Origin: Frankia sp. R82
GTDB lineage: Bacteria; Actinomycetota; Actinomycetes; Frankiales; Frankiaceae
Length of the DNA: 64,000 nucleotides
NCBI RefSeq assembly: GCF_023716925.1
Contig: NZ_JAMQQG010000044.1
Coordinates: 1-64,000 of the forward strand
Reading direction: 5' to 3'
Under the pieces are notes generated by a model. It did not search any database. It saw only the letters and a program-made list of their open reading frames with translations, and had not been told where the DNA came from. A program made the position numbers and the translations under genes. Below, piece after piece: positions 1-64,000 of the stretch (position 1 is its first letter; each line of letters opens with the position of its first letter).

Positions 1-718
1 CGCGCGATCCGTGGGCACCGGGCGCATGAGTCCACGCCGCAAGCGGGACGGCCGCCCCCGCCCTGCGCACCCGCCTGCGCACCACCGTGCCCGCCCCTCG
101 TCGCCCACCCACGTCCCCCGGCACGAACGCCGGTGCCGCGGCCGGGCCCGGTGGGAACGGCGCTGCGGATGCTCACGTCCGCCCGGGTCCCGCGGGTGGG
201 GGCCTGGTGCGGCTGCTGCCGGGACTGCCGCGCCGGGTGGTGCGGGCGACCTACCGCAGCTATCTGCTGCGCACCGATCCGGTGCGCTACGCGCGGCGCA
301 TCGGGGTCCGGGTGGGGGACGGATGCCGGTTGGTCGAGATCACCGCGGCCACGTTCGGCACCGAGCCGTATCTGATCCGACTGGGCCATCGGGTCGGCAT
401 CGCCGGCGGGGTCCGGTTCATCACGCATGACGGCGCGGTGACCCGGCTGCGCCGCAGGCATCCCGACGCCGACGTGGTCGCCCCGATCCGGATCGGTGAC
501 GACGTCATGATCGGGCTGAACGCCGTCATCATGCCGGGCGTGACGATCGGCGCCGACGTCATCGTTGCCGCCGGCGCCGTGGTGATGCGGGACATCTCCG
601 CCGGCAGCGTCGTCGCCGGTGCGCCGGCCCGGGTCATCTCCGATGTCGAGCAGTGGGAGCGCCGGGCACTCGCCCGATCGGTGGGCACCGGGCGCATGAG
701 TCCACGCCGCAAGCGGGA
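1..718. repeat. 48-bp direct repeat, copies at 1-48 and 671-718
   Basis: Bases 1-48 and 671-718 match at 46 of 48 positions (mismatches at offsets 4 and 10). The downstream copy encodes the ARSVGTGRMSPRRKR stretch near the C-terminus of the acyltransferase. The upstream copy encodes the same residues in another frame (base 2 onward), so the window appears to open inside the 3' end of a related gene. That frame stays open to the stop at 428-430, but most of it is probably out-of-frame read-through under the acyltransferase. Confidence 0.8.
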
Positions 719-926
719 GGTGTTCCTGGCCCGCTTCGCCGCCCAGCTCGACGCCGACCTCGACGTCGACCCCACGGCGGAGCGCCGGACCGATCCCAGC
801 ACGCACCGCGGTGCCGACCGCGGTGCCGACCGCGGTGCCGACATCGGGGCCGACATCGGGGCCGCGGCGGCGTCCCGGGTGGAGCGGGAGCGGAAGCCGT
901 CTGATATTGTTAGCCTTGCTAAGTAA
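87..926 (+). CDS. Left-handed beta-helix (hexapeptide-repeat) acyltransferase
   Basis: Probable acyl- or acetyltransferase of the LbH/CatB-NeuD type acting on sugars or cell-surface glycans. The core (about residues 95-190) shows hexapeptide periodicity: IRIGDDVMIG, GVTIGADVIVAAGAVVMRD and the terminal SVVAGAPARVI loop typical of these trimeric enzymes. A catalytic-type His sits in the FITHDG segment. Starts are uncertain: GTG 87 gives 279 residues with a Gly/Pro-rich leader and no clear ribosome site, while GTG 207 has a GGGTGGGGG-like site and gives 239 residues. The C-terminal tail carries a 12-bp in-frame tandem repeat (about 808-862; GADR/GADI units). The next gene but one is a UDP-sugar epimerase, so a polysaccharide role is plausible. 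Substrate unknown. Confidence 0.8.
   Translation: MPAPRRPPTSPGTNAGAAAGPGGNGAADAHVRPGPAGGGLVRLLPGLPRRVVRATYRSYLLRTDPVRYARRIGVRVGDGCRLVEITAATFGTEPYLIRLGHRVGIAGGVRFITHDGAVTRLRRRHPDADVVAPIRIGDDVMIGLNAVIMPGVTIGADVIVAAGAVVMRDISAGSVVAGAPARVISDVEQWERRALARSVGTGRMSPRRKREVFLARFAAQLDADLDVDPTAERRTDPSTHRGADRGADRGADIGADIGAAAASRVERERKPSDIVSLAK
808..862 (+). repeat. 12-bp in-frame tandem repeat in acyltransferase tail
   Basis: About four and a half 12-bp units of the form CGCGGTGCCGAC or ATCGGGGCCGAC, encoding the tetrapeptides GADR, GADR, GADI, GADI. Unit length is a multiple of three, so copy changes would preserve frame. Confidence 0.75.
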
Positions 927-1229
927 ATGACGTGAGGTGCGACCCAGGACGACAGGGGCAAACCGGGCGTCGAATCGAAGGTCACGTTTCGGTCAACGAT
1001 TGGTCGATCGGGTCCGTCGGCTGTGTCACAGACCCTCGGGAGCGATCCCTCCCGGTGGGAAATGCCAGGATGGACCCAGAGCCGGCCGACGATGGCCGAC
1101 GCCGCAGGCGGCCCTGCGTCACGGGTTCGCCGCCGGCGGGGTCGCCATGGCGTTGCCGCAGGGGCGTGGCCATGGTGGCAAGCCCCGCAGCCCGCGGGTG
1201 ACGGGCGGCGGGTGACGAGGAGGAGAACG
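927..1229 (+). other. Gap upstream of aconitase; no gene
   Basis: No credible gene. A small palindrome TTAGC-ctt-GCTAA lies at 910-922 across the end of the acyltransferase. The aconitase frame is open back to 1023, but the translation there is low-quality arginine-rich sequence and has no family match. Confidence 0.5.
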
Positions 1230-4013
<2,784 letters not shown>

Positions 4014-4025
4014 CCTTCGTCCCCG

Positions 4026-4084
4026 CGGTGCCGGCCGGCACCGGCATGCGGCCTCGGCTGCGGGAGCTCGACTCCCGTCAGCCG
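4026..4084 (+). terminator. Palindrome plus hairpin terminator after acnA
   Basis: A perfect 18-bp palindrome (CGGTGCCGG/CCGGCACCG) at 4026-4043 is followed by a two-tier hairpin at 4055-4084 (CGGCTG-CGGGAG, loop CTCGA, CTCCCG-t-CAGCCG). There is no U-tract, as is usual for high-G+C actinobacterial terminators. Confidence 0.6.
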
Positions 4085-4309
4085 GGGCCGTTTCCGTCGG
4101 GGCTTCCTGGGGGACGAGGCGGCGTGGTCGGGAGGTGGGTGGCGAGAGCGGCCACCGGGACTTCGGGTTACTAGAAAGATACGGAGGGTGATAGCTTCCT
4201 CGGTGACGGCTGCGGTCGGCGGAGGTGTCCGGATCGGACGGGGTGCGATCTCGGTCGTCGGTGACTATCCGTGCGTCCGATATATCCGTGCGTGCCGGGG
4301 GGAGTCCGT

Positions 4310-5701
4310 ATGCCCAGTGAGACGTCGATGGTGGCGAGGGAGACGTCGGAGCAGACGGGGCCGTCGGTGCCCACCGTGCCCTCCGCGCCGCCGGGTGGCC
4401 GGTCGGCCCCGCTGGTGCCGCAGCCCAGTGGGCCACGGCTGCGGCGCGCGCCGGTGGGCGTGGCCCGGCCAGCAGTGGCGGTGCCGAAGGCGTCCGGACC
4501 CCTGGAACGCCGGTTGAAGGTGCTGGTCCTGGTCGGTACCCGCCCGGAGGTGGTCAAGCTCTCCCGGGTCCTCGCGGTCCTCGACCGCGCCGTCGACCTG
4601 CGGCTCGTGCACACCGGGCAGAACTACGACCACGAGCTGTCGCAGATCTTCTTCGACGAGCTCGGCGTGCGCCATCCCGACCACACGCTCGACGCCGCCG
4701 GCGCCACCCCGGCGGAGACGATCAGCCGGCTGATCGGCCAGATCGACCCGGTCCTCGCCGCCGAGGCACCCGATGCCGTACTCATCTACGGCGACACCAA
4801 CACCTGCTACGCGGCGATCGCGGCCAAGCGACGTCGGATCGCGGTGTTCCACCTCGAGGCCGGCAACCGCTGCTTCGACGAGCGGGTCCCCGAGGAACTC
4901 AACCGCCGGGTCGCCGACCAGCTCAGTGACGTCCACCTGGCCGCGACCGAACGCGCCCGCGGCCACCTGCTCGCCGAAGGACGCCCGACCGAACGCATCT
5001 TCGTGGTCGGCTCGCCCGTGCGGGAGGTGCTCACGCACTACGCCCCGCTGATCGACACCTCCACCGTGCTCGCCACCCTGGGCGTCCAGGTGGGACGGTA
5101 CCTGGTCGCCAGCATCCACCGGGAGGAGAACACCAACCGGCCCGAGGCCCTGCACGCGCTGGTGGAGTCGCTCAACCGGCTGGCCGTCCGGTACCGGCTG
5201 CCTGTGATCGTCTCCACCCATCCGCGTACGCGTGACCGGCTTGCCGAGCTGCGCCGCGCCGGTCGGGCCCCACTCGTCGACGACCGGATCCGGTTCTGCC
5301 GGCCGTTCGGATTCAGTGACTACATCGCGTTGCAACGGGCGGCCCTGTGCGTGCTGTCCGACAGCGCCGCCCTGACCGAGGAGGCCTCCCTGATCGGGTT
5401 CCCGGCCGTGCTCGTGCGGGACGCCCATGAGCGCCCCGAGGGGATGGATCGCGGTGTGCTGGTGTCCAGTGTGCTGCACCCCGACCGGATCCGCGCCGCC
5501 GTCGAGCTGGTCGTGCGCGAGGCCGAGAGCGACCGCCGCCCGCGGATCGTCGCCGACTACGCCGCGGACGACGTCTCCCGCCGCGTCGTCCACATCATCG
5601 TCAGCTACGTCGACCACATCCGCCGCACCGTCTGGTTCGACGACCCGCCCCTGCCCACCGGTTCGGCCTCGACAACGTCGGCCCCCGCGGAAAGCCACTG
5701 A
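4310..5701 (+). CDS. Non-hydrolysing UDP-N-acetylsugar 2-epimerase (WecB/WbjD family)
   Basis: Inverts C2 of a UDP-HexNAc for surface polysaccharide synthesis. The 463-residue protein has a divergent 65-residue leader, then the GT-B fold: VLVGTRPEVVKLSRVL, HTGQNYDHELSQIFFDELG, YGDTNTCYAAIAAKRRRI, HLEAGNRCFDERVPEELNRR, SIHREENTNR, and the C-terminal DSAALTEEASLIGFP that binds the nucleotide. The EAGNRCFD form resembles the FnlC/WbjD/CapG branch, which makes UDP-L-FucNAc precursors, as much as WecB, so the exact sugar is open. ATG 4310 is chosen because GGGGGGAG (4297-4303) lies 6 nt upstream; an in-frame GTG at 4271 has no site. No sugar-pathway operon surrounds it. Confidence 0.9.
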   Translation: MPSETSMVARETSEQTGPSVPTVPSAPPGGRSAPLVPQPSGPRLRRAPVGVARPAVAVPKASGPLERRLKVLVLVGTRPEVVKLSRVLAVLDRAVDLRLVHTGQNYDHELSQIFFDELGVRHPDHTLDAAGATPAETISRLIGQIDPVLAAEAPDAVLIYGDTNTCYAAIAAKRRRIAVFHLEAGNRCFDERVPEELNRRVADQLSDVHLAATERARGHLLAEGRPTERIFVVGSPVREVLTHYAPLIDTSTVLATLGVQVGRYLVASIHREENTNRPEALHALVESLNRLAVRYRLPVIVSTHPRTRDRLAELRRAGRAPLVDDRIRFCRPFGFSDYIALQRAALCVLSDSAALTEEASLIGFPAVLVRDAHERPEGMDRGVLVSSVLHPDRIRAAVELVVREAESDRRPRIVADYAADDVSRRVVHIIVSYVDHIRRTVWFDDPPLPTGSASTTSAPAESH

Positions 5702-5897
5702 CACTCGCCGATCCATTGCTCGGTGTAATCGAATGCCCGGGCTCGTCGCCTGCTCTTGAGCAAGAACCCATGGTCGTGCGGGTCGGGTCTCACCGTCGTC
5801 GGGTGATCGGCGTTGCTCCTGGTAATTATCGAAAGTGAGATCGACGGTCACTCCCCACCCGGTCCCAACCGGCTGCCGCGTTCAACCTGAGATGTCG

Positions 5898-5903
5898 TAA
5901 TCT
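5898..5903 (+). promoter_or_regulatory. Probable -10 box TAATCT for the TIR cassette
   Basis: TAATCT fits the actinobacterial TAnnnT -10 consensus and would place a start near 5909-5911, a few bases before the first possible start codon of the two-TM protein. No convincing -35 hexamer is seen. Confidence 0.45.
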
Positions 5904-5929
5904 GTGGCGATCGGGTGATCGGGGGCGGT

Positions 5930-7192
5930 ATGTGGGGCGCTGACGGCATGCAGATGCCCGGCTGGCACGGAAACGACGGTAACGCGGCCTATCTGGACAA
6001 GACACTTCGGCACCAGCCGATCGAACTTGCTCTGGACGAAAGCGTCTCCGGCCTGGAGATCTGGCGGATGTTCGCCCGGGCGACGCTTGTGTCCCTGTTC
6101 GTGATGGTGGCCTTCTTCACGCTTGCGATCGTGGTCGCGCTGCTGCAGGGGCTTTCTGACAGCAGCGGTGACAGCGGTCTGGGTGGCTTCGGCTACGCCG
6201 CCGCCGGAACCCTGGTCAAGATGGGCACCTTTGTCTCCACGGCTGTCTTCTGGATCCTCTTTCTGGTCCTACGGCACCGGGAGCCGGTCGGGGAATGGCG
6301 CGTCCTGCTGGCGGACTCCGCCGACCGGACGACGTCCGTCTACACCCAGATCGCTGGCACGGTACGAAAGCGTCAGATTCCAGTGAACGTGTCCTATCGC
6401 CGGGTCGCGACCGGGCTGGGGCGCCGCGAGGTCAGCAGTCGCCTGATCCTCACCTATGAGGACTACACCGCCTACGTCTCGGTCTTTCCGTACGGCACGG
6501 GCCTGTACCTCGGCTGGATGATGTGGCGGAACCGGCGTGGCGCGAAGCTGGTCGTGCAGTTTTTCGCCGACCTTGTCGGCACGCTGCTGGGGCGGACGGA
6601 TCCCGAAGGAAGGATGTTGCGAACGGAGTCGGCGCGGGCGATGCGGGAGGGAGTGCATGCCGCCTGTCGCGAGGGCCTGTATGTCGCTCTGGACGGACGC
6701 GATGTACCTGCCGAGTTCGGCTTTCCCGACGGTCTCCCGCCCATCGACGAGCAGCGGGTTCCGGTCGCCCACGCGAGCCGAACCGCGCCGGCCGGCCCAG
6801 TTCCCGCGCCCGGTACGGGGCCCCGACCATGGCCATCTGGTCCGGCGGTGCCACCCGGTCAGCCCGGCCAGCCGTGGTCACCGAGCCAGCCGGCGCCACC
6901 AGGGCAGCCGTGGCCGCAGCAGCAGTTTTGGCAGGCGGAGCAGCCTCAGCAGTCCTATGGACCGGGAAGCTACGGGCCGTCGGGTCATGGTGGCGAGGTG
7001 GGGCAGTCGCTGCCTCCTGGACTGCCACCGGCCCCGTTCTGGGACGCTGCTGATCACCATCAGCAGGACATCGACCGGACCTACAGCCCGGAGTCCGACA
7101 ATCCTTATCGGATTTACCCGTCGCAGGAGCAGGCGCACGGGCCTGTTTCACCCTGGCCACCGCCGGACGAGGAAGCCGGGACGCATCGGTGA
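5930..7192 (+). CDS. Two-TM membrane protein with proline-rich tail, coupled to TIR gene
   Basis: Not recognised as a named family. The 420-residue protein has two predicted TM helices (about residues 51-75, ATLVSLFVMVAFFTLAIVV, and 95-114, ending VFWILFLVLRH). A soluble segment of about 160 residues follows with no catalytic motif, then a Pro/Gln-rich low-complexity tail from about residue 260. ATG 5930 has GGGGGCGG just upstream; GTG 5915 is an alternative adding five residues. Its stop overlaps the start of the TIR gene as GTGA, so the two are probably translationally coupled. Inference: it could anchor or sense for the TIR effector at the membrane. Confidence 0.75.
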   Translation: MWGADGMQMPGWHGNDGNAAYLDKTLRHQPIELALDESVSGLEIWRMFARATLVSLFVMVAFFTLAIVVALLQGLSDSSGDSGLGGFGYAAAGTLVKMGTFVSTAVFWILFLVLRHREPVGEWRVLLADSADRTTSVYTQIAGTVRKRQIPVNVSYRRVATGLGRREVSSRLILTYEDYTAYVSVFPYGTGLYLGWMMWRNRRGAKLVVQFFADLVGTLLGRTDPEGRMLRTESARAMREGVHAACREGLYVALDGRDVPAEFGFPDGLPPIDEQRVPVAHASRTAPAGPVPAPGTGPRPWPSGPAVPPGQPGQPWSPSQPAPPGQPWPQQQFWQAEQPQQSYGPGSYGPSGHGGEVGQSLPPGLPPAPFWDAADHHQQDIDRTYSPESDNPYRIYPSQEQAHGPVSPWPPPDEEAGTHR

Positions 7193-8820
7193 GTGCGCAC
7201 GGGGCGCCAGGGGAGGACGACGTTCTGATCGAGGCGTCGGAACTCGGCATCTGGGCATGGGTTGGTCTGCGGCTGTTCCCAGGCGGCCAACGGGCGACGG
7301 CGGCCACGCCAGATGCCCTCGCGGACCAGCACCACGCCGCCGCTCGGGCGGGCGACCAGGAGTGGCTGGCTGCGCATGGCACCGCGGGTGACGGAAACCG
7401 GTTCGAGATTCGGTATACCAACGATCCATCCACCAGGACGGTCAGCGCCGTTCTGCTCGGCCAGATCCACCGTCCGCCCCATGCCGGAACCGATATCGTC
7501 GCCGCCGCGCGGGTCCTGCGCGACGACCTGGCCGCGACCCCCGGCCACGTGCGGGCCGAGGCGCTCACCTCGGCGGACGAGATCCGCCGCCAGCTCCGGC
7601 CGTTCACGCCGGATCTCGGCTCGGTGTTCGAGGTCCGAAAGCGGCTGGCCTGGGCGCCCTGCACCCGCCGGGATACCGGCCGGTGGATCTGCCTGGCCGT
7701 CGTCCCGTTCGATGGCGGCGGGCTCACCTGGGAGGCGGTGTGGGCAGAGCTTGCCGACCTGCCACACCGGGCGCTGGTCAGCGTGTGCCTGGAGCCCTAT
7801 TCGATCAGCCCGGGACTGCGGATCCGTCTGCAGAATCTCGCCGGTGAGTACACCCGACTGGCCGCGCCAGGCACGGCGGTGCCGGTCTGGGGTGTCGCGG
7901 TCGCCTCCGATCCGTTCGCCGCGGCCGTTGCCCCGCTCTACCTGGACGCGGTGCGGCGCTACGTCGGCCGCGTCTACCGGCTGCGCATCTCGATCGTCAG
8001 TGAGGCACCGCTGCCGGCCAGGTTCGCCGAGACGCTTGCCGGCACGGTCAGTGCGTCCGGCGACGGCGCCGCGGTGGTGTGCCGCCCGGTCGGGCACGAG
8101 GCGCAGCTGGCCTGGCAGCACATCGCTGTCTCCGGCCAGGGCTGGCTGGACGCCGCCTACCGTCAGGGCGTCCCGCCGGGCCAGTTGAGACCGGAGGAGC
8201 AGATCCTCACCGATCTGGTGGACGCGCGAGAGGGCGCCGCAGCCTTCCGGTTGCCGTACCAGCTGCCCTGGCGTCGCCCCCTGTTCGACTCGGGCGAAGC
8301 GCCCGCCGCGTCCGCCGCGTCCGCCCCGTCGGTGCCGGCTGCCGTAGAGCGCTACGACCTGTTCGTCAGCTACAGCCGGCTCAACGGAGAATGGGTGCAC
8401 ACCGTTCTTGTGCCTCGGCTGCGCGCGGCGGGTCTGCGGGTGGCGATCGACAGCGAGAACTTCCGGATCGGTGCCCCGATCCTGAGTGAGATCGAGCGCG
8501 TCCTGGAGGAGAGCCGCCGCACCCTGCTGGTTCTCACTACTGCCTACCTGCGCAGCGAATGGGCCGAGTTCGAGCACCTGCTGACCCAGACCGCGGATCC
8601 TGCCAACCGCCGGCTGCGCATCATCCCCATCCTGTTGGAACCGGTCCGCCTGCCGGCTCGCATCGCGATGCTGAACCATCTCGACCTGAGCCGACCACAG
8701 CGGGTCGAGGAGGGTCTGCACCGGCTGATCGGACAGCTCCTCGGTCCGGTGGGTGCCGGTTCGGATCAGGGATCTCCCGGATCCGGAAACGGTGATCGTC
8801 CCGAGAACTGGGGGACGTAG
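7189..8820 (+). CDS. TIR-domain protein with novel N-terminal region
   Basis: 543 residues. The C-terminal part (about 387-525) is a TIR domain: box 1 YDLFVSYSRLN from Y389, helix SEIERVLEESR, LLVLTTAYLRSEWAEFE with the conserved SxW..xE pattern putting the putative catalytic glutamate at E462, and the closing RIIPILLEP strand. Bacterial TIR domains of this type often cleave NAD+ in antiphage defence or act as signalling adaptors; conserved E462 favours catalysis but does not prove it. The first 380 residues are unassigned; the DAREGAAAFRLPYQLP segment recalls the N-terminal, non-ATPase half of VirB4/HerA-like proteins (weak). It begins inside the stop of the two-TM gene (GTGA). Its 3' end lies in a duplicated segment. 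Confidence 0.88.
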   Translation: MSAHGAPGEDDVLIEASELGIWAWVGLRLFPGGQRATAATPDALADQHHAAARAGDQEWLAAHGTAGDGNRFEIRYTNDPSTRTVSAVLLGQIHRPPHAGTDIVAAARVLRDDLAATPGHVRAEALTSADEIRRQLRPFTPDLGSVFEVRKRLAWAPCTRRDTGRWICLAVVPFDGGGLTWEAVWAELADLPHRALVSVCLEPYSISPGLRIRLQNLAGEYTRLAAPGTAVPVWGVAVASDPFAAAVAPLYLDAVRRYVGRVYRLRISIVSEAPLPARFAETLAGTVSASGDGAAVVCRPVGHEAQLAWQHIAVSGQGWLDAAYRQGVPPGQLRPEEQILTDLVDAREGAAAFRLPYQLPWRRPLFDSGEAPAASAASAPSVPAAVERYDLFVSYSRLNGEWVHTVLVPRLRAAGLRVAIDSENFRIGAPILSEIERVLEESRRTLLVLTTAYLRSEWAEFEHLLTQTADPANRRLRIIPILLEPVRLPARIAMLNHLDLSRPQRVEEGLHRLIGQLLGPVGAGSDQGSPGSGNGDRPENWGT

Positions 8821-9264
8821 AGTACTGAACCGGCTGTGGAGGGTGACCACACCTGCCCGGGTACTGGGATGCCACCGTCACGTTCGTCCATGCCGTCGAA
8901 GAGGGAACCGCGAACACCCGCGGCGCGCTCGACTCCGGCGACCCGTTCGACCTCCTCGCCGACGTCGGGGCCGGCCATGGCCCCCCGGCCCCCCGCCGCC
9001 AGCCGGTGTTCTCGGCGCCCTGGCGGGCCTCCGTCAGGATGAGGGTGGAATCAGGGATCTCCCGGACGCAGAAGGTACCCGTCGTCGCGAAGGCTTTGGG
9101 ACGCCAGGCACTGAACAAACTGTGGAAGGTGACCGGATGCCCGGGTACTGGGATGCCACCATCAAGTCCGTCTATGCCGTCGAGCAGGCGACCGAGAACA
9201 CGCTCGGCGTGGTCAATCCGGGAGGCGCGTACGACATCCTCGCGGATGTGGAGGTCGGCGGCGG
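8765..9264 (+). repeat. Diverged direct duplication (about 215-bp unit, offset about 285 bp)
   Basis: 8765-8980 and 9050-9264 are homologous. Shared blocks are ATCAGGGATCTCCCGGA (8765, 9050), ACTGAAC followed by CTGTGGA(A/G)GGTGACC (8824, 9110) and CCCGGGTACTGGGATGCCACC (8856, 9140). Copy 1 includes the last codons of the TIR gene; copy 2 contains the start of the small beta-rich gene. About 70 bp of unrelated sequence separates them. Confidence 0.85.
8853..8980 (+). pseudogene. Truncated, start-less copy of the small beta-rich protein
   Basis: Reads PGYWDATVTFVHAVEEGT and LLADVGAG, clearly related to PGYWDATIKSVYAVEQAT and ILADVEVGGG of the intact gene downstream. The ATG is replaced by CTG at 8853, an in-frame TGA lies at 8844-8846, and homology stops near 8980, losing about 95 C-terminal residues. 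Rare CTG initiation cannot be excluded, but the truncation argues for decay. Confidence 0.75.
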
Positions 9265-9550
9265 GCTCATCTCGTTCGGTGGCGCGAAGTATGTCCTGAC
9301 CGTCACCGTGCGGAACCAGAGCACCTATCAGATCGTCTATACGGACAGCGCCACGGGTACCTTCTCCCCGCAGGGTGGTCAGCTGCCGCCGACCGCGAGT
9401 CAGGAGATCCGGGTGGCGGTGCCCGACACCGGGACCGCCAGCGAGGGCGACGTGCTCGACGTGATCGCCACCTTCCGGCTCACCTCCGGCGCCTTCACCA
9501 ACGCGACCACGGACACGAGCCCGCGCTTCGTGGTCTCGAACCCGCTCTGA
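9137..9550 (+). CDS. Small beta-rich protein of unknown function
   Basis: 137 residues, no family recognised. Alternating hydrophobic and Thr/Ser-rich strands (YVLTVTVRNQSTYQIVY, DVLDVIATFRLTSG) suggest a compact beta-sandwich; there is no signal peptide, cysteine or obvious catalytic motif. ATG 9137 is supported by GGAAGGT at 9124-9130. A decayed copy lies immediately upstream, so the gene arose in or underwent a local duplication that also caught the 3' end of the TIR gene. Close spacing to the TIR gene and a double terminator right after it suggest it is the last member of the same transcription unit. Function could be as a ligand, sensor or regulator for the TIR protein (inference only). 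Confidence 0.75.
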   Translation: MPGYWDATIKSVYAVEQATENTLGVVNPGGAYDILADVEVGGGLISFGGAKYVLTVTVRNQSTYQIVYTDSATGTFSPQGGQLPPTASQEIRVAVPDTGTASEGDVLDVIATFRLTSGAFTNATTDTSPRFVVSNPL

Positions 9551-9564
9551 CTGGCGGGCCGCCA

Positions 9565-9657
9565 GCCGGCGTCGCCGAGTCGACGCCGGCCGGCGGAAAT
9601 ATTTGTACCGAATAAGAACCTGGGATGGCCCCGGCGGGATTGCCGCCGGGGCCATCC
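9565..9657 (+). terminator. Double hairpin terminator closing the TIR cassette
   Basis: Hairpin 1 is a 10-bp stem GCCGGCGTCG/CGACGCCGGC (9565-9590, loop CCGAGT). Hairpin 2 is a perfect 15-bp stem at 9623-9657 (GGATGGCCCCGGCGG with its complement, loop GATTG). Confidence 0.85.
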
Positions 9658-9745
9658 TGTCTGTAGCGGTATGGGCGCCTCGCGGCGGTAATGCGGCGTT
9701 TGGTCCGGTCGGTGCTGTCGCTCGGGTGGCAGCAGCCTGCCTGAC

Positions 9746-9795
9746 ACCTGGCCTGGCCATGAAAGCGGCCGAAAGGCCAGGTCAGCGATATTTTT
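9746..9795 (+). terminator. Hairpin with T-run upstream of the LAL regulator (possible attenuator)
   Basis: ACCTGGCCT (9746-9754) pairs with AGGCCAGGT (9774-9782), and TATTTTT follows at about 9789-9795, a rare T-rich stretch in this genome. It lies after the cassette terminator and about 160 nt before the regulator start, so it may interrupt a leader RNA. Confidence 0.5.
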
Positions 9796-9900
9796 CGGGA
9801 TGGTTGCGCCGCTGGGGTGATCAGGGGTCGATGGTCCTTTGTTGAGGTGTGCCACGAAAAAGCATGTTGGATGCCGGCGGTCCACGGCAGGATTACGTAC

Positions 9901-9930
9901 ACGGCAACGGCAACGGCAACGGCAACGGCG
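9901..9930 (+). repeat. ACGGCA hexanucleotide repeat, 4 perfect units plus 1 imperfect
   Basis: Four ACGGCA units and one ACGGCG sit 5 nt before the ribosome site of the LAL regulator. Copy-number change here would alter leader length or structure but not the protein if GTG 9952 is the start. Confidence 0.8.
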
Positions 9931-9951
9931 TCGCGGGGAGGGACGATCGTC

Positions 9952-12900
9952 GTGGAAGGTGCGTGGGTTGTCACCGAGAAGAATTCGCGGACATATCCCG
10001 GCCTGGTGGGTCGGGATCGGGAAATCCGGTTCATCGAAAGCCTGCTTTCTGGTGATGTCTCACGCTGTAACACGTTGGTCATGCGCGGCGAGCCGGGGGT
10101 CGGGCGGACCGCGCTGTTGCGGCATGCCGAGTGGCGGGCCACCACACCGGGCGGGCCGTCGGCACGGGTGCTGTGGCTGCGGGGAGCCGAGTCGGAGTCG
10201 GCGCTGCCGTGCGCCACACTCGCCGATCTGGTGCTGCCGTTGCGGGGGTGTCTGGGGGAACTCCCCGATGCGCAGCGCTCCGCGCTGGAGATCTGCCTCG
10301 CGCTCGGGGAGGGCGCACCGCCCAGCCCGTACGCCGCCTGCGCGGGCACCCTGAACCTGCTCGCCGCCGCGGGGGAGCAGCATCCACTGCTGGTGCTCGT
10401 CGATGATCTGCAGTGGGTCGACGAGGTGTCGCGGCAGGTGCTGCTGTTCGTCGCCCGGCGGCTGGTACGGCAGCGGGTCACGATGCTGATGGCGATCCGT
10501 GCGGATGCGGTGTCGATGATCGACGGCTCGGGACTGCCGGGCATCGAGGTGGGCGGGTTGTCCCGGGACGCCTGCGCCGAGTTGTTCGCCTCCCGCGGCG
10601 TGCCCATTGCGCCGTGGGTGCTCGAGGATCTGGTGCACCGGCTGGGCGGTAACCCGTCGGCGTTGCTGGACACGGTGGAGGCGCTGCGCGCGACGCAGCT
10701 CGGTGGGAACGAGCCGGTGCCCGAGTTGCCCGCGCCCGGGCGGCGCCTGCACCGGGCCTGGGCGGAGCGCATCGACGAGCTGCCCGAGTCGACCCGGGCA
10801 GCCCTGGTCATGCTGGCCATCGGCAACGGCCTGCCCGCGGCCACCCTGGAACGCGCCCTCGTCGTCGATTCCGGTTCGCTCGCCGACCTCGACGCCGCCC
10901 ACCGGGCGGGCCTTGTCCGCCACGGCGAACGTCTCCCGTCTGACGCCGGGTTGGGCACTGCCGGGTTGGGGGGTGCTGGGCTGGGGGGCGCGGTGAGCCT
11001 GGTTCATCCGCTGCTGCGGGCGGTGGTGCTGGAACGGGCGTCCCCAGCGGCACGGCTGCGGGCCCAGGCGGCCCTCGCCGAGGCCTGCGACGGGGATGCC
11101 GGGGTCTGGTTCGCGGCCGCCACGGCCAGCGGGCCGGACGACGAGATTGCCCTGGCGCTCGCCGAATCAGCGAGGCCCGCCCGCGCCCGGGCCGGCTACG
11201 GGGCATCGGCGCAGGCCTGGCACCGCGCGGCCGAGCTCACCGCCGACCATGCGCTGCGGAGTGCACGGTTCCTGCGGGCGGCGACGGATGCCAGCCTCGC
11301 CGGGTTCGCGCAACAGGCCTGCGCCTGGGCGGACGCGGCAGGCCGGGACGGCACCGACCCTGCCGTGCGGGCCGATGCCGATCTGATTCGCGGCCGGATT
11401 CTGATGTGGTCGGGACATCCGACCCGGGCGTACGAGCAGCTGGTCCACGCGGCGGTGGCGGCGCGGGAGCACGACCCGGGCCGGGCGGCGGCGCTGTTCG
11501 CCGAGGCTGTCCAGGCCGCGCTGCTGGTTGGCCGGACCGACCTCGCGGTCCGCACCGCCGGCCATGGCACGTCACCGGCCGGGTCCCGCGGCGCGTCGGA
11601 TGGCGTGGGCGGCGAGGACGATCTGCCCGGGCACGGTCAGGGCGGGCTGATCTACCGGGCACGCGCTCTGGCCGTGGCCGGTGAGGTGGAGACGGCACGG
11701 GTGTGCCTGCGCGATGCCGCCGACCAGCTACGCGCCGCCGACCCCGTCGCCGACCAGCAGTTGCTCACCGTTGCCGGCCACACCCTGCTCGACCTCGAAC
11801 GGGAGCCCGCCGCCGCGCGGTTGTTGTCCACCGTCGTCGAGGAGGCCCGCCGGGCCCATGCCCCGGCCATCCTGCCGTACGCCCTCGCGGTGCGTGGCCA
11901 ACTGGAATGCTGGCGCGGCCTGTGGGCCGCGGGGTACGCCGACGGTGAGGATGCGCTGCGCTGGGCCGAAAAGCTCGGGCAGGTTTCCGCGCTCGGCCAC
12001 AGTCTGGTCCTGCTCGCCCGGATCGACGCGGCCCGGGGCGACCGCGAGCTGTGCGAGCGGCGCATCGCCCGGCTCCGAGCCGAGTCCGGCCCGTATGGCA
12101 TCGATCTGCTCGACCTGCATGCCGACAGCGTGCTGGGCCTGGCCGCGATCGGGGACGGCGACCACGACGCGGCGGCGCTCGCCCTGACTGCCGCGTGGGA
12201 CCGGGCCCGTCGGCACGACCCCGGCAGCCTCATGGCGATTCCGCTCGCCGCGGACCTCGCCGAGGCGCTCATTCGCGCCGGTGACCAGGCCCGCGCGACC
12301 CCGATCGTCGACTGGCTCGCGCACCGGGCCCGCGCCACCGGTCTCGCCTGGCCCGCTGCCGTCGCGGCCCGCTGCCGTGGGCTGATGGCCGACGGGCTCA
12401 CCGCTGCCGAGGCGGCGTTCACCGACGCCGATCGGGCCCTGGATCGGCGTCGAATGCCCTTCGAGCGGGCCCGGACCCGGCTGTGTCAGGGCGAGGCCCT
12501 GCGACGACTACGCCGCCCCGCCGCGGCCCGGCCGCCGCTGCGGGAGGCTCGCGTCCTGTTCGAATCCCTCGGCGCCCGCCCCTGGGCCCGGCGGGCCACC
12601 GCCGAGCTGCTCGCCGCCGGCGGTGGCGGTCGCAGCCCGCAGGCAGGCCCCGACCACGGCCTGGATCGTGGCTCGGGACGCGGTGCGCACCGCGTCCCGG
12701 ACCATGGTCCGGATCGCCGGCCCGGGCCCTGGGAGTCCGGTGCCTCACCGGTGCCGATCGACCAGCTGACTCCCGCCGAACTCCAGGTTGCCCGTGCCAT
12801 CGGCGACGGGATGAACAACGCCGAGGCCGCCGCCGCTTTGTTCGTCTCCCGTAAGACCGTGGAGACCCACCTGACCCGGGTCTACCGCAAGCTCGGTCTG

Positions 12901-12969
12901 CGCTCCCGCTCCGAGCTGGTCCGCGCCCTTGTGATCGCGCGTGTCCCGGGCCCCCGGTCGGATGACTGA
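9952..12969 (+). CDS. LAL-type LuxR-family transcriptional regulator with AAA/STAND ATPase
   Basis: Large ATP-binding regulator of about 1005 residues. Near the N-terminus, Walker A GEPGVGRTALL starts at G46 and Walker B is LLVLVDDLQWVDE. A long helical TPR-like middle follows. From about residue 939 there is a LuxR/GerE helix-turn-helix: LTPAELQVARAIGDG, then RKTVETHLTRVYRKLGLRSR. Such proteins bind ATP and an inducer and activate catabolic or secondary-metabolite operons. GTG 9952 is preferred because GGGGAGGGA at 9935-9943 precedes it. The frame is open back to 9817, but that part encodes the hexanucleotide repeat and has no family similarity. No target operon is obvious; the immediate neighbours are the TIR cassette and suhB. 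Confidence 0.92.
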   Translation: MEGAWVVTEKNSRTYPGLVGRDREIRFIESLLSGDVSRCNTLVMRGEPGVGRTALLRHAEWRATTPGGPSARVLWLRGAESESALPCATLADLVLPLRGCLGELPDAQRSALEICLALGEGAPPSPYAACAGTLNLLAAAGEQHPLLVLVDDLQWVDEVSRQVLLFVARRLVRQRVTMLMAIRADAVSMIDGSGLPGIEVGGLSRDACAELFASRGVPIAPWVLEDLVHRLGGNPSALLDTVEALRATQLGGNEPVPELPAPGRRLHRAWAERIDELPESTRAALVMLAIGNGLPAATLERALVVDSGSLADLDAAHRAGLVRHGERLPSDAGLGTAGLGGAGLGGAVSLVHPLLRAVVLERASPAARLRAQAALAEACDGDAGVWFAAATASGPDDEIALALAESARPARARAGYGASAQAWHRAAELTADHALRSARFLRAATDASLAGFAQQACAWADAAGRDGTDPAVRADADLIRGRILMWSGHPTRAYEQLVHAAVAAREHDPGRAAALFAEAVQAALLVGRTDLAVRTAGHGTSPAGSRGASDGVGGEDDLPGHGQGGLIYRARALAVAGEVETARVCLRDAADQLRAADPVADQQLLTVAGHTLLDLEREPAAARLLSTVVEEARRAHAPAILPYALAVRGQLECWRGLWAAGYADGEDALRWAEKLGQVSALGHSLVLLARIDAARGDRELCERRIARLRAESGPYGIDLLDLHADSVLGLAAIGDGDHDAAALALTAAWDRARRHDPGSLMAIPLAADLAEALIRAGDQARATPIVDWLAHRARATGLAWPAAVAARCRGLMADGLTAAEAAFTDADRALDRRRMPFERARTRLCQGEALRRLRRPAAARPPLREARVLFESLGARPWARRATAELLAAGGGGRSPQAGPDHGLDRGSGRGAHRVPDHGPDRRPGPWESGASPVPIDQLTPAELQVARAIGDGMNNAEAAAALFVSRKTVETHLTRVYRKLGLRSRSELVRALVIARVPGPRSDD

Positions 12970-13006
12970 GCACGGGTCCGGCCCGACCGGTCAGGCGGGC
13001 GGGCGG

Positions 13007-13846
13007 TCAGTCGCGGTCGGCGGGCGGGTCCTCGGCAAGCAGCGCGACCAGAGGTGCGTACAGGGCTGGGGGAGCGGCGACGGTGAGGCCCTCGCCAGCC
13101 GGGCCGCCCCGCAGGTCGCTGACCCGCAGGCCGGCCTCGGCGGCGATCAGGCCACCGGCGGCGTGGTCCCAGGGCTTGAGGCCGCGCTCGTAGTAGGCGT
13201 CGAGGGTGCCGGCGGCCACGGCACACAGGTCCAGGGAGGCCGCGCCCATCCGGCGGATGTCGCGAACCCTCGGGATCACCCGGGCAACCACCGTGGCCTG
13301 GGCAGCCCGGCGACCCTCGGTATAGCCGAAACCGGTGGCGACCAGCGCATGGCCCAGCTCCGACTCGGTTGATCCGGTCAGCGCCACGCCGGCCTGGGAT
13401 GCACTGCCGGCCGAGGCCGGCGCGTGGCGAAACGCCCCGCCGCCGCGGGTCGCGGTGTAGGTGACGCCCAGCGCCGGGGCGTGCACGACGCCGGCGACGA
13501 CCTCGCCGCCCACCTCGGCGGCGATCGAGACCGCCCAGTTCGGCAGGCGGTAGAGGAAGTTGACGGTGCCGTCGAGCGGGTCGACGATCCAGCGCACCCC
13601 GGTGGAGCCGGGGGAGTCGGACCCCTCCTCGCCGAGCAGCCCGTCACCCGGGCGCAGTTCGCCGAGCCGGCGCGCTACCAGCGCCTCGGACGCCCGGTCG
13701 AGCGCGGTGACGATGTCGGTCGGCGAGGACTTCGTCGACTCGGCGGCCACCGTCCCCTCCCGACCCAGGGCAAGCAGCTCCCCGGCCTCGCGGGCGATCG
13801 TCAGGGCGACGTCGAGCAGGACGTCCGGATCGGGCAGGTCGCTCAT
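13007..13846 (-). CDS. suhB: Inositol monophosphatase family protein
   Basis: Mg2+-dependent phosphatase, probably releasing myo-inositol from inositol 1-phosphate for phosphatidylinositol and mycothiol synthesis. The 279-residue length is normal. Metal-site motifs are GEEG, WIVDPLDGTVNFLY and LKPWDHAAGGLIAAEAG. ATG at 13846 gives a conventional N-terminus (MSDLPDPDVLLDVALTIARE); an in-frame ATG at 13861 adds five residues. It is transcribed away from valS, and the two share a 166-bp divergent promoter region. The 3' end converges on the LAL regulator. In mycobacteria suhB lies close to dut and ppgK, consistent with the conserved neighbourhood here. Confidence 0.93.
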   Translation of the reverse strand: MSDLPDPDVLLDVALTIAREAGELLALGREGTVAAESTKSSPTDIVTALDRASEALVARRLGELRPGDGLLGEEGSDSPGSTGVRWIVDPLDGTVNFLYRLPNWAVSIAAEVGGEVVAGVVHAPALGVTYTATRGGGAFRHAPASAGSASQAGVALTGSTESELGHALVATGFGYTEGRRAAQATVVARVIPRVRDIRRMGAASLDLCAVAAGTLDAYYERGLKPWDHAAGGLIAAEAGLRVSDLRGGPAGEGLTVAAPPALYAPLVALLAEDPPADRD

Positions 13847-13999
13847 CGGAGGGCGCTCCATGCACTCGGGCGGTCGGGGCACGTGACGGTTCGCCGACGT
13901 GGCACGCTCATCCTGCCAAGAGCTCACCGATCGCGTACCGATACCCGGCGGGGACGGAGCACGCGGGGTGGTGGGGGTCGGGAACGATCGGCGGGCCCG

Positions 14000-14005
14000 T
14001 AGGAT
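14000..14005 (+). promoter_or_regulatory. -10 box TAGGAT, 7 nt before valS GTG (leaderless)
   Basis: TAGGAT matches TAnnnT. The 7-nt spacing to GTG 14013 would make the start codon the transcription start; no ribosome site is present. Confidence 0.6.
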
Positions 14006-14012
14006 CGTTGTC

Positions 14013-16703
14013 GTGGTTGCAGCAGACGGATCGGACCGATCGACCCGCGGGGTGCCCGCGAAGCCCGCCCTCGACGGCATCGAGGCACGCTGGTCGGCCG
14101 TATGGCAGGACGAGGGCACGTATGCCTTCGACCGCACGGCCGAGCGTGCCCGGGTGTACTCCATCGACACCCCGCCGCCGACCGTCTCCGGGTCGCTGCA
14201 CGTAGGCCACGTCTTCTCCTACACGCACACCGACGTCGTCGCCCGCTTCCAGCGGATGCGTGGCCGCGAGGTCTTCTACCCGATGGGGTTCGACGACAAC
14301 GGCCTGCCGACCGAGCGTCGGGTGCAGAACTACTTCGGCGTGCGCTGCGACCCGTCCCTGCCGTACGACCCGGCGTTCACCGCGCCGGCGAAGCCCGGCA
14401 AGGACCAGCTGCCGATCTCGCGGCGCAACTTCGTCGAGCTGTGCGAGCAGCTGACCCTCGAGGACGAGAAGGGCTTCGAGCAGCTGTGGCGCCTGCTCGG
14501 CCTGTCCGTCGACTGGTCGCGCACCTATGCCACCATCGACGCCCGCTCGCGGGCCGTCGCGCAGCGGGCGTTCCTGCGTAACCTCGCCCGCGAGGAGGCC
14601 TACCTCGCCGAGGCGCCGACCCTGTGGGACGTCACGTTCCGCACCGCCGTCGCCCAGGCCGAGCTGGAGGACCGGGAGCGTCCCGGCGCCTACCACACGC
14701 TGGCCTTCCCTCGGACGGCCGCACCCTCCGGTGCCGCTGTTGCCGAGGTCGCGGCGGGGTCCGACGCCGATCCAGTGATCATCGAGACGACCCGGCCGGA
14801 GCTGCTGGCGGCCTGCGTGGCGCTGGTGGCACATCCGGACGATCCGCGCTACCAGCCGCTGTTCGGCTCCACGGTGCGCACGCCCCTGTTCGAGGTCGAG
14901 GTGCCGGTGGTCGCCCACCGGCTCGCCGACCCGGACAAGGGCTCCGGCATCGCCATGATCTGTACGTTCGGTGACCTCACCGACGTCATCTGGTGGCGCG
15001 AGCTGCGCCTGCCGACCCGGGCCGTCGTCGGCCGGGACGGGCGGCTCGTCCCCGACGCGCCGGACGCGATCACCTCGTCCACGGGACAGGCGCACTACGC
15101 CGAACTCGCCGGCAGGACGGTGCACAGTGCCCGCACCCGCATCGTCGAGCTGCTCACCGAGTCCGGCGCGCTGCGCGGCGAACCGCGGCCGATCAGCCAT
15201 CCGGTGAAGTTCTACGAGAAGGGCGACCGCCCGCTCGAGATCGTCACCACCCGCCAGTGGTACATCCGCAACGGCGGGCGGGACGAGTCGCTGCGCGCCC
15301 GGCTGCGCGGCCGTGGCCAGGAGCTGGCCTGGCACCCCGAGTACATGCGGGTGCGGTACGAGAACTGGGTGGACGGCCTCAACGGCGACTGGCTGATCAG
15401 CCGCCAGCGGTTCTTCGGCGTCCCGTTCCCGGTCTGGTACCCCCTGGACGAGGACGGCACCCCGCGCTACGACGCGCCGATCATCCCCGACGAGGCGTCG
15501 CTGCCCGTCGACCCGTCCAGCGACCTGCCGCCCGGCTACACCGAGGCGCAGCGCGGCGTGCCCGGCGGGTTCGCCGCCGACCCGGACGTGATGGACACCT
15601 GGGCGACGTCCTCGCTCACCCCGCTGATCGCCAGCGGCTGGGGCAGCGACCCGGACCTGTTCGCCCGGGTCTTCCCGATGGACCTGCGCCCCCAGGCCCA
15701 CGAGATCATCCGGACCTGGCTGTTCTCCACCGTGGTGCGTTCCGAGGCCGAGTTCGGCGTGCTGCCGTGGTCGAACGCGGCGATCTCCGGCTGGATCCTC
15801 GACCCGGACCGCAAGAAGATGTCGAAGTCCAAGGGCAACGTGGTCACCCCGCTGGCCACCCTGCAGGAACTCGGCTCGGACGCGGTCCGCTACTGGGCCG
15901 CCTCCGGGCGCCCCGGTACCGACACCGCCTACGACGTCGGCCAGATGAAGACCGGGCGTCGCCTGGCCATCAAGATTCTCAACGCCAGCCGCTTCGCGTT
16001 GGGCCTCACCGCCGAGCCAGATGCCACCGAAACGGGTGTCGCCGAAACGGGTGTCACCGAGACCGCGCCGGATGCCGTCGCCTCCGAACCGGCGCGTCTG
16101 GCGGCCGCGGTGGTCGAGCCACTGGACCGGGCGCTGCTCGCCGCGCTCGCCGACGTCGTGGACGCGGCCACCGTCGCGCTGGACGGCTACGACTACGCTC
16201 GGGCACTCGAGCTCACCGAGTCGTTCTTCTGGCGGTTCTGCGACGACTACGTGGAGCTCGTCAAGGGCCGGGCCTACGGCTCGTTCGGTGCCGAGGGCGC
16301 CGCGTCCGCGCAGGCCACGCTGACGGTGGCGCTCTCGGCGCTGCTGCGGCTGTTCGCCCCGGTGCTGCCGTTCGTCACCGAGGAGGTCTGGTCCTGGTGG
16401 CAGACCGGCTCGGTGCACCGCGCCCCCTGGCCGGACGCGGCCGAGATCCGCAAGCTCGCCGACTCCGGCCGTCCCGACCTCCTCGACGCGGTCGGCACGG
16501 CGCTGGCCGGTGTGCGCAGGGCCAAGTCCACGGCGAAGGTGTCGATGAAGGCCGAGGTCGCCGAGGCCCGCATCGCCGGTGACGCCGACGTCGTCGCTCT
16601 CGTCGGGGCCGCCGCCGCCGACCTGCGCAGCGCCGGCGGCATCCGCGAACTCACCCTCACCCCCACCACCGGCGACCTCACCGTCGACGTAACCCTGGCC
16701 TGA
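14013..16703 (+). CDS. valS: Valyl-tRNA synthetase
   Basis: Charges tRNA-Val; class Ia synthetase of 896 residues. HIGH motif is H63-VGH66 in SGSLHVGHVF and KMSKS is K602-S606 in KKMSKSKGN. An editing (CP1) domain lies between, with ETTRPELLAACVALVAHP and DPDKGSGIAMICTFGD. GTG 14013 is chosen because it sits 7 nt after a TAGGAT -10 box and the protein then begins near the start of the family core; the frame continues back to 13899 with no support. A short low-complexity insert (repeated ETGV, near 16030) lies in the anticodon-binding region. Divergent from suhB. Confidence 0.96.
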   Translation: MVAADGSDRSTRGVPAKPALDGIEARWSAVWQDEGTYAFDRTAERARVYSIDTPPPTVSGSLHVGHVFSYTHTDVVARFQRMRGREVFYPMGFDDNGLPTERRVQNYFGVRCDPSLPYDPAFTAPAKPGKDQLPISRRNFVELCEQLTLEDEKGFEQLWRLLGLSVDWSRTYATIDARSRAVAQRAFLRNLAREEAYLAEAPTLWDVTFRTAVAQAELEDRERPGAYHTLAFPRTAAPSGAAVAEVAAGSDADPVIIETTRPELLAACVALVAHPDDPRYQPLFGSTVRTPLFEVEVPVVAHRLADPDKGSGIAMICTFGDLTDVIWWRELRLPTRAVVGRDGRLVPDAPDAITSSTGQAHYAELAGRTVHSARTRIVELLTESGALRGEPRPISHPVKFYEKGDRPLEIVTTRQWYIRNGGRDESLRARLRGRGQELAWHPEYMRVRYENWVDGLNGDWLISRQRFFGVPFPVWYPLDEDGTPRYDAPIIPDEASLPVDPSSDLPPGYTEAQRGVPGGFAADPDVMDTWATSSLTPLIASGWGSDPDLFARVFPMDLRPQAHEIIRTWLFSTVVRSEAEFGVLPWSNAAISGWILDPDRKKMSKSKGNVVTPLATLQELGSDAVRYWAASGRPGTDTAYDVGQMKTGRRLAIKILNASRFALGLTAEPDATETGVAETGVTETAPDAVASEPARLAAAVVEPLDRALLAALADVVDAATVALDGYDYARALELTESFFWRFCDDYVELVKGRAYGSFGAEGAASAQATLTVALSALLRLFAPVLPFVTEEVWSWWQTGSVHRAPWPDAAEIRKLADSGRPDLLDAVGTALAGVRRAKSTAKVSMKAEVAEARIAGDADVVALVGAAAADLRSAGGIRELTLTPTTGDLTVDVTLA

Positions 16704-16753
16704 CCCCGCGTCCGTTCTGGGAACCGTTGCAGGAGCGGTGGCGGTGGCGGTGG

Positions 16754-16769
16754 CGGTTCCGCGGAACCG
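16754..16769. repeat. Perfect 16-bp palindrome upstream of sigJ
   Basis: CGGTTCCG/CGGAACCG, preceded by four GGCGGT-like units. It lies just upstream of the proposed ECF promoter and could be an operator or a terminator loop for valS. Confidence 0.55.
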
Positions 16770-16781
16770 TGGACGTCTGCG

Positions 16782-16808
16782 TGTCACGTCCGCGCCGGCT
16801 CGCTCGTC
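16782..16808 (+). promoter_or_regulatory. Candidate ECF41 autoregulated promoter, TGTCACG-N16-CGTC
   Basis: TGTCACG at 16782-16788 and CGTC at 16805-16808 are separated by exactly 16 nt. From memory, the published ECF41 motif is TGTCACA with CGTC at this spacing. The start codon of the sigma factor is 36 nt further on, with GGAGG at 16835-16839. Confidence 0.6.
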
Positions 16809-16844
16809 CAGGTAAGGAGGCTGTCGAGCCCGCCGGAGGTTTCC

Positions 16845-17987
16845 ATGACGTCGACCGACCCGTCGTCCCCCGTCTCGTCCGACCCGGATGTCTCGTTCGT
16901 CCTGGGCGCTGCGTCCGAGGCGGCAGCTGCTGGGGTGGCGGCGCTGGCCGAGGAGTTCGAGGGGGAGCGGGGGCATCTGCGGGCGGTGGCCTACCGGCTG
17001 CTCGGGTCGTTGGCCGACGCCGAGGACGTGGTGCAGGAGGCCTGGCTGCGGCTTCAGCGGGTCGACGCGGATGAGATCGACGATCTGCGGGCGTGGCTGA
17101 CGGTGGTCGTCTCGCGGTTGTGTCTGGACCAGCTGCGTTCGGCCCGGGTCCGGCGGGAGGGATATGTCGGCCCGTGGCTGCCCGAGCCGCTGGTCCGCTG
17201 GTCCGGCGGTGGCAGGGGCGGCGGTCGCGGTGGCGAAGTGGACGGGCTGGGTGCGGGGGTCACCGGATCAGGTGCCGTGGTCGGAGCCATCGGGGTAACC
17301 GGAGCCATCGGGGTAACCGGGGCGGTCGCCGCGGCCGGGACGACCGGCGGGGTGGACGGGCAGGCGGATCCGGCCGACCGGGTGACGCTTGCCGAGTCGG
17401 TGAGCATGGCCATGATGGTTGTGCTGGAGGCGCTGAGCCCCGCCGAACGGACGGCCTTCATCCTGCATGACGTGTTCGGCTACGACTTCACCGAGATCGC
17501 CGACGCCACCGGACGAACCCCGGCAGCGGCCCGCCAGCTCGCCAGCCGGGCGCGCCGGCACGTCCGGGACCGATCGGTGCGCTTCGAGCCTGATCCCAGG
17601 CTGCGCCGGCAGGTCGCCGACGCCTTCCTCACGGCCGCCGCCGGCGGCGACCTCGCCGGACTCACCACCCTGCTCGACCCGGACGTCATCGTCCGCTCCG
17701 ACGGTGGTGGCCTTGCCCGCGCGGCCCGCCGTCCCATCTTCGGCGCCGACCGCGCCGCCCGGTTCGTCATCGGCATTATCGACAAGGGCCTGGTCGACGC
17801 CGGCCCGCAGGCCTGGACCCGCCCCGTCGAGGTCAACGGTGAACCCGGCTTCGCCTACCACGACGGAACGCAGCTACGTACCATCGCCAGCCTGCACATC
17901 GTGGACGGCCGGATCGCCGAGATCAACATCGTGGTGAACCCCGACAAGCTCCGCCACCTCACCGCCGCCTCCACCCACCCGGCCTGA
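16845..17987 (+). CDS. sigJ: ECF41-family sigma factor with fused C-terminal SnoaL-like domain
   Basis: Sigma70 region 2 (AYRLLGSLADAEDVVQEAWLRL), region 4 (LSPAERTAFILHDVFGYDFTEIA, then HTH TPAAARQLASRARRHV) and a C-terminal NTF2/SnoaL-like domain of about 110 residues. Diagnostic ECF41 signatures are present: WLPEP at 111-115 in the linker, DGGG at 286-289 and NPDKL at 365-369. In this family the C-terminal extension replaces an anti-sigma factor. The region 2-4 linker is enlarged by a Gly-rich and GAIGVT-repeat insertion (about residues 122-180). ECF41 genes usually neighbour a carboxymuconolactone decarboxylase, oxidoreductase or epimerase gene; none is adjacent, so its targets lie elsewhere. 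SigJ is the mycobacterial name for a similar protein. Confidence 0.93.
   Translation: MTSTDPSSPVSSDPDVSFVLGAASEAAAAGVAALAEEFEGERGHLRAVAYRLLGSLADAEDVVQEAWLRLQRVDADEIDDLRAWLTVVVSRLCLDQLRSARVRREGYVGPWLPEPLVRWSGGGRGGGRGGEVDGLGAGVTGSGAVVGAIGVTGAIGVTGAVAAAGTTGGVDGQADPADRVTLAESVSMAMMVVLEALSPAERTAFILHDVFGYDFTEIADATGRTPAAARQLASRARRHVRDRSVRFEPDPRLRRQVADAFLTAAAGGDLAGLTTLLDPDVIVRSDGGGLARAARRPIFGADRAARFVIGIIDKGLVDAGPQAWTRPVEVNGEPGFAYHDGTQLRTIASLHIVDGRIAEINIVVNPDKLRHLTAASTHPA
17283..17318 (+). repeat. 18-bp tandem repeat, 2 copies, in sigma-factor linker
   Basis: Two perfect copies of GGAGCCATCGGGGTAACC encode the hexapeptide GAIGVT twice; frame-preserving. Confidence 0.8.
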
Positions 17988-18394
17988 CGATGATCGAACC
18001 CGGCACCTGGCCCGACAGTCGGCCCGCTGGCTCGGTCCGATGCCTGCCCGCCGTCTGCCGTCCGCCGACCAGCCGTGAGAAACCGTCCGCATCCGAAGGA
18101 TGGCTCAGAGCGTCAACTGCTACGCCTCGTGACCATCCGGCCCGCTGACGGCCGTATCGCCGGCGCACATCGACTGGTTGATGGGTGCTGGCGACACGCC
18201 CGGGACGCTTCTACCGGGACGAAAGGGGCAAATTCGCGAAATTAGCCCTGTACAAGGACCACAAAGATCGACACGCCCGGGAATTCGTGGTGTGGCGGCG
18301 CAGGAGTGTAATAACGGTGCGTAGCTGCCAGGTCGATGGTGCCGGCGGTTAAGCCGAGGGTGCTGGGGAAGCTGGCGGTGGTCGATGCTGGCGG
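17988..18394. other. Convergent gap between sigJ and gamma-CA gene; no gene
   Basis: No credible coding sequence. It contains an unusually A+T-rich near-palindrome AAATTCGCGAAATT at about 18232-18245. Function unknown. Confidence 0.5.
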
Positions 18395-18910
18395 TCAGTC
18401 GAGGCGGCGCAGTTCCCTGCGGTAACGCTGGCCGTTGGCGGCGTAGATCGAGGCGCCGAGGAGCTGGATCGACGGATCGTTGCCGGGGACGATCGTGGCT
18501 GGGATGCCCAGCGCCCGGGACCGCTCCGGGACCCGGGTGCCGCCGACGACGACGGCGCCGGCCCCGACCAGCGCGCCCCGCCCGATCCGCACCCGGTGCA
18601 GCACGATCGAGCCGGAGCCGATCAGGACACCGTCCTCGACGACGCAGCCCTCCAGATGGGCCAGGTGCCCGACGGTGCAGTCGTCCCCGACAACCGTCGG
18701 GTACTCGTCGGTGGCGTGGATGACCGTGCCGTCCTGGATGGAGGACCGGGCGCCGATGATGATGCGCCCGTAGTCGCCGCGTAGCACCGCCGACGGCCAC
18801 ACCGTCGACTCGGGCCCGATCGTCACCGACCCGATGACGGTCGCGTCCGGATGGACGTAGGCGGTCGGGTCGATGGCGGGGACGGCATCCCCCAGGGCGT
18901 ACACGGCCAT
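18395..18910 (-). CDS. Gamma-carbonic-anhydrase-like hexapeptide protein
   Basis: 171-residue left-handed beta-helix protein of the gamma-CA/YrdA group. Cam-type residues R44 and D46 (RGDYGRI), Q59-D60 and H65 are present. The second zinc-ligand segment reads GHLAHLEGC: H82 and H85 are present, but the position expected for the third ligand (H82+5) is E87. This variant seems typical of an actinobacterial subfamily, so carbonic anhydrase activity is uncertain. ATG 18910 has AGGAG 5-6 nt upstream. It may share a transcript with the DUF4235 gene upstream on the same strand. Confidence 0.88.
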   Translation of the reverse strand: MAVYALGDAVPAIDPTAYVHPDATVIGSVTIGPESTVWPSAVLRGDYGRIIIGARSSIQDGTVIHATDEYPTVVGDDCTVGHLAHLEGCVVEDGVLIGSGSIVLHRVRIGRGALVGAGAVVVGGTRVPERSRALGIPATIVPGNDPSIQLLGASIYAANGQRYRRELRRLD

Positions 18911-19005
18911 CCGAGCTCCTTGCCGGTGAGGATGTGGTGCGATCGGCCCATCCTGCCCGCCGTGCCGCCCTGATGCGGGCCCGGCCGGGGACCCGACCGG
19001 GAGGG

Positions 19006-19308
19006 CTAGTCGATGTCCAGCTCGGGTCGGAGCATGCCGGGAGGCGGGGCGCCGGTGGCCCTGGCCCAGGTGCGGGCGGCGGCGCGCTCGGCTGCCAGGC
19101 GTCCCAGGCCGATCGCCAGGCCCGAGATCGCCGCCCAGGCGATGGCCTCGACCAGCGCCGTGTCCGGGTCGGCCGGGTTCACCGGCGGATCGGACCGGCG
19201 CACCTTCTTGTATGCGAGGGTCACCCCGCGGCTGGCCGCCGTTCCGGCGAGCGCGGTCGCCGCGCCGCCGACGACCTTCCAGCCCAGTTTCGATGCCGCC
19301 TTTGCCAC
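19006..19308 (-). CDS. DUF4235 small membrane protein
   Basis: 100-residue actinobacterial protein of unknown function. The N-terminal KLGWKVVGGAATALAGTAASR and middle ALVEAIAWAAISGLAIGLGRLAAERAA are hydrophobic and probably membrane-spanning, with a charged segment between (YKKVRRSDPP). GTG 19308 follows an AGGGAC site. Family identity rests on the overall pattern. Confidence 0.75.
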   Translation of the reverse strand: MAKAASKLGWKVVGGAATALAGTAASRGVTLAYKKVRRSDPPVNPADPDTALVEAIAWAAISGLAIGLGRLAAERAAARTWARATGAPPPGMLRPELDID

Positions 19309-19516
19309 CCCAACGTCCCTTCTGCTGCTGAGCGGCCCAGGTGGGCCGGCTCGTGCTGTCCTTTCCCGGATGCCGTCGGTTACTCCAGACCGGCCGACGC
19401 ACCGTACGCCGTCCGCCGTTCCGCCTTCCTATCTGATCACGTCGGCGTGCGGATTACCGGCGGTGGGACGGCCCGGGTCGGGAGACGGCGCACGATGGCC
19501 TAAGGTGCTGAACCGT

Positions 19517-19596
19517 AGTGGCTCCAACCATCAGTAGCTCCGACCACCAACAGGTCCGGCCGTCAGCATGTCTGGCCGTCAGCATGTCTGGCCATC
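19517..19596 (+). repeat. Five degenerate 16-bp tandem repeats upstream of dut
   Basis: Five exactly phased 16-bp units at 19517, 19533, 19549, 19565 and 19581. Units 4 and 5 are nearly identical (AGCATGTCTGGCCGTC, AGCATGTCTGGCCATC) and the first three are progressively diverged, keeping the TC.. ACC/GCC core. The array ends 22 nt before the dut start. Confidence 0.8.
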
Positions 19597-19618
19597 CCGT
19601 GGCAGAAGCAGGAGATCG

Positions 19619-20179
19619 ATGACCGCCACCGAGCCGACCATCACCACCCCACCGGGGTGGTATCAGGGAGCGGCCCATCCGGGGCAGGGGCAACCGGGTC
19701 AGGTGGAGGTGCTCGTGCGACGGCTGGACCCGGAGCTCGCCGGGCCGGTCTACGCGCAGCCGTCCGACGCGGGTGCGGACCTGGTCAGCGCGTCGGATGT
19801 GACGCTGGCACCGGGGGAGCGGGCGGTGGTCGGGACCGGGACGGCGATCGCGCTGCCCGAGGGGTATGCGGCGTTCGTACATCCGCGCAGTGGTCTGGCC
19901 GCCCGCCACGGAGTGACAGTGGTCAACGCGCCGGGGACGGTGGACGCCGGTTACCGTGGTGAAATCAAGGTTGTTCTGATCAACACCGATCTGTCCGAAC
20001 CGGTGACGTTGCGGCGGGGGGACCGGATCGCGCAACTGGTCGTCCAAAGGGTCGAGCATGCGCTGTTCCGGGAGGTCGACGAGCTGCCCGGTTCGGTGCG
20101 GGGCGTCGGCGGCTTCGGCTCGACCGGCGGTTTCGGAGAGACAGGAATGGAGACCACGGGTGTTCGGCCGCCGGCGTAG
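19619..20179 (+). CDS. dut: dUTP diphosphatase (dUTPase)
   Basis: Hydrolyses dUTP to dUMP and PPi, keeping uracil out of DNA and feeding dTMP synthesis. The five dUTPase motifs are present in order: [42 protein letters not shown] and the C-terminal GVGGFGSTG. The 186-residue length is slightly long because of a 30-residue Pro/Gln-rich leader. ATG 19619 has AGGAG at 19610-19614; the in-frame ATG at 19568 would translate the repeat array. It overlaps the DUF3710 gene by 20 nt, indicating an operon as in mycobacteria (dut / Rv2696c order). Confidence 0.95.
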
Positions 20180-20900
20180 AGAAGCAGAGTCAGACGACGC
20201 GCCGGAGGGTACGCCGGGATCCAGGTCCGGCGCGGCGCAGGCCACGGCCAGCGAGGACGGCCTCGGCCAGGCCATCCCGGACGTGCCGGACGGCCCGTAC
20301 GACGTCACCGAGTCGCCGCAGGACGGCGTGCACCGGCTTGACCTCGGTGCGCTGCGGCTGCCGGCGTTGCCGGGCGTCCAGGTGCAGTTCCAGGTGGAGG
20401 AGGCGTCGGGGCAGCCGCTGACCGTGGTCGTCACCGACGGGCGTAGTGCGATGGAACTGTCCGTGTTCGCCGCGCCGAAGAGCCGGGGGCTCTGGGACGA
20501 GGTGCGCGCCGAGATCCTCGCGGGGGTCGAGGCGTCCGGCGGGGCCGAGGCCGGCGGCTCGTTCGGGCGGGAGCTGCGGATTCCGCTGCCCACGGGGCGG
20601 CCCCGGGAGTCCGTCCCCGCTCGCATGATCGGAGTGGATGGGCCGCGCTGGTTCCTGCGGGCCGTGGTGACCGGTGCCGCGGGCAGTGATCCCGGCGCGG
20701 CGCCGCTGCTCGAGGAGACCCTGCGCCGGGTGGTGGTGGCCCGTGGTGACGAGGCGATGCCGGTGCGGGATCCGCTGCCGCTGACCCTGCCTCGGGAGGT
20801 CGCCGACCATCCGGACGGTCCCGGCGCGGCGACCGCCTCGGCCACCAGCGGACGTCCCGGGCTGCCCACCCCGGGCGTGCGTACCGCCGAAATCCGCTGA
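20160..20900 (+). CDS. DUF3710 protein
   Basis: 246 residues of the actinobacterial DUF3710 family, function unknown, conserved next to dut. Visible features are the acidic N-terminus after [13 protein letters not shown], the core [37 protein letters not shown] and WFLRAVVTG. No TM helix or cofactor motif. GTG 20160 overlaps dut by 20 nt with GGAG at about 20149-20152. Confidence 0.85.
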
Positions 20901-21020
20901 CCGTCCGGCTACGTCGCCAGATCACTCGATTGGGCGGCTGTGCGGGGGCACACTGTCCTTCGGTCGTTCGTTGCAACAGACGTGTCCGGGCAGACCTGCT
21001 CGCGCGGGATCGGAGGAGCG

Positions 21021-21407
21021 GTGGGCGAGCCACGCGGTTGGTGGGGGCGCAAACTCCACAGGCTGACTGCTGGGGTCAACGAGCTCGACGCCGAGGACCT
21101 GCAGGCCGCCGCCGCGGCGGCCGGCGCCGCCCCGGTGAGCCGCTGTCGGGACCGGGATGAGATCTGCGTCGCGGGTACCATCCAGGCGGTGACGGTCCGG
21201 GCCGGCTCCGGGGCGCCGAACCTCAAGGTCGACCTGTACGACGGCAGTGGCACGGTGACCCTGGTCTTCCTCGGCCGGCGCGACATCCCTGGCCTGCGGG
21301 CCGGTGCACCGGTCAAGGCCTCCGGCCGTGTGACGCTGTCGGATGACCGGCCGACCATCTTCAATCCGCGTTACGAACTGCTACCGGTGTCCTCCGCCAG
21401 CGCCTAG
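21021..21407 (+). CDS. OB-fold nucleic-acid-binding domain protein
   Basis: 128-residue protein with a RecG/tRNA-anti-like OB fold: EICVAGTIQAVTVRAG, LKVDLYDGSGTVTLVFLG and ASGRVTLSDDRPTIFNPRYEL. Probably binds nucleic acid; the partner is unknown. GTG 21021 follows GGAGGAG at 21012-21018. It corresponds by position and type to the OB protein between ceoC and dut in mycobacteria (Rv2694c, from memory). Confidence 0.85.
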   Translation: MGEPRGWWGRKLHRLTAGVNELDAEDLQAAAAAAGAAPVSRCRDRDEICVAGTIQAVTVRAGSGAPNLKVDLYDGSGTVTLVFLGRRDIPGLRAGAPVKASGRVTLSDDRPTIFNPRYELLPVSSASA

Positions 21408-21457
21408 CTCCGCCCGGCGGCAGGTAACCGACCGACCGACAGGAATCTCCACCGACG

Positions 21458-22150
21458 ATGCCAGGACTGCCCGCTCCCGAAACCCCGCCGACGACGCTTT
21501 CCGAGGCCATCGGCGGGCCACGGGGAATCATCGACAGCTCCCTGCCCACCGTGGCGTTCGTGGCGGTCAACGCTCAGGCCGGGCTGACCGCCGGGATCGT
21601 GGTCGCCGTCGTGGCCGCCGCCGCGTTGCTGGTGTTGCGGATCGTGCGGCGCGAGCCGGTGCAGCAGGCCTTCTCCGGGTTGTTCGCGGTGGCGTTCGCG
21701 GCGTTCGTCGCCTCCCGTACCGGGGACGCGAAGGGCTTCTTCCTGCCCGGCATCGCCAAGAACGCCGTGGGCGTGGTGGTGGCGCTGGCGTCGGTGGCGT
21801 TGCGCCGGCCCGTCGTCGGCTATCTGATGGCCGGTCTCGACCTGCGCTATCTCGGGTGGCGCGACGATCCCCGCCAACGGCGGGCCGCGATTTGGGCCAC
21901 CCTGGTGTGGGCCGTGGTGTTCGGGGTGCGGTTCGTCGTGCAGGGTGTGCTCTACCTCGCCGATCAGGACGGCTGGCTGGCGGCGGCGAACATCGCGCTC
22001 GGCCTGCCCCTGTTCGGTGTCGCTGTCCTGGCGAGTTTCGCCATCGTGCGCCGTCTCGCGCCGCTGCCACCCAACCCCCCCGGTCCGGCCGACCCGTCCG
22101 TCGTCGAAGGCGAGGTTGTCGCCAGTGACCGGCTCGCCGACGAACGGTAG
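21458..22150 (+). CDS. DUF3159 integral membrane protein
   Basis: 230 residues with about five TM helices (for example GIVVAVVAAAALLVLRIV, AVGVVVALASVALRRP, LPLFGVAVLASFAIVRRL) and the family motif VGYLMAGLDLRYLGWRDD. Function unknown; conserved beside trkA pairs in actinobacteria. 50 nt downstream of the OB-fold gene, probably the end of the dut operon, converging on trkA. Confidence 0.88.
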   Translation: MPGLPAPETPPTTLSEAIGGPRGIIDSSLPTVAFVAVNAQAGLTAGIVVAVVAAAALLVLRIVRREPVQQAFSGLFAVAFAAFVASRTGDAKGFFLPGIAKNAVGVVVALASVALRRPVVGYLMAGLDLRYLGWRDDPRQRRAAIWATLVWAVVFGVRFVVQGVLYLADQDGWLAAANIALGLPLFGVAVLASFAIVRRLAPLPPNPPGPADPSVVEGEVVASDRLADER

Positions 22151-22199
22151 GGGCGGGGCATCGGCGGGGCGTCGGGGCCGGTGGAGCCCGGCACGCTGA

Positions 22200-22967
22200 T
22201 CATCCGTCGATGGGCGCGGGCGGGCCGAGCAGAACGGCGAGCTGGTCCTCGGCCTCGGTGCTGGTGACGACGGCCAGCACCTCGTCGCCCGCCTCGAGGG
22301 TGGCGTCGGGGGAGGGGATCACCGGGCGCCCGTCGCGCAGGATCACCACAAGCGCACTGTCGGCGGGCAGCTCGATCTCGCCGACAGCCCGTCCGGCGAC
22401 GGGGGCATCCGCGGCGAGGGTCAGTTCCACGAGCGAGGCGTCGCTCTGGCGGAACCGCATGAGACGGACCAGATCTCCGACGCTGACCGCCTCCTCCACC
22501 AGCGCGGTGAGCAGCCGTGGCGCGGACACGGCGACGTCCACCCCCCACGACTCGGTGAACAGCCACTCGTTGTCGGGATGGTTCACCCGGGCCACCACCC
22601 GGGGCATCCCGAACTCGGTCTTCGCCAGCAGCGAGACGACCAGGTTCACCTTGTCGTCCCCGGTGGCGGCGACGAGCACGGCACAGTCGTGGAGTCCGGC
22701 GGCGTCGAGCTGGGCGAGCTCGCAGGCGTCGGCGAGCAGCCACCGGGCGCCGGGCAGCGCGTCCAGGCGGACCTTCGCCGGGTCCCGTTCGATCACCAGC
22801 ACCTCGGAGCCGTTCTCCAACAGCTCGGCGGCGATCGACCGGCCGACCTTGCCGGCGCCGGCGATCACCACCCGGCGCCCGGACGGGCGACCAGCCGGCC
22901 CGGTCGCGGCCGTCGCCACCGCGGCTGTCGCTGGTACGGCGTTTCCTGCCGGTACGGCGGATGCCAC
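22200..22967 (-). CDS. trkA: TrkA/RCK potassium-uptake regulatory protein (CeoC-type)
   Basis: NAD(H)-binding regulator of K+ transport. After an Ala-rich leader of about 30 residues comes a Rossmann RCK-N domain (RRVVIAGAGKVGRSIAAELL, then VLVIERDP and LVAATGDDKVNLV) and an RCK-C domain ending GDEVLAVVTSTEAEDQLAVLLG. Start GTG 22967 lies 3 nt after the stop of the other trkA gene, so they are co-translated. No TrkH/KtrB pore gene is adjacent; a KimA-like transporter is transcribed divergently. Confidence 0.93.
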   Translation of the reverse strand: MASAVPAGNAVPATAAVATAATGPAGRPSGRRVVIAGAGKVGRSIAAELLENGSEVLVIERDPAKVRLDALPGARWLLADACELAQLDAAGLHDCAVLVAATGDDKVNLVVSLLAKTEFGMPRVVARVNHPDNEWLFTESWGVDVAVSAPRLLTALVEEAVSVGDLVRLMRFRQSDASLVELTLAADAPVAGRAVGEIELPADSALVVILRDGRPVIPSPDATLEAGDEVLAVVTSTEAEDQLAVLLGPPAPIDG

Positions 22968-22970
22968 GGC

Positions 22971-23654
22971 TCAGCCCTCCTCGGGACCGCGGCGCAGGAC
23001 CACGTCGGCCTGGGCGGCGTGTGCCTTGACGACGGCCACGTGCAACACATCGCCGTCCTGGACGAGGGTGCGGGCGTCCGGCAGGATGCCCTCACCGAAC
23101 CTGGTCACGCACACCACCCGCACCTCGGCGGCCTCCTCGAGCTCACGCACCCGGCGCCCGATCCAGCCGGAGCCGGGCGGGGCCGCGGTGAGTACCACCG
23201 AACCGGACGGGTCGGACCACTGCGGGGTGACCGCCTCCGGCAGCAGCCGGCCGAGGATCTGGTCACGCGTCCAGCGCACCGTGGCGACCGTGGGGATGCC
23301 AAGGCGTTCGTACACCTCGGCGCGGCGGGGATCGTAGATGCGGGCGACCACCCGCTCGACCCCGAACATCTCCCGGGCGACCCGGGCCGCGATGATGTTC
23401 GAGTTGTCGCCGCTGGACACCGCGGCGAACGCCGCCGAGCGTTCGATGCCGGCCTCGATCAAGGTGTCCCGGTCGAATCCCATGCCGGTCACCCGCTGAC
23501 CGGCGAAGTCGGCGGGCAGCCGGCCGAACGCCGCCGCGTTCTGGTCGATGATGGCCACCGAATGGCCAAGCCGTTCGACCGCGCGGGCGAGCGCGGAGCC
23601 GACCCGGCCGCAGCCGAGGATCACCACATGCACGAGGGATGACAGTAGCCTCAT
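22971..23654 (-). CDS. trkA: TrkA/RCK potassium-uptake regulatory protein (CeoB-type)
   Basis: 227-residue RCK protein: HVVILGCGRVGSALARAVE dinucleotide-binding loop, VAIIDQNAAAF, AAVSSGDNSNIIAARVARE, and a C-terminal RCK-C domain (GRRVRELEEAAEVRVVCVTR). ATG 23654 has GGGGA upstream. First gene of the two-gene trkA operon, divergent from the KimA-like gene across a 190-bp control region. The two RCK proteins probably form a hetero-assembly gating a transporter. Confidence 0.93.
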   Translation of the reverse strand: MRLLSSLVHVVILGCGRVGSALARAVERLGHSVAIIDQNAAAFGRLPADFAGQRVTGMGFDRDTLIEAGIERSAAFAAVSSGDNSNIIAARVAREMFGVERVVARIYDPRRAEVYERLGIPTVATVRWTRDQILGRLLPEAVTPQWSDPSGSVVLTAAPPGSGWIGRRVRELEEAAEVRVVCVTRFGEGILPDARTLVQDGDVLHVAVVKAHAAQADVVLRRGPEEG

Positions 23655-23831
23655 CTGATCCCCGTGGCGCGAATCCTCCCGCGAGCGTTCCGTATGCGGA
23701 GCCCGATCGGAGGTTGGTCCGTGGTTGACCGGTGCGCCGCGCCGACAGCATGGCTGACCTCGACGGCCGGGCGACCGAACGGCAGATCTGTGTCCCATGT
23801 CACAGTTTCGATCAGTGGTCCGCCGCGTCGG

Positions 23832-23837
23832 TAGCAT
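23832..23837 (+). promoter_or_regulatory. -10 box TAGCAT, 7 nt before GTG of KimA-like gene
   Basis: Fits TAnnnT; exactly the same 7-nt spacing as valS. Supports GTG 23845 as a leaderless start. Confidence 0.5.
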
Positions 23838-23844
23838 CCCCCGC

Positions 23845-25947
23845 GTGGCGCTCACGGACCGGCTGAAGCGCGGCTTCGTCGGTCGACCGATCGGCAGCGA
23901 TCGGCTCGGCGAGACGCTGCTGCCCAAACGCGTGGCCCTGCCGGTGTTCGCCAGTGACGCGCTCTCCTCCGTTTCGTACGCGACGGAGGAGATCCTGCTG
24001 GTCCTGTCGCTGGGTGGGCTGGCGTTCTATCACGTCTCACCGTGGCTGGCCGGCGCCGTCGTCGTCCTCATGCTGACGGTGGTCGCCTCCTACCGACAGA
24101 ACGTGCACGCCTATCCCAGCGGTGGTGGCGACTACGAGGTCGCCTCGGTCAACCTCGGCCCGCGTGCCGGCCTGCTCGTCGCCAGCGCCCTGCTGGTGGA
24201 CTATGTGCTGACGGTCGCCGTGTCGGTGTCCGCGGGCGTGGCGAACCTGATCTCCGCGGTCACCGGGCTCGCCCCGTACCGGGTGGTCATCGCGGTGATC
24301 ATCGTAGTGGTGCTGACGATGATCAATCTGCGGGGGGTACGCGAGTCCGGCACGGCGTTCGCCATCCCGACCTACGGGTTCGTCGCCGGCGTCTTCGTCA
24401 TGATCGTCACCGGGCTGATCCAGACGGCGACCGGGCACACCCCGCGGGCCGAGAGCGCCGGCTACACGGTCGTCGCCGAGCACGACTACGCCGGGTTCGC
24501 GCTCGCGTTCCTCGTGCTGCGGGCGTTCGCGTCCGGCTGCACCGCGCTCACCGGCGTCGAGGCGATCAGCAACGGCGTGCCGGCGTTCCGCAAGCCGAAA
24601 AGCCGCAACGCCGCGACGACCCTGCTGATGATGGGCCTGATCGCCGTCACCATGTTCGCGGGCGTCACCGCGCTCGCGCTCATCGCGGACGTCCACGTCG
24701 CCGAGCGCGCCAGTGACCTCGTCGGCGCGCACGGCGAGCAGCCCACCGTCATCGCCCAGGTCGCCGCCGCCGTGTTCGGCCACGGCTCGGTCGGGTTCGT
24801 CTACATCGCCACGGTGACGACGCTCATCCTGATGCTCGCCGCCAACACCGCGTTCAACGGCTTCCCGGTGCTCGGCTCGATCCTCGCCCGGGACGGCTAC
24901 CTGCCCCGCCAGCTGCACACCCGCGGTGACCGGCTGGCCTACTCCAACGGCATCGTGGTGCTGGCGAGCTTCGCCGTCCTGCTGATCATCGTCTTTCACG
25001 CCGAGGTCACCCAGCTCATCCAGCTCTACATCCTCGGGGTGTTCATCTCGTTCACCCTCAGCCAGACCGGGATGGTCCGGCACTGGGCCCGCATCCTGCG
25101 GCCGGGCTCGGACGACCCGCGGGCGGGCAGTCCGCTGGGCCGGCGGCGCATCCGCCGCTCGCAGACGATCAACTTCATCGGTGCCTGCCTCACCGGCACC
25201 GTGCTCGTCCTGGTGCTCATCACGAAGTTCACCCACGGCGCCTGGATCGTCTGCCTGGCAATCCCGATCATCTTCGTGGGGATGCGCGGGATCCGCGGGC
25301 ACTACGACCGGGTGGCCATCGAGCTCACCCCGGAACCCGGCCCGCCCACCCTGCCGTCGCGGGTGCGCGGCGTCGTGCTGGTCAGCAAGATCCATGCGCC
25401 GACGCTGCGAGCCCTCGCCTACGCCAAGGCGACCCGGCCGCACAGCCTGGTCGCCCTCACCGTCGCCGTCGACCAGGCCGACGCCGACCGCCTGCGCACC
25501 GCCTGGCAGGAACGCGGCATCAGCATCGACCTCGTCGTGCTCGCCTCCCCCTATCGTGAGGTGACCCGCCCGGTGCTGGACTACGTCGCCCGCATCCGCC
25601 GGGAAAGCCCGCGCGACGTCGTCTCGGTGTACGTGCCCGAGTACGTCGTCGGCCACTGGTGGGAGCATCTGCTGCACAACCAGAGCGCCCTGCGGCTCAA
25701 GGCCCGGCTGTTGTTCCAGCCCGGTGTGATGGTCACCAGCGTGCCGTGGCAGCTTGCCTCGTCCAGCCGGGTCGAGGGTCGGGTCGAGCGGATCGGCGCC
25801 GGCGCCGTCCGCCGCGGCCAGTCCGCACCGCAGGCGGCCCCGGCGCCGTCTGCTTCGGCTGGCGCGGCTGGGGCTGGCACGTCTGGGCCTGCCACGGCCA
25901 CAGTTTCGCCCGCGCCGGCTCCGGCAGCGTCCGGGGAGAAGGAATGA
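23845..25947 (+). CDS. KimA-like APC/KUP-superfamily potassium transporter
   Basis: 700-residue protein with about 12 TM helices followed by a cytoplasmic USP-like C-terminal domain (VLVSKIHAPTLRALAYAKAT onward). It closely follows B. subtilis KimA (YdaO) as I remember it: FASDALSSVSYATEEIL, SYRQNVHAYPSGGGDYEV, LLVDYVLTVAVSVSAGVANL, FASGCTALTGVEAISNGVPAF and the terminal HNQSALRLKARLLF. D38 and Y45 align with KimA residues D36 and Y43 implicated in K+ and proton coupling. General annotation would be an APC amino-acid permease; K+ import is better supported by this similarity and the divergent trkA pair. In-frame ATG 23797 is an alternative start. The 3' end overlaps the methyltransferase gene (ATGA). 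Confidence 0.85.
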   Translation: MALTDRLKRGFVGRPIGSDRLGETLLPKRVALPVFASDALSSVSYATEEILLVLSLGGLAFYHVSPWLAGAVVVLMLTVVASYRQNVHAYPSGGGDYEVASVNLGPRAGLLVASALLVDYVLTVAVSVSAGVANLISAVTGLAPYRVVIAVIIVVVLTMINLRGVRESGTAFAIPTYGFVAGVFVMIVTGLIQTATGHTPRAESAGYTVVAEHDYAGFALAFLVLRAFASGCTALTGVEAISNGVPAFRKPKSRNAATTLLMMGLIAVTMFAGVTALALIADVHVAERASDLVGAHGEQPTVIAQVAAAVFGHGSVGFVYIATVTTLILMLAANTAFNGFPVLGSILARDGYLPRQLHTRGDRLAYSNGIVVLASFAVLLIIVFHAEVTQLIQLYILGVFISFTLSQTGMVRHWARILRPGSDDPRAGSPLGRRRIRRSQTINFIGACLTGTVLVLVLITKFTHGAWIVCLAIPIIFVGMRGIRGHYDRVAIELTPEPGPPTLPSRVRGVVLVSKIHAPTLRALAYAKATRPHSLVALTVAVDQADADRLRTAWQERGISIDLVVLASPYREVTRPVLDYVARIRRESPRDVVSVYVPEYVVGHWWEHLLHNQSALRLKARLLFQPGVMVTSVPWQLASSSRVEGRVERIGAGAVRRGQSAPQAAPAPSASAGAAGAGTSGPATATVSPAPAPAASGEKE

Positions 25948-27308
25948 CTCCCGCTCGGCGGGTGTCGGTGCCGGCCACACCATCGTCACCGGCGGGTCCG
26001 GCGGGTCCGGCGGGTCCGGGCGTGGTCGGGACGGAACGGGAACTGACGGTCGGCCGGATCGCCCACGGCGGGTTCTGTGTCGCCCGCGACGAGGGCCGGG
26101 TGGTGTTCGTCCGGCATGCGCTGCCGGGTGAGCGGGTACGGGCCCGGATCACCGACGACACCCACGACCGCTACTGGCGGGCGGACGCCGTGGAGATCCT
26201 CCAGGCATCGCCCGACCGGGTCCCACCCCCCTGCCCGCACGCCGGACCGGGTGCCTGCGGCGGCTGCGACTGGCAGCATGCGACGCCCGCGGCGCAGCGA
26301 CGGGGCAAGGCCGACATCGTCACGGAGGCACTGCGCCGCTTCGGCGGTGTGGACGTCGGCCCCCTTGTCGTCGAGGCCGTCCCCGCCCTCGCCGGCGAGC
26401 CCCACGGGTCTGGTGAGTCCCACGGGCCTGGCGGGATCGACGGGCTGGGGTGGCGCACGCGGATGCGCTTCGCCGTCGCCGCCGACGGGCAGGTCGGCCT
26501 GCGGGCCAGCCGCTCGCACGAGGTACTGGCCACCCCGGACTGCCGGATCGCGCATCCGCTGGTGCGCGCGGCGCTCGCCGGACAGCGTTTTCCCGGTGCC
26601 ACCGCTGTGGAGGTGGCCGCGAGCCCCGCCTCCGGTGAGGTGGCCGTCGAGGTCCACACGGACGGTGGGGGGCGCGGCCCGGGGGCGCCAGTGGCACCGG
26701 ATGCGCCCATCGGTGCCGGTCGGATCGTCGAAACGGTCGGTTCGCGACGGTTCGCGGTCGGGCCGGGGGTGTTCTGGCAGGTGCATCCGGGTGCCCCGGA
26801 AGTGCTGGTCGAGGCGGTCCGCACGGCGCTGCGACCGCGGGTGGGAGAGACCGCGCTCGACCTCTACGCCGGCGCGGGGCTGTTCGCTGCCTTCCTCGCC
26901 GAGGATGTCGGGCCGTCCGGCCGGGTCGTCGCGATGGAGTCGGACGCGGCGGCCGTCGCCGCGGCCGCCGACAACCTCGCGGATCTGCCGCAGCTGTCGC
27001 TGCGGGCCGTGCGGGTGACGCCCGCGACCGTGCGGGGCGTGCTCGGCGCTGGGCCGTCCGCTGGGCAGGTGCACTGCGCGGTCCTTGATCCGCCCCGGGC
27101 CGGGGCCGGGGCCGAGGTCGTGGCCGCGCTGCTGGGCCACCACCCACGTGCCGTCGCCTATGTCGCCTGCGATCCGGTGGCGCTTGGGCGCGACCTGGCC
27201 ACCTTCAGGGCTTGTGGTTACTCCATGACAGCGCTGCGTGTGTTCGACCTGTTTCCGATGACGCAGCATGTTGAATGCGTAGCACTGTTCGAACCCAACG
27301 TCAGGTAG
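25944..27308 (+). CDS. Class I SAM-dependent RNA m5U methyltransferase (TrmA/RlmD family)
   Basis: Probable uracil-C5 methyltransferase on tRNA or rRNA; 454 residues. Order: TRAM domain (about 30-90), Fe-S-type cysteines in PCPHAGPGACGGCDWQH, Rossmann motif ALDLYAGAGLFAAFLAE, catalytic-type DPPRAGAGAEVVAALL and AYVACDPVALGRDLATF holding the nucleophilic cysteine, then QHVECVALF. A Gly/Ser/His-rich insertion (GEPHGSGESHGPGG) interrupts the central region. ATG 25944 overlaps the transporter stop by 4 nt with GGGGAGAAGGA upstream. Mycobacteria have the same transporter-methyltransferase pairing. Target nucleotide not predictable. Confidence 0.92.
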   Translation: MTPARRVSVPATPSSPAGPAGPAGPGVVGTERELTVGRIAHGGFCVARDEGRVVFVRHALPGERVRARITDDTHDRYWRADAVEILQASPDRVPPPCPHAGPGACGGCDWQHATPAAQRRGKADIVTEALRRFGGVDVGPLVVEAVPALAGEPHGSGESHGPGGIDGLGWRTRMRFAVAADGQVGLRASRSHEVLATPDCRIAHPLVRAALAGQRFPGATAVEVAASPASGEVAVEVHTDGGGRGPGAPVAPDAPIGAGRIVETVGSRRFAVGPGVFWQVHPGAPEVLVEAVRTALRPRVGETALDLYAGAGLFAAFLAEDVGPSGRVVAMESDAAAVAAAADNLADLPQLSLRAVRVTPATVRGVLGAGPSAGQVHCAVLDPPRAGAGAEVVAALLGHHPRAVAYVACDPVALGRDLATFRACGYSMTALRVFDLFPMTQHVECVALFEPNVR

Positions 27309-27617
27309 CTCGGAGTGCTCGCTTCATCCCGAAAAGCCGTGATTCATGGTGGTGGGGGGTGTGGCTGCTCGCCTGTGCGGCCGGGTGATGCCACGGCGTG
27401 TTGTTGGGTGACCCGCCGGCACGCGACACTCTTCTACGTGCCCGAATCCGAACAAACGGTGGGCGCCAGAGGCGGCTGATACTACCCCGTCGGGACCTAT
27501 TACCCTGCGTTCCACGAGGAACTCACATGTCGTCTGGGTGTCTGCGGGGCCCCGGCTGACCTGCGTAGACTTTGCCGGACCCGGACCGATCCCCTTTCGG
27601 GAGAGGGAGTTCCCGCC
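27309..27617 (+). promoter_or_regulatory. dxs upstream region with -10 box TAGACT
   Basis: 309 nt without a gene. A TAGACT -10 candidate at 27566-27571 would give a leader of about 40 nt ending in the GAGAGGGA ribosome site. No riboswitch fold recognised. Confidence 0.45.
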
Positions 27618-29642
27618 GTGTCGCTTCTGTCCACGATCAGCTGTCCCCAGGACGTCAAGCGCCTCGACCACGAGGAGCTCGGCACCCTGGCGGCCGAGAT
27701 CCGCGATTTCCTCATCCACGCCGTTGCGCGTACCGGGGGCCACCTCGGCCCCAACCTCGGGGCCGTCGAGCTGACGCTGGCGATCCACCGAGTGTTCGAC
27801 TCGCCGTTCGACCGGGTCCTCTGGGACACCGGGCACCAGTCCTACGTCCACAAGATGCTCACCGGTCGGGTGGACGACTTCGACGGGCTGCGCCAGAAGG
27901 GCGGCCTGTCGGGCTACCCGAGCCAGGCGGAGTCCGAGCACGACATCATCGAGAACTCGCACGCCTCGACGGCACTGTCGTACGCCGACGGACTCTCCCG
28001 TGCCTACGCCCTGCGGGGCGAGGACCGGGCCGTCGTCGCCGTCGTCGGTGACGGCGCGCTGACCGGCGGTATGTGCTGGGAGGCGTTGAACAACATCGCC
28101 GCCGGCGACCGTCCCGTCGTCGTGGTCGTCAACGACAACGGCCGGTCCTACGCGCCGACGATCGGTGGTCTCGCCGACCATCTCGCCGCGCTGCGCCTGG
28201 CCCCCGAGTACGAGCAGGTCCTCGACGTCGTCAAGCAGGTCCTCGGTCGCACGCCGCTGGTCGGCGCGCCGCTGTTCGACGCGCTGCACGGCATCAAGAA
28301 GGGCATCAAGGACGTCGTTCAGCCGCAGGGGATGTTCGAGGATCTCGGGCTGAAGTACGTCGGCCCGGTCGACGGGCACGACACCGCCGCGGTCGAGTCG
28401 GCCCTGCGCCGGGCCCGTGACTTCGGCGGTCCAGTGATCGTCCACTGCGTCACCCGCAAGGGTTTCGGCTACCCGCCGGCCGAGCAGGACCAGGCCGACA
28501 ACTTCCATGGCGTCGGCGTCATCAACCCGGTCACCGGCAAGCCGATCTCCACCGCGAAGAGCACCAGCTGGACGAACGTCTTCTCCGACGAGATCGTCCA
28601 GATCGGTGCCGAGCGGCCCGACGTGGTCACCCTGACCGCGGCGATGCTGGCCCCGGTCGGCCTCAGCAAGTTCGCCAAGGCCTACCCCGACCGGGTCTTC
28701 GACGTCGGCATCGCCGAGCAGCACGCGGTCACCTCCGCCGCGGGCCTGGCCATGGGCGGGCTCAAGCCGGTCGTGTGCCTGTACGCGACCTTCCTCAACC
28801 GCGCCTTCGACCAGGTGCTGATGGACGTCGCCCTGCACCGCCAGCCGGTGACGTTCGTGCTCGACCGCGCCGGGGTCACCGGTGAGGACGGCGCCTCCCA
28901 CAACGGCATGTGGGACATGTCGTTCCTGCAGGTCGTCCCCGACCTCGCCATCGCCGCGCCGCGCGACGCGCCGACCCTGCGCGCCGAGCTGCGCGAGGCC
29001 GTCGCGACCACGGACAAGCCCACCGTGGTGCGTTTCGCCAAGGGCACGGTCGCCCCGGACATCCCCGCCATCGACACCATCGGTGGCGTGGACGTGCTGT
29101 TCCGGTCCCCTGCCGTCGCCCAGCGCCGTGAGGTGCTGCTCGTCTCGGTCGGCGCGATGGCCGTCACCGCCCTCGAGGTGGCCCGCCTGGTCGCCAGCCA
29201 GGGCATCGGGATCACCGTCGTCGACCCACGCTGGGTCAAGCCGCTGCCCATCGCCCTCGTCGACCTCGCCCGGGACCACGACCTCGTGGTCACCATCGAG
29301 GACAACGGCCGGGTCGGGGGCGTCGGCTCGACGCTCGCGCAGCTGCTGCGTGACAACGACGTCGATGTCCCGCTGCGCGACTTCGGTATCGCCCAGCGCT
29401 TCCTCGACCACGGCAAGCGCGACCAGATCCTCGCCGAGGTCGGTCTCGCTCCGCAGGACCTTGCCCGCAAGGTCGTCGAGGCCATCGCGAAGCGCCAGCC
29501 CGCGCTGGAGGACGACCCGTCCGCGGCGCCGGCGGCTGTCGCTTCCGGCACATCGGCCACCTCTGGCGGCAAGGCGAAGGCCCCCGCCGCCCAGCGCACC
29601 GGCGAGCACTCCGCCGCCCAGCGGGTCGCCGACAAGCACTGA
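27618..29642 (+). CDS. dxs: 1-deoxy-D-xylulose-5-phosphate synthase
   Basis: First enzyme of the MEP isoprenoid pathway: condenses pyruvate and glyceraldehyde 3-phosphate using thiamine diphosphate. 674 residues. [39 protein letters not shown] motif [16 protein letters not shown], catalytic region [18 protein letters not shown] and [18 protein letters not shown]. The last 40 residues are an Ala/Lys-rich extension beyond the usual end. GTG 27618 has GAGAGGGA at 27601-27608. Followed by a double terminator. Position downstream of trkA/APC/methyltransferase matches mycobacteria. Confidence 0.97.
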
Positions 29643-29670
29643 CGCGCTCCACTGCCCACCGCGCAAGCGC

Positions 29671-29730
29671 CCCGGTCCGTCCTGCCTCGGACCGGGTGGG
29701 TCGGCCCCACCCGTCTCGGGTCGGGCCGAC
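29671..29730 (+). terminator. Double hairpin terminator after dxs
   Basis: Stem 1 CCCGGTCCG/CGGACCGGG (29671-29696); stem 2 GTCGGCCC with inner ACCCG, loop TCT, CGGGT and GGGCCGAC (29700-29730). Confidence 0.8.
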
Positions 29731-30157
29731 CCGTCCGCCTGTCCCATCGCCCGGATCGTCCGGCTGAGCTCCTGGTCGTTCGCTGACGGGACGGGACAGA
29801 CCGGCGCCAGCCCTACAGGGGAGACACCGCATACTCCCCAGTCCGAACTCGGTACTCGTCACACCTTGCAGCGGGCCGTGCGGCACGATCGCGCCATGCG
29901 GGTCGTCGTGGCGGGCAGAACGGACGCGAACCCGCCCACGGCGACCCGTGCAGCTCACGGACCCCCGCCGCGACCGGCAACATCGTTGCAGATCGTGACA
30001 CTGCCCGTTGGTGGGTCGCTCTGTCGGAACGCCCGGTCGGGCGGTTCGGACCGGGTGGCTCGGCGACGTGGTTCGCATCCGTGGCCCGCTGATGGCACGC
30101 CGATGGTCTGCCGAGGGTCTGCCGAGGGGCGGCGAGGTTGCCGGGTGGGGCGCGGCC
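29731..30157. other. Gap between dxs terminator and flippase gene; no gene
   Basis: About 430 nt with long shadow frames but no recognisable protein, ribosome site or RNA. Nothing further seen. Confidence 0.5.
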
Positions 30158-30163
30158 TAGTCT
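30158..30163 (+). promoter_or_regulatory. -10 box TAGTCT, 6 nt before GTG (leaderless)
   Basis: TAGTCT precedes GTG 30170 by 6 nt and no Shine-Dalgarno is present. Confidence 0.55.
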
Positions 30164-30169
30164 GTTCTG

Positions 30170-31261
30170 GTGGGTCAGCACTCCGCGTCGGGCGCACGAG
30201 CACTGGCGGATGACGCCCCGGTTCCGGCATCGCCGGTCCCGAGCGCGCCCTCGGCCTCGGGTTCCGTCCCGAGCTCGTCCGCGGGGTCGTCGGGGCAGCG
30301 GAAGGAGCCTGGTTCGGGGGGGCGCGGGCCGCGTTGGTGGGTGACGCGGGGGGCGCTGGTCGTTGCGCTCGGGCTGCTCGCGGTGGCGCTGGTCGGCCAG
30401 TGGCACGATGTGCGGGACTCGTTTGCGCTGCTCACGGTGGGTGGCGTGGTCTCCTCCGGCCTGCTGACCATCGTGGCCGTCGGGACGACGGTGTTGTCCT
30501 GGCGTGCATTGCTGGCGGGGCTCGGGGCGAAACTGCCGTTGCGGGCGGCGGTGCGGATCTTCTTCGTCGGGCAGATCGGCAAGTACATTCCGGGCAGCGT
30601 GTGGCCGGTACTGGCGCAGATGGAGCTCTCCCGCGACTACGGGGTGTCCCGGCCGAAGGCCGCGTCCGCGAGCCTGGTGGTGCTCGCGCTGGCGGTTCCC
30701 AGCGGTGGGCTCGCCGCCGCGGTCACGCTGCCGTTCGTCTCCGCGGATGCGTTGGCGCAGTACTGGTGGGCGCTGGTCGCGGTGCCGGTGTTCGCGGTGC
30801 TGCTGTATCCGCCGGTGCTGTCCAGGCTGCTCGCGCGGGCGTTTCGGCTGTTGCGTCGGCCGGGGCTGGACGTTCCGTTGACGTTGCGTCCGGTGGCGGC
30901 CGGGGCGGGGTGGCTGCTGCTCAGCTTCGTCTGGTACGGCCTGGCGACCTGGCTGCTGGTGCGCGACCTCGATCCTGGGATCGGCGGCGTGCGGCTGATC
31001 GTCCTGTCGCTCGGGGCGTATGCGCTGGCCTGGACCGCGGGGTTCCTGGTGCTGGTGCTACCGGCTGGGGCAGGGGTCCGCGAAGCGGTCCTCGTCCTGG
31101 CGCTCGCGCCGGCGATCGCGAGTGGTCCGGCGACGGTGGTCGCGTTGGTCGCCCGGTTGCTGGCCACCATCGCCGATCTGGTGTGGGCCGCGATCGGCGT
31201 GGCGCTGCGCCAACGCCAGAGCGGCGGCCCCGAGACGGGCGAACCGCCGAGCTCCGGCTGA
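30170..31261 (+). CDS. Flippase-like / lysylphosphatidylglycerol synthetase TM-region (UPF0104) protein
   Basis: 363-residue integral membrane protein with about eight TM helices and a Ser/Pro-rich N-terminal leader of 55 residues. The family signature IGKYIPGSVWPVLAQMELSRDYG and the later LPAGAGVREAVLVLAL place it in the LPG_synthase_TM/AglD-like group. The catalytic MprF domain is absent. Such proteins are proposed lipid or glycolipid flippases. Leaderless start at GTG 30170. The following gene is a separate secreted-domain protein 170 nt downstream on the same strand. Confidence 0.85.
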   Translation: MGQHSASGARALADDAPVPASPVPSAPSASGSVPSSSAGSSGQRKEPGSGGRGPRWWVTRGALVVALGLLAVALVGQWHDVRDSFALLTVGGVVSSGLLTIVAVGTTVLSWRALLAGLGAKLPLRAAVRIFFVGQIGKYIPGSVWPVLAQMELSRDYGVSRPKAASASLVVLALAVPSGGLAAAVTLPFVSADALAQYWWALVAVPVFAVLLYPPVLSRLLARAFRLLRRPGLDVPLTLRPVAAGAGWLLLSFVWYGLATWLLVRDLDPGIGGVRLIVLSLGAYALAWTAGFLVLVLPAGAGVREAVLVLALAPAIASGPATVVALVARLLATIADLVWAAIGVALRQRQSGGPETGEPPSSG

Positions 31262-31431
31262 CGGCCGGCCGGGCTCCGGCCCACGGCGACGGCCCGTCCG
31301 CAACGATGGCGCGTCGGATACGCGATCCGGGCTGCCCGATTCCGGTAAATCCGGGCAGGATAATGCCATCATCGGCGGTTGACGTCCAAAACGGCGTCCG
31401 CTGGGGGCGGGTCGCGGCGCGAGGGGATCAG

Positions 31432-32760
31432 ATGAACGGACCGGGCAACGACAACCCGTCCGACGAGCACGCACCGGGTGGTGGCCGGCTGCCCACACCG
31501 GGATGGAACGGCCCGCCGTCTCCCGCGGATGAGACGCTGCGAGCCGCCCCCGTCGACCGGGATCTGTCCTCGCCCGCACAGCGCCCCGTCCCCCCGGCTT
31601 CGGCCTTTCGGCCCAGGCCGGCCGGGCCGGCCGCGCCTGCGGGCCCACCGGAGGGGACCGGGCCGGTCGCGGCGACCGGAGCCGCCACCACCGGTGCCGC
31701 ACGGACACCCAACGTTGTACCTGGCCCGTTCGGGCCATCCGCGCCGATGGGATATCCGCCGCCCGGCGATTCTGGCGCAGCCGGTCATCTCGGCGCGTCG
31801 GCTCAGCCTCGCGCATCTGGTTATCCCGGTGCGAATGGTCAGCCAGGGGCAGCCAGTCAGAGTGGCTGGTCCGGGTCCGCCGGGTCATCGGGTTACGGGC
31901 GGCCGGCTGGTCCGCCGGGACCACCAAGCCCATCCGGACGGCCAGGCCCGGTTGGCCCGCCGCGTCCGGCGGTTCCGTTGCATCCGGCGAGTCCGGCAGG
32001 CCGGCCGGGTCCGGGGTGGTCAGGCCCGGTCGGGCCGGTGCAGCGGCAGCCGGGGCCGTCCGGGCTGGTGGAGCCGTCCGCGCCGATGGGGCCGTCCGCG
32101 CCGATGGGGCCGTGGGGGGCGGCTGGTCAGCCGATGGGACCACTGGCGCGCAGTGCCTGGGGCAGTCCGATCGGGCCGGGTGGGATGCCGTTGTCCGGGT
32201 CGGCGCCGCGCCGGCCGACGCGGTGGATCGTGCCGCTCGTGATCGTTCTCGTGGTCGCTGTGGGCGCGGGTGCGGCCGGTGTCCTGGTGCTGAGCCGCAG
32301 TGACAAGGGTCCGGCGAACGCCGTGCGGTCCTATCTTGCCGACGTGCGGGCCGCCCGTTACGACGCTGCCTACGGCAGGCTCTGTGCGACGGTTCGCGGG
32401 ACGCGCTCCCAGGGCGAGTACAGCACCATCATGCGGGCCTTCGACGGCGTCCGGGGCACGGTCGCCTCCTATGCGGTGCGTACCGTGCAGACCGTCCATC
32501 CCAGCGCTGCGGAGACGGTGCGCACGGTTCAGGTGGACGTCCAGCGCAGCAGTGGCAGTGCCAGCCGGGAGTCGTATGACGTGCACAGGGAGTCCGGCGG
32601 ATACTGCCTGCTGACGTTCGGCCCGCCCTTCTCGGTCGGCTCGGGTGACGGTCCGGGCAGCGGGACGGATCCCTTCGGGGGCGGTCGCAGCGGCGGTGGC
32701 AGCGGGGGTGGTGGTTCGGTCGGGCCGGGCGACGGCGACGCCTCGGTCCACGCTGCCTGA
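31432..32760 (+). CDS. Bitopic membrane protein with proline-rich N-terminus and extracytoplasmic domain
   Basis: 442 residues. Residues 1-260 are Pro/Gly/Ser-rich and disordered (repeated APMGP). One TM helix follows at about 265-287 (WIVPLVIVLVVAVGAGAAGV), then a 120-residue outside domain (AVRSYLADVRAARYDAAYGRLC ... YDVHRESGGYCLLTFG) resembling DUF4878/NTF2-like lumazine-type folds, then a Gly-rich tail. Two cysteines in the domain may form a disulfide. ATG 31432 has GAGGGGA upstream. Specific role unknown; probably cell-envelope. Confidence 0.8.
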   Translation: MNGPGNDNPSDEHAPGGGRLPTPGWNGPPSPADETLRAAPVDRDLSSPAQRPVPPASAFRPRPAGPAAPAGPPEGTGPVAATGAATTGAARTPNVVPGPFGPSAPMGYPPPGDSGAAGHLGASAQPRASGYPGANGQPGAASQSGWSGSAGSSGYGRPAGPPGPPSPSGRPGPVGPPRPAVPLHPASPAGRPGPGWSGPVGPVQRQPGPSGLVEPSAPMGPSAPMGPWGAAGQPMGPLARSAWGSPIGPGGMPLSGSAPRRPTRWIVPLVIVLVVAVGAGAAGVLVLSRSDKGPANAVRSYLADVRAARYDAAYGRLCATVRGTRSQGEYSTIMRAFDGVRGTVASYAVRTVQTVHPSAAETVRTVQVDVQRSSGSASRESYDVHRESGGYCLLTFGPPFSVGSGDGPGSGTDPFGGGRSGGGSGGGGSVGPGDGDASVHAA

Positions 32761-32768
32761 GCCCAACC

Positions 32769-32814
32769 GGCCGAGGGTCGGTGAAGGATGCGAATCCTCG
32801 ACCAACCCTCGGCC
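32769..32814. terminator. Bidirectional hairpin between convergent genes
   Basis: 10-bp stem GGCCGAGGGT/ACCCTCGGCC enclosing an inner GGAT/ATCC hairpin. Serves the proline-rich protein gene (+) and the MFS gene (-). Confidence 0.8.
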
Positions 32815-32840
32815 TGATGCCTGATGCCTGATGCCTGATG
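32813..32840. repeat. Heptanucleotide CCTGATG repeat, 4 copies
   Basis: Four perfect CCTGATG units with a partial fifth, abutting the bidirectional terminator, 25 nt beyond the MFS stop codon. Confidence 0.9.
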
Positions 32841-32865
32841 CCTGCGGGCCGGTGCCGGCCGAGTG

Positions 32866-34332
32866 TCAGCCGGCAGCCTGGGCGCCCACCGGGTCCGGTC
32901 GGTCGGCGTGGACCGCGGCCGGCCTGTCGTCGGTGCTGGTGGACAGGGCGGACTGGGCCCCTCGGCGCGGCAGGGCGAACGCGGCGAGCAGGGCCATCGA
33001 GACCGCGATCGCGCCGAGCAGGACCGCGGGCCGGGTGCCGTCGATGATGGTGGCAGGGGTGTCATAGCCGCCGCGAGCGGCGAACACCGAGGACAGCACG
33101 GCGATGCCGAGCACCCCGCCGAGCTCACGCAGGGCGTTGTTCGTTCCGGACGCCAACCCCTGGTACTGCTGGGGGACGACGCCGAGCGCGACGGTGGCGA
33201 CCGGCACGAAGAACAGCGCCATCCCGACGCCGGAGATGACGAACGGGCCGACGAGGGCGCCGTAGGCCAGGTGGTCGGACAGCACGAGGCCCATCCAGGC
33301 CAGGCCGATCGCGTTCAGGGCGAGCCCGGCGAGCAACAGGGGTCGGCCACCGATGCGGTCGGAGACGGGCCCGGCAATCGGGGCGATCAGCAGCGGCATG
33401 GCCGTCCACGGCAGGGTACGGATCCCGGCCTCCAGCGGCGAGTAGCCGTAGACGTTCTGCAGCGCCTGCGCCAGCAGGAAGATCGAGCCGAACATGCCCA
33501 TCGAGAACAACAGTGCGGTGGCGTTCACCGCGGCGAATCCGCGGATGCGGAACAGGCTCATCGGCAGCATCGGTGCCCCGCCACCGCGGGCAACCCGCAG
33601 CTCCCAGGCGACGAACGCGGCCACGCCGATGGCACCGGCGATGAGCGCGGTCAGCACCGGTGTGCTCGTCCAGCCGTGCCCCTCGCCACGGACCAGCCCG
33701 AAGACGATCCCGAACAGACCCGCGCTGACCAGCGCGACCCCGGGCAGGTCGAGGCGCGACGTGCTGGTGCGCGACTCGGCCAGCGCACGCAGCCCGATCG
33801 GCAGGGCGATCAGACCCACCGGCACGTTCACCCAGAAGATCCACTGCCAGCTGACCCCCTCGGTGATGGCACCACCGATCAGCGGTCCGACCGCGACGGC
33901 AAGCCCGGTCATCGCGCCCCAGATGCCCAGCGCCGCCCCGCGCCGTTCGGGCGGGACGGCCCCGGCGAGCAGCGTGAGGGTCAGCGGCAGCACGAACGCC
34001 GCGCCGACGCCCTGCACCGCCCGCGCGGCGATCAGCGCCTCGATGTTCGGCGCGAGCGCCGCGGCGGCGCTGCCCGCGGTGAACACGGCGAGGCCGCCGA
34101 GGAACACCCGGCGTCGGCCCAGCCGGTCTCCGAGTGCCGCCCCGGTGAGCAGCAGCACCGCGAACGGCAGGGTGTAGGCGTTGACGGTCCATTCCAGGCC
34201 CTCGAGGCCCGCACCGAGGTCGGCGCGGATCTGGGGGAGCGCCGTGGTGACCACGAGGTTGTCCAGGGACACCATGAACGCGGCCAGGGAGGTCACGACG
34301 AGCGTCCAGGCGGTGCTGGGGCGTCGGGTCAC
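32866..34332 (-). CDS. MFS transporter, DHA2 (EmrB/QacA) 14-TM family
   Basis: Proton-coupled drug efflux pump of 488 residues. Motif A GDRLGRRRVFLGG after TM2, motif C region GLAVAVGPLIGG in TM5, the DHA2 pattern MVSLDNLVVTTALPQI in TM1 with a membrane Asp, and WIFWVNVPVGL. 14 TM segments are expected. Start GTG 34332 follows AAAGGAGAA; the frame extends upstream to 34356 without a site. A TetR gene is just upstream on the same strand, and its operator lies between. Substrates unknown. Confidence 0.93.
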   Translation of the reverse strand: MTRRPSTAWTLVVTSLAAFMVSLDNLVVTTALPQIRADLGAGLEGLEWTVNAYTLPFAVLLLTGAALGDRLGRRRVFLGGLAVFTAGSAAAALAPNIEALIAARAVQGVGAAFVLPLTLTLLAGAVPPERRGAALGIWGAMTGLAVAVGPLIGGAITEGVSWQWIFWVNVPVGLIALPIGLRALAESRTSTSRLDLPGVALVSAGLFGIVFGLVRGEGHGWTSTPVLTALIAGAIGVAAFVAWELRVARGGGAPMLPMSLFRIRGFAAVNATALLFSMGMFGSIFLLAQALQNVYGYSPLEAGIRTLPWTAMPLLIAPIAGPVSDRIGGRPLLLAGLALNAIGLAWMGLVLSDHLAYGALVGPFVISGVGMALFFVPVATVALGVVPQQYQGLASGTNNALRELGGVLGIAVLSSVFAARGGYDTPATIIDGTRPAVLLGAIAVSMALLAAFALPRRGAQSALSTSTDDRPAAVHADRPDPVGAQAAG

Positions 34333-34397
34333 GACCGTTCTCCTTTCACTCTTCACTGCGAGGGGTTCGCGGTTTGTTGTGAGTGCTCACTAGCCTC

Positions 34398-34425
34398 AGA
34401 AGGTAGTAAGTGACCACTACCTTCT
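34398..34425 (-). promoter_or_regulatory. Promoter-operator of the MFS gene (10-bp perfect inverted repeat)
   Basis: AGAAGGTAGT (34398-34407) and ACTACCTTCT (34416-34425) are perfect inverted repeats around an 8-nt spacer. On the minus strand the repeat contains a TACCTT -10 box, and a second AGTG..CAC element lies at 34381-34390. The tetR promoter carries the same ACTACCTT..GAGGC arrangement. Confidence 0.75.
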
Positions 34426-34504
34426 TGGGTGAATGTCTGGTGGCGGACACTGAAGGCGGATGTCGAAAGCCGGCGCGCCGACGCCTGGGTGGGGCGGGAA
34501 GGCC

Positions 34505-35128
34505 TCAGTCGGCGGTGGCTGGAGGCTCGTCCACGGCGTCGTCGGAGGTGGAACCAGGCGACCCGGGGTCGGGGGAGAGGAAGGTCGGGGAACAGATGAT
34601 CTGCGCCCATCGGTCGTCGATGGCGGGCAGGTCCATCGCGACACTCACGTTGATCAGCATCCCGTGCGCGAAGAACACCCGGATCTCGTCCTCGGGCAGG
34701 CCGGTGACCCGTTCCACCGTCTCCCACAGGCGGCGGAACCCGGTGCGGGTGGCGACCCGCACGTCCGGGTCGTAGCAGCCGGCGTAGGCGTGCAGCTGGG
34801 TGAGCAGGTAGGTACGGTCGGCGAGCAGCTCGGAGTACGACTCCTTCATCGCATCCATCGCGGCCTCACCGGTCAGCTCGCCCGCGGCCTGCTCGAACAG
34901 CGCGGCGGTGCGGGCAAAGGTGCTCTCGACGACGGCGATGAACAGGGCCTTCTTCGTCGGGAACAGGCGGAACAGGTACGGCTGCGAGATGCCCGCCCGC
35001 GTGGCGATCACCTCGGTGGACGTGCCGGTCAGCCCGCCCTCGGCGAACTCCTCGACCGCTGCCGCGAGCACACTCGCCCGCCGCTGCTCGGCGCTCATCC
35101 GCGCCCCGCCGTCCGTCCGTGTTGCCAT
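34505..35128 (-). CDS. TetR-family transcriptional repressor
   Basis: 207 residues with a canonical N-terminal TetR helix-turn-helix: RRASVLAAAVEEFAEGGL, TSTEVIATRAGISQPYLFRLF and PTKKALFIAVVE. The C-terminal domain binds an unknown ligand. ATG 35128 is chosen because TACCTT lies 7 nt upstream (leaderless). Likely represses itself and the MFS pump 170 nt downstream through matching operators. Confidence 0.93.
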   Translation of the reverse strand: MATRTDGGARMSAEQRRASVLAAAVEEFAEGGLTGTSTEVIATRAGISQPYLFRLFPTKKALFIAVVESTFARTAALFEQAAGELTGEAAMDAMKESYSELLADRTYLLTQLHAYAGCYDPDVRVATRTGFRRLWETVERVTGLPEDEIRVFFAHGMLINVSVAMDLPAIDDRWAQIICSPTFLSPDPGSPGSTSDDAVDEPPATAD

Positions 35129-35135
35129 GCCTCGT

Positions 35136-35155
35136 AAGGTAGTGGCCACTCACTA
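35136..35155 (-). promoter_or_regulatory. tetR promoter-operator
   Basis: Minus-strand TACCTT -10 (complement of 35136-35141) overlaps the palindrome AGTGGCCACT (35141-35150) within TAGTG...CACTA (35140-35155). Same sequence logic as the MFS operator. Confidence 0.7.
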
Positions 35156-35159
35156 GCCA

Positions 35160-35909
35160 TGTCAACGTCGGGACCCGGAAGACTTTCGGCCGCATCCCTG
35201 GTAGCGATCATGGTGTTCCGCGAACCGGGCCACCAGACGCGGGGTCGGTGGCCTCTTCCTGCCTGCGTTCCGTGCGCAGGCCGTGGCCAGGGCGTGGCCA
35301 GGGCGAGCCTCGCCCGGCCCGATCACGCCTCCACGTGGGCCGCCATCCAGACGGTCGCGACCCGCCATCAGCGCCGAGGCGCCGCACACCTGAATCCGCT
35401 GCTCCAACGAACGCCTGGACCGTGCCGGCCGTGCCGGCCGCGGCATCCTCTCACGCGTGCGCTCAGCATCTCCTGAGGGTCTGTCCGTGCTTCCGGCCTG
35501 CGTCCCGCGTACGTGGGCCGTTGCGATCCCACGATCCGCGGGTCCGGTCCGACCGGTGGTCCTGGCTCGTCGAGATGTAGGCGTGCCATCACGTGCCGCG
35601 CAGATATGTCGGAGAGTGACTGCCCTGGGTGCCGGCGGACGTCCCGCCAGCACACCCTCGCACCCATCCGCCCCAACCCCCGTCGGCCGATACTCTCTGT
35701 GCCAGCTATGTCACTCCATATGACAAAAATGGCTCGTCGTGGGCACCCGAAAGGCAAGATCCATTCTTGCCGAGGCTTAGTGAAGGATCGGCAGGCCGGA
35801 ATCTTCACTCCGCCTCGGCAAGAATCCGTGACTTTGCGGAATGGTCGCCGTCCAAGGCGGGGGCGGGGGTGGTGGGGCGGTGGGGCGGTGGCCGTTTGTG
35901 CAGGCCGGA
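35160..35909. other. 750-bp gap without a recognisable gene
   Basis: Open frames exist on both strands but their translations are Arg/Pro-rich and match nothing I know. The right third (35690-35830) is noticeably more A+T-rich than its surroundings and carries an inverted repeat TGTCA/TGACA (35709-35725) and a long hairpin. Could be a decayed mobile element or an unrecognised RNA. Confidence 0.5.
35753..35825. repeat. Long inverted repeat with alternative pairing
   Basis: Outer arms of 14 bp are perfect: ATTCTTGCCGAGGC (35763-35776) with GCCTCGGCAAGAAT (35812-35825). After a 2-nt mismatch, AGTGAAG (35779-35785) pairs with CTTCACT (35803-35809). GGCAAG at 35753-35758 can instead pair with CTTGCC at 35766-35771, so two mutually exclusive folds exist. 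Confidence 0.8.
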
Positions 35910-37247
35910 TCAGAAGGTCGAGGTTTCGGCGTGGATGTGGTGGCGGTCCAGGCCGGCGGCGCGTAGCGAGCGGACGGTGGTGGCAACCATGCCGGGGGGT
36001 CCGCAGACGTAGGCGTCGTGGTCGGCGAGCTGGGGGACGAGGGTGGTCAGACGATGACAGGAGAGGGGATCGTCCTGGTCTCCGCCGTCGCCGGTGGGGG
36101 CCGGGCCGGTCAGGTAGTGCACGGTGGCATCCAGGTCACCGGCGAGGTCGTCCAGTTCGGTGCGAAAGACGATCTGGTCGGCGCGTTCCGTGCGGTAGAG
36201 CAGGGTGACGGCGAGGTCGTCGTCGACGTCCTCGAACAGGGCGCGCAGCGGCGCGATGCCCATGCCACCCGCGACGAGCAGTACCGGCCGGCGTTCGCGG
36301 GCCTGTGCGGTGAGGGCGCCGTAGGGGCCGGAGACCAGCAGCCACCGGCCGGGGGTCAGCCCGGCCATCGCGTCGCTGTAGTCACCGACGGCCTTGACGG
36401 TGAACCGCAGTTCGTCCGGCCGTGGCGCCGCGGACAGCGAGAACGGGTGGGAGTGCCACCACATCGGCCAGTCCAGTGCCCGTAGCCGGAAGTACTGCCC
36501 GGGGCGGGCACCCACCGCGTCCAGGGCCTGCCCGGAGACGATGATCGACACAATCCCGGGAGCCTCCGCCTCGACCGCGGCGACGGTGAACTGGTGGCGC
36601 AGCGTCAACCGCACCGGGGCGAGGATCCGGTACCAGCCGAGCGTGCCCAGCGCGGCCAGGTGCAACCCCGTCCACAGCACCCGGACCGGGCTGGACAGCA
36701 GGTCCGGGCCGTACAGCTGATGGGCGAAACTGATCGCGATTCCGGGGTAGACGACCAGGTGCAGTAGATGCCACCAGCCATACGACATCGTCCGGCGCAG
36801 CGCCGGCACCGAACTGACCGTCGCGACCAGCAGCAGCACCAGGCCGATCACCGCCAGCCACACGTACGGAAGGTCGACGACGACGCCGATGAGCCCCGAG
36901 GCGAACGGCGTCCCCACGGCCGCCGCGTTCGAGGCTACCGCCAGCACCGCGTGCGCGGCGGTCACCGCCAGGAACGACAGCCCGCAACCCACATGGATCA
37001 GCCGCGCCGGCCGCATCGCCACGGTGTGCTCGAACCAGGGGATCCGCGCGGCCAGCAGCACCTGGACGACGCCCAGGTACCCCGCGGCCAGCCCGCACAG
37101 CCGCGCCGCGGCCCCCGACCCGCCACCCGGGCCGGACGGTGGCCGCTGCAGCACCCGGTAGGCCCACCATCCGGCGACGACCAGTGCGCCCCCGGTGACC
37201 ATCCCCACCACGACCGTGGACGGACGTAGCGCCCGAACGGTCGACAT
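35910..37247 (-). CDS. Ferric-reductase-like membrane flavocytochrome
   Basis: 445 residues. The N-terminal half is a ferric-reductase/NOX-like haem b membrane domain with about six TM helices and candidate haem histidines in ARLIHVGCGLSF, AAHAVLAV and WWHLLHLVVYPGIAISFAHQ. The C-terminal half is an FNR domain: FAD motif RPGQYFRLR, NAD(P)H motif GGMGIAPLRALFED and terminal VCGPPGM. It moves electrons from NAD(P)H across the membrane to an unknown acceptor. ATG 37247 lies 6 nt after a TAGTTT -10 box (leaderless). The adjacent fad genes belong to a separate unit. Confidence 0.9.
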   Translation of the reverse strand: MSTVRALRPSTVVVGMVTGGALVVAGWWAYRVLQRPPSGPGGGSGAAARLCGLAAGYLGVVQVLLAARIPWFEHTVAMRPARLIHVGCGLSFLAVTAAHAVLAVASNAAAVGTPFASGLIGVVVDLPYVWLAVIGLVLLLVATVSSVPALRRTMSYGWWHLLHLVVYPGIAISFAHQLYGPDLLSSPVRVLWTGLHLAALGTLGWYRILAPVRLTLRHQFTVAAVEAEAPGIVSIIVSGQALDAVGARPGQYFRLRALDWPMWWHSHPFSLSAAPRPDELRFTVKAVGDYSDAMAGLTPGRWLLVSGPYGALTAQARERRPVLLVAGGMGIAPLRALFEDVDDDLAVTLLYRTERADQIVFRTELDDLAGDLDATVHYLTGPAPTGDGGDQDDPLSCHRLTTLVPQLADHDAYVCGPPGMVATTVRSLRAAGLDRHHIHAETSTF

Positions 37248-37253
37248 AACCCC

Positions 37254-37259
37254 AAACTA
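37254..37259 (-). promoter_or_regulatory. -10 box TAGTTT, 6 nt before ATG (leaderless)
   Basis: Minus-strand TAGTTT precedes ATG 37247 of the flavocytochrome gene with 6 nt between. Confidence 0.5.
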
Positions 37260-37271
37260 ACCCGCGACCTG

Positions 37272-37295
37272 CGCCGCCCGGGATCCGGGGCGGCG
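37272..37295 (-). terminator. Hairpin after fadB
   Basis: 8-bp stem CGCCGCCC/GGGCGGCG with an 8-nt loop, 28 nt past the fadB stop codon. Confidence 0.7.
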
Positions 37296-37322
37296 TCCGT
37301 CCGCGGGACCCGGCTCGTCTGC

Positions 37323-39479
37323 TCAGACGGGGAGGGTGGCGACCCCGGGTGGGGTGAAACGCGCGCCGGTGACGGCCTCGCTGATGCCGGTGCGGTCCAG
37401 GTAGGGGGTGATGCCGCCGAGGTGGAACGGCCAGCCGGCACCGAGGACCATGCACAGGTCGATGTCGGGCGCCTCGGCGACGACCTTCTCCGCGAGCATC
37501 AGGTGGATCTCCTCGGCCAGCGCCCGCAGCGCCGCCTCGCGTACCTCGGCCGCGCTCGGCGGCGCGACGCCGCCGGCGGCGGCAGCGTCGCGCAGGACCG
37601 CGGCGGCCTCGGGATCGATCGTCTGGGTGCCGTCGGGGGCAGCCAGGTAGATGCCGGCCTTGCCGGCCTCGACGAGCCGGGCGAGGCTGGTCGGCGAGCG
37701 GAAACGGTCCGGGAACGCGGCATGCAGGGTCTCGGCCACATGCAGGGCGACCGGCGGGCCGACCAGGGCGAGCAGGGTCAGCGGGGACATCGGCAGGCCC
37801 AGCGGGTCGAGGGCGTGGTCGACCTCGTCGAGCGGGGTGCCGAGCTCCGCGGCCCCCAGCACCTCGCCGAGGAAGCGGGTGAGCAGCCGGTTCACCACGA
37901 ACGCCGGCTGGTCGGCGACGAGGACGGCATTCTTCTTCAGGGTCTTCGCCACGGCCAGGGTGGTGGCGATCGTCGCGTCGTCGGTGCGGGCCGCGCGGAC
38001 GACCTCGACCAGCGGTAGCACCGACACCGGGTTGAAGAAGTGCAGACCGGCGACCCGTTCGGGGTGGGCGAGCTTCGCGGCCATCTCGGTCACCGACAGC
38101 GCCGAGGTGTTGGTGAGCAGCACGGCCTCGGGGGAGACCACCGCCTCCAGCTCGGCGAACACCGTCTGCTTGATCGCCAGATCCTCGAAGACGGCCTCGA
38201 TGACGAGGTCGGCGTCGGCGAAGGCGTCCTTGGTCAGCGAGCCGGTGACGTTCGCCTTGTACCGGTTGGCCTGGTCGGCGGTGATCCGTCGGCGCAGCAG
38301 CAGGTTGTCGATCTCCCGATGGACGGCGGCGACACCCGCGTCGAGGCGGGCGGCGTCGAGGTCGGTGAGCACGACCGGAACCTCGAGGCGGTGGGCGAAG
38401 ACCAACGCGAGCTGGGAGGCCATCAGCCCCGCCCCGACCACACCGACCTTCGTCACCGGTCGGGCCAGCGCCTTGTCGGGCCCGCCGACCGGGCGCCGGG
38501 CCCGCTTCTGCACCAGGTCGAACGCATACAGGCCGGCGACCAGCTCCCCGGAGACCGACAGGTCCGCGAGCGCCTGGGTCTCCGCCTCGAAGCCGTCCGC
38601 CCGCGTGGCGGTCTCGGCGAGGGCGATCAGGTCCAGGGCTCGGTAGGCGGCGGGCGCCGCGCCGTGCAGCCGGCCGTCGGCGAGCCTGCGACCGTCCGCG
38701 ATGGCCTGCGCCCAGGCGGCGCCGCGCTCCACCGGGGTGCGTGCGGCCACCGGGTCGATCTCGCCGCGCAGCACCCGCCCGACCCAGGCCAGCGACTCCT
38801 CAAGGAAGTCGGCCGGTTCCAGCAGCACGTCACCCAGGCCGAGCTCGAATGCCTTCGGGCCGGTGAGCATCCGGTTCTGGCTGAGCGCGTTGTCGAGGAT
38901 GACCTGGATCGCCCGGGCCGGTCCGATCAGGTTCGGCAGCAGCTGGGTGCCACCCCAGGCCGGGACGAGACCGAGGAACACCTCCGGCAGGGCGAGCATC
39001 GGGATGCCGCGCGAGAGCGCCCGATGGTCGCAGTGCAGCGCAAGCTCCAGGCCACCGCCGAGAACTGCCCCGTTGACCAGGGCGAACGTCGGTACCCGCC
39101 GGTCGCCGAGGCGCCCCGAACCCAGCCGGACGAACGCGTCATGCCCGAGCCGGCCGAGTGCCTCGAGCGCCGGCCGCACCGCGGCCGGATCGGTGATCGA
39201 CGAGCGGAACGCGAGGTCCGCACCGACGGCGAAGACGAACGGCTTGCCGGTCACCGCGATCGCGGCCACCGGCGGCTCGTGCGCCTCGATCTCGTCCACC
39301 GCGGCGAGGATGCCGCGCAGCCCGGCCGGACCGAACGTGTTCGGCCGGGTGTGGTCGTGGCCGTTGTCGAGGGTGACGAGCGCGACCGGGCCGGCCACCC
39401 CGGGCAGCGCCACATAGCGGACATGGGCCGCGGTCACGACCTCGTCCGGGAACTCCAGCGTGACCTCGTCGTCGCTCAT
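37323..39479 (-). CDS. fadB: Fatty-acid oxidation multifunctional enzyme (enoyl-CoA hydratase / 3-hydroxyacyl-CoA dehydrogenase)
   Basis: 718-residue FadB/FadJ-type protein for the second and third steps of beta-oxidation. The N-terminal crotonase domain (1-300) has VAAIAVTGKPFVFAVGADL and VNGAVLGGGLELALHCDHRA forming the oxyanion hole, and PEVFLGLVPAWGGTQLLPNL. The NAD domain begins VGVVGAGLMASQLALVFA (about 345). The HAD C-terminal domain has LHFFNPVSVLPLVEVV and PAFVVNRLLTRFLGE. ATG 39479 follows AGGAGAGGCG. 75 nt downstream of fadA on the same strand: a standard fadAB operon. Confidence 0.95.
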   Translation of the reverse strand: MSDDEVTLEFPDEVVTAAHVRYVALPGVAGPVALVTLDNGHDHTRPNTFGPAGLRGILAAVDEIEAHEPPVAAIAVTGKPFVFAVGADLAFRSSITDPAAVRPALEALGRLGHDAFVRLGSGRLGDRRVPTFALVNGAVLGGGLELALHCDHRALSRGIPMLALPEVFLGLVPAWGGTQLLPNLIGPARAIQVILDNALSQNRMLTGPKAFELGLGDVLLEPADFLEESLAWVGRVLRGEIDPVAARTPVERGAAWAQAIADGRRLADGRLHGAAPAAYRALDLIALAETATRADGFEAETQALADLSVSGELVAGLYAFDLVQKRARRPVGGPDKALARPVTKVGVVGAGLMASQLALVFAHRLEVPVVLTDLDAARLDAGVAAVHREIDNLLLRRRITADQANRYKANVTGSLTKDAFADADLVIEAVFEDLAIKQTVFAELEAVVSPEAVLLTNTSALSVTEMAAKLAHPERVAGLHFFNPVSVLPLVEVVRAARTDDATIATTLAVAKTLKKNAVLVADQPAFVVNRLLTRFLGEVLGAAELGTPLDEVDHALDPLGLPMSPLTLLALVGPPVALHVAETLHAAFPDRFRSPTSLARLVEAGKAGIYLAAPDGTQTIDPEAAAVLRDAAAAGGVAPPSAAEVREAALRALAEEIHLMLAEKVVAEAPDIDLCMVLGAGWPFHLGGITPYLDRTGISEAVTGARFTPPGVATLPV

Positions 39480-39554
39480 GGCGCCTCTCCTGAAGGCTCG
39501 CGGATCAGACTCGCGGGTGCGGACTCGCCGACATGCACGGATCCGGCGGCGGGC

Positions 39555-40781
<1,227 letters not shown>

Positions 40782-40919
40782 GCTGGCCTCCTCGCCGACG
40801 GCGCCCCGCCACCGGCTGTTCGCCGAGAACGCCGACCGGCCACGATCGGCACCGGCGTGGACGCCACACCGGCACGGCCACTCTACGCCAGAGGTTACCC
40901 GCGGGTAGGAAGTTGCCCG

Positions 40920-42533
40920 CTATGCGCCGGACGAGCCGCCGGACGCCCCGGCCGACTCGCCGGACGGCCCGCCCTCGTGCGCGGGCGGGGCCCCGTGGGC
41001 GGTCGCGCCGCGCGCGCCTCGTCCACCCCGGCCGCCGCGGGTCCGGGTCCGTTCCGTCCCACCCTCGCCACGTCCGTTTCCGCTTCCACCGCGGCCGGAC
41101 GGACGGGTACCCGCCCGGTCCACCGGTCGGCCCGCGGCCTCGGCATCTGCGGTCTGCACCCCGCTGTCACCAGCCCCGCTGTCACCAGCACCAGCACCGG
41201 TACCAGCAGCACCGGCAGCGGTGCCCCGGCTGACGGCCCTGGCCTCGGGCGGCGGGTCGGCCAGGGCTGTCAGCAGCACCTCGGCGGTGAGCTCGCACTG
41301 CCAGGGACGGGCACCGCCGGCGCCCAGCGCCGCCCGCACCGCCGAGCCGGTCAGCGGGCGCGGTGGTGACCAGGCGAGTCGCCGGGACAGCGCCGGTTCC
41401 AGCAAATTCTCCACCGGCATCGTGTGTGCGGCGGCAATCGTGGCCAGCCCCGCGCGCACCCGGGCCAGGCGGGCCGCGGCCACCGGGTCCCGCTCCGCCC
41501 AGCGGTTGGCCGGGGGGAGCCCGTCGCCGTTGGGGCCGGCCGGCGCCGGCAGTTCGTCGTCGGGCAGCGTGGCGGCACCGCGCAGCGCGTCCATCCAGGT
41601 GCTGGCGGTGCGCCGGATCCGGGGACCAGAGAAGATCGGTAGGCGGATCAGCGCGGCGGTGTCCGCGGGAGCGTTGAGCACCGCGTCCATGATCGCACTG
41701 TCCGGCAGGACCCGGCCGGGGGCCACGTCACGGGTGCGGGCGAGCCGGTCGCGTGCGGTCCACATCGCCCGCACCGCGGCGAGCTGGCGACGGGTGCGGG
41801 CCCGGTGGATGCCGCTGGTCCGTCGCCACGGTTCGGCTCGCGGCTCCCGCGGGGGTGCCGCCGCGATCGCCGCGAACTCCTGCCGGGCGAACTCGATCTT
41901 GCCCTGCTCGTGCAGCTCGGCCTCGAGGGCGTCGCGCAGCTCGACGAGCAGCTCCACGTCGAGCGCGGCGTAGCGCAGCCACGGCTCGGGCAGCGGGCGG
42001 GTCGACCAGTCGGCCGCCGAATGGCCCTTCTCCAGCCCGTAGCCGAGCACCCGCTCGACCATCATGCCGAGCCCGACCCGCTCGTAGCCCAGCAGCCGGC
42101 CGGCGAGCTCGGTGTCGAACAGCACCGACGGGCGCAGCCCCAGCTCGGCCAGGCACGGCAGGTCCTGGCTGGCGGCATGCAGCACCCATTCGGCGTCGCC
42201 CACCGCCTGCTGGATCGCCGAGAGCTCACCGAGGGCGATCGGGTCGAGCAGCAGCGAACCCGTGCCGCGGCGGCGGATCTGGATCAGGTAGGCCCGCTGG
42301 CTGTAGCGATAGCCGGAGGCGCGCTCGGCGTCGAAGGCGACCGGACCGGTGCCGGCGGCGAGTCGGGCGACGGCCGCAGCGAGCTCCGCCGGTTCGGTGA
42401 GCACGGGAGGGACGCCGTCGACGGGCACTAGCAGCGGGATCGGCTCGCGGACGCTGCTGTCGGGCTCTCCCTCCACGTTTGCGCTTACACCCCCGCTGAC
42501 CTGCTCTGTTGAATCTGGAACCGTCGACGTCAC
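40920..42533 (-). CDS. rnd: Ribonuclease D with RGG-rich C-terminal tail
   Basis: 3'-5' exoribonuclease for tRNA and stable-RNA maturation; DEDDy type. Exo motifs are AFDAERASG, AASQDLPCLAELG, then RYAALDVELLVEL carrying the DEDDy tyrosine. An HRDC domain follows. The final 90-100 residues are Gly/Arg-rich (RGGRGGRGARG), an RNA-binding-like tail absent from E. coli RNase D. 537 residues. GTG 42533 lies 8 nt after TACGAT on the minus strand. Upstream is DUF3000, the same pair as in mycobacteria (Rv2680-Rv2681). Confidence 0.93.
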   Translation of the reverse strand: MTSTVPDSTEQVSGGVSANVEGEPDSSVREPIPLLVPVDGVPPVLTEPAELAAAVARLAAGTGPVAFDAERASGYRYSQRAYLIQIRRRGTGSLLLDPIALGELSAIQQAVGDAEWVLHAASQDLPCLAELGLRPSVLFDTELAGRLLGYERVGLGMMVERVLGYGLEKGHSAADWSTRPLPEPWLRYAALDVELLVELRDALEAELHEQGKIEFARQEFAAIAAAPPREPRAEPWRRTSGIHRARTRRQLAAVRAMWTARDRLARTRDVAPGRVLPDSAIMDAVLNAPADTAALIRLPIFSGPRIRRTASTWMDALRGAATLPDDELPAPAGPNGDGLPPANRWAERDPVAAARLARVRAGLATIAAAHTMPVENLLEPALSRRLAWSPPRPLTGSAVRAALGAGGARPWQCELTAEVLLTALADPPPEARAVSRGTAAGAAGTGAGAGDSGAGDSGVQTADAEAAGRPVDRAGTRPSGRGGSGNGRGEGGTERTRTRGGRGGRGARGATAHGAPPAHEGGPSGESAGASGGSSGA

Positions 42534-42788
42534 GATCGGCGATCGTACGTCTGAATCCTCGCGGAGGCAGCTGCGCTGTTCAGCGAATCGCGCCGATTAT
42601 ACGCATGGTAGCGGGTCTGGCTGTTATGATGGCCAGATCGGTTGACCCCATGCGGTCCGGGTCAACACCGGATTCTGTGCCCCGTGTGGGTCCATGCGCC
42701 ATCAGGGGCCCCTGGGCCATCATGGTCGGGGCGGCTCTGTCAGGGTCGGGCGCCACGCCACGCCTGGCCCTGAGCCCGACGGTGGCGG

Positions 42789-43448
42789 TCAGGCGCGGCG
42801 CTGGGGCAGGGGTACGACGCCGGACAGCGCCGGCGGCAGCCCGGCCATCGCGGCGAGCAGATCGCCGAAGGCAAGAACATGGGCCACGGCCTCCGCCGGA
42901 CTCCACATCGGCGCCAGCCCGTCGGTGCCGGGGCGTGCTCCTTCGGGGGGCAGTGCCCGGTCACCGGTCAGCGCCCAGTCGGGCGACCACGAGCAGCGCA
43001 GCTCCACGTCGAAGGAGTCGCCCTCGGCGCGCAGCACGCCCAGGCGCCGAGAGGAGGTCGTCGTCACCGTGCCACCGAGCGCGTGGGCATGCGCCCCGTG
43101 GGAGGCGAGCGCCTCGCCCAGCCACGACCAGGCCACCTCCGCCAGCAGCGGGTCGGCGGCGATCTCCGCGTCGACCCCGGCCCGGGCATAGCAGACGATT
43201 CGGGCGGTGCCCTGCCAGGCGGGTTGACCGCCCGGATCCATGAGGACGATCAGGCGGCCGGTCGCGGTATCGGCGGAGTCGCCGGTCAGGCCGCCGGCGA
43301 GGGCGAACGCATACGGTGCGAGCCGGGTCGGGGCGCTCACCTCGTGTGCGGTGATCTCCGGGCGTAGCCGCCCGACCCCGGCGCGCATGGCGTCGGTGAC
43401 CGCCTGAAAGACCTGCGGGCTCGGCTCGTACGACTGCGCGGCCCCCAT
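42789..43448 (-). CDS. DUF3000 protein
   Basis: 219-residue conserved actinobacterial protein of unknown function, nearly always beside RNase D and hemE. Characteristic sequence: GVGRLRPEITAHEVSAPTRL, ALAGGLTGDSADTATGRLIV and VELRCSWSPDWALTGDRALP. Cytoplasmic, no TM. ATG 43448 lies 7 nt after TACCGT (leaderless); the frame continues to 43859 through repeat DNA with no support. Confidence 0.9.
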   Translation of the reverse strand: MGAAQSYEPSPQVFQAVTDAMRAGVGRLRPEITAHEVSAPTRLAPYAFALAGGLTGDSADTATGRLIVLMDPGGQPAWQGTARIVCYARAGVDAEIAADPLLAEVAWSWLGEALASHGAHAHALGGTVTTTSSRRLGVLRAEGDSFDVELRCSWSPDWALTGDRALPPEGARPGTDGLAPMWSPAEAVAHVLAFGDLLAAMAGLPPALSGVVPLPQRRA

Positions 43449-43455
43449 GACGGCA

Positions 43456-43461
43456 ACGGTA
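43456..43461 (-). promoter_or_regulatory. -10 box TACCGT, 7 nt before DUF3000 ATG (leaderless)
   Basis: Minus-strand TACCGT, 7 nt to ATG 43448, no ribosome site. Confidence 0.5.
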
Positions 43462-43583
43462 GGGCGTCGACCTTGATCGCGCTGTGCAGACGTCGGAGCG
43501 TGGGGATTCGACCCCGTTGCGTGCGGCCGGTTGCCGCGGCGCAGTGGGACGGCGCCGCGGTCATAGGCCGGGCGGGTGGCGGT

Positions 43584-43643
43584 GCTGTGCAGGCTCGCGC
43601 CGGAATCCGCCGGGCTGTGCAGACTCACGCCGGAATCCGCGGG
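43584..43643. repeat. 30-bp tandem repeat, 2 copies
   Basis: Units 43584-43613 and 43614-43643 differ at three positions. The second contains the stop codon of the zinc-ribbon gene (complement of 43625-43627); the equivalent triplet in the first is mutated to a sense codon. Confidence 0.85.
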
Positions 43644-43993
43644 ACGGACCGCTCCCGCCCCCGCATCTCCCGAGCCCACGCCTCCCGGATCAGCTCTGAC
43701 GTGGCTGCCCCCCGGACACCTGTCTCTTGGACACCTGTCTCTTGGACACCTGCCTCCCGGACACCTGTCTCCCGGACGAGGGCGGACCCTTGGCCCACGT
43801 GGACGGGTGCCGGAGCGTGGGCGTTCGGTGCCGATCCCACCAGCACGGCCGAACCGCACCCGGTGCAGGCCCGCTCCGGACAGTCCAGCCCGTGCCCGTC
43901 AGGGCAGGGGGGCTGCTCGAACGCCCGCTCGCCGCCGCAGACCGCGCAGTCGAGCACGACCTGATCGCCGAGGCCAACCCGGACCAGTTCCAC
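43625..43993 (-). CDS. Small zinc-ribbon protein with pentapeptide-repeat tail
   Basis: 122 residues. The first 52 form a conserved-looking actinobacterial zinc-ribbon unit: VELVRVGLGDQVVLDCAVCG, then C30, C38, C43 and C46 with two CxxC pairs (C16/C19 and C43/C46). Function unknown. The remaining 70 residues are low complexity and include RETGV/QETGV pentapeptides from a 15-bp repeat. GTG 43993 has a GGGGAGTGAG-type site upstream. The stop lies inside a 30-bp duplication, so the C-terminus has probably been remodelled recently. Confidence 0.7.
   Translation of the reverse strand: MELVRVGLGDQVVLDCAVCGGERAFEQPPCPDGHGLDCPERACTGCGSAVLVGSAPNAHAPAPVHVGQGSALVRETGVREAGVQETGVQETGVRGAATSELIREAWAREMRGRERSVPRIPA
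43714..43773 (-). repeat. 15-bp in-frame tandem repeat, 4 copies
   Basis: Units at 43714, 43729, 43744 and 43759 (plus-strand GGACACCTGTCTCTT and close variants) encode RETGV or QETGV on the minus strand. Confidence 0.9.
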
Positions 43994-44539
43994 TCGCGTC
44001 TCACTCCCCGCCTGTCGGCCCGTCACAGGAACACGGATCAACGTGCATCCTCTGCCCACTTTCCGACCGGACAGACGGTGCCACGGCGGACGTAAATGTC
44101 CGCGCATTCCCCGCGGCGTGTCGCGTGAGCCCGTCTCGGCCGGGTGTGGACCGGACGTCCCAGTTCGGGCGACTCGTGGCTTTTGATCCGCGTGTCGAGG
44201 GGTGGACCAAGGGGTAGCCACGGTCAGGGTGCGATCGGTGGTCGCTGGGCACGGTGATAGCCGGGCGGAGCGACCACGGTCCGGGGCGTCGCCAGTCATG
44301 GCGGCGATGGACCCGCGCTATGCGCGTGGAGTTACAGCAACGCACTCCCCGCCACCGCGCCCCGCAACCGATCCCAAAGCAAGATCCGCCCACGCAGGTC
44401 ATCGTGGGCGCATATCGGCCACGAACACCCTCACGACGACCCATGTGCACCCTGGACACCCGCAGCCTCCGAAAACGGCGTCACGGAACGCGGCCATGGT
44501 CCAGGGGCGACGCCGCGTCCCACGAACAGGCCGCGGTGG
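43994..44539. other. Gap between zinc-ribbon and DUF3817 genes; no gene
   Basis: About 550 nt with overlapping shadow frames and no recognisable product or structural RNA. Confidence 0.5.
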
Positions 44540-44607
44540 GCTCGGCGAGGGCGGAGGCTCGGCGAGGGTGGCGGCTCGGCGAGGGTGGCGGCTCGGCGAG
44601 GGTGGCG
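44540..44607. repeat. 17-bp tandem repeat, 4 copies
   Basis: Units at 44540, 44557, 44574 and 44591 of GCTCGGCGAGGGTGGCG; the first is diverged, the other three identical. Ends 20 nt beyond the DUF3817 stop codon. Confidence 0.9.
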
Positions 44608-44627
44608 GAAGGTCCTGGAGATGCGTC

Positions 44628-45026
44628 CTAGGGGCGGCGGGCGGCGGGCGCGGGCTGGGTGGTGCTGGTGGCAGCGGCGGTGCCTGCGGCCAGGGGCGGT
44701 CCGCCGGGGGTGCCGGGCGCGCCGGGGCGCAGCCAGTGCCGTTCGACAAAGAACGGAGCCACCGGCAGTACTGACGCCACGAGCGCGAGGATCGTGCGTC
44801 GCCGGGGCCAGCGTCCGACGAAGGCGAGATAGCCGACCAGGGCGCAGTAGCTCATGAAGAGCACGCCGTGGATCGGCCCGAGGACACGGACCCCGCCGGG
44901 GTGGTCCGCCGTGTACTTGATCACGGTCGCGACGAGTAGCAGCAGGAAGGACGTCGCCTCGGCGAGGGACACCGCGCGGGCGGCGGTGAGGATCGGGGAA
45001 CCGTCGGGGCGTGCCTGAGCGGTCAT
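44628..45026 (-). CDS. DUF3817 integral membrane protein
   Basis: 132 residues, three TM helices: SLAEATSFLLLLVATVIKY, HGVLFMSYCALVGYLAFVG and RTILALVASVLPVAPFFVER. The family pattern (AExxSFLLLL, GPIHGxLF) fits DUF3817, unknown function. ATG 45026 follows GGAGAG at a good distance; an in-frame ATG at 45044 has no site. The Ala/Pro-rich C-terminus after the last helix is variable. Confidence 0.85.
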   Translation of the reverse strand: MTAQARPDGSPILTAARAVSLAEATSFLLLLVATVIKYTADHPGGVRVLGPIHGVLFMSYCALVGYLAFVGRWPRRRTILALVASVLPVAPFFVERHWLRPGAPGTPGGPPLAAGTAAATSTTQPAPAARRP

Positions 45027-45256
45027 CGGTGATCTCTCCGTCATGAGCGGGAAGGTGGGAGGCGAAGTGGCCGGGAAGGGGGCGAAGCGGCCGGGTGGTG
45101 ACGCGGGGGACGTCGGCGCGGGCAGGAGGTCGGAAGTCCGGTGGTTCGCCTGGGTGGACAGCCGATTGCGTCACACTCGGCTGCCCGTGGGGCGCGTGGT
45201 CCGGATGGACCGGCGCGGCCGGGCGGGCGGGGTGGAACCGGCTGGGAGCAGGGACT

Positions 45257-45277
45257 TCTTCTACTGAGAGTAGAAGA
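45257..45277. promoter_or_regulatory. Perfect 9-3-9 palindrome between DUF3817 and hemE
   Basis: TCTTCTACT and AGTAGAAGA around GAG, strikingly A+T-rich for this genome. Looks like the operator of a dimeric repressor (MarR/PadR/GntR size). It lies 230 nt upstream of DUF3817 and 130 nt upstream of hemE. Confidence 0.6.
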
Positions 45278-45406
45278 TAGCCGACGGTCAGGAGGGGGTA
45301 GCGGTGGCATCGTGACCATGCCGACGCCGCCCTTCACCCGCGCGAGCCAGCCCGCGTGAGCCCGGTCGCACCCGCACAGTCGCGGCGGGCATGCAACGAT
45401 CGAGGC

Positions 45407-46471
45407 ATGTCAGTCGTCCACATCGACGCCGGCGTCGGCGCGCGTCGGCCGGATCTTGCGGCCACGGCTCCGTTCCTGCGTGCCTGCCGGGGCGAGCGGC
45501 CCGCGACCACCCCCGTGTGGTTCATGCGCCAGGCCGGTCGGGTGCTGCCCGAGTACCGCAGCCTGCGGGCCGGAATCCCGATGCTCGACTCGTGCCGCGA
45601 CCCGGCGCTGATCACCGAGATCACCATGCAGCCGGTCCGCCGGTTCCGTCCGGATGCCGCGATCTTCTTCTCCGACATCGTCGTGCCGCTGGTCGCCCTC
45701 GGCCTCGACATCGACATCGTGGCCGGGGTCGGGCCGGTCGTCGCCGAGCCGATCCGCGACGCGGCCGGCGTCGCGGCGTTGCGCGAGCTCGAGCCGAACG
45801 ACGTTCCCTACATCGCCGACGGGGTCCGCACCCTGCTGCGCGAGCTGGGCGGCACCCCGCTGATCGGCTTCGCCGGCGCGCCGTTCACCCTGGCCAGCTA
45901 TCTCGTCGAGGGTGGTCCGAGTCGCAACCATCTGCGGACCAAGGAGCTGATGTACCGCGAGCCGAAGCTCTGGCACGACCTGCTCGACCGGCTGGCCGGG
46001 ATCACCACCGCGTTCCTGCAGGTCCAGGTCGACGCCGGGGTGGATGCCATCCAGCTGTTCGACTCGTGGGCCGGCGCGCTCAGCGAGGCGGACTACCGTC
46101 GCTACGTCGCGCCGCACAGCGCCCGCGTGCTCGGCGCGTTCGCCGGGCAGGTGCCCCGCATCCACTTCGGGGTCAACACCGGCGAACTGCTCGCCGTGAT
46201 GGGCGAGGTCGGCGCGGATGTGGTCGGCGTCGACTGGCGGGTCCCGCTGGACGTCGCGGCCCGCCGGGTGGGTCCGCACCGGGCGCTACAGGGCAACCTG
46301 GACCCGGCGGCGGTCTTCGCCCCGCACGACGTGCTGGACGCCAAGATCCGGGACGTGCTGGCGCGCGGCACGGCGGCCCCGGGGCATGTGTTCAACCTCG
46401 GGCACGGCGTGCTGCCGGAGACGGACCCGGGCGTGCTCGCGCACATCGTGGACGTCGTCCACGCCGGTTGA
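45407..46471 (+). CDS. hemE: Uroporphyrinogen decarboxylase
   Basis: Converts uroporphyrinogen III to coproporphyrinogen III; 354 residues. Signatures: [64 protein letters not shown] and [19 protein letters not shown] 45407 lies 6 nt after AACGAT, so the transcript may be leaderless, although CGAGG is close by. First gene of hemE-hemY-hemQ, all on one strand. Confidence 0.97.
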
Positions 46472-46594
46472 CACCGCCGGCCGGGCCGAGCGCGGCGGAT
46501 CGGCGGCCGGCGTCGGCGTCGGTGAATCATGGTGAATCCTGGTACCAGCGGACCTGGTGACCGGGTCGGAGTTCGGCGAGAGGGCGGCAGGAAC

Positions 46595-48013
46595 GTGCGG
46601 GTTGTCATCGTCGGTGCGGGTGTTGCCGGGCTCTCCGCCGCCCACGCGCTGGCCGGCCAGGCCGAGGTCACCGTGCTGGACGCGGCCGCACGGGTCGGCG
46701 GGAAGCTGCACACGACACCGATCGAGGGGATGGACGTCGAAGAGGGGGCCGAGTCGTTCCTCGCCCGGGTTCCCGACGGTCTGCGGCTGGCCCGCCAGAT
46801 CGGGCTCGGTCATGACGTGGTCCATCCGGCGACGACGTCCGCGTCGCTGTGGATCCGTGGCCGGCTGCGGCCCATCCCGCCGAACACGCTGCTCGGCGTG
46901 CCCACCGACGTGCTCGGCCTGATCCGCTCGGGGGTGCTCTCGCCGTGGGGGATGCTGCGGGCCGCCGCCGACCTCGCCCTGCCCCGCTCACAGTTCCCCG
47001 ACGACCCCACCGTCGGCGCGTTCGTCGGGGCGCGGGTCGGGCGGGAGGTCGTCGATCTGCTCGTCGATCCGCTGCTCGGCGGGGTGTACGCCGGCCGGGC
47101 CGACGCGCTGTCGCTGCGGGCCACCGTGCCGCAGCTGGTTCCCATCCTCGCCGAGGACCGTTCGCTGCTACTCGGCGCGCACCGGGTGCGGGCCCGCACC
47201 GGCCCCGCGACCAGTACCGCGTCCACCCCGGTGTTCGCCAGCGTGCGCGGTGGGCTGGGTGGGTTCGCGCTGCGGCTGGCCGAGCGCTGCGGCGCCACCG
47301 TGCGCACCGGTGTGTCCGCGCGCGCCCTGGAGCGCACCGCGTCCGGGTGGCGGGTCGTGTGCGGGCGTGACCGTGGCGGGCAGACCCCCGAGCCGCTCGA
47401 GGCCGACGCGGTGATCCTTGCCGTGCCCGCTGGGGTGGCCCGGTCCCTGCTGCGCCCGCACGCCCCGCATGCCGCGGCGCCGCTGGCCGGGGTTCCGTAC
47501 GCCTCGGTCGGGCTGGTGACACTCGTCTACCGGGACGTCACCCCGCCACCCGGCAGCGGCTTCCTGGTGCCGGCGCGGGCGGGAACCTCGGTGAAGGCAG
47601 CGACGTTCCTCACCAGGAAGTGGCCGCATGTCGGGGTCGACCGGCTCACCGTCGTGCGGGCAAGCCTCGGGCGGGCCGGTGCCGAAGGCGACCTGACCCG
47701 CGGTGACACCGAGCTGGCCGGCCTCGCCGCCGCCGAGATCGCGCAGATCACCGGGCTGCTGGCGCGGCCGATCGCGACCCGGGTCAGCCGCTGGGAGGGT
47801 GGGCTGCCGCAGTACCTGCCGGGTCACCTCAACCGGGTCGCCGCCGTGCGCCGGTCGTTGCCGGCGGGCCTGGCCCTGGCCGGCGCCGGTTACGACGGGA
47901 TCGGCATCCCGGCCTGCATCCGTTCCGGTGAGGCGGCCGCCGCCGCGGTGCTGCGGGGCGGCGTCCGCGCCGGGCACGGCGGCCCGACGCAGCCTGCGGC
48001 TCCCGGTGTCTGA
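46595..48013 (+). CDS. hemY: Coproporphyrinogen III oxidase / protoporphyrinogen oxidase (HemY/CgoX)
   Basis: FAD enzyme oxidising coproporphyrinogen III to coproporphyrin III, given that HemQ follows. 472 residues: N-terminal FAD motif RVVIVGAGVAGLSAAHALAG, VGGKLHTTPIEGMDVEEGAE, DLLVDPLLGGVYAGRADALSL, and the C-terminal FAD-binding GAGYDGIGIPACIRSG. GTG 46595 is selected by GGCAGGA upstream; in-frame codons back to 46529 have no support. Lies 123 nt after hemE. Confidence 0.95.
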   Translation: MRVVIVGAGVAGLSAAHALAGQAEVTVLDAAARVGGKLHTTPIEGMDVEEGAESFLARVPDGLRLARQIGLGHDVVHPATTSASLWIRGRLRPIPPNTLLGVPTDVLGLIRSGVLSPWGMLRAAADLALPRSQFPDDPTVGAFVGARVGREVVDLLVDPLLGGVYAGRADALSLRATVPQLVPILAEDRSLLLGAHRVRARTGPATSTASTPVFASVRGGLGGFALRLAERCGATVRTGVSARALERTASGWRVVCGRDRGGQTPEPLEADAVILAVPAGVARSLLRPHAPHAAAPLAGVPYASVGLVTLVYRDVTPPPGSGFLVPARAGTSVKAATFLTRKWPHVGVDRLTVVRASLGRAGAEGDLTRGDTELAGLAAAEIAQITGLLARPIATRVSRWEGGLPQYLPGHLNRVAAVRRSLPAGLALAGAGYDGIGIPACIRSGEAAAAAVLRGGVRAGHGGPTQPAAPGV

Positions 48014-48083
48014 CCGAGGTCCCGAAGTCTGACCGAGATCCCGGCCGGGGTGGGCCCGGCCGGCCGACCATGGAGACCGTCGA

Positions 48084-48779
48084 ATGCCGGAGTCCACGAA
48101 GTCCGCCAACGAGCTCAACGCCGAGCTGCTCTACACCGGCTGGTCGGTCTTCGCCGCCGACCGTCCGCTGCCCGCCGAACGGGGCGCCCTGATCGATGAG
48201 GTGACGGCGCTGCTCGATGGCGCCCTGGCGAAGGATGTCTACACCCGTGGGCTCTACGAGCTGTCCGGCTACCGGGCCGACGCCGACCTGATGCTGTGGT
48301 GGACCAGCCCCGACCCGGATCTGCTGCAGGAGACCTATCAGCGGTTCCGCCAGACCACCCTCGGCGCCCACCTGCGCCCGGTGTGGTCGTCGGTCGGGCT
48401 GCACCGCCCGGCCGAGTTCAACCGCAACCACATCCCGGCCTTCGTCCGCCGGGAGGACCCCCGTTCGTATGTCTGCGTATACCCGTTTAATCGCTCTCTG
48501 GAGTGGTATCTGCTGCCCGATTACGAGCGACGGGGGATGCTCGCCGAACACGGCATGATGGGACGTGAGTTCGAGGACGTCCGGGCTAACACCGTCGCCT
48601 CGTTTGGTCTTAACGACTACGAGTGGCTGCTCGCCTTCGAGGCCGACGAGCTGCACCGGATCGTCGACTGTCTGCGCCATCTGCGTGCCAGCTCCGCGCG
48701 GCGGCACACCCGGCTGGAAACCCCCTTCTACACCGGCGCCCGCAAGCCCGTCGCCGACCTCGTCGCCGCCCTGCCGTAG
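48084..48779 (+). CDS. hemQ: Coproheme decarboxylase (HemQ/ChdC)
   Basis: Last enzyme of the coproporphyrin-dependent haem route, decarboxylating coproheme to haem b. 231 residues of the chlorite-dismutase fold. H156 in GMLAEHGMMG is the expected axial ligand. Y133 in CVYPFNRSLEWYLL corresponds to the catalytic tyrosine, and the firmicute lysine four residues on is R137, as in other actinobacterial HemQ as far as I recall. ATG 48084 follows GGAG. A 13-bp terminator closes the haem operon. Confidence 0.95.
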   Translation: MPESTKSANELNAELLYTGWSVFAADRPLPAERGALIDEVTALLDGALAKDVYTRGLYELSGYRADADLMLWWTSPDPDLLQETYQRFRQTTLGAHLRPVWSSVGLHRPAEFNRNHIPAFVRREDPRSYVCVYPFNRSLEWYLLPDYERRGMLAEHGMMGREFEDVRANTVASFGLNDYEWLLAFEADELHRIVDCLRHLRASSARRHTRLETPFYTGARKPVADLVAALP

Positions 48780-48824
48780 CCGGGCAGCTGTGTCGTAGCG
48801 ACCTGCTGGCCTGCAACAACAGCA

Positions 48825-48869
48825 GTCGGCGTCTGCCTGGGCGCCCCCACCCGTCCGGCAGACGCCGAC
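48825..48869 (+). terminator. Terminator after hemQ
   Basis: Perfect 13-bp stem GTCGGCGTCTGCC/GGCAGACGCCGAC with a 19-nt loop that can form its own small GGG/CCC pairing. Confidence 0.85.
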
Positions 48870-49300
48870 CGTCTCGTGGCCGTGCCCCCTGCGGCGACGC
48901 ACGCGTCGAATCGCGGGGCACGGCAGGTGTTTCCCGGGTGCCGGCACGAGTCCGGAAGCTCGGACGCCCCAGCCGCAGCCTCGGAACATGACGCACAGTA
49001 GCACTGCTGCTGGTTTCTGTATACGCAGCGTGTCGCCTGCGCCCCTGGTCCCTACATGTCGTGACCGGAGTGCAATCGCGGAAATCCAATTGCGCCGAGT
49101 TATCGGATCCTGCCTCCATCTCTGTTACCTTGAGTCGCCACAAACGGACGGTTACCGCTGTGGCAACGGGCGATCTATCCGCCTCGAACGGGTGGGTGCC
49201 ATATCCGCCCGCTGATGGTTCGGCCTGAGTGGGCCGGTAACGTTGCCCGTGAGCAGGGGCGCCTCATGCCAGGTGTTCGGTCTGGTCCGCCACGGCGGGC
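48870..49300. other. Gap upstream of small ORF and sugar transferase
   Basis: No gene seen. It contains A+T-richer promoter-like stretches around 49070-49140 (TTATCGG, TTACCTT) and a small CGGCC/GGCCG hairpin near 49222. No known riboswitch recognised. Confidence 0.45.
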
Positions 49301-49582
49301 ATGGGAGCGATCATGGGCATGGCGTCCCAGGCCTGCGAGCAGGTGCGAGTCGTCCTCGCGCCGCCCGAGGCCCTCATTCAGTGGCGGGGGAAGATCGCTG
49401 GAGGTCCGGTCGATGCATCACCGAAAGATGAGCTCGCCGCCGCCGGAGCGACTCCCGGCCAGATGCGGTCGGAACAGGTTCTCGCGTCGATCGAACGGGA
49501 TAAACCGACCGCGCCGCGCCGGGTGGTCGATGCAGTGCGGGCGGCCGAAGGACTGGTCACCCCAGGGGGCAGAACGCTGTGA
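49301..49582 (+). CDS. Possible small protein of unknown function
   Basis: 93-residue frame beginning MGAIMGMASQACEQVRVVL and ending in a Lys/Arg/Glu-mixed, partly amphipathic helix (VVDAVRAAEGL). Its composition is less Arg/Pro-biased than typical shadow frames, but there is no family match and only a weak CGGCGGG-type site. It could be the leader region of the sugar transferase instead. Confidence 0.3.
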   Translation: MGAIMGMASQACEQVRVVLAPPEALIQWRGKIAGGPVDASPKDELAAAGATPGQMRSEQVLASIERDKPTAPRRVVDAVRAAEGLVTPGGRTL

Positions 49583-49609
49583 ACCAGCGCAAACCGGACT
49601 AGTCCAGCG

Positions 49610-51397
49610 GTGACCGACACCATGTCGGGTAACCGACGCAATGCCGGCCCGAACGTCGTTGCCGGCCCGAACGTCGTTGCCGGCCCGAACGTCGTGACCC
49701 GGCCGCGGGACGAGCAGGGCGTCGGCGTGCACTACCCGCCGCAGGCCCGACCGCAGTACGAGCCGGACGGCGGGCACCCCAGTGGGCCCTACGAACCGGG
49801 CGGACCGGGTGGACTGGACGGGCCCGCCGGGCTGCCGGGTGAGCGTCCGGGTGGCCGGTCGCGGCGCGGGTCGAGCGCCGGGTCGCTGGGCTCCTCCGTC
49901 GGCCGGCACAGTGCCGCCCGGGCGGGAGGTGTCGACCCGTCCCTGGCCTATCGGGCCCAGGTCAACTGGGAACGGCGCTACGTGCGCCTGCTGGTCACGT
50001 TCGACGCGGCGGCGTGTGTGGTCGCCGCGGCGGTGGCCTTCGTCGTCCGGTTCGGCAATTTCGTCAGCTTCGACACCGAACCGGTCTCGATCAAGCCATA
50101 CATCCTGATGACGGTGCTGCTGCCGTTGGCCTGGGTGCTGGCGATGTCGCTCAACCGGGCCTACGAGAGCCGGTTCCTCGGTGGCGGCTCCGAGGAGTTC
50201 CGCCGGGTGGTGAACTCCGCCGCCCGGCTCACCGCCACGGTGGCCATCGCGTCCTATGCCACCAAGGCCGAGATCGCCCGAAGTTACGTGCTCATCGCCT
50301 TCCCGGCAGCCACCATGCTCTCGGTGGCGGGGCGGGTGATCGGCCGCGGCATCCTGCACCGGATGCGCAGATCCGGGCGCTGTCTGCACCGAGTGCTCGT
50401 CGTCGGCGCCGGCGAGTCGGCCGCCACGCTCGTACGCCTGGCCCAGCGGGACCCGACGTCCGGCTGGGCCGTCGTCGGCGTCGTGCTGGACCGCTCGCCC
50501 GGCCGGCACAGCCACGACCGGCCCGAACGCAGCGGTTTCGACCTGCTCGGCGTGCCGATCGTGGGCACCTCCGAGACCCTGCACACCGCGATCAGCGCCA
50601 CCCACGCCACCACGGTGGCGATCTGCCCGCAGATGGACGGCGAGACCCTGCGCCGGGTGCTGTGGACGCTGGAGGGCAGCGACGTCGACGTGCTGGTCTC
50701 CTCGGCGCTCACCGACGTCACCGGTCCGCGGATCTCGATCCGCCCGGTCGCTGGCCTCCCGCTGCTGCACATCGAGGAGCCGGAGCTGTCCGGCACCCGC
50801 CGCGTGATGAAGGGCGTGTTCGACCGGTTCGTCGCGATCGCGGTGATCCTGGTGTTCTCCCCGCTGCTGCTGGGCCTCGGCCTTGCGGTGCGGCTGACCA
50901 GCCGCGGCCCGGCGCTGTTCAGGCAGACCCGGGTCGGCCGCGGCGGTGAGCACTTCACGATGTTCAAGTTCCGGTCGATGTACATCGACGCCGAGGCGCG
51001 CAAGGCCGACCTCGAGTCGCACAACGAGCGGGCCGAGGGCCTGCTGTTCAAGATGCGCGACGACCCCCGGATCACCCGGGCCGGCAAGTTCCTGCGCAAG
51101 TGGTCACTGGACGAGCTGCCGCAGCTGTTCAACGTGCTCAACGGCACCATGTCGCTGGTCGGTCCGCGTCCGCCGTTGCCCAGCGAGGTCGCCCGCTACG
51201 AGGATGACGTGCACCGCCGCCTCATGGTCAAACCGGGCCTGACCGGCCTGTGGCAGATCAGCGGCCGGTCCGACCTGGAATGGGACGAGTCGGTGCGCCT
51301 CGACCTGCGCTACGTGGAGAACTGGTCGTTGGCCATGGACTTCGTCATCCTGTGGCGCACCGTCTTCGCCGTTCTGCGTCGGGAAGGCGCCTACTGA
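49610..51397 (+). CDS. Polyprenyl-phosphate sugar-1-phosphate transferase (WbaP/CpsE type)
   Basis: Starts lipid-linked exopolysaccharide or glycan synthesis by moving a sugar phosphate from NDP-sugar to undecaprenyl phosphate. 595 residues from GTG 49610, or 591 from ATG 49622. A Pro/Gly-rich leader of about 110 residues is followed by four TM helices, a CoA-binding-like domain (VLVVGAGESAATLVRLA), a re-entrant helix VAIAVILVFSPLLLGLGLAV and the catalytic bacterial sugar transferase domain: FRQTRVGRGGEHFTMFKFRS, KWSLDELPQLFNVLNGTMS, VGPRPPLPSEV and KPGLTGLWQISGRSDL. No glycan cluster adjoins; the 2-epimerase and acyltransferase at the left of the window may supply the same pathway. Confidence 0.93.
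   Translation: MTDTMSGNRRNAGPNVVAGPNVVAGPNVVTRPRDEQGVGVHYPPQARPQYEPDGGHPSGPYEPGGPGGLDGPAGLPGERPGGRSRRGSSAGSLGSSVGRHSAARAGGVDPSLAYRAQVNWERRYVRLLVTFDAAACVVAAAVAFVVRFGNFVSFDTEPVSIKPYILMTVLLPLAWVLAMSLNRAYESRFLGGGSEEFRRVVNSAARLTATVAIASYATKAEIARSYVLIAFPAATMLSVAGRVIGRGILHRMRRSGRCLHRVLVVGAGESAATLVRLAQRDPTSGWAVVGVVLDRSPGRHSHDRPERSGFDLLGVPIVGTSETLHTAISATHATTVAICPQMDGETLRRVLWTLEGSDVDVLVSSALTDVTGPRISIRPVAGLPLLHIEEPELSGTRRVMKGVFDRFVAIAVILVFSPLLLGLGLAVRLTSRGPALFRQTRVGRGGEHFTMFKFRSMYIDAEARKADLESHNERAEGLLFKMRDDPRITRAGKFLRKWSLDELPQLFNVLNGTMSLVGPRPPLPSEVARYEDDVHRRLMVKPGLTGLWQISGRSDLEWDESVRLDLRYVENWSLAMDFVILWRTVFAVLRREGAY
49646..49699 (+). repeat. 18-bp in-frame tandem repeat, 3 copies
   Basis: GGCCCGAACGTCGTTGCC at 49646, 49664 and 49682 (last copy diverged at its end) encodes GPNVVA, GPNVVA, GPNVVT in the cytoplasmic leader of the sugar transferase. 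Confidence 0.9.
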
Positions 51398-51446
51398 CCG
51401 GGCTGGCCTACTGACCGGGCTGGCCTACTGACCGAGCCAGCCGGCC
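51389..51446. repeat. 17-bp tandem repeat over convergent stop codons, with hairpin
   Basis: GCCTACTGACCGGGCTG at 51389 and 51406, then GCCTACTGACCGAGCCA at 51423. The first unit carries the sugar-transferase TGA and the third the TAG of the cysC-fusion gene. GGCTGG of unit 2 pairs with CCAGCC at about 51436-51444, giving a bidirectional hairpin. Confidence 0.85.
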
Positions 51447-53266
51447 AGGCGCAGATGGTCGAGGACCCGGTCGACGGACTCCTGCGGGGACAGCCGGGCG
51501 GTGTCGACGGTGACGTCGGCGTCGTCCGGCACCTCGTACGGGTCCGACACACCGGTGAACGCCGGGATCACCCCGGCGCGGGCCTTGGCGTACAGGCCCT
51601 TGCGGTCACGGGCCTCGCACACCTCGACCGGCGTCGCCACATGGACGAGCACGAAGCCCGCGCCGGTGGCGCGGACCATCTCCCGCACCTCGGCGCGCAC
51701 CTCGGCGTAGGGCGCGATCGGCGCGCACACCGCGGTGCCGCCGGCCCCGGCGACCTGCGCCGCGACGAACCCGATCCGACGCACGTTGGTGTCCCGGTCG
51801 GCCCGGTCGAACCCGAGGCCCTTCGACAGGTGGGTGCGCACCACGTCCCCGTCGAGCAGCGTCACCCGACGCCCGCCCTCCTCGAGCAGTCGACAGACCA
51901 GTAGCCCGGCGAGCGTCGACTTGCCGGAGCCGGACAGCCCGGTGAACAGCACCGTCAGTCCCCGCCGGGAGCGCGGTGGCACCGCCCGGGTGAGTTCGGC
52001 CGCCACCGTCGGCGGAGTGAGTTCGGCGGGGATCGGCCCGCCGGCGTCGAGCAACGACGCGAGCTCGTCGCGTCCCGGCGCGCCGATGGCCGGACCGATC
52101 AGGCTGCCGGACAGGCCGTAAGCGCTGGCCAGCTGGGCTCGTTGGGCGGTGAGCCGGGCAAGCTCAGCTGCCTCGTCCGTACCGGCCGCGTCCGCGGTGG
52201 CCCGTCCGGTCCACTCGTGGTCAGCCGCCGCGGCACCGTCCATGACCGTGGACGGACCGGTCAGGATCGTTGCGCTCATCCCCGGCTCGCGGGGCGTCAC
52301 CAGCAGCGGCGAGGGGACGGCTGGCACGAGCACGAGCAGGCTCTGGCGGCCGTGTGACGCCTCGCCGGCCCCGGGACGGCGATAGGGGTCGGGGGTCGGT
52401 TCCCGGTGGCGTCCTGCCCCGCCGGCTGTCAGAGCGTCCGAGGCCAGCGCCTCCGAGGCGAGCGTCGCTTCGGAGGGACGCAGCGGCGCATCCACCGCGT
52501 CCAGCGCCGCCAGCAGGCAGCGCACCCGAAGATGATAGCGGGCGTCCGCCGGGTCGGCCCCGCCGACCGGGGCGAGCACCACGCAGCGCTTGCCCTGGCG
52601 GGTCAGCGCCCGGATGCGTCCGACGTCCGCGGTGTGCAGCAGACCGTCGGCCCACACCGCCCAGGCGGCTCCGGAGTCGACCTGGGGACCGATCCAGCCC
52701 CGGGCGCGCAGCTCGGCCCGCAGTCCGTCCGGGGTGAGCCGCAGGTTCGGATGGTCGGGATGGTCGGGCAGGCGCACCCCCTCGACCTCACCGACCAGGC
52801 GCACCCGATCCACCCCGCCCGGTGCGGAGCCCGAGTTCGCGCCGGCAGCCGAATCCGGGTCCGGACCCGCGCTCGAGTCCAGGCCCGAGCGCGGGTCCAC
52901 CACCGGGATCGTCGCCCGCAACTGCAGAACGGCGATCATCACGCCCTCGGCATCGCGCAGCGCGACACTCGTGCCGGGCTCCGGCACCTGTGCCCCGGAC
53001 CCGGAGCCGGCCGCAACGATCAGCGCCGGCACCGGCACCCCGGCCACCTCGTCCTGCGCCGGATAACCGGGATGTGGGCCGAACGCACCGACGAGCAGCA
53101 GCTCAAGCTCAGCCAGCTGGCGCGGCGTGAGGGTCAGTGACGGCCAGTCCCGGGAGGCCGCGGTCAGCTCCGCCGCACGGGCCGGGCCAACCAGTGTCAG
53201 CAGTGGATCACCGCCGGTCGGGGACGCGTCGTGACGATCAGGATCCGGATGGGAGGTGGCACTCAC
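51425..53266 (-). CDS. cysC: Degenerate ATP-sulfurylase domain fused to adenylylsulfate kinase
   Basis: 613 residues. The C-terminal part (from about 430) is APS kinase, phosphorylating adenylylsulfate to PAPS: P-loop FTGLSGSGKSTLAG, LLDGDVVRTHLSKGLGFDRA, RDTNVRRIGFVA, RKGLYAKARAG and DPYEVPDDADV. The N-terminal 430 residues align in general plan with a Sat-type ATP sulfurylase (SLTLTPRQLAELELLLVGAF at the PUA-like start), but the catalytic QxRNPxH and GRDHAG motifs are missing and Ala/Ser/Pro-rich inserts break it up, so it is probably non-catalytic. Start GTG 53266 lies 7 nt after TACGGT. Divergent from cysQ with 17 nt between starts. CysDN encoded nearby would supply the APS. Confidence 0.9.
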   Translation of the reverse strand: MSATSHPDPDRHDASPTGGDPLLTLVGPARAAELTAASRDWPSLTLTPRQLAELELLLVGAFGPHPGYPAQDEVAGVPVPALIVAAGSGSGAQVPEPGTSVALRDAEGVMIAVLQLRATIPVVDPRSGLDSSAGPDPDSAAGANSGSAPGGVDRVRLVGEVEGVRLPDHPDHPNLRLTPDGLRAELRARGWIGPQVDSGAAWAVWADGLLHTADVGRIRALTRQGKRCVVLAPVGGADPADARYHLRVRCLLAALDAVDAPLRPSEATLASEALASDALTAGGAGRHREPTPDPYRRPGAGEASHGRQSLLVLVPAVPSPLLVTPREPGMSATILTGPSTVMDGAAAADHEWTGRATADAAGTDEAAELARLTAQRAQLASAYGLSGSLIGPAIGAPGRDELASLLDAGGPIPAELTPPTVAAELTRAVPPRSRRGLTVLFTGLSGSGKSTLAGLLVCRLLEEGGRRVTLLDGDVVRTHLSKGLGFDRADRDTNVRRIGFVAAQVAGAGGTAVCAPIAPYAEVRAEVREMVRATGAGFVLVHVATPVEVCEARDRKGLYAKARAGVIPAFTGVSDPYEVPDDADVTVDTARLSPQESVDRVLDHLRLAGWLGQ

Positions 53267-53273
53267 ACCCGCG

Positions 53274-53279
53274 ACCGTA
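53274..53279 (-). promoter_or_regulatory. -10 box TACGGT, 7 nt before GTG of cysC fusion (leaderless)
   Basis: Minus-strand TACGGT, 7 nt to GTG 53266; it sits in the 17-bp space shared with cysQ. Confidence 0.5.
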
Positions 53280-53283
53280 GCGG

Positions 53284-54147
53284 GTGACAGACTCCCACCC
53301 GATGAACACCGACGACACCAGCCAGCCGGCTCGCGTACCCGTCGATATCGCGACCGACGAACTCGACGACCATGACCTGGCCCGGCGTCTGGCCACGGAT
53401 GCCGGCAAACTGCTGCTCAGAATCCGCGAGGAGGTCGGGTTCGCCGAACCCGCCACGTTGCGCGACGCCGGCGACGCCCGCTCGCACCAGCTGCTCGCCC
53501 GAGCTCTGGCCCGGCACCGTCCGCTCGACGCGGTGCTGTCCGAGGAGGGCGTGGACGACCCGGCGCGGCTGTCCGCCGACCGGGTCTGGATCGTCGACCC
53601 GTTGGATGGCACCCGTGAGTTCGCCGAGCCCGGCCGGACCGACTGGGCCGTCCACGTCGCCCTGTGGCAGCGCGGCGAACTGGTCACCGGCGCGGTCGCG
53701 CTGCCCGCCCTCGGCATCACCCTGCCGGGTGCGGACGGCCCGCCGCTCGCCTCGCCGGTGGCGAACCCGCCGCGCATCGTCGCCAGCCGCACCCGGGCCC
53801 CGCTGCTGGTCTCCCAGGTCGCCGAGGCGCTGGGGGCGACGATCGTCCCGATGGGCTCGGCCGGCGCCAAGGCCGGTGCGGTCATCCGCGGCCAGGCCGA
53901 GATCTATCTGCATGCCGGTGGCCAGTACGAATGGGACTCCGCGGCGCCCGTCGCCGTCGCCAGGGCGGCCGGCCTGCACACCAGCCGCCTCGACGGCTCT
54001 CCGTTGCGCTACAACCGCCCCGACCCGTTGCTGCCCGACCTGGTCATCTGCGCGGCGCCGCTGGCAGCGGCCGTGCTCGCGGCCATCGCCGCCGCTGCCG
54101 GTCCCGACCATGGTGGATCGGGAGGACAGTCGCAGTCCTTCCGGTGA
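53284..54147 (+). CDS. cysQ: 3'(2'),5'-bisphosphate nucleotidase (CysQ)
   Basis: Removes the 3'-phosphate of PAP (and PAPS), recycling the by-product of sulfate activation. 287 residues of the IMPase superfamily: VLSEEGVDDPARL, RVWIVDPLDGTREFAEPGRT, GSAGAKAGAVIRGQAEIYLH and QYEWDSAAPVAVARAAG. Start GTG 53284 or ATG 53302, neither with a clear ribosome site. Grouping with cysC, cysD and cysN makes sulfur metabolism far likelier than inositol phosphate as the role. Confidence 0.93.
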   Translation: MTDSHPMNTDDTSQPARVPVDIATDELDDHDLARRLATDAGKLLLRIREEVGFAEPATLRDAGDARSHQLLARALARHRPLDAVLSEEGVDDPARLSADRVWIVDPLDGTREFAEPGRTDWAVHVALWQRGELVTGAVALPALGITLPGADGPPLASPVANPPRIVASRTRAPLLVSQVAEALGATIVPMGSAGAKAGAVIRGQAEIYLHAGGQYEWDSAAPVAVARAAGLHTSRLDGSPLRYNRPDPLLPDLVICAAPLAAAVLAAIAAAAGPDHGGSGGQSQSFR

Positions 54148-54188
54148 CCGCGGCCGCTGTCGGCGGTTGGTGCGGCGAGGTGGCTGGT

Positions 54189-54224
54189 GTGGTGACAGTG
54201 ATCGTTGTGGTGACAGTGGTCGGT
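54189..54224 (+). repeat. 18-bp tandem repeat upstream of cysD
   Basis: GTGGTGACAGTGATCGTT and GTGGTGACAGTGGTCGGT plus a partial third unit, in the 190-bp gap between cysQ and cysD. Confidence 0.75.
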
Positions 54225-54336
54225 GTGGTGCCGGCGGTGTGACGTGGGTGAGCGGCTTAACGTCGGCGAAACCAGCGTACGGCCGGTGGGGTCGGCTACT
54301 TTGGACGGATACACCGGCTCGACGAGGGGTATCCGC

Positions 54337-55251
54337 GTGCCTGTCACGGGTTACGAGCTCACCCACCTGCAGATGCTCGAGGCCGAGGCGATCCACATCT
54401 TTCGTGAGGTCGCGGCCGAGTTCGAGCGTCCCGCGCTGCTGTTCAGCGGCGGCAAGGATTCGATCGTCATGCTGCGGGTGGCGGAAAAGGCCTTCTGGCC
54501 GGCGAAACTGCCGTTCCCGCTGCTGCACATCGACACCGGGCACAACTTCGACGAGGTGCTCGCGTTTCGTGACCACCGTGCCGAGGAGCTCGGCGCCCGG
54601 CTGATCGTCGCGTCGGTGCAGGCGGCGATCGACGCGGGCGTGTTGACCGAGGACACCCGCCCCGGCGCGTCCCGCAACCAGCTGCAGACCCCGGTGCTGC
54701 TCGACGCGATCGCGGACAACCGCTTCGACGCCGTCTTCGGTGGCGCCCGGCGCGACGAGGAGAAGGCCCGGGCCAAGGAGCGGGTGTACTCCTTCCGGGA
54801 CGAGTTCGGCCAGTGGGACCCGAAGAACCAGCGGCCGGAACTGTGGTCGCTGTACAACGGCCGGCACCGACCCGGCGAGCACATCCGGGTGTTCCCGCTG
54901 TCGAACTGGACTGAGCTTGACATCTGGCGTTACATCGCCCAGGAGCAACTCGAGATCCCCTCGATCTACTACGCCCACCGGCGTGACGTCGTCGAGCGTG
55001 ACGGCATGCTGCTCGCCGTCACGCCGCTGACCCCGCCCCGGGCGGGGGAGACCGCCGTGCCCCGGCACATCCGGTACCGGACGGTGGGTGACATCACCTG
55101 CACCGGCGCGGTCGAGTCGATGGCGGCCACCGCCGAGGAGGTCATCGTCGAGGTCGCGGCGACCAGGATCACCGAACGTGGTGCCACCCGGGCGGACGAC
55201 CGGGTCAGCGAGGCCGCCATGGAGGACCGTAAGCGGGAGGGGTACTTCTGA
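54337..55251 (+). CDS. cysD: Sulfate adenylyltransferase small subunit
   Basis: PAPS-reductase-like PP-loop subunit that adenylates sulfate with CysN. 304 residues, normal length. Signatures: HLQMLEAEAIHIFREVAAEF, PALLFSGGKDSIVMLRVA (PP-loop), HIDTGHNFDEVLAFRD, FGGARRDEEKARAKERVYSF, SNWTELDIWRYIAQE and AATAEEVIVEVAATRI. GTG 54337 has GAGGGG 7 nt upstream. Its TGA overlaps cysN's ATG (TGATG). Confidence 0.96.
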   Translation: MPVTGYELTHLQMLEAEAIHIFREVAAEFERPALLFSGGKDSIVMLRVAEKAFWPAKLPFPLLHIDTGHNFDEVLAFRDHRAEELGARLIVASVQAAIDAGVLTEDTRPGASRNQLQTPVLLDAIADNRFDAVFGGARRDEEKARAKERVYSFRDEFGQWDPKNQRPELWSLYNGRHRPGEHIRVFPLSNWTELDIWRYIAQEQLEIPSIYYAHRRDVVERDGMLLAVTPLTPPRAGETAVPRHIRYRTVGDITCTGAVESMAATAEEVIVEVAATRITERGATRADDRVSEAAMEDRKREGYF

Positions 55252-56495
55252 TGGCCGAGCTGCTGCGGGTGGCGACCGCCGGATCCGTCGACGACGGCAA
55301 GTCAACGTTGATCGGCCGGTTGCTCTACGACACGAAATCGCTGTTCAGTGACCAGCTTGCGGCGGTCGAGCGGACCAGCCGGGAACGCGGCGACGGCTAT
55401 GTCGACCTCGCCCTGCTCACCGACGGCCTGCGCGCCGAGCGCGAGCAGGGCATCACCATCGACGTCGCCTACCGTTACTTCGCCACCCCCCGGCGTTCGT
55501 TCATCCTCGCGGACACCCCCGGGCACGTGCAGTACACCCGGAACATGGTCACCGGTGCCTCGACCGCGGACCTCGCCCTGCTGCTCGTCGACGCGCGCAA
55601 GGGTGTGGTCGAGCAGACCCGCCGGCACGCGTTCCTGGCCTCGCTGCTGCAGGTGCCGCATCTGGTGCTGTGCGTGAACAAGATGGACCTCGTCGACTTC
55701 GATCGGGAGATCTTCGAAAAGATCAAAGAAGAATTCCGCCACTTCGCCGCGAAGCTCGAGATCGTCGACGTCACCGCGATCCCGGTCTCGGCGCTCGGCG
55801 GTGACAACGTGGTGTCCCGCTCGCCCAGCACTCCCTGGTACGACGGAAGCTCGCTGCTGCATCACCTGGAGGAGCTGCACATCGCCTCCGACCGCAACCT
55901 CATCGACGTCCGGTTCCCCGTGCAGTGGGTGGTGCGCCCCCGCAGCGAGGAGCTGCACGACTACCGCGGCTATGCGGGCCAGGTCGCCGGCGGGGTGCTC
56001 AAGCCCGGTGACGACGTCATCGTCCTGCCCTCGGGCCTGAGCACCCGGGTGGCGGGGATCGACAGCTTCGACGGTCCGATCGCCGAGGCGTTCCCCCCGA
56101 TGTCGGTGACCATCCGGCTCGAGGACGACCTGGACGTCTCCCGCGGTGACCTGATCGCCCGGCCGAACAACCAGCCCACGGTCGGCCAGGACATCAACCT
56201 CATGGTTTCCTGGATGGTCGACGCGCCGCTGCGCCGCCGGGCCCGGATCGGCATCAAGCACACCACCCGCTCGGTGCGCGCAATGGTCACCGACATCTGC
56301 TACCGCGTCGACATCGACACCCTGCACCGGGACGAGACCGTCGAGACGCTGGCCCTCAACGACATCGGCCGAATCGTCCTGCGCACCACGTCCCCGTTGT
56401 GCTACGACCCCTACCGCCGCAACCGCACGACGGGCAGCGTGCTGCTCATCGACGAGGCCACCGGCACCACCCTCGGTGCCGGCATGATTCTCTAG
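55251..56495 (+). CDS. cysN: Sulfate adenylyltransferase large subunit (GTPase)
   Basis: EF-Tu-like GTPase driving CysD. G1 TAGSVDDGKSTLIGRLLYD, the AEREQGITIDVAYRYF switch region, G3 DTPGHVQYTRNM and G4 NKMD. 414 residues, a stand-alone CysN without the C-terminal APS kinase found in some fusions; that activity is supplied by the separate cysC fusion gene. Overlaps cysD by one base. Confidence 0.96.
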   Translation: MAELLRVATAGSVDDGKSTLIGRLLYDTKSLFSDQLAAVERTSRERGDGYVDLALLTDGLRAEREQGITIDVAYRYFATPRRSFILADTPGHVQYTRNMVTGASTADLALLLVDARKGVVEQTRRHAFLASLLQVPHLVLCVNKMDLVDFDREIFEKIKEEFRHFAAKLEIVDVTAIPVSALGGDNVVSRSPSTPWYDGSSLLHHLEELHIASDRNLIDVRFPVQWVVRPRSEELHDYRGYAGQVAGGVLKPGDDVIVLPSGLSTRVAGIDSFDGPIAEAFPPMSVTIRLEDDLDVSRGDLIARPNNQPTVGQDINLMVSWMVDAPLRRRARIGIKHTTRSVRAMVTDICYRVDIDTLHRDETVETLALNDIGRIVLRTTSPLCYDPYRRNRTTGSVLLIDEATGTTLGAGMIL

Positions 56496-56690
56496 CCGCC
56501 CCGGCCTCGGCGTTCCCCACCCAGACGTCGGCTGATTCGGGCTTCGCCTCGGGGTCGGTTCCGGTGCTCCTCTGCTCCTTCGTGGCTTCCATCGCTGCTT
56601 CGGCGCCGGCCCCGCTCGTTGACGGGCCGCTGGCTGGCGCCCGCCGGTCGGTTCCCGGTGTGCCCCGTGTTGCCGGCGGCGCGGGTGGGG

Positions 56691-56696
56691 CAGGAT
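56691..56696 (+). promoter_or_regulatory. -10-like CAGGAT, 6 nt before ligase GTG
   Basis: CAGGAT resembles the TAGGAT box of valS and has leaderless spacing to GTG 56703. Weaker because the first base is C. Confidence 0.4.
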
Positions 56697-56702
56697 CGAC
56701 AG

Positions 56703-57863
56703 GTGGACCTGCCCGTCATGCCTGCGGTGAAACCGATGCTGGCCCGTGCCGTTGAGGAGATCCCGCCCGGTCTGCACTACGAACCGAAATGGGACGGCTT
56801 CCGGGCCCTGGTGTTCCGCGACGGCGACCAGGTGGAGATCACCTCGCGGACCACGAAGTCGATGACGCGTTACTTTCCCGAACTGGTCGACGGGCTGCGG
56901 GCGGCACTGCCCCCACGCTGTGTGCTCGACGGCGAGATCGTCGTCGCCGGCCGGGACGGGCTCGACTTCGAGGCGCTGCAGCAGCGGATCCACCCGGCGG
57001 TAAGCCGCATAGCCCGCCTCGCGGCCGAGACCCCGGTGTCCTTCGTCGCCTTCGACCTGCTCGCCCTCGGCGACACCGCCCTGCTCGACCACCCCTTCGC
57101 CGACCGCCGGGCCCGCCTCGCCGCCCTGCTCGACGCGCTCGGCCTCGAGCGAACCGGCCCGATCGCGGCTGGCCCGATCGCGGCTGGCGTGGAGACAGCC
57201 GGGCATGCGGCGGCCCGCCGCGTGCACCTCACTCCGGCCACCGACGATCTTGACCTGGCCCGTCGGTGGTTCGAGCAGTTCGAGGGGGCGGGCCTCGATG
57301 GCATCATCGCCAAGGCGCCGGACTCCTCCTACGAACCCGACCGGCGCACCATGTTCAAGATCAAAAATGTGCGGACCGCGGACTGCGTCGTCGCCGGCTA
57401 TCGTCCGCACAAGTCCGGCTCCGACGCGGTCGGTTCCCTGCTGCTCGGCCTCTACCCGAATCCCGACCACCCGGACCGCGCCGCTTCGGGGCTGGCCGCT
57501 TCGGGGCTGGCCGCTGTCGGGGTGACCTCGGCGTTTCCGATGGCACGACGCCGTGAGCTGGTCACGGAGCTGGCCGATCTGGTCATCCCGATCGCCGAGC
57601 ATCCGTGGGCGCCCCAGGCGATCGGAAGCACCCGTACACCCTGGGACGCGGGGGAGAGCCGGTGGGCGGCGGGGCGCGATCCGTCGTTCGTCCCGCTGCG
57701 CCCGGTGCGGGTCGTCGAGGTGCGCTACGACCACATGGAGGGGCCGCGTTTTCGGCACACCGCCCAGTTCGTCCGGTTTCGGCCCGACCGAACCCCGACC
57801 AGCTGCACCTACGCGCAACTGAGCCGCCCGGCTCCGATCGACCTGGACCGCATCCTGCACTGA
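56703..57863 (+). CDS. ligC: ATP-dependent DNA ligase (LigC type)
   Basis: Seals nicks in DNA repair. 386 residues with the nucleotidyltransferase domain: motif I EPKWDGFRAL with adenylated K29, motif III VSFVAFDLLALGD, motif IV DGIIAKAPDSSYEP, motif V FKIKNVRTADCVVAGYR, and an OB-fold C-terminus. No polymerase or nuclease domain, so LigC rather than LigD. Two short in-frame duplications (GPIAA twice near 57155, AASGL twice near 57484) are present. GTG 56703 chosen by similarity start and the upstream CAGGAT. No Ku gene nearby. Confidence 0.92.
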   Translation: MDLPVMPAVKPMLARAVEEIPPGLHYEPKWDGFRALVFRDGDQVEITSRTTKSMTRYFPELVDGLRAALPPRCVLDGEIVVAGRDGLDFEALQQRIHPAVSRIARLAAETPVSFVAFDLLALGDTALLDHPFADRRARLAALLDALGLERTGPIAAGPIAAGVETAGHAAARRVHLTPATDDLDLARRWFEQFEGAGLDGIIAKAPDSSYEPDRRTMFKIKNVRTADCVVAGYRPHKSGSDAVGSLLLGLYPNPDHPDRAASGLAASGLAAVGVTSAFPMARRRELVTELADLVIPIAEHPWAPQAIGSTRTPWDAGESRWAAGRDPSFVPLRPVRVVEVRYDHMEGPRFRHTAQFVRFRPDRTPTSCTYAQLSRPAPIDLDRILH

Positions 57864-57901
57864 TCGTCTGACCGAGGGCCCGATTTCTCGCATAACCCGC
57901 C

Positions 57902-57916
57902 ACTACTCCGAGTAGT
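57902..57916. terminator. 15-bp palindrome between convergent genes
   Basis: ACTACTC-c-GAGTAGT, perfect 7-1-7, in the 85-bp space between ligC and the large WXG-like protein gene. Could be a terminator or an operator; no U-tract. Confidence 0.45.
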
Positions 57917-57948
57917 CGACCTTTGGGGTTGACGAACCTCCGGTGCTT

Positions 57949-60474
57949 TCAGCCGTCGGGCCGTAGGGCGCGGTCGGGTGGGAGCCGGGTGTCGCCCATG
58001 GTGGCGAGCCCGGACAGCAGGGGCAGCCGGTCGTTGTTGGCGACCATGGCCGGGGATTCCAGCCAGGCCCGGTAGGCCCCACGCTGCGCCGGTGTCATCG
58101 CCGCGGCGGCCAGGGGAACACCCGTGGCATCGAGGAAGTCCGTCCGTGGGCCGGTGATGAAACCGTCCTTGTGTGGATCACCGGTGTAGAGACGGCGCTG
58201 ACCACTGCCGTCGGTCACCGCCACGGGCCGCAGCGGGTCGCTGGCGCGCCGCGCCCACAGCAGGCGGGCACTCGCCTCGTAGGACTCGGCCCAGTCCGGT
58301 AGATCGTGGGCGGCCTCCCGCAGATCGGCCAGGACCCGCCGCGACCCGGTGGTGGAGGTGTCCCGGTACCGCTGGCGGATCAGGATCTCGATCGCGTCGA
58401 CTGTCAGCCCGACGCCCATCTTGGTCATCGTTCCCCGCGGATCGGACGGGTCGATCGAGGTCGCGACCGTGCTGAGCAGGTCCAGGATCGCGCCCTGGCG
58501 CCGCCGGTAGGCTCCGCCCGACGCCGTGTGCTCGCGGATGACGTCGTCCGCGGCGTCGACCAGCACCTGGGCGAAGAAGGTCTGGGCCCGCACCGCCTGC
58601 AGGTAGCCCAGCGCGCGGGGACTCGACGGGTAACCGCCGGCCGGCTGGTTCCAGCCCCGGGTACGGGCCGCCTGCCGCGCCTCGAGGTCGACGCCGTAGC
58701 CGGCGGCGTCGCGGGCCAGCAGTCCGGCGAGCGCACCGCCGCGCAGGCATTCCCGCAGCAACGCCCGCCAGGCTGTGACGGGAACGCCGGACAGCCCGTC
58801 GGCTGGATCCGCTCCGCCGATGCGGCCGGGCGCCACCGCGGTCACCGTCGCGTAGATCTCCTGATGGTAGGTGTGCAGTACCGGGACGAACGCGGCCCGC
58901 AGCCGCGGCGGCAGCATCGGTTGGTCAGTCGCGGCGACCGCCCGGGCGAGCCGCCCGGCGAAGTCCGCCGACCCGCGCGGATCGGCTGCCCGCACCGCCG
59001 GCTCACCAGCCGCGGCGATGATCCGCAACCAGGCGTCCAGCGTCGCCGCTGGCAGGGCGACCCGCACCGGCAGCTTCAGCGTTCCTACCAGCGCCGCTCC
59101 CACGACCATCTCGACATGGCGGGCGGCGACCCGCGCGACCAGCGTCGGCTCGATCCGAATCGCATCGAGCAACGCCACCTGGTAATCACTCGGCGACGCC
59201 GCTCCCCGCTGCCTGCCCGCACCAGCCAGTTGACGGATCCCGGAACCGCCCGACGACGCCGCCCCGGCCGCAGGCTCAGGACCGAAGGCAAGACGTGCAA
59301 GCCGGTCGAGCAGGGCGGTGTCGAACCGGCCGGCGCCGAGCAGGGGGGTGAGCAGCACCGCGTCGACCCGGTCGGTGCGACCGGAAGTGTTGAGGCGGCC
59401 CAGCCACGTGTCGTCGAGGCCGCGCTGGCGGCTGTACGCGGCGAAGGTTCGCCCCAGCAGAGTGTGAGCCTGCGCGCGGTTCACCCCTGCCTCCGCCGGC
59501 GGCCGATTGCCCAGCGGGCCGGTGCTGCGCCCGGACAGCTGGGTGAGCAGACTGGCGAGCCCCGCCGGGCCGAGGGTGTCATAGAAGCCGGCGACGAATC
59601 CGGGATCGTTCTCGTGGGTGCCCAGCAGCTGCAGTGCCTCCCGCCGGGCACTCGCGGCCCCGGTGCCGTCACCGCCATGCTCGCCACCACGATGCCCGCC
59701 ACCACGATGCCCGCCACCACTGTCACCGGGGCCATCACGGAGACTGCCGCCGGCGTCGGGCGGCGTACCGGCACCAGACGCGTCGGCTGAACCCAGCCGT
59801 CGTCCCGCCCGGGCATCGAAGCGGGCATCGCCGGCCACCCCGGCACCCCGCGACCGCCCACGCGGATCGGCGGCGGCCGAACCGGCGCCCAACGCACCGG
59901 CCAGGCCGGCGGCCAGCAACGCCGTCGTGGCACCGTCACTCGTCAGTGCCGCCGCCGCATCGCGCCCCGTGGCCCAGGCGGCCGTGTGCGGACCCGAGGT
60001 GGGCCGCTCACCGACCGTCGTGGAACCTGCGGTGTCGGTGCCGTCCCCGGGGACCGAGGACCGCACCGGGACGCCGAGCTCCCCCGGCGGGCTGGACGAG
60101 TACGTGATCTCGCTGCCCAGGGTCGGACCCGCAAGCCGGGCCAGCGCGGGTGCTACCTGCAGCGGCCTCGCCGCGGGCAGCGCCCGGGGGAGACCGACAT
60201 CGGCCTGCTCGGCCGCGCGACCGCGGCGGGTCAGCGCCGCCGCCTGGGAGTCGAACGCCGCGCCCAGCCGCAGCAGCTGATCGGCGAACCCGGCGAGCCC
60301 GGCCAGCCCCGCAACGAGGGACACCACCCGCGCCAGCGTCCGAGCCCCGGTGCGCAGCACCTCCGCGGCTGCCCCCACCGCTCCCGCGAGCCCGCGAAGC
60401 CGCGTCGGGTCAACCAGCACCCGTCCCGACGGCGGCCCCGCCGCCTGGCGGGCCGTCCCATCACGGGCCGTCAT
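57949..60474 (-). CDS. Large WXG/ESX-associated-type protein of unknown function
   Basis: 841 residues. The N-terminal 95 residues are helical and Ala-rich, like a WXG100/LXG leader (LRGLAGAVGAAAEVLRTGA). A Gly/Ala/Ser/Asp-rich linker follows (about 150-280, with repeated GGGHRGG). The C-terminal 550 residues form a helical domain with NDPGFVAGFYDTLGPAGLAS, a segment seen in actinobacterial WXG-linked proteins, and later FITGPRTDFLDATGV. No nuclease, protease or ADP-ribosyltransferase motif recognised. Its ATG overlaps the stop of the 93-residue gene upstream (ATGA). Probably secreted or surface-associated through a type VII-like route (inference); no EccC gene is in the window. Confidence 0.75.
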   Translation of the reverse strand: MTARDGTARQAAGPPSGRVLVDPTRLRGLAGAVGAAAEVLRTGARTLARVVSLVAGLAGLAGFADQLLRLGAAFDSQAAALTRRGRAAEQADVGLPRALPAARPLQVAPALARLAGPTLGSEITYSSSPPGELGVPVRSSVPGDGTDTAGSTTVGERPTSGPHTAAWATGRDAAAALTSDGATTALLAAGLAGALGAGSAAADPRGRSRGAGVAGDARFDARAGRRLGSADASGAGTPPDAGGSLRDGPGDSGGGHRGGGHRGGEHGGDGTGAASARREALQLLGTHENDPGFVAGFYDTLGPAGLASLLTQLSGRSTGPLGNRPPAEAGVNRAQAHTLLGRTFAAYSRQRGLDDTWLGRLNTSGRTDRVDAVLLTPLLGAGRFDTALLDRLARLAFGPEPAAGAASSGGSGIRQLAGAGRQRGAASPSDYQVALLDAIRIEPTLVARVAARHVEMVVGAALVGTLKLPVRVALPAATLDAWLRIIAAAGEPAVRAADPRGSADFAGRLARAVAATDQPMLPPRLRAAFVPVLHTYHQEIYATVTAVAPGRIGGADPADGLSGVPVTAWRALLRECLRGGALAGLLARDAAGYGVDLEARQAARTRGWNQPAGGYPSSPRALGYLQAVRAQTFFAQVLVDAADDVIREHTASGGAYRRRQGAILDLLSTVATSIDPSDPRGTMTKMGVGLTVDAIEILIRQRYRDTSTTGSRRVLADLREAAHDLPDWAESYEASARLLWARRASDPLRPVAVTDGSGQRRLYTGDPHKDGFITGPRTDFLDATGVPLAAAAMTPAQRGAYRAWLESPAMVANNDRLPLLSGLATMGDTRLPPDRALRPDG

Positions 60475-60752
60475 ATCGCCGTACCCGGCGCCCGGACGGC
60501 CTGCGGGGGCTGGGGCGGGCGGGACGACAACCCGGCCTGTTCACACAGCCGCACGCAGCTGTCCAGCACCGTCGCCGCCTGCGCCGCCAACCGGCGAAGC
60601 TGCTCGGCGGCCTGTTCCGCCGCGGCACTCTCCCAGGCCGCGGCACCTGCCGCGCTGACCCGTTCGAGGGCCTGTTCCACCTCGGCCTGTACCCGCCGGG
60701 CCACGAGCAGGGCATCTGCCGTGGCCACTGGGGCCGGATCGACATCCGTCAT
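60471..60752 (-). CDS. WXG100-like small helical protein
   Basis: 93 residues, two Ala-rich amphipathic helices separated by AAAWESAAAEQ, with W40-E41-S42 at the WxG turn position. Co-translated (ATGA) with the large protein, which also begins with a WXG-like helix pair. Such pairs commonly form secretion or chaperone complexes. The glycine of WxG is replaced by serine, so membership is tentative. Confidence 0.65.
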   Translation of the reverse strand: MTDVDPAPVATADALLVARRVQAEVEQALERVSAAGAAAWESAAAEQAAEQLRRLAAQAATVLDSCVRLCEQAGLSSRPPQPPQAVRAPGTAI

Positions 60753-60920
60753 CGCACACCACCGTCAGGATCAGGGTCGGGGTGCGGTGACCGTAACAAC
60801 CCCGACCCCGGCTGCGCCGGCCGCGGACCGGCCCTGTGGACGAACTCCGCGGGAGCCTGCCCCTGTGGATGACCGGCGCCGGTCCGGCAGCATCCGTGGT
60901 AGTCGTGCGGGTGCCGAGAA

Positions 60921-61655
60921 TCAGGCGCGCTGGTAGCGCAGGAACAGACTGCCGTCCTCGGTCAGTACCTGGATCAGCCGAAGCCGGGCCGGTTCCGGCC
61001 AGCCGTCCCCCATCGTGATGGTTTTGCGGTCCGGGCCGGCGAGCAGGGGCGCGACGGTCAGACACAGCTCGTCGAGCAGGCCGGCTCCGGCGAGCTGGGC
61101 GTGCAGCGTCGGACCGCCCTCGAGGAGGACTCGGGTCAGGCCCCGCTCGGCCAGCGCGGCCAGGGCGGCAGCCGGCTCAACCGTGTTGTCTCCACACAGG
61201 ACGACCTCGGCCACCTGCGCCAGGGCCGCGCGCCGGTCGGCGGGAGCGGCAGCGCACGTCAGGACGACAGGACGCACCTCGGCGTCGAACAGCCGGGCAG
61301 CCGGGTCCAGCGTCGCCGACGCGGTGACGACGGCCACCGGCGGGACGGCCGCGAGTCCCGCGGCGACCCGAAGCTCTCGACGCTGCGGCGGGACGATCAC
61401 CGGACCGTAGTTCTCGTGGCGCACCGTGCCGGCCCCGACCAGCACCACGTCACACAGCCAGCGCAAGGTCCGGAACACCTGCCGGTCGCCGTCGCCACCC
61501 AGCGGCCCGGACCGGCCGCCCACCTCGGCCCCGCCGTCCGCGGAGCTGACGAAGTTCGAGCGCACATAGCTGCGCCCGGCCGCCTGCTCCGGGTAGGCGT
61601 ATGCCTGGTCGAGGTCGACCTCGGCGGATTCGTTCTGAGGCAACAGGTATCGCAC
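60921..61655 (-). CDS. RibD C-terminal-domain reductase (pyrimidine reductase family)
   Basis: 244 residues, NAD(P)H-dependent reductase of the RibD/DHFR-like fold; the deaminase domain is absent. Motifs: YVRSNFVSSADGGAEVGGRS, VVLVGAGTVRHENYGPV and VLLEGGPTLHAQLAGAGLLD. Mycobacterial Rv2671, encoded near the hemQ region, is the likely counterpart. It may act in riboflavin synthesis or on a flavin/folate-like substrate. GTG 61655 lies 7 nt after TACAGT (leaderless). Confidence 0.9.
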   Translation of the reverse strand: MRYLLPQNESAEVDLDQAYAYPEQAAGRSYVRSNFVSSADGGAEVGGRSGPLGGDGDRQVFRTLRWLCDVVLVGAGTVRHENYGPVIVPPQRRELRVAAGLAAVPPVAVVTASATLDPAARLFDAEVRPVVLTCAAAPADRRAALAQVAEVVLCGDNTVEPAAALAALAERGLTRVLLEGGPTLHAQLAGAGLLDELCLTVAPLLAGPDRKTITMGDGWPEPARLRLIQVLTEDGSLFLRYQRA

Positions 61656-61662
61656 CGCGCCG

Positions 61663-61668
61663 ACTGTA
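61663..61668 (-). promoter_or_regulatory. -10 box TACAGT, 7 nt before RibD-like GTG (leaderless)
   Basis: Minus-strand TACAGT with 7 nt to GTG 61655; divergent from the micropeptide start at 61733. Confidence 0.55.
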
Positions 61669-61732
61669 TCCGCCGGCGGCGGTCCGCCACCTGTCTGTCG
61701 CCGTGGCGGTGGGGCCCTGCGACGATGCAGGC

Positions 61733-61834
61733 ATGGGAACCTACGTCGTCCTGCTTGTCATGGTGCTGCTGGTGGGGCTGGCCGTGCTGGGTGGGCTCTA
61801 TGCCTATCTCATGCGCGACCGCACCCGTCGCTGA
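61733..61834 (+). CDS. 33-residue single-TM micropeptide
   Basis: MGTYVVLLVMVLLVGLAVLG, then GLYAYLMRD and a final TRR: one TM helix with a positive C-terminal end. ATG 61733 lies 6 nt after GACGAT, the leaderless spacing seen for neighbouring genes. The frame is open upstream but unsupported. Divergent from the RibD-like gene and 11 nt from the convergent treZ stop. Hydrophobic one-helix proteins of this size are often regulators of membrane complexes; function unknown. Confidence 0.6.
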   Translation: MGTYVVLLVMVLLVGLAVLGGLYAYLMRDRTRR

Positions 61835-61845
61835 ACCCCCGCCGT

Positions 61846-63618
61846 TCAGCCGGCGGGGTGCTCGGTGGGCAGCAGGCGGGTGATGACGACCGACTCACCG
61901 TCGAGCTCCACCCGTCCGGGCATGTAGGTGAAGCCGGGCGTGGAGGCGGCCGGCGCATCGAACGGAACGCCGTCGAGGGGAACCGCCTGGCGATCGTCGG
62001 CGAAGTTGACGACGATCGCGACGTCCCCGCGGCGCACGACGAGCCAGCGGGCGTGCTCGTCGTAGGTGCAGGCAACCGACGCCCAGGCCGGGTCGGTGAG
62101 TGCGGGTAGCCGGCGGCGCAGGGAGATCAGGCGGCGGTGCCAGTCGAGCAGGCTGCCATGGCCGGGGCGGGTCGGCTCGGACCAGTCCAGCTGGGACCGT
62201 TCGAAGGTGGCCGGATCCTGCGGATCGGGAACCTGCTCGGGCCCCCAGCCGTGGGCGGCGAACTCGGCCCGGCGACCGTTGCGGACGGCGTCGCCCAGGC
62301 CCGGATCGGTGTGGTCGGTGAAGTACTGCCAGGGCGTGTGCGCACCCCACTCCTCACCCATGAACAGCATCGGGGTGAGCGCCGAGGTGAGCAGCAGTGC
62401 GGCGCCGATGCGCAGCAGGCCGTCGCTGAGCTGCGCGGACGAGCGGTCGCCGAGCGCCCGGTTGCCGATCTGGTCGTGGTTCTGCAGAAACGTGACGAAC
62501 CGGTAGGCCGGGGTGGTCGCCGGCATCGGCCGGCCATGCGAGCGGGCCCGGAACGTCGAATACCCGCCCTCGTGCACGAAACCCCTGGTCAGAGCATGGG
62601 CGAGAGTCGCCAGTGAGCCGAAGTCGACGTAGTAGCCCTGCCGCTCGCCGGACAGCGTCGCCCACAGGGCGTGATGGGCGTCGTCGCACCACTGGCCGTC
62701 CAGGCCGTAGCCGCCGGCCTCGGGGGCGACGACGAGACGCGGGTCGTTCAGGTCGGACTCGGCGACGGCGAACAACGGTCGGCGCTGCTGCGCGCCGAGC
62801 CGGTGCACCGACTCGGCGATCTGCTCGAGCAGATGCAGCGCCCGGCTGTCCTGGAACGCATGGACCGCATCGAGGCGCAGGCCGTCACAGTGGTATTCGC
62901 GTAGCCAGGCCAGGGCGCTGTCCAGGATGAACGCACGCACCTCGTCGGAACCGGGAGCGTCCAGGTTGACGGCCGGGCCCCACGGGGTGATGTAACGGTC
63001 GGTGAAGTACGGGCCGAACTGGCCGAGATAGTTGCCGTCCGGCCCGAGGTGGTTGTAGACCACGTCCATGATCACACCGATGCCGTGGGCATGGGCGGCG
63101 TCGACGAACCGCTTCAGCCCGTCCGGCCCGCCGTACGGCTCGTGCACGGCGAACAGGCCCACCCCGTCGTACCCCCAGCCGTGCCGGCCGGGGAACGCGT
63201 TGACGGGCAGCAGCTCCACCGCGTCGATGCCGAGCTCGGCCAGATGCGGCAGCTTCTCGATCGCCGCGTCGAAGGTGCCCTCGGGGGTGAACGTCCCGAC
63301 GTGCAGTTCGTAGAGCACGCTGCCGGCCAGCGCGATGCCCCGCCAGCTCACGTCGGTCCAGGTGAACGTGGAGTGCTCGACGAGGCGAGACCGGCCGTGC
63401 ACCCCGTTCGGCTGCCAGGCGGAACGAGGATCGGGCAGCTCGTGACCGTTGCCGTCGAGCACGTAGGCGTAGTCCGTGCCGTGCCGGGCCGACGGGACGT
63501 TCACCCACCACCAGCCACCGCGCCCGGCGGACAGCTCGTGGGTGGTGTCGCCGGAGTCCTGGGCCAGGACCAGGCTGACCGTCTTGGCGCTCGGGGCCCA
63601 CAGCCGGAAGGTGCTCAT
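61846..63618 (-). CDS. treZ: Malto-oligosyltrehalose trehalohydrolase
   Basis: GH13 enzyme releasing trehalose from maltooligosyltrehalose made by TreY. 590 residues. N-terminal CBM48-like domain (STFRLWAPSAKTVSLVL), then the (beta/alpha)8 barrel: VIMDVVYNHLGPDGNY, nucleophile Asp in DGLRLDAVHAFQD, acid/base Glu in LFAVAESDLNDPR, and LQNHDQIGNRALGDR. LFMGEEWGAHTPWQYFTDH is characteristic of TreZ. ATG 63618 has AGGAA upstream. TreY and TreX are not in the window. Confidence 0.96.
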   Translation of the reverse strand: MSTFRLWAPSAKTVSLVLAQDSGDTTHELSAGRGGWWWVNVPSARHGTDYAYVLDGNGHELPDPRSAWQPNGVHGRSRLVEHSTFTWTDVSWRGIALAGSVLYELHVGTFTPEGTFDAAIEKLPHLAELGIDAVELLPVNAFPGRHGWGYDGVGLFAVHEPYGGPDGLKRFVDAAHAHGIGVIMDVVYNHLGPDGNYLGQFGPYFTDRYITPWGPAVNLDAPGSDEVRAFILDSALAWLREYHCDGLRLDAVHAFQDSRALHLLEQIAESVHRLGAQQRRPLFAVAESDLNDPRLVVAPEAGGYGLDGQWCDDAHHALWATLSGERQGYYVDFGSLATLAHALTRGFVHEGGYSTFRARSHGRPMPATTPAYRFVTFLQNHDQIGNRALGDRSSAQLSDGLLRIGAALLLTSALTPMLFMGEEWGAHTPWQYFTDHTDPGLGDAVRNGRRAEFAAHGWGPEQVPDPQDPATFERSQLDWSEPTRPGHGSLLDWHRRLISLRRRLPALTDPAWASVACTYDEHARWLVVRRGDVAIVVNFADDRQAVPLDGVPFDAPAASTPGFTYMPGRVELDGESVVITRLLPTEHPAG

Positions 63619-63720
63619 ATGTTCCTGTCTACCGTCCGGCGCCGCCCGACATGCCGGGACGGTGACAATGGCCCCAACGAAGGTGCCCCATGACCCGGTT
63701 CGGGGACGGTCGGCGGGCTC

Positions 63721-63752
63721 GGTGCTGAGGTGCTGAGGTGCTGAGGTGCTCG
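63721..63752. repeat. 8-bp GGTGCTGA repeat, 3 copies plus one imperfect
   Basis: GGTGCTGA at 63721, 63729 and 63737, then GGTGCTCG. Lies between treZ and the terminator of the right-edge gene. Confidence 0.85.
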
Positions 63753-63796
63753 AGGGCGCGGCGACGGGCGGCTAGCACGTTCCCGCCGCGTGCCGA

Positions 63797-63838
63797 TCGC
63801 CCGGGTGCGGGAGCCGACCTGCTCCGCACCCGGGCGAC
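63797..63838 (-). terminator. 17-bp stem terminator of the right-edge gene
   Basis: TCGCCCGGGTGCGG-GAG pairs with CTC-CGCACCCGGGCGA (63822-63838) around an 8-nt loop. Positioned 38 nt past the stop of the minus-strand partial gene. Confidence 0.8.
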
Positions 63839-63875
63839 GACGGGCCGTGCGACCCGTGGTGGTTCGGCGGTCCGG

Positions 63876-64000
63876 TCAGGACGCCGTGGACCTCGGCTTC
63901 AGGTCCTGGGTGTAGGTGTCGACCGCGCTGCGCGTGTCAGCGGTCTGCAGCGCTATCGAGACCTGCCGCTGCGTGGCAGTTCTGGGCAGCCCGAGCTGCC
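63876..64000 (-). CDS. 3' end of an unidentified gene
   Basis: 41 codons run in from the right edge and end at TGA (complement of 63876-63878): IALQTADTRSAVDTYTQDL followed by KPRSTAS. Good third-position G/C bias and a strong terminator just beyond support a real gene, but the fragment is too short to assign. Confidence 0.5.
   Translation of the reverse strand, partial: QLGLPRTATQRQVSIALQTADTRSAVDTYTQDLKPRSTAS

Follow-up and report, generated by a model that had tools for sequence, protein, structure and literature searches.

What kind of object is the long inverted repeat that lies between the genes of a TetR-family regulator and a flavocytochrome in Frankia sp. R82? The locus was analysed within a stretch of 64,000 nucleotides (the window; contig NZ_JAMQQG010000044.1 of assembly GCF_023716925.1). 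In line with the original prediction, positions 35160-35909 form a gap without any predicted gene. The gap, its neighbours and the parts of the repeat are as follows.

34505-35149, minus strand: gene of a TetR-family regulator, one neighbour of the gap
35753-35758, plus strand: GGCAAG, the proposed alternative pairing partner; private to this copy, most others having GCCATG
35763-35785, plus strand: left arm of the hairpin, with the constant base TGCCGAGG
35786-35802, plus strand: region of the inner stem and loop
35803-35825, plus strand: right arm of the hairpin, with the constant base CCTCGGCA
35910-37247, minus strand: flavocytochrome or ferric-reductase-like gene, the stop of which is 85 nt from the hairpin

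The two arms (23 nt each) are 91% complementary and fold into a hairpin of 63 nt, which consists of a perfect outer stem of 14 bp and an inner stem of 7-8 bp, with a 2x2 internal loop between them. The minimum free energy of the structure is -39.8 kcal/mol, a value that none of 200 shuffled sequences reached (z = -7.05). The 63-bp inverted repeat with 14-bp outer arms is therefore present where it had been predicted. The richness in A+T that had been attributed to the locus applies to about 150 bp only (G+C of 0.55 at about 35700-35849 versus about 0.70), and not to the remaining gap, where the G+C content is 0.69-0.75.

The structure had been proposed to be bistable, the left arm pairing alternatively with GGCAAG, and such a pair of exclusive folds could constitute a cis-acting terminator/antiterminator switch. 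Both pairings are indeed possible in the window copy, as GGCAAG and the left arm can form a 7-bp hairpin of -11.1 kcal/mol. However, forcing this pairing costs 6.6 kcal/mol overall, the partner is found in only one of the 21 long copies described below, no other copy conserves the pair formed by 35753-35758 and the left arm, and none of the 4227 models of Rfam matches the element. Since GGCAAG is private to the window copy and the alternative fold is the weaker one, the switch is not a conserved mechanism and we have discarded it as extremely improbable.

A search of the own genome (an assembly of 6.9 Mb in 370 contigs, 95% complete), which had been suggested together with the prediction, revealed that the hairpin is not single-copy. 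The sequence that surrounds it was recovered at 20 further places, and about 20 additional places hold only the hairpin. The conserved unit extends leftward to 35477, well beyond the structure noticed earlier, and the hairpin forms the 3'-proximal core of an element of about 390 bp, to which we refer as family 1.

35477 to about 35870, plus strand: dispersed family-1 element, non-coding, about 390 bp; present 21 times in the genome, with pairwise identities of 73-95%
35477-35493, plus strand: sharply defined 5' end, GGGTCTGTCCGTGC-like, retained in 17-19 of the 21 copies
35826-35850, plus strand: conserved 3' block TCCGTGACTTNGCGNAATGGTCGCCG, mean pairwise identity 88%
35866-35891, plus strand: tandem tail of 8-nt units, (GGGGCGGT)3.2

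The long copies finish after the conserved block, near 35850-35870, and 20 of the 21 are followed by a tandem array on the 3' side. The units of these arrays are usually 8 nt long, and both their sequence and their length are specific to the copy; on the 5' side an array was found in merely four copies. Family 1 is non-coding, as no frame is open across all full-length copies and the lengths vary modulo 3. Internal deletions occur in four copies (L004, L010, L011 and L033) and transitions predominate among the differences between copies. The mean identity is 94% for the hairpin arms and 80% for the remainder, where the higher value could reflect a constraint on the moving source and not on each individual copy. 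Two observations concern the surroundings of the copies. The 5' flank of the element in L002 contains a run of 68 C, possibly an assembly artefact, and a separate repeat, which reaches about 185 bp at most, adjoins several copies (L006 at 1701-1885, L009 at 1049-1232, L012, L025 and L034), the instances in L006 and L009 being 84% identical.

The proteins of this strain are 86-87% identical to those of Candidatus Frankia nodulisporulans. A comparison with 12 other Frankia species did not recover the full element; one short match of 31 bases was all that appeared. At the window site, the two sequence blocks that are common to the relative G007 lie 736 bp apart here and 19 bp apart in G007, and other relatives have unrelated sequence. 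At six further sites for which both flanks could be identified in relatives the element was missing in every case, with spans, for instance, of 134 or 34 bp in the relatives versus 563 bp in the own genome, and of 348 versus 925 bp. In the gap of one of these sites, L015, the relative G006 carries a hairpin of its own type. The own genome has thus gained copies relative to its relatives. Considering that the 12 other species gave no full element and that none of the comparable syntenic sites holds one, the element was probably mobile.

The suggestion that the structure is the remnant of a miniature transposon is upheld in part by these results, namely by the 21 long copies and by their absence from the syntenic sites of relatives. 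The customary marks of such an element were not detected and the hairpin is internal. More specifically, the longest words common to both flanks measured on average 6.7 nt versus 6.3 nt in mismatched controls, which gives no indication of target-site duplications, and a comparison by eye yielded no clear inverted partner of the GGGTCTGTCCGTGC 5' end at the tandem 3' end.

Several candidates for the mobilising activity were considered and rejected. An autonomous partner that shares the 5' end was sought, and the exact and one-mismatch matches to this end coincide with the known copies. A recurrent transposase beside the copies was not apparent either, the clusters of similar ORFs being small or made up of frames of the element itself. 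The collections of phage, plasmid and viral sequences contain no match to the element, and an origin from a phage or plasmid was dropped on that ground. A link with reverse transcriptase was abandoned as well, considering that the genome has four hits, none of them on a contig that carries a copy; the one enzyme that was examined is of the group II intron type. Reverse transcriptase genes are located on contigs C28 (with a group II intron maturase domain), C338 and C347, where the matches on C347 cover the two halves of the domain separately. Finally, the element could be a REP (repetitive extragenic palindrome) mobilised by a RAYT, a tyrosine transposase of the Y1 type. The intergenic position of the palindrome, its bias towards convergent and unidirectional gaps and the existence of species-specific families are as in REPs (PMC3733652). 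Yet the own assembly (95% complete) shows no match to the Y1 transposase domain PF01797, the hairpin measures 53-63 nt and not 20-40, and its ends, aligned over 30 and over 60 copies, carry neither a GTAG nor a CGTC tag. A RAYT-driven REP is thereby largely refuted and we deem it very unlikely.

The distribution of the hairpin is wider than that of family 1. About 16 further copies in the own genome are embedded in different flanks that are similar to one another, and constitute a second family. In all, the own genome has about 43 hairpin places. A covariance model (R1), built from 30 hairpins, identified related hairpins in several other species of the genus. These have the stem base TGCCGAGG...CCTCGGCA in common, whereas the inner stems are lineage-specific: GCACGGTTTT...AAAACCGTGC is found in G001, G002, G005, G009 and G011, and a GTTGTTCGG-like stem in G006. 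With few exceptions, 53 nt separate the outer T from the outer A. The exact outer-stem pattern occurs at 38 places in the own genome, at 30 in G002, 22 in G006, 18 in G005 and 14 in G011, versus none in these same five genomes for the reversed pattern. Four Frankia species lack it, and genomes outside the genus contain it once at most. The exact hairpin pattern, which holds the inner stem of the own lineage only, had no match in 84,980 other species. The window contains a second and shorter member.

32770-32813, strand not assigned: related hairpin (GCCGAGGGTCGGTGAAGGAT...ATCCTCGACCAACCCTCGGC) with the same stem base, located between convergent genes about 10 bp past a stop codon; about four CCTGATG units follow, up to 32842

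Some additional observations were made on the hairpins of the genus. Directly 5' of most hairpins in G002 (L120-L159) and G005 (L160-L179) there are 1-3 GGCCAGA-like units, possibly the counterpart of the 3' tandem tails of the own genome. A second dispersed palindrome, GTGGAGGGTTGTTCGG...CCGAACAACCCTCCAC, is present in intergenic regions of the own genome (L022, L027, L031, L033, L036 and L008) and resembles the hairpin type of G006. In addition, corresponding gaps of distant Frankia seem to hold hairpins of different lineages (L008/L156 and L020/L146/L172), the neighbouring ORFs being about 43-80% identical.

The combination of an array on the 3' side and a hairpin that recurs in unrelated flanks could be taken to indicate a bacterial counterpart of the SINEs. 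The element would then be a structured non-coding transcript with a defined 5' end, the 3' hairpin of which a trans-acting reverse transcriptase, such as a group II intron protein, would recognise, and insertions at the 3' ends of genes would later have been kept as functional RNA ends. Such a mechanism would account for unrelated families that have only the hairpin in common, for the 8-nt tandem tails and for the lack of target duplications. We consider it quite improbable.

The hairpin is conserved after insertion, as became clear from eight sites in G002 and G005 that are orthologous according to their flanking genes. The outer arms are 96%/90% identical between these pairs, figures that are biased upward because anchors of 7 nt had to be present for the arms to be located; the distant flanks are 71%/67% and the inner arms 71%/79% identical. 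At six of the inner pairs both sides have changed and pairing is retained, where 0.9 such cases were expected and none of 5000 shuffles gave as many; in certain orthologous copies, up to 6 of the 14 inner pairs have been lost. Among 15 hairpins of other species, which represent the best-scoring matches, covariation exceeded that of all 500 shuffles, and among 39 hairpins with the exact outer stem and a spacing of 53 nt the inner pairing amounted to 0.740 versus 0.713, a value that only the highest of 2000 shuffles equalled. Among the hairpins of the own genome half of the pairs are invariant, which makes the covariation within this set weak. The compensatory changes for which the relatives were to be inspected according to the original prediction are therefore present.

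Paired changes are also produced by symmetric protein sites, and the palindrome could act as double-stranded DNA that is bound by a Frankia-specific protein, at copies spread over the chromosome, in chromosome organisation, regulation or replication. The invariant and symmetric base and the conserved flanks, such as GGCCAGAT, would fit this idea, as would the about equal frequencies of A.C and G.T in G002 and G005. It is harder to reconcile with inner arms that vary and nevertheless pair beyond expectation, for which a protein site has no need, and with the uneven positions of the copies in G002; on balance such a binding site seems unlikely. We had considered the asymmetry between G.T and A.C as proof of an RNA. 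It favours one strand in family 1 and the opposite one in G002 and G005, and because of this reversal no consistent RNA strand emerges and the argument was dropped.

The position of the hairpins relative to genes points to the 3' ends of the latter. Considering the four genomic sets, none of the copies lies within a predicted gene, and where neighbours were called on both sides 34 hairpins are located between convergent genes, 40 between tandem genes and 4 between divergent genes. A similar bias towards convergent and unidirectional gaps has been described for REPs (PMC3733652). The nearest stop lies at a median distance of about 117-134 nt in G002 and G005; for family 1 this median is about 287 nt.

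It had been suggested that the structure serves as the terminator of the flavocytochrome gene. An ordinary intrinsic terminator that happens to be common to several genes would agree with the strong stem that starts 85 nt past the stop, with the placement at gene 3' ends in all four sets and with the related short hairpin behind another stop in the window. On the other hand, no T-run follows the hairpin and a terminator scan did not call it, the conserved unit of 390 bp is far larger than a terminator, the stem base is invariant in sequence across species, the same site in relatives with the same genes lacks the element, and the median distance of family 1 is long for a terminator. The distance to the stop thus leaves this function conceivable, but as a full explanation of the structure an ordinary terminator is not likely.

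We conclude that the hairpin is one copy of a dispersed bacterial repeat and not a one-off switch. The reading that we favour, and hold to be fairly probable, is that of a palindromic repeat akin to REP and ERIC elements, non-coding, non-autonomous and about 390 bp long, which was mobilised in trans, and the hairpin core of which belongs to a Frankia-wide family and was retained as a 3'-end structure. In such a scheme a trans-acting enzyme would recognise the stem base (TGCCGAGG/CCTCGGCA) and spread the elements that bear it, which would explain why the hairpin is common to unrelated flanks. Insertions that landed between the 3' ends of genes would have been tolerated and subsequently kept, because the hairpin, whichever strand is transcribed, could serve as a structure at the RNA 3' end, be it as a stop of transcription or as protection of the mRNA 3' end. 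For the window copy, the target would be the flavocytochrome transcript.

With these hairpins Frankia gains a genus-wide family of palindromic repeats, of which a full-text search of the literature yielded no description in this genus. The fixed length of the hairpin, its constant base, the lineage-specific inner stems and the conservation after insertion suggest that mobile repeats have been taken over as functional 3' ends. They also raise the question what moves palindromic repeats where a Y1 transposase is lacking.

Among the known systems, the REPs are GTAG- or CGTC-tagged palindromes of 20-40 bp that are intergenic and form species-specific families, one class of which has no dedicated transposase (PMC3733652). 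The Frankia hairpin is likewise palindromic and intergenic, with the same placement bias and species-specific families, but differs in its length (53-63 bp), in the lack of the tags and of a Y1 transposase in the genome, in being embedded in longer elements and in combining a constant stem base with a variable inner stem. The ERIC, RU-1, RU-2 and RU-3 repeats of enterobacteria are mobile, MITE-like repeats of 103-168 bp that are present in many intergenic regions (PMC2759123). Compared by description rather than by sequence, they resemble the Frankia element as small mobile intergenic repeats, whereas the latter is about 390 bp long, ends in a tandem tail and has a hairpin that is common to unrelated flanks. 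MITEs in general are similarly short, non-coding, multi-copy and missing at the syntenic sites of relatives; in the Frankia element, however, no terminal inverted repeats, target-site duplications or partner transposase were found, and the palindrome is internal. The SINE and CR1-type retroposons of eukaryotes start at a defined 5' end, terminate in short tandem units and have a 3' hairpin that is common to unrelated elements. The Frankia element has a defined 5' end as well, arrays that are mainly on the 3' side (20/21 versus 4/21 on the 5' side) and a hairpin that recurs in unrelated flanks, but it is bacterial and has no reverse transcriptase linked to it.
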